Shown here piece after piece: positions 1-21,626 of a stretch of DNA of 21,626 nucleotides. The notes under the pieces are model-generated. The model was not told where the DNA came from and searched no databases. It worked only from the letters and a program-made list of their open reading frames with translations. Numbering within the stretch: position 1 is the stretch's first letter; each line of letters begins with the position of its first letter. Position numbers and translations under genes: made by a program. Origin of the DNA: a virus; the IMG/VR virus record IMGVR_UViG_3300005264_001131, positions 1 through 21,626 of that record; one strand, 5' to 3'.

Positions 1-84
1 TGAGGGTGTACGCCTTGTGGGGGTTGAGGTCTTTTTCGCGCTGCGCGGTCTCATCGAGGACGGGCGCGGTCGTGGACTTGGGAG
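1..84. repeat. Terminal redundancy, left copy (matches 21535-21618)
   Basis: The first 84 bases are identical to 21535-21618. The two copies diverge only where the right end ends in a duplicated 9-base stutter. A protein-coding frame on the minus strand is continuous if the two copies are merged. This is what a circular molecule, or a circularly permuted phage genome, looks like after assembly. A real 84-bp direct terminal repeat is less likely because the repeat lies inside a gene. Confidence 0.93.
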
Positions 85-391
85 CGTCTACCTGGTAGCC
101 GCTCCCGTTCTTCGTGGCGTAGCCTCGGCAATAACTAACTTCGCCGGTGGTCTCGTTGACCACGCGGTGACTGTGCCAGGTGTCGCCCTGTTTCTCGCGC
201 TTCTGCATCACCTCGCCGTGTTTCGGGCATATCGGCAGCCCCTCGGGGGTGCGCTGCCAGGTGTCGCCGGTGATGGCGGGGCGATAGCCCAAGCTGATCA
301 GCTTGGCGGTCATTCTGTCAATGTCGTCTATGTCGTCTAATTCTACGTCAATCGGGAATCCTGATGGGTGAATCGTCTTGATGGTTGGCAT
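1..391 (-). CDS. Cys/His-containing hypothetical protein, N-terminal part; gene continues across the contig join
   Basis: This is the 5' part of a 537-bp minus-strand gene that starts at ATG 391-389 and continues, after circular closure, at 21534 down to its TAG at 21389. The full product is 178 residues. The start is set by an AAAGGAGAT ribosome site 4-5 bases upstream, the same leader sequence used by the next gene upstream in the operon. The middle has CPKH (C55, H58), H73/H75 and a YCRGY motif (C88), a plausible zinc-binding set. The C-terminus (from about residue 115) is helical and basic. I do not recognise the family. It is the last gene of the leftward operon that begins near 2190 and is followed by a strong hairpin at 21339-21370. 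Confidence 0.8.
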   Translation of the reverse strand, partial: MPTIKTIHPSGFPIDVELDDIDDIDRMTAKLISLGYRPAITGDTWQRTPEGLPICPKHGEVMQKREKQGDTWHSHRVVNETTGEVSYCRGYATKNGSGYQVDAPKSTTAPVLDETAQREKDLNPHKAYTL

Positions 392-411
392 TTTTATCTC
401 CTTTGGTTGGT

Positions 412-443
412 GCGGACCGGCGGGGGTGTGGCCGTCGGTCCGC
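412..443. other. Intergenic hairpin between two leftward genes
   Basis: GCGGACCG (412-419) and CGGTCCGC (436-443) form a perfect 8-bp inverted repeat around a G-rich loop. No T-run follows on either strand, so it is more likely an RNA-stability or processing hairpin than a terminator. Confidence 0.45.
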
Positions 444-450
444 GTGATGG

Positions 451-642
451 TTATAATATGCCTCTAATTCTGTTAGCTTCCTCTTCAATTTCACGACGGT
501 GCGCTTGGTAACTGAGACTGCGCAGAATTGATTCCCGTTTTGCAATTATTCCGCGCTCCAGATCGTCTTCGTCCTGTAGCGCCATTGCGTCTAATCGATC
601 CCATTCCTGACCTAATTCTAACAAGCGTTCTTTATCGTCCAT
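451..642 (-). CDS. Small helical charged protein, unknown function
   Basis: 63 residues, very rich in Glu, Asp and Arg with no Cys, Pro or Gly-rich segments, so probably one or two amphipathic helices that could form a coiled coil. The ATG at 642 has an AAAGGAGATAAAAATA leader almost identical to that of the next gene downstream (start 391), which supports translation and suggests the leader was duplicated. It lies in the leftward operon between the SWIM zinc-finger gene and the junction-spanning gene. I recognise no domain. Small acidic phage proteins of this kind sometimes act as inhibitors of host factors, but nothing in the sequence shows this. Confidence 0.65.
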   Translation of the reverse strand: MDDKERLLELGQEWDRLDAMALQDEDDLERGIIAKRESILRSLSYQAHRREIEEEANRIRGIL

Positions 643-666
643 TATTTTTATCTCCTTTGATAAGAT

Positions 667-692
667 GCCCGGCGGCCAGACTGCCGCCGGGC
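667..692. other. Perfect 10-bp-stem hairpin, CCGGCGGC family
   Basis: GCCCGGCGGC (667-676) pairs perfectly with GCCGCCGGGC (683-692) around a 6-base loop. It sits between the stop of the SWIM gene and the ribosome site of the 63-residue gene. No T-run follows on the minus strand. The core CCGGCGGC/GCCGCCGG recurs at 4927-4956 and 21339-21370. Confidence 0.6.
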
Positions 693-702
693 GTTGGTTG
701 GT

Positions 703-1287
703 TTAGAAAAAAATTTGGTTTTGGCAGTAAACGTATTCTTCCGCGAAGATCTCCTCGCCGTTCTCGTCGGTTTCCTCTAATGCCACTTCAAATGCTTCTA
801 TCTCGTAGGCGCGTTGTTCTATCGTAGCCAGGTGGTAGGCCAGTATGTGTTTGCAGGCGCGCTGGCCACTGCGGAGCGTAGGGGCGCGGTAATGATAGTC
901 CTGGCAATCACATTGCAAATAGCCATCCAGCCAGACAGATGGCTCAATGTGGTAACCTACGCCACGGGATTGACTACGGACGTATGCGACGGCGCGATCA
1001 TTGTATGGGCGGGCGGCTAATACGTGGCCGCCGGTCACTAACTGAGCCGCCTTTATGGTGCGGGTCTCGATGGCGTCGTTTTGAGCATCCAGGGCGTAGG
1101 TGATGCGGATCCGTTCGACCTCATCCCATAGCACGCGGTGATCGTGTTTGAGGGCGCAAAGCTGGGCCGCCTGTTTGCCGGCGGGGCCGGCGGGGAAGAC
1201 GCCGAGCAGCCTGCCGTTGTGTGCCTCCCATTGCCGGGCGGCGCGATTGTAGATAATGCGTGATGGTGATATAGTGGGGGTGTTCAT
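703..1287 (-). CDS. SWIM-type zinc-finger protein
   Basis: 194 residues. The ATG at 1287 is chosen over a longer frame because AAGGAGGG lies 8 bases upstream, while the longer version would start inside the upstream hairpin. Residues 126-147 contain C-D-C, then 16 residues, then C-K-H (C126, C128, C145, H147), the CxCx(n)CxH signature of the SWIM zinc finger. SWIM domains are established DNA- or protein-binding modules found with transposases, SWI2/SNF2 proteins and recombination accessory factors. The N-terminal 120 residues have no recognisable enzyme motif and the C-terminus is acidic (EETDENGEE). It probably works as a small adaptor or nucleic-acid binder for the leftward operon. Its exact target is unknown. 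Confidence 0.8.
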   Translation of the reverse strand: MNTPTISPSRIIYNRAARQWEAHNGRLLGVFPAGPAGKQAAQLCALKHDHRVLWDEVERIRITYALDAQNDAIETRTIKAAQLVTGGHVLAARPYNDRAVAYVRSQSRGVGYHIEPSVWLDGYLQCDCQDYHYRAPTLRSGQRACKHILAYHLATIEQRAYEIEAFEVALEETDENGEEIFAEEYVYCQNQIFF

Positions 1288-1314
1288 AGCTAATCCCTCC
1301 TTGGGATTGATTTG

Positions 1315-1350
1315 GCCGGTTGGCGCTGATGACGCCAACCGGCTTTTTTT
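1315..1350 (+). terminator. Intrinsic terminator, rightward reading
   Basis: GCCGGTTGGCG (1315-1325) and CGCCAACCGGC (1333-1343) form a perfect 11-bp stem, followed directly by seven Ts on the plus strand. It would stop rightward transcription running antisense to the leftward operon. On the minus strand the same hairpin lies in the leader of the SWIM gene, about 28 bases before its ATG, and has no T-run. Confidence 0.6.
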
Positions 1351-1360
1351 ATTGGACTGC

Positions 1361-1858
1361 CTAGAACAATGACGACTGAACAGCCGCCGGATAAAACCGA
1401 AACAAACCTACAAACAAACCTGACTGCACCACCCGCCAATAGCCCGGCCAATGCGAGGGCAACGGGCCGCCCAGGACGAACACGGGGACGCCCAGACCGG
1501 CAGCATAGGCGGTTGTGGCCCAGGTGCCGGACCCGCTGCCATTGAAACACGCGCCGGAAGATGACGACGGCGCAACGCTGGCCGGGCAAGGCTGGCCGGG
1601 CGCAACTACCAGAGCCGGAGCGGGCGATTGGCTAAGTGCCTGAACCATAGCGGCCGACCGGCGCGCCAACTGATAGCCCTGGCGGCCGGCCGCCGTGAAT
1701 ACTTGCGGGTTGCTGTGACACTGACGGACGGTGAGATCTGCGCCGGAGGCGCAGCCTACCAGGGCGGGCAAATGTGCGAGCCGCTGAACCAGAGCGGGCA
1801 GGCCGCCGGAGACCTTGTGGGCGTGGCGCGTGCCTGTGTAGCCAATGGTGCTATACAT
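1361..1858 (-). CDS. SLOG/DprA-like Rossmann-fold protein
   Basis: 165 residues. The start at ATG 1858 follows a GGTGG ribosome site; a GTG at 1867 is in frame but less likely. Motifs in order: GYTGTR (residues 6-11), VGCASGAD (34-41) and GSGSGTW (107-113) followed by an Ala-rich helix and GVPVFVLG (123-130). This is the pattern of the SLOG superfamily (LOG, DprA/Smf, YspA-like), Rossmann-type domains that bind nucleotides or single-stranded DNA. Some SLOG proteins sense nucleotide second messengers in defence and stress systems; that role here is inference. The gene overlaps the end of the upstream 98-residue gene by 8 bases, so the two are probably translationally coupled. The C-terminal 30 residues are unusual, hydrophobic and Trp/Phe-rich. 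Confidence 0.75.
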   Translation of the reverse strand: MYSTIGYTGTRHAHKVSGGLPALVQRLAHLPALVGCASGADLTVRQCHSNPQVFTAAGRQGYQLARRSAAMVQALSQSPAPALVVAPGQPCPASVAPSSSSGACFNGSGSGTWATTAYAAGLGVPVFVLGGPLPSHWPGYWRVVQSGLFVGLFRFYPAAVQSSLF

Positions 1859-2147
1859 AGCTACCACCTACAATATTGAATGGCTGACCGACTAACGGCG
1901 TAGCAGTGCGAACTACCGCGCCGAATAGGGACCGCCGAACCGGCCCCAACCTGACGGGAACACTGACAGCCCACGCTTGGGCCGTGCCATGCTGATGCCG
2001 CCGAACAACGCAGCCGCCGCAAGTGGGCGGCAATGCCTGGGCCACTGCTTTAGCAGTGGCCTGAGCCGCCGCCGCCGTGCGGTAAATTTGGATTATGACG
2101 TGGCCGGTGATGCTGTGCTTGGATTGCCTGACAAACGATGCGAGCAT
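1851..2147 (-). CDS. Hypothetical protein, first gene of the leftward operon
   Basis: 98 residues, starting at ATG 2147 with a near-perfect AGGAGGT ribosome site 5 bases upstream. The stop overlaps the start of the SLOG gene by 8 bases. The N-terminal half reads like a beta strand followed by an Ala-rich helix (residues 20-40), with CGGC at about 43-46. I recognise no family. Its position at the head of the operon and its overlap with the SLOG gene suggest that the two products act together, but this is inference from gene order only. Confidence 0.65.
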   Translation of the reverse strand: MLASFVRQSKHSITGHVIIQIYRTAAAAQATAKAVAQALPPTCGGCVVRRHQHGTAQAWAVSVPVRLGPVRRSLFGAVVRTATPLVGQPFNIVGGSYV

Positions 2148-2182
2148 TGGAACCTCCTAGCAAGTAACGATTGATTAGCTAT

Positions 2183-2191
2183 AGTATAACA
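2183..2191 (-). promoter_or_regulatory. Extended -10 promoter for the leftward accessory operon
   Basis: On the minus strand TGTTATACT gives an extended -10 (TGn followed by TATACT), about 40 bases before the first start codon at 2147. No good -35 hexamer is present at the right distance (GAGCAA at best). The three 11-bp repeats begin exactly where a -35 box would be, which points to an activator-dependent promoter. Confidence 0.45.
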
Positions 2192-2210
2192 CATTTACGT
2201 ATACTTTGCT

Positions 2211-2243
2211 CTACGCTTACCCTACGCTTACCCTACGCTTACC
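2211..2243. repeat. Three perfect 11-bp tandem repeats (CTACGCTTACC)
   Basis: CTACGCTTACC is repeated three times without a mismatch at 2211-2221, 2222-2232 and 2233-2243. One unit is about one turn of B-DNA, so three protein monomers would sit on the same face. The array spans about -32 to -65 relative to the leftward -10 element. It is a likely binding array for an activator or repressor, perhaps one of the small HTH proteins of this phage. Confidence 0.75.
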
Positions 2244-2677
2244 TTAAAAAAACGGGTGGGCGGGCAGCCAGAAGCGGACTTGCTATATTAACAGAGTTTT
2301 TTTTTTGCTGTACTGTGGAGATGCGCAGAACGAACCAAAACTTGACCCGGTGGAACGACGACACCCCGAGCAGTTTGGATAAGAGAGGATTAGAGCGAAT
2401 AGTACTTGGTGATTGGCAGTTGAAAGGAATTTTTGGGGGTGGTGTGGGCAAGGTGTTTTGTTGTTCTGCCAACTAACCCCCAAAAAATTGCTTGAAACTG
2501 ACAACACCAAGCCCGTAAAATAAATGGGGGGTTAGGCAAAGCAAAAAAAAGCCGCGTACCGACATTGCTTGCCCTATGGAATAAGATAGGTTACCGAATG
2601 GCCTATGATAGAAAACGACTTTCTGGCTTTTTTGCTGCCGACCCCCTATTTTTTTACGGGGGTGACTCGCTTGAAGG
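2244..2677. other. Long non-coding region with poly-G/poly-C inverted repeats
   Basis: I see no supported gene here. The region is AT-rich with several G-runs and C-runs. AATTTTTGGGGGT (2428-2440) pairs with ACCCCCAAAAAATT (2475-2488), and CTAACCCCC (2472-2480) pairs with GGGGGTTAG near 2528-2536, so two alternative hairpins share one arm. ACCCCC and GGGGGT around 2643-2664 flank a T-rich loop. It could hold a regulatory RNA or act as a transcription block between the HTH gene at 2678 and the leftward operon. Confidence 0.4.
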
Positions 2678-2941
2678 CTAGGTGGGTTTACCCGATTTTT
2701 TACTGGAGTTGGTTTTGTAGATCGCGTGGGCGCCGAAATCCGGCGCAGGGGCGGGGTTCTGCACTACAAACATTTCGTGCAGCCTGTCTCTGTCAATGCG
2801 CCATTGGCGGCCTATCGCCTCGGCGGGGAGTTTGCGACCTTGACATAGACGCTTGATCGTCTGCTCGCTGATGCGTAGCAGGGCGCTGGTTTCCTTTGTG
2901 GTAAGTAGTATTGGTAGGTCTTTCCAAGTTTTAGGGGTCAT
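2678..2941 (-). CDS. Excisionase-family helix-turn-helix protein
   Basis: 87 residues. The ATG at 2941 has AAAGGAG about 9 bases upstream. Residues 11-58 match the HTH_17/excisionase pattern: LLTTKETSALLRIS, then SEQTIKRLCQGRKLPAEAIG, then QWRIDRDRLHEMF, i.e. a recognition helix followed by a wing ending in W-R-I. Proteins of this kind bend DNA at attachment sites (Xis) or act as small repressors. The C-terminal 30 residues (NPAPAP, then a basic SSKKSGK tail) look disordered. It reads away from the second HTH gene (3370) and lies on the same strand as the integrase. I cannot tell excisionase from regulator by sequence alone. Confidence 0.78.
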   Translation of the reverse strand: MTPKTWKDLPILLTTKETSALLRISEQTIKRLCQGRKLPAEAIGRQWRIDRDRLHEMFVVQNPAPAPDFGAHAIYKTNSSKKSGKPT

Positions 2942-3277
2942 TAGGTGCGCTCCTTTGATATAGTGTGGGGTGAAGTGTAGCGCAATGGTACGCTGTTGTC
3001 AAATTGGCGGCGCGTTTTTCCAAACCAGTATTCGCTTCCCAGCCATAGCCGTGCATAGCTGGGGCTTGGGGGGTCGAATGGGGTTGCTGGAGAAGGCAAC
3101 GTTATAGCCCTGACGCCTTAAAAGACTGGTCAGCCGGTGGCGCGACGCCAGAGCCAGAGGATCACCCACTCGATTCCGTTGATGATCCACTCAGCCATTT
3201 TTAGTTGGTTACGACGATTCCTATAGCCCATTATGCTTAAATAAATAGCTCAATTGGAGGATTTTGCGAATCTGGCC
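2942..3277. other. Intergenic region upstream of two divergent HTH genes
   Basis: No confident gene. A minus-strand frame of 63 codons beginning with GTG at 3190 and ending at 2999, and an ATG-started 22-codon frame just upstream (Trp/Ile-rich), lack ribosome sites, so either could be chance or a decayed gene. A weak minus-strand promoter (TTGCGC, 17-bp spacer, TATATC; 2957-2985) precedes the HTH gene at 2941, but its predicted start would fall on that gene's ribosome site. Confidence 0.3.
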
Positions 3278-3306
3278 TTGACTAACGATTCAATCTGTGG
3301 TATTAT
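3278..3306 (+). promoter_or_regulatory. Strong sigma70-type promoter for the plus-strand HTH gene
   Basis: TTGACT (3278-3283), a 17-bp spacer and TATTAT (3301-3306) closely match the consensus. The predicted start near 3313 falls on the first GTAGAA repeat, and the first gene downstream starts at 3370. Confidence 0.7.
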
Positions 3307-3312
3307 TGTTTT

Positions 3313-3344
3313 GCGTAGAACGTTCTGCGTAGAACATTGTAGAA
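3313..3344. promoter_or_regulatory. Operator-like repeats covering the transcription start
   Basis: GCGTAGAAC occurs at 3313-3321 and 3327-3335, with a third GTAGAA at 3339-3344. Between the first two lies the perfect palindrome AGAACGTTCT (3317-3326). The group covers the predicted +1 of the promoter at 3278-3306, so a bound protein would block it. The HTH protein at 3370 is an obvious candidate for autoregulation. Confidence 0.5.
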
Positions 3345-3369
3345 TATTTTTGATTGTAGAGGTGGCTGT

Positions 3370-3564
3370 ATGGAGATGAAGTTCAATACTCGACAGGTCG
3401 CTGATCGTTTGCAGGTAACGCCTCAGTCTGTTACTCGATGGATTCGTGAGGGTAAATTTCTAAATGCTGTCAAGGTTAATCCGACGGCGGGAAATTCGCC
3501 TTATATAATTCCGCTGAGTGATATTGAACAATTTGAGAGGCGACGGGACGGTTTGGCGGTCTAA
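3370..3564 (+). CDS. Small HTH_17/MerR-like DNA-binding protein
   Basis: 64 residues. The ATG at 3370 follows AGAGGTGG. Nearly the whole protein is one winged helix-turn-helix: FNTRQVADRLQVTPQSVTRW (helices 1-2), IREGKFLNAVKV (start of the wing) and PYIIPLSDIEQF (second strand and C-terminal helix). This pattern is shared by excisionases and small MerR-like regulators. The gene has its own strong promoter with operator-like repeats over the start site and converges with the integrase across a hairpin-rich gap. It may act as Xis, as a lysogeny switch, or both; the second HTH gene at 2678 could be the partner with the other role. Confidence 0.8.
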   Translation: MEMKFNTRQVADRLQVTPQSVTRWIREGKFLNAVKVNPTAGNSPYIIPLSDIEQFERRRDGLAV

Positions 3565-3685
3565 AGAAAGGGGCTAACCGTTCTTTACTTGAACGCTCGA
3601 TCTTCCCCTCGGCGACTAACCTATGGAAGATTGAGCCAACGCAACCGCACCGCTGGCGCAGTGGTGTTTGCTGTTTGTAGACCTT

Positions 3686-3720
3686 TCACCCGCGCTGAAG
3701 AATATCTTCAGCGCCGGTGA
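3686..3720. other. 35-bp near-perfect hairpin
   Basis: TCACC, one mismatched base, then GCGCTGAAGA pairs across ATA with TCTTCAGCGC, one mismatched base, then GGTGA. The inner 23 bases (3692-3714) are a perfect dyad. The very short loop and long stem favour a protein-binding dyad or a cruciform over a simple terminator, and no T-run follows. Confidence 0.7.
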
Positions 3721-3757
3721 GCGGTTTACCGCTCTAAGCCGGGAGTGGTGACCCGGC
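3719..3757. other. Two further tandem hairpins beside the 35-bp dyad
   Basis: GAGCGG-TTTA-CCGCTC (3719-3734) and GCCGGG with CCCGGC (3738-3757) follow directly on the 35-bp dyad and share two bases with it. Three stems in 72 bases form a compact structured block, possibly a recombination accessory site or a structured RNA 3' end of the HTH transcript. Confidence 0.5.
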
Positions 3758-3907
3758 GGGTATTTCTTCCTCCTTTCGATGGGCGGCCGCGATGCAGATA
3801 CAGGGCGCGGTCGCCCTGGGAGAGGTTTAACAATTGAATATTTCGAGGGCTTCTTTTTCTCGATTTGGGAGGCGCGTGATATATGGTCACGTTGCGCTGA
3901 CCTGAAA

Positions 3908-4825
3908 TTAGCTGATTTTGGGGGCAAATTTATCAGTTTTGCGGCGCAAGATTTTTTTGTCAGTCTCGACATAGATTTCTGTTGTTCTGATGTCGCTGTG
4001 GCCTAGCAGGTCGCGTAGCTCAAACGCATTGCCGCCATTGGCGGCATAGTGGGTAGCGAATGTGTGCCGCCATTTGTGGGGGCTGACGTTTACCGAAGCC
4101 GGAATGTGGGCGGCGCTCTTCCACCGGTCGGTCACTCGGTTGATAGCGTTGGCGCTGAGTCGACGGTACGGCGGACACACTCCGTTGCCTTTTGTGGAAA
4201 CGAATAGGGCGGGGTCTGATGTTTCAGGGCGGGCGTATAGCCAGGTCTGAACAGCGTCAAGCGCAGCGTTGTCTGGAAAGCCGTCTCGCTCATCGTCATA
4301 TTTGCCCACGATGCGCATTTCCTTATCTATCAGATCGATGTCTACCTGGTTGAGGTTGCAAATTTCTTCCCGTCGTAGGCCGGTAGAGATGAGCAGGCGC
4401 ATAATGGCGGCGTCCCTAATGGAGATGATGGTGGTCTCATTCTCACAGGCCTCGATCATTCGCTGGATGTAGTGCAGGGGAATGGTGCGTTTTTTCCGCT
4501 TAGGTCTGCGGGGGCGCTTTAGTCCGGCCTCTGCGAAGACATTGATGGTGGTGTGATGCTCGTCTTTGAACCATCGGAACAACACGCCAATGCTGGTGTG
4601 GTTGCCGTTGCGGGTTGACCAACTGCGTTTCAACTTCTTTTGACTGGCAAAGAATCGTTTGATATGACGGATATTAATGTCGGCGGCAACGGTGATTGCT
4701 TCCCCTTCGAGGTAGGCAAAAAACGGCCGTAGGCGGCGGCTATACCAAGCCTCCGTTTCCGGCTCCCAATCACCGCTTTGGTCGGCTAAAAAATTTTCCA
4801 ATATACTTTTCCAGTAGTTGTTCAA
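3908..4825 (-). CDS. int: Tyrosine recombinase (phage integrase)
   Basis: 305 residues. The start is a TTG at 4825, supported by AAAGGAGG 7 bases upstream and by the lack of an ATG near it. An N-terminal SAM-like core-binding domain (about 1-105) is followed by a catalytic domain with every expected residue: R151 in TGLRREE, K175 in the VGKYDD hairpin, H250 and R253 in HKWRHTFA, H276 in LLGHSDI and the nucleophile Y285 in TEIYVE. The length suits an XerC/D-like integrase lacking the N-terminal arm-binding domain of lambda Int. It would integrate and excise the circular genome at attP. It converges with the HTH gene at 3370 and is divergent from the replication initiator. Confidence 0.95.
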   Translation of the reverse strand: MNNYWKSILENFLADQSGDWEPETEAWYSRRLRPFFAYLEGEAITVAADINIRHIKRFFASQKKLKRSWSTRNGNHTSIGVLFRWFKDEHHTTINVFAEAGLKRPRRPKRKKRTIPLHYIQRMIEACENETTIISIRDAAIMRLLISTGLRREEICNLNQVDIDLIDKEMRIVGKYDDERDGFPDNAALDAVQTWLYARPETSDPALFVSTKGNGVCPPYRRLSANAINRVTDRWKSAAHIPASVNVSPHKWRHTFATHYAANGGNAFELRDLLGHSDIRTTEIYVETDKKILRRKTDKFAPKIS

Positions 4826-4901
4826 TTTGTTCCTCCTTTGGGGGTAGTAGGATGTCTGGACGCAAAAAAGCGACTAGGCAATACAATAACCCAGCCGCTT
4901 T

Positions 4902-4919
4902 CGTTCCCGAAAGTGGAAC
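4902..4919. promoter_or_regulatory. Dyad in the integrase leader
   Basis: GTTCC and GGAAC form a 5-bp inverted repeat separated by 7 bases in the 125-base leader between the leftward promoter and the integrase start. It resembles an operator half-site pair, but support is limited to symmetry. Confidence 0.3.
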
Positions 4920-4926
4920 ACCAATA

Positions 4927-4956
4927 ATGACCGGCGGCCCGTCCGCCGCCGGTCAT
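4927..4956. other. Perfect 12-bp-stem hairpin at the integrase transcription start
   Basis: ATGACCGGCGGC (4927-4938) pairs with GCCGCCGGTCAT (4945-4956) around a 6-base loop. The right arm abuts the minus-strand -10 box, so the predicted integrase start lies inside the dyad. It may act as an operator or as a 5'-end RNA hairpin. Its core belongs to the CCGGCGGC hairpin family of this genome. Confidence 0.65.
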
Positions 4957-4985
4957 ATTATATCATATTTATAGGAGTTTTTCAA
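4957..4985 (-). promoter_or_regulatory. Leftward promoter for integrase
   Basis: On the minus strand TTGAAA (4980-4985), a 17-bp spacer and TATAAT (4957-4962) are a near-consensus promoter. The -35 box overlaps the first base of the initiator gene's ATG and the spacer covers that gene's ribosome site, so integrase transcription and initiator expression may interfere with each other. Confidence 0.65.
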
Positions 4986-5755
4986 TGGAGCAAATGGAGC
5001 AGTGGCCCGAAATTCTTAAAACCCTAGCCGGTCAGATGACCAAATCTACATTCGACACCTTGCTCAATGGCACAACGGCCAGTGTAGACGGCGATATCCT
5101 TACCGTCCACGTCAAAAATGGTTATGCCAAAGACTGGGTTGAGAAGCGGCTACAGAAACCGATTATCCGGACCGTCGCTGCCTTCACCAGCCAGACCTAT
5201 ACTATTGCCGCCCAGGTTGGCGGCAACGGCAACGGCAACGGCGCGAAACCTGCCCCGCTGAAGGTGGAGCCGGGTCAGTTTGCTACGGAGTTGGTTTATA
5301 CCGATCCGCGACAGCAGACGATTACGACCAGTGTATATGCCATCCGATTCTGGCAGCCAGTATTAACGCCGCCTGTATTCGGGTTATGGATTACACTGCG
5401 GGGCTTTGCTTGGGATGGGCCGGGCAAGGAGGTTTATCCCTCAATCCAACTGTTGGCCGATATATGCGCCGGCGGCAACCGCCATAAAGTCATCGGTCGA
5501 GCGGAGAGAAAGGACCGGAAGGCGTTCGACGGCTATTTGAAGCTTCTACAGAAGTTTCAAATTGTTTCTGTTCGCACCGAAGGGAGAAATCACGAACGTG
5601 CTTATTTTTTCAGAGTTCTGGAGCATCTCCCTATCCTGACTCCTGTTCAGGCGAGTTGGTTGCCCGACAACGTCGAGGAAGCGCACAAGCGTTGGCTGCG
5701 CCGCCATCAATTAGGACACGAGCAGTGGAAACAACTCACTATGTCCCGGACATAG
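4985..5755 (+). CDS. Replication initiator with DnaA domain I and C-terminal winged-helix region
   Basis: 256 residues; the ATG at 4985 has TAGGAG 9 bases upstream. Residues 7-77 match DnaA domain I: WPEILKTLAGQMTKSTFDTL, then DGDILTVHVKNGYAKDWVEK, then RLQKPI. In DnaA this domain contacts the DnaB helicase, DiaA-type factors and itself; it has no ATPase function. An Asn/Gly linker (79-87) leads to a second region (about 110-215) with an HTH-like segment (SIQLLADI, then GYLKLLQKFQIVSVRTEG) like plasmid and phage initiators. No AAA+ Walker motifs or DnaA domain IV are seen. The stop codon lies inside the first of eight palindromic iterons just downstream, the likely binding target. I infer iteron binding by the C-terminal region and helicase recruitment by domain I. 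Confidence 0.75.
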   Translation: MEQMEQWPEILKTLAGQMTKSTFDTLLNGTTASVDGDILTVHVKNGYAKDWVEKRLQKPIIRTVAAFTSQTYTIAAQVGGNGNGNGAKPAPLKVEPGQFATELVYTDPRQQTITTSVYAIRFWQPVLTPPVFGLWITLRGFAWDGPGKEVYPSIQLLADICAGGNRHKVIGRAERKDRKAFDGYLKLLQKFQIVSVRTEGRNHERAYFFRVLEHLPILTPVQASWLPDNVEEAHKRWLRRHQLGHEQWKQLTMSRT

Positions 5756-5907
5756 GGGGTATGTCCTGGACACAGGGGGGCTATGTCCCTGACATAGGGG
5801 CTATGTCCCGGACACAGGGTTAAGGTTATGTCCTGGACATAGGAGGGTTATGTCCTGGACACAGGAGGGTTATGTCCCGGACACAGGAGGGTTATGTCCC
5901 GGACACA
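5740..5907. repeat. Iteron array: eight TATGTCCYGGACAYA units, candidate replication origin
   Basis: Eight copies of a 15-bp palindromic unit (TATGTCC, one variable base, GGACA then TA or CA) start at 5740, 5760, 5782, 5802, 5827, 5849, 5871 and 5893. The last five are spaced exactly 22 bp apart, about two helical turns. Spacers are G-rich (AGGAGGGT). Unit 3 has T for G in the right half (CCCTGACA). The array lies directly after the initiator gene and before an AT-rich stretch, the standard layout of an iteron origin. Confidence 0.85.
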
Positions 5908-5970
5908 GCTAATATAAAGACTATATTAATACTATCCGTTATTGAAGAGAATTTGGTTTTTAAAAATAAG
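5908..5970. other. AT-rich stretch beside the iterons, candidate unwinding element
   Basis: Bases 5908-5970 are strongly AT-rich (for example AATATAAAGACTATATTAAT and TTTTTAAAAATAAG) compared with the GC-balanced neighbours. Together with the iterons this fits the duplex-unwinding part of an origin. The same stretch holds the promoter-like TTGAAG/AATAAG pair. Confidence 0.5.
5942..5970 (+). promoter_or_regulatory. Possible promoter for the early genes after the origin
   Basis: TTGAAG (5942-5947), a 17-bp spacer and AATAAG (5965-5970) are a moderate match to sigma70 consensus. The SOS-box-like dyad follows within 2 bases, over the predicted start. The first frame downstream with a ribosome site starts at 6084. 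Confidence 0.4.
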
Positions 5971-5971
5971 T

Positions 5972-5983
5972 GAACGTCTGTTC
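5972..5983. promoter_or_regulatory. SOS-box-like dyad GAAC-GTCT-GTTC
   Basis: GAAC, 4 bases, GTTC matches the core of the Gram-positive-type LexA/DinR box (CGAAC-N4-GTTCG). It lies just after a promoter-like element. TCTGTTCGTAAG is present as an overlapping direct repeat (5977-6000), followed by an inverted GCGAACAG (6001-6008), so more than one dimer might bind. Confidence 0.5.
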
Positions 5984-6017
5984 GTAAGTCTGTTCGTAAG
6001 CGCGAACAGCAATGGAA

Positions 6018-6050
6018 AAGCCCGCCGGCGCTCCAAGCGCAGCTGACGGG
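6018..6050. other. Nested hairpin downstream of the origin
   Basis: GCCCG and CGGGC form the outer stem and GCGC-TCCAA-GCGC an inner stem. No T-run follows. It could be an origin accessory structure or a leader RNA fold ahead of the 6084 and 6113 frames. Confidence 0.35.
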
Positions 6051-6083
6051 CCAATCATACGCACTACTGTAACGGAGGCACGT

Positions 6084-6116
6084 ATGACACCTACGATTAT
6101 TGAGGGGGTAAAATGA
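6084..6116 (+). CDS. Decapeptide frame MTPTIIEGVK, possible leader peptide
   Basis: Ten codons plus stop. GGAGG lies 7 bases before the ATG, and the TGA overlaps the ATG of the next gene in an ATGA arrangement, which is typical of translational coupling. The frame itself contains the GAGGGGG ribosome site of the next gene. A leader that controls translation of the 6113 gene is the simplest reading. It could also be chance, since the frame is very short. Confidence 0.35.
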   Translation: MTPTIIEGVK

Positions 6117-6388
6117 AAGGGACAATGAGTTTTGGTCTCAGAGAAATTGCCAGGGTTGCATACGTAAAGTATCGAAATGAGTTGGTTGAATGGCGCGATG
6201 AAGCTCTTGATACCAAGTCGAAAATTCTTTGTGGAGAGACAGAGAGTTTCGATCTTTGCACGATGCCGGAGACGCATTCGGCGATTGGTATTGATCCGGA
6301 ATTGGTGTTGGAAATGGAGCTATTGAGGGCAGAAATTCGGAGCCTTCGTTGTCGTCCAGAAGAAGTGAAGCAAATGGAAATGTTTTAA
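6113..6388 (+). CDS. Hypothetical early protein, mostly helical
   Basis: 91 residues with ATG at 6113, preceded by GAGGGGG. The sequence alternates charged and hydrophobic residues, with a probable amphipathic C-terminal helix (LVLEMELLRAEIRSLR, about 64-79) that could form a coiled coil. Two isolated Cys residues (about 40 and 49) make no metal motif. It sits between the origin and a large hairpin at 6454-6506 and is probably expressed with the replication module. I do not recognise the family. Confidence 0.6.
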   Translation: MKGTMSFGLREIARVAYVKYRNELVEWRDEALDTKSKILCGETESFDLCTMPETHSAIGIDPELVLEMELLRAEIRSLRCRPEEVKQMEMF

Positions 6389-6417
6389 ATCTAAAGGAAC
6401 TGTGAAAGGAGACATAA

Positions 6418-6450
6418 TGGTTAAAATAATTTCTCTTGGGTGGTGGTAGA
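6418..6450 (+). CDS. Decapeptide frame MVKIISLGWW
   Basis: Ten codons plus TAG. The ATG follows AAAGGAG by 5 bases, an excellent ribosome site that serves no other frame. A large hairpin begins directly after the stop (6454). A hydrophobic decapeptide ending in WW followed by a stem-loop resembles an attenuation leader or a very small toxin-like peptide. Neither role is shown. Confidence 0.35.
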
Positions 6451-6453
6451 AAA

Positions 6454-6506
6454 GTAAGTGATGGAGCGACAAAGTTTAACTTTGTTGTTCCGGATTCATC
6501 ACTTAC
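6454..6506. other. Large nested hairpin after the early genes
   Basis: GTAAGTGATG (6454-6463) pairs perfectly with CATCACTTAC (6497-6506). Inside it ACAAAGT-TTA-ACTTTGT (6470-6486) is another perfect stem, and the arms between are mostly complementary with G-U pairs. Without a T-run it is not a textbook terminator, but it probably ends or processes the transcript of the replication module. Confidence 0.6.
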
Positions 6507-6628
6507 AACTTAACCACTACCTTCTCTTGATATTGGCTACGGATTTGTTTTAACAACTTGGCGGCCCCTACCGTTAGCTCTATCAGAATCGGGCGACGGC
6601 GGGGCGGCTGAGATAAAGAAGGTGTGCT

Positions 6629-6769
6629 GTGATTGATCAGGCTAAACTTATTATAATATCCCTTTTCCCCGGCGCCGGTCTCCTTGACCGCGCTTTTGAG
6701 GCAACACACGCCGCAGATGAAAACGGAAACACTAATGTTATATTGCTACTAAAGGAGCAAAACGTATGA
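6629..6769 (+). pseudogene. Truncated 5' end of a C5-cytosine DNA methyltransferase
   Basis: A 46-codon frame starting at GTG 6629, with AAGAAGGTG just upstream, reads LIIISLFPGAGLLDRAFEA at residues 7-25. This is the S-adenosylmethionine-binding motif I (FxGxG) of C5-cytosine methyltransferases in the SLFPGxGLLDRxFE form common in phage enzymes. After RAFEA the similarity stops, and the frame ends at a TGA that overlaps the ATG of the next gene. The catalytic Pro-Cys motif IV, the ENV motif VI and the target-recognition domain are absent from the window. It is best read as the stump of a deleted anti-restriction methyltransferase; translation as a 46-residue peptide remains possible. Confidence 0.6.
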
Positions 6770-6999
6770 CTACCTCAATTTTACCCAAAACTCAGCCAAC
6801 AAGCCAGTCTCCCACCATCCGCATCAGAATCAGAACCGCCAAAGGACTCAAACCGGTTCAGCTAATCGGCGCTGCGCCCAGCGCCGTTACTGTCCGCGAT
6901 GAAAACGGCCCCCTGTCCATCCTCTGGCAAAATATTCACTGGATGGACTGGCCAACCTGCCAAAAAAACATCACCATCAACAGCCCCAGAGAGCTGTAA
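6766..6999 (+). CDS. Hypothetical protein
   Basis: 77 residues. The ATG at 6766 has AAAGGAG 8 bases upstream and overlaps the stop of the methyltransferase stump by 4 bases. The N-terminus is Thr/Ser/Pro-rich and probably flexible. The middle (TIRIRIRTAKGLKPVQLIGA, about 17-36) looks like beta strands, and the end is Trp-rich (ILWQNIHWMDWPTC). No family recognised. It may be an early gene placed after the promoter-proximal region or a remnant of the replaced methyltransferase locus. Confidence 0.5.
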   Translation: MTTSILPKTQPTSQSPTIRIRIRTAKGLKPVQLIGAAPSAVTVRDENGPLSILWQNIHWMDWPTCQKNITINSPREL

Positions 7000-7203
7000 T
7001 AATGGGCCTCCTCACCTTCGCCACAAAACCAATCGAAGACACCCCCCCGGCGTAGCCAAAAACCTCCCCCCCCAGCGGGGGGGAGAAATCACCTCCTACC
7101 AACACCCCCTTTACCCAAAAGCAACTTCAGCAGGGCGGCATATAACAACGGCTTGCACCTGGAGAGTGGTTAGAGCCAGAGGTCAGCGAGGCTAACCATT
7201 ACC
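7000..7203. other. Non-coding gap upstream of the late promoter
   Basis: Only a 17-codon frame (ATG at 7004) with a weak GAGAG site is seen. The gap contains CTCCCCCC/GGGGGGAG around AGC (7064-7085), an extreme GC hairpin, and GGTTAGAGCC with GGCTAACC near 7167-7197. These could end the early transcript. Confidence 0.4.
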
Positions 7204-7232
7204 TTGCTAAATAAATCAACATCTGCTACACT
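7204..7232 (+). promoter_or_regulatory. Candidate late promoter
   Basis: TTGCTA (7204-7209), a 17-bp spacer and TACACT (7227-7232) give a fair sigma70 match. It is the nearest promoter to the terminase and capsid genes and is followed at once by an SOS-box-like dyad and a terminator-like hairpin. Confidence 0.5.
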
Positions 7233-7237
7233 ACCAG

Positions 7238-7249
7238 GAACAACTGTTC
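7238..7249. promoter_or_regulatory. SOS-box-like dyad GAAC-AACT-GTTC at the late promoter
   Basis: GAAC, 4 bases, GTTC, with G after it, sits at the predicted start of the candidate late promoter. It matches the Gram-positive-type LexA core and has the same position relative to the -10 box as the site at 5972-5983. Confidence 0.5.
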
Positions 7250-7287
7250 GGACGGCGGTAGCGTCGTCCGGCGCGAGGCTTTTTTTA
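7250..7287 (+). terminator. Terminator-like hairpin in the late leader
   Basis: GGACGGCG (7250-7257) pairs with CGTCGTCC (7262-7269), with one G-U pair, around GTAG. Eight Ts follow at 7280-7287 after a 10-base gap, longer than usual. It would end a transcript of about 50 bases from the 7204 promoter, so late expression may need antitermination. Alternatively it ends the early operon. Confidence 0.45.
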
Positions 7288-7382
7288 TGCACGGAAAGAG
7301 ATTGTTTTGAGAGATCTGATCAGCGTTTTAGTTTTGATTGTTGCTGTGTTTACTTATTGGGTATTCTGGGAGCTTGCCAGTC

Positions 7383-7832
7383 GTGCCATCGAATATCAAT
7401 TCTCGCCAATGCTCTGCGACCAAAGCCGACGGTCAGGCGTGTAAGGCGTGGGCTATCAAAGGCATCGACCCGCCGCTCTGCGCCGCTCACAGTGGAAAGC
7501 CGGGGGGCGCGCCGCCCGGCAATTCCAACCGCCAAACTCACGGTTTTTACGCCCAACCTGTCAAAGAACTCAGCACCATCGAGGATATTCTAGCTGATGC
7601 GATGGCTAAACAAGCGCAACTCTCCGCTTTCATCCAGGAAGAAGCGTCAACCGGCGACAGTGATATTGAGACAATGGCTAAGTTGCTGGCCTTGCACGGG
7701 CAAAACGCGAGCCGATTAGGTAGACTACTGCGGGATCAACGCGCTCTATCCGGTAAATCTGCTGACGGCTTACTTGACGCTATCGGGGCGGCATTGGATG
7801 AGATAAGCACTGAACTCAACATTAATGTCTGA
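7383..7832 (+). CDS. terS: Putative terminase small subunit
   Basis: 149 residues from a GTG at 7383 with TGGGAG about 10 bases upstream; a TTG at 7338 would add 15 hydrophobic residues and is less likely. The N-terminus carries CSATKADGQACKAWA, then PPLCAAHSGK and GAPPGNSNRQTHGFY. This Cys/His cluster with the GAPxGNxNxxxHGFY stretch is typical of small terminase-type proteins and their relatives next to terL genes. The C-terminal half (about 65-149) is helical, as expected for the oligomerising and TerL-contacting part. In packaging it would recognise phage DNA and hand it to TerL. It is separated from terL only by a 71-codon membrane-peptide gene. Confidence 0.65.
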   Translation: MPSNINSRQCSATKADGQACKAWAIKGIDPPLCAAHSGKPGGAPPGNSNRQTHGFYAQPVKELSTIEDILADAMAKQAQLSAFIQEEASTGDSDIETMAKLLALHGQNASRLGRLLRDQRALSGKSADGLLDAIGAALDEISTELNINV

Positions 7833-7834
7833 CT

Positions 7835-8050
7835 ATGAACGGCAAGAAGCGCATCTTAACAACTTTAAAGAAAGTCACTGGGCGGAAGCCTGATCTTCGT
7901 CGCCGGCTGACCCTGCTTGAACGCCTGCCCAAGCTCACGACGGTGCAATGGTTCAGGCTGATTGCGTTTATCATTGCCGCCATCATTGCTATTTTTGTTG
8001 AAGCGGAGGCGGCTAGGCAGTTTCTTGAGCTCATTCTTGGTAGCCAATGA
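7835..8050 (+). CDS. Small single-pass membrane protein
   Basis: 71 residues. A very basic N-terminus (KKRILTTLKKVTGRKPDLRR) precedes one strong hydrophobic helix (FRLIAFIIAAIIAIFVEA, about 40-57) and a short acidic tail. The start follows the small terminase stop by 2 bases, and the TGA overlaps the terL ATG (ATGA), so it is coupled to both genes. A holin- or antiholin-like role is possible, but its place between the terminase subunits is unusual. No strong ribosome site is seen, so it probably relies on coupling. Confidence 0.6.
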   Translation: MNGKKRILTTLKKVTGRKPDLRRRLTLLERLPKLTTVQWFRLIAFIIAAIIAIFVEAEAARQFLELILGSQ

Positions 8051-9576
8051 TTCACAAATTAAAGAAGATACTCCTCTCTATCAAGCTCTTTTCGCACGTT
8101 ATCACTGAGTTACCTTTGAGGGATTATCAGACGGGACCGGCTAACGCCTTGATTGATAGCGTACTCAGTCAAAAAGGAATTGAGTATCTATGGGTTTTCC
8201 CTCGACAGTCTGGCAAAGATGAAGCTGTAGCTCAAACTCTCGCCTTTCTTTTGACGCTCTTTCATCGTGTCGAGGCGTCAATGATTCACGTGTATCCTAC
8301 CTTTCAACAAACTTCAACCGGTGTGATGCGTCTTGAAAATCGCCTTGAAAATAAACTTACGTCCGGACAAGCCTGGAGTAAATCAAAACCTACCCGGCGC
8401 GGTCTTGGCCTGGCTCAGTGCGCTTTCTTCAGCGCGCACCCTCAAGCCAAATCTGAGGGCGCGACGGCAAATCTTTTACTTATTATCAATGAGGTTCAGG
8501 ATTGCGATGAGGCAATTATTGATCGCCGTTTTACGCCGATGAGAGCAAGCGCCAATGCTACGGCTCTGTATGTGGGAACTGTGCGTACTACGGCCGATTA
8601 TCTTTGGCGCATCAAGAGTCGGCTTGAGAAACTTGAGGCCATAGACGGAATCAAGCGGGTTTTTATTACCACTGCCGACCAGGTAGGCGTGGAAAATCCT
8701 GCTTATGCACAGTTTGTCCACAATCAGATACAACTCAAGGGGCGGCAGCATCCGGCTATTAGGACCGAGTTTTTTAACGAACCGGTAGACGTAGCCGCCG
8801 GATTATTCCCAAAAAGACGCCTGGCTCTGATGCGTGGTTCTCATCCGCGCCAACGCCAGCCGATTCCGGGTCAGATTGCCATTATCTTGATAGATGTCGG
8901 CGGCCAGGACGAGGCGGCAACTCATACCTTTGCCGATCTGTCTAATCCTGGCCGGGACTACACTGTAGCTACTGTGGTCTCTGCTATTCCCCAAGACGAG
9001 GGAAGCCCTTACTACCATGCCCTTGATCTATTCCTTGATCACGGCTCAAGACATTTTCAAGACGTACCTGGTCAACCTTCTCTGTTCAAGAGACTTTGCG
9101 CATACATAGAACACTGGCAACCTGCGGCCATAATCTGTGACAGCACCGGCGTAGGGCAAGGCATTACCGACGCGCTGATTGAGGAACATCCTGAACACGT
9201 CTTTGGCTTCGATTTCGCTAAATCGCACGGTAAGGCGCGGTTGGGTAATGATTTTCTGGCTTTGGTGGAGACGGGGCGGTTTAAATATTTTGCTGAAGAA
9301 CTGGATGGATCGGATGCCTGGTGGTTTTTTACGCAGGCAGAGCATTGCGGTTACGAGTTGGCTGAGGGGGTTGCTATCGAGCGCGGTTTGCGTTGGGAAG
9401 TGAATCCTGCCGCCAAGATTGTTGTCAATGGCGAATCGGTTTTTGTTCACGATGACCGGTTGCTGTCTGCTGCGCTCATTGCCGAAGCTGACCGCCTGCA
9501 CCGTGAGGGTCATTTATTCTTCAGTACCGGTCAATCAGCCGTTATCAGACAGGAGCGTCGTGTAGATGAATGGTAA
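8047..9576 (+). CDS. terL: Terminase large subunit (packaging ATPase/nuclease)
   Basis: 509 residues. The ATPase domain has an adenine-binding YQ near residue 27, a Walker A variant FPRQSGKDE (51-59), and Walker B LLLIINE (143-149) where the usual Asp before the catalytic Glu is Asn (N148, E149), followed by a YVGTVRTT coupling motif (175-182). The nuclease domain has an RNase H-like set of acids: D283 in ILIDVGGQDE, D365 in IICDSTGVGQG and D469/D470 in HDDRLLSAAL. It pumps DNA into the procapsid through the portal and cuts the concatemer. The start overlaps the upstream gene by 4 bases and the end overlaps the LexA-like gene by 11. Confidence 0.95.
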   Translation: MIHKLKKILLSIKLFSHVITELPLRDYQTGPANALIDSVLSQKGIEYLWVFPRQSGKDEAVAQTLAFLLTLFHRVEASMIHVYPTFQQTSTGVMRLENRLENKLTSGQAWSKSKPTRRGLGLAQCAFFSAHPQAKSEGATANLLLIINEVQDCDEAIIDRRFTPMRASANATALYVGTVRTTADYLWRIKSRLEKLEAIDGIKRVFITTADQVGVENPAYAQFVHNQIQLKGRQHPAIRTEFFNEPVDVAAGLFPKRRLALMRGSHPRQRQPIPGQIAIILIDVGGQDEAATHTFADLSNPGRDYTVATVVSAIPQDEGSPYYHALDLFLDHGSRHFQDVPGQPSLFKRLCAYIEHWQPAAIICDSTGVGQGITDALIEEHPEHVFGFDFAKSHGKARLGNDFLALVETGRFKYFAEELDGSDAWWFFTQAEHCGYELAEGVAIERGLRWEVNPAAKIVVNGESVFVHDDRLLSAALIAEADRLHREGHLFFSTGQSAVIRQERRVDEW

Positions 9577-9778
9577 AGCCATCGAAACCCTGGACTTTAT
9601 CAAAACATTTTTCCGGGAAAACGGCTACTCGCCTACCTATCGTGAAATAGGTCAGGCTATCCATATTAACAGTACCAGTTATGTCAATCGCTTATTGTTT
9701 CAATTGGAGGATGCTCATCTGATTACCCGTAAGCCGGGTGTGACGAGGAGTATTGTGTTGATATGCCCCGAAGAATAA
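9566..9778 (+). CDS. LexA-like DNA-binding domain without peptidase domain
   Basis: 70 residues. The whole protein matches the N-terminal winged HTH of LexA: ETLDFIKTFFRENGYSPTYR (helix 1 and the GYSPT turn), EIGQAIHINSTSYVNRLLFQ (helix-turn-helix with recognition helix) and LEDAHLITRKPGVTRSIVL (wing). The C-terminal autopeptidase (Ala-Gly cleavage site, Ser/Lys dyad) is absent, so RecA cannot trigger self-cleavage. It could occupy LexA boxes constitutively. Two GAAC-N4-GTTC sites occur in this genome (5972, 7238), both at promoter-like elements. It overlaps terL by 11 bases and the MuF gene by 16, so it is made with the late genes. Confidence 0.8.
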   Translation: MNGKAIETLDFIKTFFRENGYSPTYREIGQAIHINSTSYVNRLLFQLEDAHLITRKPGVTRSIVLICPEE

Positions 9779-9963
9779 TCACCTACGAGATATTTACTAC
9801 TATTGGCGATGATCGGACGTGTGAATTATGTTCGTCTCATAATGGTAGGGTTTTCAAAAAAGGGGAGGGGCCACAACCTCCGTTGCATTGGGGCTGTCGC
9901 TGCACCAGGACATACCATCATACAGTAATTGAGGACAAGGATAGTAATGAACCCCGAAACTAA
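9763..9963 (+). CDS. Free-standing MuF/gp7-type head morphogenesis signature protein
   Basis: 66 residues. The pattern TIGDDRTCELC (C20, C23), then PPLHWGCRCT (H42, C45, C47) is the conserved C-terminal signature of Mu gpF/SPP1 gp7 minor head proteins, a small Cys/His zinc-type module. In known phages it usually ends a protein of about 250-400 residues; here it stands alone, with no helical N-terminal domain. The gene overlaps both neighbours (the LexA-like gene by 16 bases, portal by 17). It probably still acts in head assembly or is carried in with the portal, as MuF proteins are. A remnant of a larger gene is the alternative. Confidence 0.75.
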   Translation: MPRRIITYEIFTTIGDDRTCELCSSHNGRVFKKGEGPQPPLHWGCRCTRTYHHTVIEDKDSNEPRN

Positions 9964-11275
9964 TTGGCTTACGGTAGTTACAAGTTTTTTTGCCAGTTTT
10001 TGGCGGCGCGTTGCTTTGGCTGTTCGCTCTCAGGTTAGGGATGATTCTGGTTGGGAGACAATTAGCCGTGCCGGTACTGGTCCTCAAGACCGTGATTGGC
10101 ATGAGAAGTTTCAGGATTTGGAAGACGCGCTTGAAGCCTGGCGCAAGAATTTCCTTATCCGGCAGGTTGTTCGCCTGACTACTGCGTATGTTGTCGGCGA
10201 TGGCTTTGAGGTTAGGGCAACTCATTTTTGGATTATGTCTTTTGTTAGACGGTTTTGGAACCATGAGAAGAATCACATTGATGACCGTCTGCCCGCTTGG
10301 TGTGATGAACTCACCCGCTCCGGGGAGTTGTTCATAGTGCTGTTTACGAACCCCATAGATGGAATGAGTTATGTGCGCGAAATCCCTGCATCTTCGATTA
10401 CTCGCGTGATCACTGACGACAATGACTATGAGACTGAGATTGGCTTTGAGGAGCAGGTGATTAACCAGGTTGAAACCCGCGCTTGGCGTAGCAAACACAC
10501 CGCTATTAATGGCGAACCGATTCTACTACACTACAAAATAAATCGAGTAATAGGAGCTACGCGGGGCGAGTCTGATGTCTCTCCGATACTCCCTTGGGCC
10601 AAGCGATATAGTAAATGGTTGCGTGGGCGCGTTGAGTTAAACGATCTGCGGCGGAAGATGTCTGCTGTTGTCATCACTGTAGCCGACAATCTGGTCAAGA
10701 AAAAAGAAGCGGATTACAGAGAGAACCCACCGACTGACGGGGCTGTGGTGGTTAAGGGTCGGGGGGAGAATATTGAATTTCCTTCGGCCAATATTCGCGG
10801 TATAGATGCGTCTCCCGATGGTAGGGCTATACGCCTGGCTATTGCTGCAGGCGGCAATATTCCCTTGCATTTTCTGGGTGAAGGCTCAAGCGCAACGCAA
10901 TCTACCGCGTCTGAAATGGGTGACCCTACTCACCGGCATTATCGGATGCGCCAGAAAGATTTTATTGCCATCCTCAAGGACGTGATTAAGCAGGCTTACC
11001 GACGCAAGCTTGCTTTCGTTGGAGGGCGTGAACCTGCTGATTATGGATTAACTATCGACGCGCCCGACATTAGCCGCGCCGATAATACAGAATTGGCTAA
11101 CGCTGCCAAAACGATTGTCGAAGCATTTGCCATAATGAAGGCTGAAGGTTGGGTTGATGATGAGACGGCTATCCGGTTGAGTTTCAAATTTGCGGGTGAA
11201 ATTTTGTCTGATGAGAAAATCAAGGAGATCCTAAACAATGAGCAAAAAGAAGAAAGGTCCGACGGGCAAGAGTGA
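9947..11275 (+). CDS. Portal protein
   Basis: 442 residues from ATG 9947 with AAGGATAG just upstream; an in-frame TTG at 9929 is less likely. The sequence fits the SPP1/HK97-type portal family: an N-terminal helical stem region (WHEKFQDLEDALEAWRKN), then LTTAYVVGDGFEV, a conserved EIPASSITRVITDDNDYETE wing segment, a long helix at RYSKWLRGRVELNDLRRKMS and GNIPLHFLGEGSSATQSTAS near the crown. It forms the dodecameric vertex through which TerL loads DNA and to which the connector proteins attach. The gene ends with a 38-base overlap with the protease-capsid gene. Confidence 0.88.
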   Translation: MNPETNWLTVVTSFFASFWRRVALAVRSQVRDDSGWETISRAGTGPQDRDWHEKFQDLEDALEAWRKNFLIRQVVRLTTAYVVGDGFEVRATHFWIMSFVRRFWNHEKNHIDDRLPAWCDELTRSGELFIVLFTNPIDGMSYVREIPASSITRVITDDNDYETEIGFEEQVINQVETRAWRSKHTAINGEPILLHYKINRVIGATRGESDVSPILPWAKRYSKWLRGRVELNDLRRKMSAVVITVADNLVKKKEADYRENPPTDGAVVVKGRGENIEFPSANIRGIDASPDGRAIRLAIAAGGNIPLHFLGEGSSATQSTASEMGDPTHRHYRMRQKDFIAILKDVIKQAYRRKLAFVGGREPADYGLTIDAPDISRADNTELANAAKTIVEAFAIMKAEGWVDDETAIRLSFKFAGEILSDEKIKEILNNEQKEERSDGQE

Positions 11276-13226
11276 ATCTAAGTTCTCTGTCCCTTTTGAG
11301 TTAGAGGCGGGAGTGGCGGCGCGTGAGTATGATGTGCGTCTGGTGAAGTCCGGTTTTGTTCAGGGACGGGACGGCGATCCGGTCAATTGGTATGTTCCCG
11401 CCGATACTATCAAGGCCGCCGTGGAAGCCGGCTCTTTTGAAAACATCTCTTGCTTTATAGACCACGCCGATTACTTTGACAGTCCTTCAGTAAAGGGGTT
11501 GTGTGGTATTTTCCACAATGCGGTTTATGTTGAGGAAGATCAATCGGCTTATGCCACGCTGCGGCTTTATGACCGGGAAGACTTAGCTTGGGTTGGCTCG
11601 CTGTTTGACCAGATTATAGCCAACAGCAAGGAAGGGCTAAGCGCTGCGCTTGGCTTCTCACTTCTCTTTTATGGCGATCACGAATGGCAAGAAGGCAGTA
11701 ACGGCGAAACTCGCGTTACTACGGACTTTGGCTTTGTTGAATCGTGCGACGTGGTTTTTCGACCCGGAGCAGACGGACGACTTAAAGAAGCGCTATCAGC
11801 GGCAGGCGTAATCCTGCCTGAAAATATCAATGGGGCAATGTCCCCCAATATTATCAACACCTTAGGAGGTGTACCAATGGATGACAATACCATCCAAACC
11901 CCCGCTAATGGGGCGGGACAAACCCCCACAGAAGATACCGATGTCTTGGCTACCCCTAAACCTGCTCAAGTTCAGGATGTTGATGTGCTTGCTCAGATTG
12001 CCGGGATGCGGCAAGAAATTGCCGGCTTGACGGCGGCTCTGGCTACCAGAATTGAACCTGGCGTTATTCAGGGGATGGGGCAGCCGCCGTGCGAAGGCTC
12101 GCCTGGACGTATCCACGGGATGCAAACTCCTTTGGATCGCTTCACCGCTGTTGACTGGATATTCGGCGTCGAAGGCGCGGAGATGCCTGACCCGCAGTTT
12201 CGCCGGATGGATGCTGTTTATCGCGCCCTTACCGGTGACTATGAACTGCGCGGCGTTTTCGACAAGGAACGGGTGATGTTGGCCGCTGCTACGACTGGCA
12301 CTCTGGCGGGGATGGCTGTAAACGCAATGAACAAGGTGATTATGGTTCAGTTCAGCGCTTTGGCCTTCTGGCGGTGGTTTGAGCAGATTGTTACTCCCAC
12401 CCCCAACGACGGAACGCTGAACGCTATGCAGTGGATTACTTACGGCGGCATTAGCAACTTGCCCACCGTACCCGAAGGCGGTGCTTATGGTGAGTTGTCT
12501 GTAGACGACGCCAAGGAGAGCGATAGCTTTATCAAAAAGGGCGGCTATGTGGGGATCACCCGTGAGATGATCAAAAACTCTGACATTTTACGTATCCAGG
12601 CCGTACCCAAAGCTTTGGCTGTTGCCGCTCTGCGCACCCGCTCTGCTGCTGTATCCGCTATTTTCACTCAAGCCTCTGGCGTGGGGCCGACATTGGATCA
12701 GGATAGTACGCCCCTGTTCCACGCTGACCATGGCAATGTTGCTACAACCGCCTTCGGTACAAGTACCGCCGCCTGGCGCGCCGCCCGGATCGAGTGTTTC
12801 AAACACGCAGAGATAAACAGCGGCAAGCGGTTGGGCATTTTCCCCAGATTCGCTCTTGTTCCCGCCGACCTGTACGATGTAGCGTTGACTGTCTTTGGTT
12901 ATGGTGAAGGGATGCCTACGGCTTATGTCCCCGAAGCCGAAAGCAGGGGCAGCGAGGACCCGCGCCCGATTCCCTTGGCGGTGCCAGACTGGACGGATGC
13001 CGGAGATTGGGCTTATATCACTGACCCGATTGTAAATCCGGTTATCGGCATTAGCTACAGCCAGGCGCCCGGCGGCGGCCAACACCCCGCCCCTGAGCTA
13101 TTTGCTGTTACCGCTGAAACGGGGGGGCTGATGTTCACCAATGATACCCTGCCCATCAAGGTGCGCGACGAGTTCGCCGTCGGCGTCAATGGGCCGCGTG
13201 GTATTGGCAAGCGCAACGTAGCCTAA
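11238..13226 (+). CDS. Prohead protease-major capsid fusion protein
   Basis: 662 residues in one frame. Residues 30-190 form a prohead protease: SGFVQGRDGDPVNWYVP, H76 in CFIDHAD, S135 in KEGLSAALGFS and an ESCDVVFRPGADGRLKEALS ending like other phage maturation proteases; H76 and S135 are the likely catalytic pair. Residues 191-300 are Pro/Thr-rich with one helix (LAQIAGMRQEIAGLTAAL), as in a scaffold or delta domain. Residues 300-662 resemble an HK97-type major capsid protein (for example FWRWFEQIVTPTPNDGTLNA and GGYVGITREMIKNSD). A strong internal start (ATG 11877) could give protease-free capsid. The start overlaps the portal gene; a hairpin and terminator follow. Confidence 0.85.
   Translation: MSKKKKGPTGKSESKFSVPFELEAGVAAREYDVRLVKSGFVQGRDGDPVNWYVPADTIKAAVEAGSFENISCFIDHADYFDSPSVKGLCGIFHNAVYVEEDQSAYATLRLYDREDLAWVGSLFDQIIANSKEGLSAALGFSLLFYGDHEWQEGSNGETRVTTDFGFVESCDVVFRPGADGRLKEALSAAGVILPENINGAMSPNIINTLGGVPMDDNTIQTPANGAGQTPTEDTDVLATPKPAQVQDVDVLAQIAGMRQEIAGLTAALATRIEPGVIQGMGQPPCEGSPGRIHGMQTPLDRFTAVDWIFGVEGAEMPDPQFRRMDAVYRALTGDYELRGVFDKERVMLAAATTGTLAGMAVNAMNKVIMVQFSALAFWRWFEQIVTPTPNDGTLNAMQWITYGGISNLPTVPEGGAYGELSVDDAKESDSFIKKGGYVGITREMIKNSDILRIQAVPKALAVAALRTRSAAVSAIFTQASGVGPTLDQDSTPLFHADHGNVATTAFGTSTAAWRAARIECFKHAEINSGKRLGIFPRFALVPADLYDVALTVFGYGEGMPTAYVPEAESRGSEDPRPIPLAVPDWTDAGDWAYITDPIVNPVIGISYSQAPGGGQHPAPELFAVTAETGGLMFTNDTLPIKVRDEFAVGVNGPRGIGKRNVA
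11864..13226 (+). CDS. Internal in-frame start: scaffold domain plus major capsid protein
   Basis: AGGAGGTG (11864-11871) is a near-perfect ribosome site 5 bases before ATG 11877 (Met214 of the fusion), better than the site of the full-length start. Translation from 11877 would give a 449-residue protein with the helical scaffold segment and the whole capsid domain but no protease. Such nested in-frame genes are known in tailed phages (lambda C/Nu3), and they solve the stoichiometry problem of needing hundreds of capsid subunits but few proteases. This is inferred from the ribosome site; the feature includes that site. Confidence 0.65.
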
Positions 13227-13250
13227 ATCAATTTAATAACCCTAATGAAG

Positions 13251-13285
13251 CTCTCTGTGAGTCAACCTGGTTGATTCACAGGGAG
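13251..13285. other. 16-bp-stem hairpin after the capsid gene
   Basis: The arms at 13251-13266 and 13270-13285 pair along 16 positions with two G-U pairs around a CTG loop. A third copy of the arm motif (TGTGAATCA) follows at 13289-13297. It may protect the abundant capsid mRNA 3' end. Confidence 0.55.
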
Positions 13286-13312
13286 CAGTGTGAATCACTA
13301 AGGAGTAACAAA

Positions 13313-13345
13313 ATGAACCTTGTGTTGACTTTCATCGAGGGCTAA
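13313..13345 (+). CDS. Decapeptide frame MNLVLTFIEG
   Basis: Ten codons plus TAA, with AAGGAG 7 bases before the ATG. It sits between the capsid hairpin and the terminator. It has the same length as the frames at 6084 and 6418. A leader peptide or chance frame; no other gene uses this ribosome site. Confidence 0.3.
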   Translation: MNLVLTFIEG

Positions 13346-13356
13346 ACACTGAGTTT

Positions 13357-13379
13357 AACGGGGTAGGCGACCCCGTTTT
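13357..13379 (+). terminator. Intrinsic terminator after the capsid gene
   Basis: AACGGGGT (13357-13364) and ACCCCGTT (13370-13377) form a perfect 8-bp stem around AGGCG, ending in TTTT. It probably reduces transcription from capsid into the connector genes. Confidence 0.65.
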
Positions 13380-13385
13380 ACTACT

Positions 13386-13432
13386 ATGACTGGCGGCGGG
13401 GTTTCAACCTCCTTTGATCCGTCGCCGGTCAT
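13386..13432. other. Long inverted repeat ATGACYGGCG, upstream of the holin-like gene
   Basis: ATGACTGGCGGCGG (13386-13399) pairs with CCGTCGCCGGTCAT (13419-13432) at 12 of 14 positions. The arms resemble those of the hairpin at the integrase start (4927-4956). Confidence 0.45.
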
Positions 13433-13454
13433 AAATTTATTTGGAGATCAATCT

Positions 13455-13652
13455 ATGAAAGTCACAAAACTATTCTACTTATCAAAAACATTTTGGTTTA
13501 ACATTCTGGCCGTGTTGGTGGTCATAGCCAATTATTTTGGCTACGCAGACTTCGAGCTGGACGAGACAATCATCACCCTGGTTGTCGCTTTGGTCAATCT
13601 GTTCCTGAGGTGGGTCACAAAGGAGGGAATAACGTGGGCAAGCAAGAGTTAA
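13455..13652 (+). CDS. Small two-helix membrane protein, holin-like
   Basis: 65 residues. The ATG at 13455 has TTGGAG 8 bases upstream; an upstream in-frame ATG lies in the hairpin and is less likely. Two hydrophobic segments, KTFWFNILAVLVVIANYFGY (about 11-30) and ITLVVALVNLFLRWV (about 42-56), are separated by a short acidic loop (DFELDET), and the C-terminus is positively charged. This pattern is common in phage proteins annotated as holins. No endolysin is seen nearby, so a lysis role is inference. The end overlaps the next gene by 19 bases. Confidence 0.55.
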   Translation: MKVTKLFYLSKTFWFNILAVLVVIANYFGYADFELDETIITLVVALVNLFLRWVTKEGITWASKS

Positions 13653-13981
13653 TCAAGGCGGCCTGTAAATCGCTTAAGCTAAAATACCCCCCGGAAGCCG
13701 CAAAAGTGTATCCCGGCTACGTGATTGTGATCAGCAGGGAGTATCAGAAGTTTAGCGTTCCGACAAGTGGTCTTTTGCTTGCTGATGAGGCGTTGTTTGC
13801 TACAGCAGACCGGGACGCGCTGCTTGCCACCGGCCTGAAGATGATGCACATAGGCGCGTTGACCGAGGGCGGTTATACAACGTTGGCGGCTTTACGCGCC
13901 GCTACTGACATTGATCTGCTGGCTCTGCCTCACATTGGCAGGGCGGCTCTTAAACGGATTAGAGTGGCCGCAGGTGATTGA
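13634..13981 (+). CDS. Helix-hairpin-helix protein, unknown virion or head-tail role
   Basis: 115 residues from GTG 13634, chosen because AAAGGAGGG lies 5-6 bases upstream. The C-terminal part (TLAALRAATDIDLLALPHIG followed by RAALKRIR) is a helix-hairpin-helix motif of the RuvA/topoisomerase type, with the hairpin turn at LPHIG. Such motifs bind DNA without sequence specificity. The N-terminal 75 residues (KYPPEAAKVYPGYVIV, FSVPTSGLLLADE) look like small beta strands. In the structural operon it may help DNA entry or exit at the head-tail joint; this is inference. It overlaps its downstream neighbour by 8 bases. Confidence 0.65.
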   Translation: MGKQELIKAACKSLKLKYPPEAAKVYPGYVIVISREYQKFSVPTSGLLLADEALFATADRDALLATGLKMMHIGALTEGGYTTLAALRAATDIDLLALPHIGRAALKRIRVAAGD

Positions 13982-14426
13982 GGACGAGATTGCCTTGTCG
14001 ATTGACGGCGATGGTTTTATTGCCGCCACATTCGACAGGGTACAGGGTGCGCGAATATGGGAATTGTCTCAAGCAGGCGACCTGTACCGGACACTACTAC
14101 AAAGCGCTTTGATCATCGGGTGGGAAGTTTTTAGAGATATTAGGCGATTGTCATTTGTCGCTTCGCCCGCTCCGCTTGAGAAGCGGGCGGTGGGGCTGGC
14201 TTATCTGCTTAGAGAAAGTGGGGCAACCGGGTTGTCGCTTAAAAGCGTAACCATAGCCAATCTGGACACTGATACTCTGACCGCCGCCGAAGGCTACGCT
14301 GATGACTATCAAAAAATAGTCTGGCGTTCAGAGGCGTTGTTTGAACTTTACCACGCCTGGCGTGCCTCCGGCCTGGCGGTGCGTGAGGAATTGATACCCT
14401 GGCCTTTGGCCGGAAAGGAGCGATAG
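13974..14426 (+). CDS. Hypothetical structural-operon protein
   Basis: 150 residues from GTG 13974, which overlaps the stop of the HhH gene by 8 bases, so coupling is likely and the start is not certain. The N-terminus (EIALSIDGDGFIAATFDRVQ) looks like beta strands. The remainder alternates helices and turns, with LFELYHAWRASGLAVREELI near the end. I recognise no family. Position between portal/capsid and the connector-like proteins suggests a head-completion or tail-attachment part. Confidence 0.55.
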   Translation: MIEDEIALSIDGDGFIAATFDRVQGARIWELSQAGDLYRTLLQSALIIGWEVFRDIRRLSFVASPAPLEKRAVGLAYLLRESGATGLSLKSVTIANLDTDTLTAAEGYADDYQKIVWRSEALFELYHAWRASGLAVREELIPWPLAGKER

Positions 14427-14427
14427 T

Positions 14428-15063
14428 ATGGCTAGTTCTGTTACGCTGGCTAATTTGAGGGACCGTGTAGAGGAATCGTTGATGGATTCAGGTAATACTA
14501 TCTGGTCGACAACCACGCTGGACGAAGCTATTAGACACGCGCTGGACGAATATTTTGCTGTTTTGCCGTTGCGTGGCGCCAGTAGTCTCGCTTTGACAGC
14601 CGTTCTGTCTGCCAATGGACGTGAGATAGATATTAGCGGCATATCGGGTTTGGTAGATGTGATTGACGTATGGGGGCCATACGTCGCGGCAGATGATAAG
14701 CCGAAGGTGCGCAAGTTTGACTTCTGGCTTGATCAGCAGATTGTCTATGTTTCTGATGGCGAGGCTCTGGAAACAACGGAGACCGCCCGTATTTTCTACA
14801 CCAAGCAGCATACCCTGAATGGCCTTGATGGCGCGTCGGCAACAACGTTCAGGTTAGGGGATGATTCTCTTATTGTCCTTGGCGCAACTGGTTACGCCTG
14901 TTTTAGTCGCGCAACTGATTTGATTGAGCAGGTTAAGATTGATCAGAACGCCGTTGATGGATTGAGAGAATTGGGAAAGGAATCGCTGACCGCTTTTCGA
15001 TCCCGCCTTGTCAAAATTGAGGAAATGCTGATTTCCGCTAACGTGAGGAACAAGCTTCGATGA
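14428..15063 (+). CDS. Connector/adaptor-like structural protein, copy 1
   Basis: 211 residues with AAAGGAG 7 bases before the ATG. The N-terminus (NLRDRVEESLMDSGN, then WSTTTLDEAIRHALDEY) is the helical start seen in gp6-like head-tail connector and similar proteins. A central LVDVIDVWGPYVAADD and TETARIFYTKQHTL, then a C-terminal helix bundle (RATDLIEQ onward), are shared in order with the next gene. The two genes are therefore paralogues side by side. The likely role is in the ring between portal and tail; the exact position is inferred from gene order. It overlaps the next gene by 4 bases (ATGA). Confidence 0.7.
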   Translation: MASSVTLANLRDRVEESLMDSGNTIWSTTTLDEAIRHALDEYFAVLPLRGASSLALTAVLSANGREIDISGISGLVDVIDVWGPYVAADDKPKVRKFDFWLDQQIVYVSDGEALETTETARIFYTKQHTLNGLDGASATTFRLGDDSLIVLGATGYACFSRATDLIEQVKIDQNAVDGLRELGKESLTAFRSRLVKIEEMLISANVRNKLR

Positions 15064-15782
15064 CCACGTTAATTGTTATTCGTGAGCGGGCGCGCCAACT
15101 TTTGGCTGACACTGAAGCTGATGTTTGGTCTGATGCCGATTTGGACGAGGCGCTTAACCAGGCGCTTGAAATCTATTCCCGCGAACGGCCTTATCAGGAT
15201 GTGGCGGCGGTGGCTATTACCGCTCCCGCGGCTGTGCCTGCCGAAGTAGTGATACCGGCAGATACGGTTGTAACAGTTGATGGCGAATGGGTTATCGGTA
15301 GACGGGACACACTGAAAGAACTGGACCTGAGCGTACTGGCAAACACACTGATAGATGTTACTGACGTGTGGTGTCCCTTCACTGCCGCCGACCCGGAGGA
15401 CCCGCCTAATGAACGCGCCTTTAGCTACTGGTCATCGCTACAGACGCTCTACCTGAGCGGCTATGAGCCTGATACGGGCGAAACGGCGCGTGTTTTCTAT
15501 ACTCGCCTGCATACTCTGGATATAAACGCTACCAGCGTTCCTCAGCGTGATCACGGTTTGCTGGCTCTGGGCGGCGCGGCCTATGCCGCCAACTCGCGTG
15601 CGGTAGATATTGCCGAGAGGCGAGGTGCGGTTGACGTGCTGGTTACTCAGCAAGTGCGAGCTTGGGGCGCGGCACAGCTGCGGCGTTTTATGTCTGAGTT
15701 GAGTAAGTCGGCTTCGATGGATGTGGCTGGGGGACCGGTTGAGGTTGGGCAGCTGGATAGGTATGTGGGGGATTGGTCTTAA
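15060..15782 (+). CDS. Connector/adaptor-like structural protein, copy 2
   Basis: 240 residues. Matching blocks with copy 1: IRERARQLLADTEADVWSDA, then DLDEALNQALEIYSRERP; LIDVTDVWCPFTAADP; GETARVFYTRLHTL; and GGAAYAANSRAVDIAER. It differs by a longer beta-rich insertion (AVAITAPAAVPAEVVIPAD, about 48-66). The start overlaps the copy 1 stop (ATGA), and the stop shares a base with the hub gene start (TAATG), so all three are coupled. The two paralogues may form stacked rings or different symmetry adaptors. Copy 2 keeps the fuller N-terminal motif (EYSRERP-like), so it may be the ancestral form; this is inference. Confidence 0.7.
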   Translation: MTTLIVIRERARQLLADTEADVWSDADLDEALNQALEIYSRERPYQDVAAVAITAPAAVPAEVVIPADTVVTVDGEWVIGRRDTLKELDLSVLANTLIDVTDVWCPFTAADPEDPPNERAFSYWSSLQTLYLSGYEPDTGETARVFYTRLHTLDINATSVPQRDHGLLALGGAAYAANSRAVDIAERRGAVDVLVTQQVRAWGAAQLRRFMSELSKSASMDVAGGPVEVGQLDRYVGDWS

Positions 15783-18097
15783 TGGCAAGGGCTATCTCGG
15801 CTGCTCTGTTGGCAGAACAAAAGAAAACTGCCTATACGCCCCACGTATCGCTATCTATTCGAGAAGCGGATATACCCCACCCATCTTTACTGGCCTCAAC
15901 AGCATCAAGGGCAGACGAACACGCAATCGCCCACGCCAGTATGGGAGCAGCCACGTTTATACAATCCCGGCAATATATTTACGCCGCAACTTACGAGTTG
16001 CAATGGCGGCTCATTGCCGATCCATCCCTGCCCAGCGAGTGGACGGCCGCCTGGACAGCCATAAAGACAGGCATTTACCGCCACGCCCTATTCTGGACAG
16101 GAACATACACGGTCTTGGTATACATCAACACCAGCACAGGCACAGCTTACTGGCGACGTACTTCAAACGGCGGATCATCCTGGAGCGCAGAACAAACAAT
16201 CTGGTCAGCGTCAACGTCAGTTCACACGCTTGTAGGCGTTAGCGTAGGCGCTACGCGCAGCGCCGTCTTTTGGAGAGACGGGACCAACACAATCAAAATG
16301 CGGCGCTATAATCACACCACAGATAGTTGGGGAGGGCAACGGGCGTTCACGCTCCCTTCTGATGTTACCGGAGAATTTGGGGTAGCTACCTTAGACGCCG
16401 GAAGCGATAGTTATTATCTAACTGTGCCGATTAAAGGTCCCTCTATAGCCCAAGAGCGCTCTATCCAGTTCTATAAATACAATTACACCACCAACACGCT
16501 TACAACGATCTGGACCCACCTATTGCTTTCAGCAGAAGCCGCTGGCGTTCCCTACGAAATCAACAGCGTAAAGCTGTGTCGAGCTGATTACGGCTGGCTA
16601 ATGGTCTATGCTGTTGAGAGTGGAGGTCTGGCAGGTAACATCAATTGGGATAGCGATGTTTTCATTTCCCACAATATAACCCACGACGATGACTGGTTTA
16701 CCCTTAACGAGTTTGAATACTTTTCGGCGGGGATGAGGCTCGGCTTCAGCACATTGCCATACCAGGCCAACGTGATTATAAGTAATGAGGGGTGCTATAT
16801 TGTGGGTGATGATGAGGTGTTTCGCTCACCGGCCATTGCCGGCGCAAAGACGTTCAACACAAGCCGGATAATCAGCTACGATTATAGCGAAGCTCAAAAA
16901 TCCAGCCTCGATTTGATTATTGATAACCCTGCCGGCAACACAGATTTGGATTTTCTTGAGGATGGATATTTAGGCGCAAACATTGTTTTCAGCGTAGGCG
17001 CAACCATAAACGGTACAGCGTATGGGGTGGATCGAAAGTTAATTTTGAGCGACATAGAATGGCTGGATTATAACCGCCAAGTAAAAATTACGGCCGTCGG
17101 TGGTGAATTGCTTCTGGAGAGATGGAAAGCTTACTACGGATACACTTTCAATAGTGTAACCATCAAAGCGGCTATCCGCGCCACCGCCGCTCTGGCCGGT
17201 ATAATGGAATCGTCATTCGACACCAATAGCTTATGGAGCCTAACAATTTCGCTATCAATTCAACCAGGCCAGAGTGGGCGCTCGGTCCTCAACTCATTGG
17301 CAACACAATTCCAGTTTCAATACCAAATTGTTGACTTATCAATTCATTGTTTCGTCTTGACCGCCTCTCCCTCAGTTGACTACACATTCGGCAACGGAGC
17401 GGGCGAACATCCATTAGTTGACGTGAAAAGCAGCAGCCGCCGAACATTACCCACAGCTACCCATATAGCAGTTGCCGGTGATGCAGTAGGCGGCGAGGCA
17501 TTGGCTACTACGTTGCAAGCCGAAATCGGACGGATGTTCACTAGTGTTGTTAATCGCAGATACATCACATCAGACAACCAGGCGGAAGATATCGCTGCCA
17601 GATTACTGAACAAAACAAAAGCCAGTGTTCAGCAAGGCCGTTTGGTTAATATGCCAGCGTTTCACCTGCAGGTGTGGGATGTAGTAAGTTACAATGGTTT
17701 TAGCGATGATCAAGAGCGGTACATCACCGGCATCAAAGAACGGTATAGCAACGCCGGTCTATCGCAATCACTTGATGTAGGAAACATATCTCAACAGGCA
17801 ACGGGCGGCGGAGGCGGCATCTCGATGACTGTTGACGGCGGATTGTCCATAGTACGCGGGCAACTCGTATCATTCAACAGTTCCACTTTTACAGCCCTTG
17901 TCCGCATCGAAGGCAACGCTTCAGCAATTGAATTAAACGTGGGGTATTGGAACCACGCCCTTACCCTCACTACCAAAACCAATGTAGCCGTCCTTCTCTT
18001 TGACGCATCCAACCCCAACGACGGCCTTATCCTCGGCCCCTACGGTAGCGGTGCGCCCCCTGCCTGGCCTGGCGCGGGCATACTACAAATAGATTGA
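15782..18097 (+). CDS. Tail hub/spike protein with sialidase-like propeller segment
   Basis: 771 residues, ATG 15782 overlapping the previous stop. Residues 45-350 have repeating blades (YELQWRLIADP, GTYTVLVYINTSTGTAYWRR, SVGATRSAVFWRDG) and one Asp-box, SNGGSSW (128-134), as in sialidase-type beta-propellers. Residues 355-660 read like a tail hub or baseplate protein (FNTSRIISYDYSEAQKSSLD, VDRKLILSDIEWLDY, GRSVLNSLATQFQFQYQI). After a GGGGG linker, the last 90 residues look like an OB-type or small beta domain. Such an arrangement suggests receptor or glycan binding fused to the tail tip. No catalytic Arg triad or Glu/Tyr set of a true sialidase was identified, so binding rather than cleavage is likely. 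Confidence 0.65.
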   Translation: MARAISAALLAEQKKTAYTPHVSLSIREADIPHPSLLASTASRADEHAIAHASMGAATFIQSRQYIYAATYELQWRLIADPSLPSEWTAAWTAIKTGIYRHALFWTGTYTVLVYINTSTGTAYWRRTSNGGSSWSAEQTIWSASTSVHTLVGVSVGATRSAVFWRDGTNTIKMRRYNHTTDSWGGQRAFTLPSDVTGEFGVATLDAGSDSYYLTVPIKGPSIAQERSIQFYKYNYTTNTLTTIWTHLLLSAEAAGVPYEINSVKLCRADYGWLMVYAVESGGLAGNINWDSDVFISHNITHDDDWFTLNEFEYFSAGMRLGFSTLPYQANVIISNEGCYIVGDDEVFRSPAIAGAKTFNTSRIISYDYSEAQKSSLDLIIDNPAGNTDLDFLEDGYLGANIVFSVGATINGTAYGVDRKLILSDIEWLDYNRQVKITAVGGELLLERWKAYYGYTFNSVTIKAAIRATAALAGIMESSFDTNSLWSLTISLSIQPGQSGRSVLNSLATQFQFQYQIVDLSIHCFVLTASPSVDYTFGNGAGEHPLVDVKSSSRRTLPTATHIAVAGDAVGGEALATTLQAEIGRMFTSVVNRRYITSDNQAEDIAARLLNKTKASVQQGRLVNMPAFHLQVWDVVSYNGFSDDQERYITGIKERYSNAGLSQSLDVGNISQQATGGGGGISMTVDGGLSIVRGQLVSFNSSTFTALVRIEGNASAIELNVGYWNHALTLTTKTNVAVLLFDASNPNDGLILGPYGSGAPPAWPGAGILQID

Positions 18098-18136
18098 TTA
18101 TAGGCTTGCCCTGAGCTTGCCGAATGGAGTAACACG

Positions 18137-18862
18137 ATGGGACAAATAAACGTTAAACAAGAGGCTTCAACACCAAGCAACCCCGCCTCCGGCTATGATA
18201 AACTTTACCCCACCGCCGACGGTTGGAAGCATCTTGATGATGCGGGCGTGGCGAAGCTGATTGCCTTGCTATCCTCTACGCTGACGAATAACAGGATTGT
18301 CATTGTAGACGCCAGCGGGCAACTAGACGCCGATGCAGACTTGACCTGGAACGGTAGCGTATTGGCAGTCGGCGGCTCAAACCCCGTAACAGGCGCAACG
18401 CTCGATGTAGCGGGGGATATTGTAGTGTCGGATGGGGCGGGGGGATCCGTGTTCACTATTGACCCTACCAACAAAGCGACAATAAACGTGGTAGAGAGTG
18501 TCCATACAGACACCTTCATCGCGACTGGCGGTGGGCCAGCAGTGAACTTTGATATTATGTGGCCGGACAATGTAAGCCGAACTATAGACATTGAAGTCAC
18601 ATTCAATGCTACACTCAGTAACTCTGGCAGAGGATGCGCGTACTCTGAAAGATTTTGTATTACTGGTTATTCATCAATTGTGCCAACACAACAATGGTCT
18701 AGTCACCTCAATTCATACGCTAATAGTATGACCATTGTAAAGAGCCTCATCACGGGCGGAGTACGATACGCCGTTACATACACATACGGCAGTGGTGCAA
18801 TTTCTGTAAAAACGCTTGTGAAGCAAAGTCCATCGAACTATATGAACATAACAATTACATAA
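18137..18862 (+). CDS. Tail fibre/receptor-binding-like protein
   Basis: 241 residues with ATGGAG before the ATG. The N-terminal half has a short helical stretch, then LDADADLTWNGSVLAVGG and ATLDVAGDIVVSDG, phrases typical of phage fibre and tail-spike stems. The C-terminal half (after GGGPAVNFDIMW) is rich in Ser, Thr, Tyr and beta propensity, with no trimerisation peptidase visible. It follows the hub gene, the usual place for a fibre. Receptor choice is unknown. Confidence 0.6.
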   Translation: MGQINVKQEASTPSNPASGYDKLYPTADGWKHLDDAGVAKLIALLSSTLTNNRIVIVDASGQLDADADLTWNGSVLAVGGSNPVTGATLDVAGDIVVSDGAGGSVFTIDPTNKATINVVESVHTDTFIATGGGPAVNFDIMWPDNVSRTIDIEVTFNATLSNSGRGCAYSERFCITGYSSIVPTQQWSSHLNSYANSMTIVKSLITGGVRYAVTYTYGSGAISVKTLVKQSPSNYMNITIT

Positions 18863-18874
18863 AGGAGTTCTAAA

Positions 18875-19228
18875 ATGGCAATAACAATCACACCCGCTCA
18901 GGCGGCGCAAGCAGCGGTGTACACGGAAAGAGAAAGACACATCCGGCAACTACTCGCAAATGGCCTAAAATTACAACTCAAGGCTATCGAAGCTCGCGTC
19001 CAGCTAGAGGCGCAACTCGTGGCTGATGGCGAATTAGAGGAGATGGCGGCATATTACACCACGCAATACGCTCGGCTCGGCAGTGAAGCCCAAGACGCCT
19101 TTGACGCAATCGAGGCGCGGATAGTTGCCAATCATCAATTGATGTGGCGGATGCACAGTGCATTGAAGGCGATTGAACCGGACACGGATTTGTTTCCTGG
19201 TATTGTGGAGCCTTCACCATCCGAGTGA
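18875..19228 (+). CDS. Helical hypothetical protein, end of the structural operon
   Basis: 117 residues with AAAGGAG 8 bases before the ATG. Almost entirely helical (ITPAQAAQAAVYTERERHIR, LKAIEARVQLEAQLVADGEL), suggesting a coiled-coil or a tail-assembly chaperone-like fold. The C-terminus is acidic and Pro-rich. Following the fibre gene, it may be a fibre assembly factor, which is inference. Confidence 0.55.
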   Translation: MAITITPAQAAQAAVYTERERHIRQLLANGLKLQLKAIEARVQLEAQLVADGELEEMAAYYTTQYARLGSEAQDAFDAIEARIVANHQLMWRMHSALKAIEPDTDLFPGIVEPSPSE

Positions 19229-19430
19229 GTTGGAAGCGGCTGATTTTTTTTGGGATTCAATGGTTACTATTGCCCTGCCCCTGCCCTGCCCGTCGCGCCC
19301 CACTGAGCCGCCATAGGCGGCGATAGTGGGAGTGCGCGGGCTGGCGGGGCGGGCTGGATATGGACCGGAAGAATATAGCAAGCGGGCGGTACGCCCGTCT
19401 TGCGCTTCGTGGGGGGTGTGACTGATCCAG
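19229..19430. other. Convergent gap with hairpins, operon end
   Basis: CCCACT and AGTGGG (19300-19331) enclose CCGCC-ATA-GGCGG, and GCAAGCGGGCG pairs with CGCCCGTCTTGC around GTA (19378-19404) with one extra base. These sit between the rightward structural operon and the leftward genes, where bidirectional terminators are expected. TTTTTTTT at about 19243-19250 comes before them. No gene is supported. Confidence 0.45.
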
Positions 19431-19670
19431 TTAGCAGGGACGCACCCCGTTTCTGTCGATGTCATAGACACTAAAATTTTGAATGACATCGAAAATTGCT
19501 ATACACTCCGGGCAGGTTACAACATCTAAATCGCCGGCGATGGATTGGTTGATTTCTGGTGCATCATCCCAACCGTCTAGTTGACACAATGTGGCGTAAT
19601 GCCCAGTTGTGTCTGGAAAATGCGAATAGCATCGTCCGTTGTCGTTAATTACAATAAATTTCTTTGTCAT
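19431..19670 (-). CDS. Small Cys-containing hypothetical protein
   Basis: 79 residues, ATG at 19670 with only a weak AGGACT upstream. The N-terminus (FIVINDNGRCYSHFPDTTGH) and the later DVVTCPECIAIFDVI place C-x-x-C near residue 53 and Cys/His near 14-30, a possible zinc site. It is the last gene of the leftward regulatory operon. No family recognised. Confidence 0.55.
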   Translation of the reverse strand: MTKKFIVINDNGRCYSHFPDTTGHYATLCQLDGWDDAPEINQSIAGDLDVVTCPECIAIFDVIQNFSVYDIDRNGVRPC

Positions 19671-19808
19671 AAGTTAAGTCCTGCTAACGAGCGGGCGATC
19701 AGCCGATTGCGGGTTTACCGGCGATTGCCCCGATTGTGATTAGTTGGTAAAAATACCCACATTGCCTTGCGGCAAGATTAGCAATTCGGCTGGATGCCCT
19801 TGTTAGGG

Positions 19809-20024
19809 CTACGGCGTATTGACTGCCTCATACTCAGCAAGTAAATTACTTGGCTTGAGGCCGTATACCGTAGCCAGTTTGGTCACATCATCAAGCGACC
19901 ATCCCCTGAGTGATTGTTCTTTTTTTAGGTAGGCATCCGGGGTAATGCCTAGTCCCTGTGCGCACTGTGAAATAGTAATGCCCGCCTCAGTGCGTTTGAG
20001 GCGGGCATACTTTCCGAATTTCAT
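19809..20024 (-). CDS. Cro/C1-type (XRE) transcriptional regulator
   Basis: 71 residues, ATG 20024 with GGGAAA about 7 bases upstream. One HTH_XRE domain fills the protein: FGKYARLKRTEAGITISQCA (helices 1-2), QGLGITPDAYLKKEQSLRGW (turn and recognition helix) and SLDDVTKLATVYGLKPSNLL (helices 4-5). It has no C-terminal peptidase or dimerisation domain, so Cro-like size. It is in the operon led by the TTGACA/TATAAT promoter at 21285-21313 and may repress it by binding the paired CCGTT-N4-AACGG sites or the 25-bp palindrome. Which of these it binds cannot be told from the sequence. Confidence 0.82.
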   Translation of the reverse strand: MKFGKYARLKRTEAGITISQCAQGLGITPDAYLKKEQSLRGWSLDDVTKLATVYGLKPSNLLAEYEAVNTP

Positions 20025-20153
20025 TTAATTATTTCCCAACGCTGGAACCGTAGTTGTGGAGATATGTCCTACCTCCTGTTTGCCAGCCCGCCCGTCCCTT
20101 TCCTGGCACGTCAATCCTGTAGATTGCTCCCGACTGTTGGGCGCGGATGTCAT
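20025..20153 (-). CDS. Possible 42-codon leader frame before the repressor
   Basis: The ATG at 20153 starts a 42-codon frame whose TAA is directly followed by the repressor ATG. The ribosome site (AAGGCGG) is poor and too close. A second minus-strand frame in the same stretch, read as ITKADDIRAQQSGAIYR and onward to GSSVGK, looks more protein-like but lacks a start codon, so a decayed gene is an alternative reading. Confidence 0.3.
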   Translation of the reverse strand: MTSAPNSREQSTGLTCQERDGRAGKQEVGHISTTTVPALGNN

Positions 20154-20285
20154 CCGCCTTCGTTATTTTACGCGGCCTCGTCTTAGTTTAGCACCGGCTG
20201 CTACCCGATGAACCGCAACCAACTATTCGGCTTGGTTATCTCCGATTGAGACCGTGTTGCAATCTCAACTATCTACATTCTAGCA
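20154..20285. other. Gap upstream of the repressor leader
   Basis: No gene. On the minus strand short basic frames end in LRRGRVK and appear broken by stops, so this may be the remains of a gene. Confidence 0.25.
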
Positions 20286-20310
20286 TACTGTATACAATTT
20301 GTATACAGTA
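20286..20310. promoter_or_regulatory. Perfect 25-bp palindromic operator
   Basis: TACTGTATACAA, a central T, then TTGTATACAGTA: 12 bp of perfect dyad on each side. It lies just downstream of the gene at 20328 and upstream of the repressor. Its symmetry and size fit a dimeric HTH repressor site; ATACAAT/TATACA elements inside could also be promoter parts. Confidence 0.7.
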
Positions 20311-20327
20311 CTTCTGGCCTAAATTAT

Positions 20328-20732
20328 TTATTCTAGTGCGTGCTGCCTCCTCACTGCAACCTGAATGACGTCGTTCTTCCAGGCTGTCTCGAACTCAGAG
20401 AGCGAGTCGAATCCCAGCGCGCGCGCCTTATCGTTCAGGATTGCCCGGCGATTCCTGGCTCGACGAGTGGACGTGTAATCGTAATTGTCCGCCCGCCTCC
20501 CGTAAGGAATGTCGAAGATATCCGCTAGGTCATCTTCCGAGAAGACCTCCAACAGGTCTTGGTGGGTCAATCTCGAATTACTCAGTGCTATGTCAATCCG
20601 ACGTGCCAAGGTCCCGTATCGACCCTGAGAGACCAATAGCAGGATCTTCTCGGCATCCGCTCTGGCGGCGGCGTTATCGGCCGTGGCCCTTATGTAATTC
20701 GCAAACATAATCACGCTTTCTTCGTTAATCAT
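20328..20732 (-). CDS. Hypothetical protein, operon with repressor
   Basis: 134 residues; the ATG at 20732 has AAGGAG 7 bases upstream. The sequence is helical and strongly charged, with a run of Ala/Asp/Arg (ATADNAAARADAEKILLLVS), a middle acidic patch (FSEDDLADIFDIPYG) and a basic stretch (TRRARNRRAILNDKARAL). No enzyme motif or membrane segment. It is transcribed from the operator-flanked promoter at 21285-21313. A regulatory or anti-host role is possible but only from position. Confidence 0.6.
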   Translation of the reverse strand: MINEESVIMFANYIRATADNAAARADAEKILLLVSQGRYGTLARRIDIALSNSRLTHQDLLEVFSEDDLADIFDIPYGRRADNYDYTSTRRARNRRAILNDKARALGFDSLSEFETAWKNDVIQVAVRRQHALE

Positions 20733-20788
20733 TCTAAAACTCCTTGTTGCCCGGCCTTCCCCCGCCGGGCTTGGGGCTAGTTTCTTGT

Positions 20789-21226
20789 CTATTGTTGGCC
20801 TATACGGATACGGATTCTTACGGTTGTTTCGGCCTCCTCCGGCAAATGCAATCCCTCGAACCAGCCATAACCATAAACATCATTGTCCCAGTGATGCTGT
20901 TGATTCTTGTGATACCACTCGTCGTACCCGTCGTCTACGGGGACGGGTAGGTCATCGGCCTCATTCAGTAGCCCAAAAGTCCAGGTGCTCTCGATAGGTT
21001 CGCCTTTCCAGAACCATTGGGAGTTCAGGAACACCCCGCCCGACAACATCGACGCATAGGTGCGATCTGCAGCTACCGCGCGGTTAATCTGACCGAGCGT
21101 ACCGACATAATCAGGTTCAGTCGGTGATTCAATCGAATAGGCATCCTCACCTGTCGGGGTATTGCTTCAACCCCAACCCCACTGACGTTTAAGATTCAAG
21201 TTTGCGATCGTTATCTCTTGTAACAT
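20789..21226 (-). pseudogene. Hypothetical protein gene interrupted by an in-frame TGA
   Basis: The ATG at 21226 has a near-perfect GGAGGT 5 bases upstream. The frame runs 19 codons (ending QWGWG), hits TGA at 21169-21167, then continues open in the same frame for 125 codons to a stop at 20789, with an internal ATG at 21049. The part after the TGA begins SNTPTGEDAYSIESP and ends in a Tyr/Trp/His-rich tail (WYHKNQQHHWDNDVYGYGWF). No indel separates the two parts, so a point nonsense mutation, a sequence error or UGA readthrough explains it. Full length would be 144 residues plus the recoded codon. UGA is not reassigned here, because many other genes stop at TGA. Function unknown. Confidence 0.6.
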
Positions 21227-21261
21227 TGCGTACCTCCGGTTGATAATGTGTGGTGTTATTC

Positions 21262-21275
21262 CCGTTGTGTAACGG
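21262..21275. promoter_or_regulatory. Operator O1 (CCGTTGTGTAACGG)
   Basis: CCGTT-N4-AACGG dyad just downstream of the -10 box of the leftward promoter, covering its predicted start. It is the exact reverse complement of the O2 site, so the pair forms a large inverted repeat. Confidence 0.7.
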
Positions 21276-21284
21276 TATAGCTCC

Positions 21285-21313
21285 ATTATATACCCGTTAC
21301 ACAACGGTGTCAA
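21285..21313 (-). promoter_or_regulatory. Consensus leftward promoter of the regulatory operon
   Basis: On the minus strand TTGACA (21308-21313), exactly 17 bases, then TATAAT (21285-21290): a full sigma70 consensus. It drives the 21226 gene, the 20732 gene, the repressor and the 19670 gene. Such a perfect promoter is expected to be held by a repressor, which the flanking operators provide. Confidence 0.88.
21294..21307. promoter_or_regulatory. Operator O2 (CCGTTACACAACGG)
   Basis: CCGTT-N4-AACGG dyad inside the spacer between the -35 and -10 boxes. Together with O1, 32 bp away centre to centre (about three turns), it suits two repressor dimers on the same DNA face, which would block polymerase. 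Confidence 0.7.
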
Positions 21314-21338
21314 GCTCTAATCTCCAAATTTTAAGGTT

Positions 21339-21370
21339 AGAAGCCGGCGGCCAAACGGCCGCCGGCTTCT
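21339..21370. terminator. 14-bp-stem terminator-like hairpin after the junction gene
   Basis: AGAAGCCGGCGGCC (21339-21352) pairs perfectly with GGCCGCCGGCTTCT (21357-21370) around AAAC. It is directly followed by a second perfect dyad, GTTTTCC-C-GGAAAAC (21371-21385). Lying between the end of the leftward accessory operon and the next promoter, it probably ends that operon, although the T-run is weak on the minus strand. Core CCGGCGGC is shared with the hairpins at 667 and 4927. Confidence 0.6.
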
Positions 21371-21388
21371 GTTTTCCCGGAAAACTCC

Positions 21389-21618
21389 CTACCTCATCGC
21401 CGCTTGAAGCCCGGCCAGAGCCGCGCCCCAGCCGTCGGTGTTGGCAAGCCTAGTTAGTTCGTTCACCCTATCGAAGGCGATTCTCCCGGCTTTGATAGCC
21501 TCGCCGGAAATTTTATAGAAGGTTTGGCGGGGGTTGAGGGTGTACGCCTTGTGGGGGTTGAGGTCTTTTTCGCGCTGCGCGGTCTCATCGAGGACGGGCG
21601 CGGTCGTGGACTTGGGAG
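21389..21618 (-). CDS. C-terminal part of the junction-spanning Cys/His protein
   Basis: The codons from 21534 down to the TAG at 21389 complete the gene that starts at 391. Bases 21535-21618 duplicate 1-84. This part encodes NPRQTFYKISGEAIKAGR and onward to AGLQAAMR. The reading frame is kept exactly through the join (537 bp total), which supports the circular map. Confidence 0.8.
21535..21618. repeat. Terminal redundancy, right copy (matches 1-84)
   Basis: An exact 84-base copy of the window start. The eight bases after it (ACTTGGGA) extend GACTTGGGA to two tandem copies, a typical assembly-end stutter, because the left copy continues with CGTCTA at this point. Confidence 0.93.
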
Positions 21619-21626
21619 ACTTGGGA

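Follow-up and report, generated by a model that had tools for sequence, protein, structure and literature searches.

The stretch of DNA analysed here, a 21,626-bp virus record that we call the window, encodes a small LexA-like protein directly behind a phage terminase and carries two palindromes resembling LexA boxes. The locus therefore raises the question of what keeps the virion genes of this phage silent, what releases them, and what the LexA-like protein would do once they are on. The reading that we favour, with a probability of about 0.6, is that of a tailed temperate Chloroflexota phage whose late promoter is controlled by host LexA and whose late operon contributes a second LexA-family regulator. 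The genes that the argument needs are as follows.

3908-4825, minus strand: tyrosine integrase (PF00589, E 4.9e-30)
4985-5755, plus strand: replication initiator with a DnaA_N domain (PF11638; phrog_26369)
5740-5908, plus strand: iteron-like array with a 22-bp unit in about 7.7 copies, directly after the DnaA_N-type replication gene
7338-7832, plus strand: first conserved gene of the late operon, 5' of the terminase, kept in L002, L005, L006, L027 and L079
8047-9576, plus strand: terminase large subunit (PF17289)
9566-9778, plus strand: mini-LexA, a stand-alone LexA DNA-binding domain of 70 residues (PF01726), overlapping the terminase stop and the next open reading frame
9763-9963, plus strand: short Mu-F-like minor head protein (PF04233; head-morphogenesis PHROGs)
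9929-11275, plus strand: portal-like protein, assigned by its place among the head genes; no Pfam match, conserved in L002-L007
11238-13226, plus strand: major capsid protein (PF25209, E 5.9e-23)

The integrase points to a temperate lifestyle. About 85 bp are common to both ends of the record (1-85 and 21535-21619), a repeat that probably reflects a circular or circularly permuted genome. The very end of the record holds a short tandem copy, GACTTGGGA twice. The 22-bp unit of the array at 5740-5908 reads TATGTCCCGGACA[TC]AGG..., each copy contains the inverted-repeat core TGTCCnGGACA, and the array probably represents the iterons of a replication origin.

Mini-LexA matches the Pfam family LexA_DNA_bind (PF01726) with an E value of 1.2e-10 and 41.5 bits, above the curated cut-off of 23.7, and matches no other family. 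The single-sequence fold was poor (pLDDT 51), and an alignment-based AlphaFold (AF2) model was used instead. This model is a three-helix winged helix-turn-helix with a pLDDT of 88, and its best PDB matches in Foldseek are LexA structures, the first being the LexA-DNA complex 3jso. The profile score and the fold together identify 9566-9778 as a LexA DNA-binding domain. The reading frame stops after the wing, leaving out the C-terminal S24 autopeptidase (no PF00717 match) and the dimerisation domain of a full LexA repressor, which agrees with the view of the initial annotation that this late-operon gene encodes the LexA winged helix only. As the gene overlaps both the 3' end of the terminase and the next start, it lies in, and is translated from, the late operon.

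Relatives of the terminase in genome assemblies come almost entirely from Chloroflexota. One of them, L079, is embedded in a chromosome of 5.35 Mb, so that stray contigs are a less likely explanation. These relatives suggest that the host of the window phage also belongs to Chloroflexota. The exact GAAC-N4-GTTC dyad is present in the promoters of all 13 top full-length host lexA genes. In a wider set, the same dyad, in the form GAAC-RNNY-GTTC, was found 5' of lexA in 27 of the 31 scorable loci, and 5 of 11 host recA genes carry it. The consensus of the host box is [AC]GAAC-RNNY-GTTC[GT]. The initial annotation depended on a host LexA motif that does not differ from the phage dyad, and the boxes of the host lexA genes indeed share it. 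These observations support the assignment of the window dyad as an operator of the host LexA type. Three Anaerolineae lexA-like genes (L124, L140 and L142) have two boxes ~30 bp apart and the recognition helix STKSLV or SSKSLV, which suggests a second LexA paralogue.

Among 249 genomes of the class Anaerolineae, mini-LexA matches best to the N-terminal parts of full-length host LexA proteins, with 45-53% identity. Its recognition helix reads NSTSYVNRLL, compared with [NS]STSVVNYNL in the host; the STS core is kept and two other positions are changed. Among the five recognition-helix positions that we take to be the DNA contacts, as in Escherichia coli LexA, two differ between mini-LexA and the host (V to Y and Y to R), and the specificity of mini-LexA may therefore have shifted.

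The regulatory features of the window, predicted from the sequence, are given below.

5972-5983, no strand: second LexA-type dyad, GAACGTCTGTTC, 3' of the replication gene and the iterons, from the dyad search
5976-6000, plus strand: extra half-sites, a 12-bp direct repeat of GTCTGTTCGTAA in two copies
5990-6009, plus strand: extra half-sites, the inverted repeat CTGTTCG-N6-CGAACAG
7204-7232, plus strand: predicted late promoter, with -35 TTGCTA at 7204-7209, a 17-nt spacer and -10 TACACT at 7227-7232
7224-7225, plus strand: TG of a TGn extended -10 of the late promoter
7238-7249, no strand: predicted LexA-type operator at the late promoter, GAACAACTGTTC, from the dyad search

The window contains GAAC-N4-GTTC exactly twice, at the two places named in the initial annotation (5972-5983 and 7238-7249), and nowhere else. 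For the plain dyad, 0.43 copies are expected by chance, and two copies would be weak evidence alone, because shuffling the window 100 times gave at least two copies in 4 cases. Both dyads have the host-type centre. For GAAC-RNNY-GTTC, with the RNNY centre taken from the host boxes and not from the window, 0.12 copies are expected and none of the 100 shuffles reaches two.

The predicted late promoter matches the consensus at 8 of 12 positions (p 0.18), which is not significant alone. The dyad at 7238 begins 5 nt after the -10 element, over the expected transcription start, and this layout equals that of stronger promoters in relatives. The -10 context TGCTACACT is also found in L225, and the window shares the exact 12-mer GAACAACTGTTC, ahead of the terminase, with L223, L225 and L232. 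Near-consensus promoters overlap the dyad in L079 (TTGACA-N17-TACAGT), L005 (TTGACG-N18-TACAAT), L067 (TTGACA-N18-TATACT) and L038 (TTGACT-N17-TATAAT), with p <= 0.007 each. L221 has two promoters 190 bp apart (4529-4562 and 4720-4749), both TTGACA-N17 with AGAAC-N4-GTTCT within the 17-nt spacer; the dyad centres there, TGCT and CTGT, are not RNNY. On all these promoters the dyad is placed where a LexA repressor would be expected to block RNA polymerase.

The placement is accompanied by enrichment. Between -1150 and -550 from the terminase, 66 de-duplicated lineages hold 12 dyads where 0.52 would be expected, the highest count in 100 dinucleotide shuffles being 3, and the terminase bodies of the same set hold 1 dyad versus 1.1 expected. 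A further 28 lineages hold 7 dyads between -1500 and -550 versus 0.37 expected, and none in the terminase bodies; this interval was widened after L221 had been seen, so the second set is not wholly blind, and 5 of the 7 sites lie within the original -1150 to -550. Of the 15 closest relatives whose upstream DNA is long enough, 10 carry the dyad. The exact dyad is missing in the other five and in most distant relatives, and LexA control is therefore not universal. We note that the domain, its position, the motif match to the host boxes, the enrichment and the conservation can all be read directly from the DNA.

These data also bear on the possibility that the palindromes arose by chance or serve some other regulator, with no connection to the small LexA-like protein. 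The 4 of 100 shuffles with two plain dyads and the 5972 site, which lies without a promoter, fit such a coincidence, but the replicated enrichment and the identical sequence at the same place in relatives do not. We consider coincidence very improbable, and strongly disfavoured for the 7238 site.

The 5972 site has a core 12-mer identical to the host lexA box of L147. No convincing sigma-70 promoter was found there under standard constraints, and no relatives of the replication gene were found in IMG/VR with which its conservation could be checked. This site matches a host box, yet without support from a convincing promoter or from conservation. The initial annotation had placed both dyads alike with respect to two promoter-like elements, and this part does not hold: the 7238 dyad follows a weak promoter and the 5972 dyad lacks a convincing one.

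In the late leader, after the LexA box and ahead of the first gene, a hairpin is followed by a T-run, both in the window (7248-7286) and in the prophage L079 (9125-9187). The hairpin may be a terminator, in which case antitermination would be possible. We do not take a leader terminator to be typical of these late promoters; hairpin and T-run are present in the window, L079, L038 and L062 and absent in most relatives.

A search of viral contigs with the single mini-LexA protein found nothing, and in a first comparison mini-LexA appeared unique to the window. This was overturned by a wider terminase scan, in which an open reading frame matching LexA_DNA_bind was found after the terminase, in the interval between terminase and portal, in L221, L224, L232 and L226. 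All carriers with upstream DNA (the window, L221, L226 and L232) have the dyad, and most dyad-bearing relatives have no detectable mini-LexA. With a stand-alone LexA domain behind the terminase in four relatives, the pair of dyad and mini-LexA therefore recurs patchily; on these sequences, mini-LexA is a recurrent but patchy component of the late operon in related phages.

The same patchiness bears on a switch made by the phage alone, in which the dyads are operators of mini-LexA only and host LexA is uninvolved. Gene and site lie in one operon, and the protein is LexA-derived with the STS core kept, as such a switch would have it. The dyad, however, equals the boxes of host lexA down to the RNNY centre, and most box-bearing relatives have no detectable mini-LexA to occupy it, which makes this alternative quite improbable.

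Beyond these relatives, a LexA profile retrieved 45 viral loci, most of which encode a stand-alone LexA domain of ~60-150 residues. Such domains are common in viral contigs, and mini-LexA by itself is therefore ordinary. Most of these loci have no LexA-type dyad in the flank examined. In two viral contigs from other hosts (L157 and L158), GAAC-RNNY-GTTC lies ~95 bp 5' of their own stand-alone LexA match, which suggests SOS regulation or self-regulation. Matches with LexA labelled as Listeria phage were set aside as resembling host lexA, and none of the other window genes resembled three short LexA-like frames from Anaerolineae genomes (L216-L218).

Based on these observations, we propose that host LexA would directly repress the late promoter for packaging and head genes by occupying GAACAACTGTTC at the start of transcription, and that upon DNA damage RecA would trigger self-cleavage of LexA and release the virion operon. 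We regard direct repression by host LexA and its release by DNA damage as highly likely. With a host SOS operator on the promoter of the virion genes and mini-LexA in the same operon, DNA damage probably wakes the phage directly. The steps of binding, cleavage and transcription are all inferred.

Mini-LexA would appear only after the late operon has been switched on and would not be cleavable via RecA. It could damp the LexA-type promoters of the phage late in infection, act on host SOS promoters, or activate transcription. We take it to be a second LexA-family regulator of the same or related sites, and feedback on the LexA-type sites of the phage is its likeliest role, which we hold at about even odds. 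Repression is slightly preferred to activation as the sign of this feedback, given that the host's STS core is retained in the recognition helix and that the gene sits behind the box that it may bind.

The N-terminal domain of LexA is expected to bind DNA more weakly than LexA when the dimerisation domain is missing. This speaks against a role directed at the host, in which mini-LexA would block host SOS promoters (for division arrest, repair or induction of rival prophages) and the phage promoters would see host LexA alone. The motif shared with the host boxes would allow such a role, and the protein gp7 of the Bacillus thuringiensis phage GIL01 is a precedent for a phage protein that alters the cellular SOS response (PMC4551915). 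Overall, we consider it improbable.

Activation has a precedent in the same phage, GIL01, whose truncated LexA homologue gp6 uses a palindrome of its own at -43.5 to activate P3, the late promoter (PMC6182141). By analogy, host LexA would repress the late promoter of the window and mini-LexA would activate it from a different site near -35, with positive feedback through the late operon. An inverted repeat, GGTTAGAGCC-N-GGCTAACC, lies immediately 5' of the late -35 element (~7169-7198), and the two changed positions of the recognition helix would suit a separate site. On the other hand, gp6 is an early gene and mini-LexA a late-operon gene, and among the relatives bearing mini-LexA the LexA dyad is the only common site identified. 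We regard activation as unlikely, though it is the strongest of the alternatives to repressive feedback on the LexA-type sites.

In support of the favoured reading, no S24-type (CI-like) repressor was found by PF00717 in the window and 14 relatives (15 records, several relatives being fragments), and a CI-type system, with a phage-encoded repressor that joins a helix-turn-helix to S24, was not detected in this set. A small XRE-type helix-turn-helix protein of 71 residues without a peptidase is encoded at 19809-20024 on the minus strand. It could be a phage repressor or a Cro-like protein, and as such counts against control by LexA only.

The initial annotation knew of no standard phage with such a layout, and GIL01, a Betatectivirus, corrects this: host LexA together with gp7 represses its early promoter P1 and its late promoter P3 (PMC6182141, PMC4551915), and gp6 is encoded in addition. 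Both phages have a box of the host LexA type at the late promoter, that of the window being predicted from motif identity and conservation. GIL01 has host LexA boxes on the replication side too, where the window offers the 5972 dyad as a candidate. Both also encode a truncated LexA homologue with the DNA-binding domain only, and a classical phage repressor is not required in GIL01 nor, on the favoured reading, in the window phage. The differences are equally clear. GIL01 is a tail-less tectivirus of Bacillus with a linear, protein-capped genome, whereas the window phage, known from its genes, has tailed-phage packaging genes and an integrase, and its relatives are found in Chloroflexota. Expression of GIL01 gp6 goes with the early genes, whereas mini-LexA is a late-operon gene following the terminase; gp6 uses a palindrome of its own, and the target site of mini-LexA probably differs. 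Activation by gp6 is also opposite in sign to the renewed silencing by mini-LexA that the initial annotation had guessed. The window phage therefore resembles the GIL01 switch in outline, and we do not claim membership in that system. Chromosomal Anaerolineae LexA, of the S24 family, shares with mini-LexA the winged helix and the STS core and has the operator GAAC-RNNY-GTTC, whereas mini-LexA lacks the cleavage site, the S24 peptidase and the dimerisation domain. In size and domain, mini-LexA is like the stand-alone LexA-like phage proteins of PHROG 3502, 24920 and 362.

What is new here is a conserved, predicted LexA operator at the late promoters of Chloroflexota phages and a mini-LexA that recurs beside the terminase. 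As a tentative generalisation, host LexA may replace the CI-type repressor in a lineage of tailed Chloroflexota phages, with a captured, peptidase-less LexA behind the terminase that works on the same boxes as an uncleavable counter-regulator, a design arrived at independently of GIL01. Were this so, a whole branch of environmental tailed phages would undergo SOS induction through direct LexA control of the virion operon with no phage repressor as intermediary, and GIL01 would no longer be an isolated curiosity.
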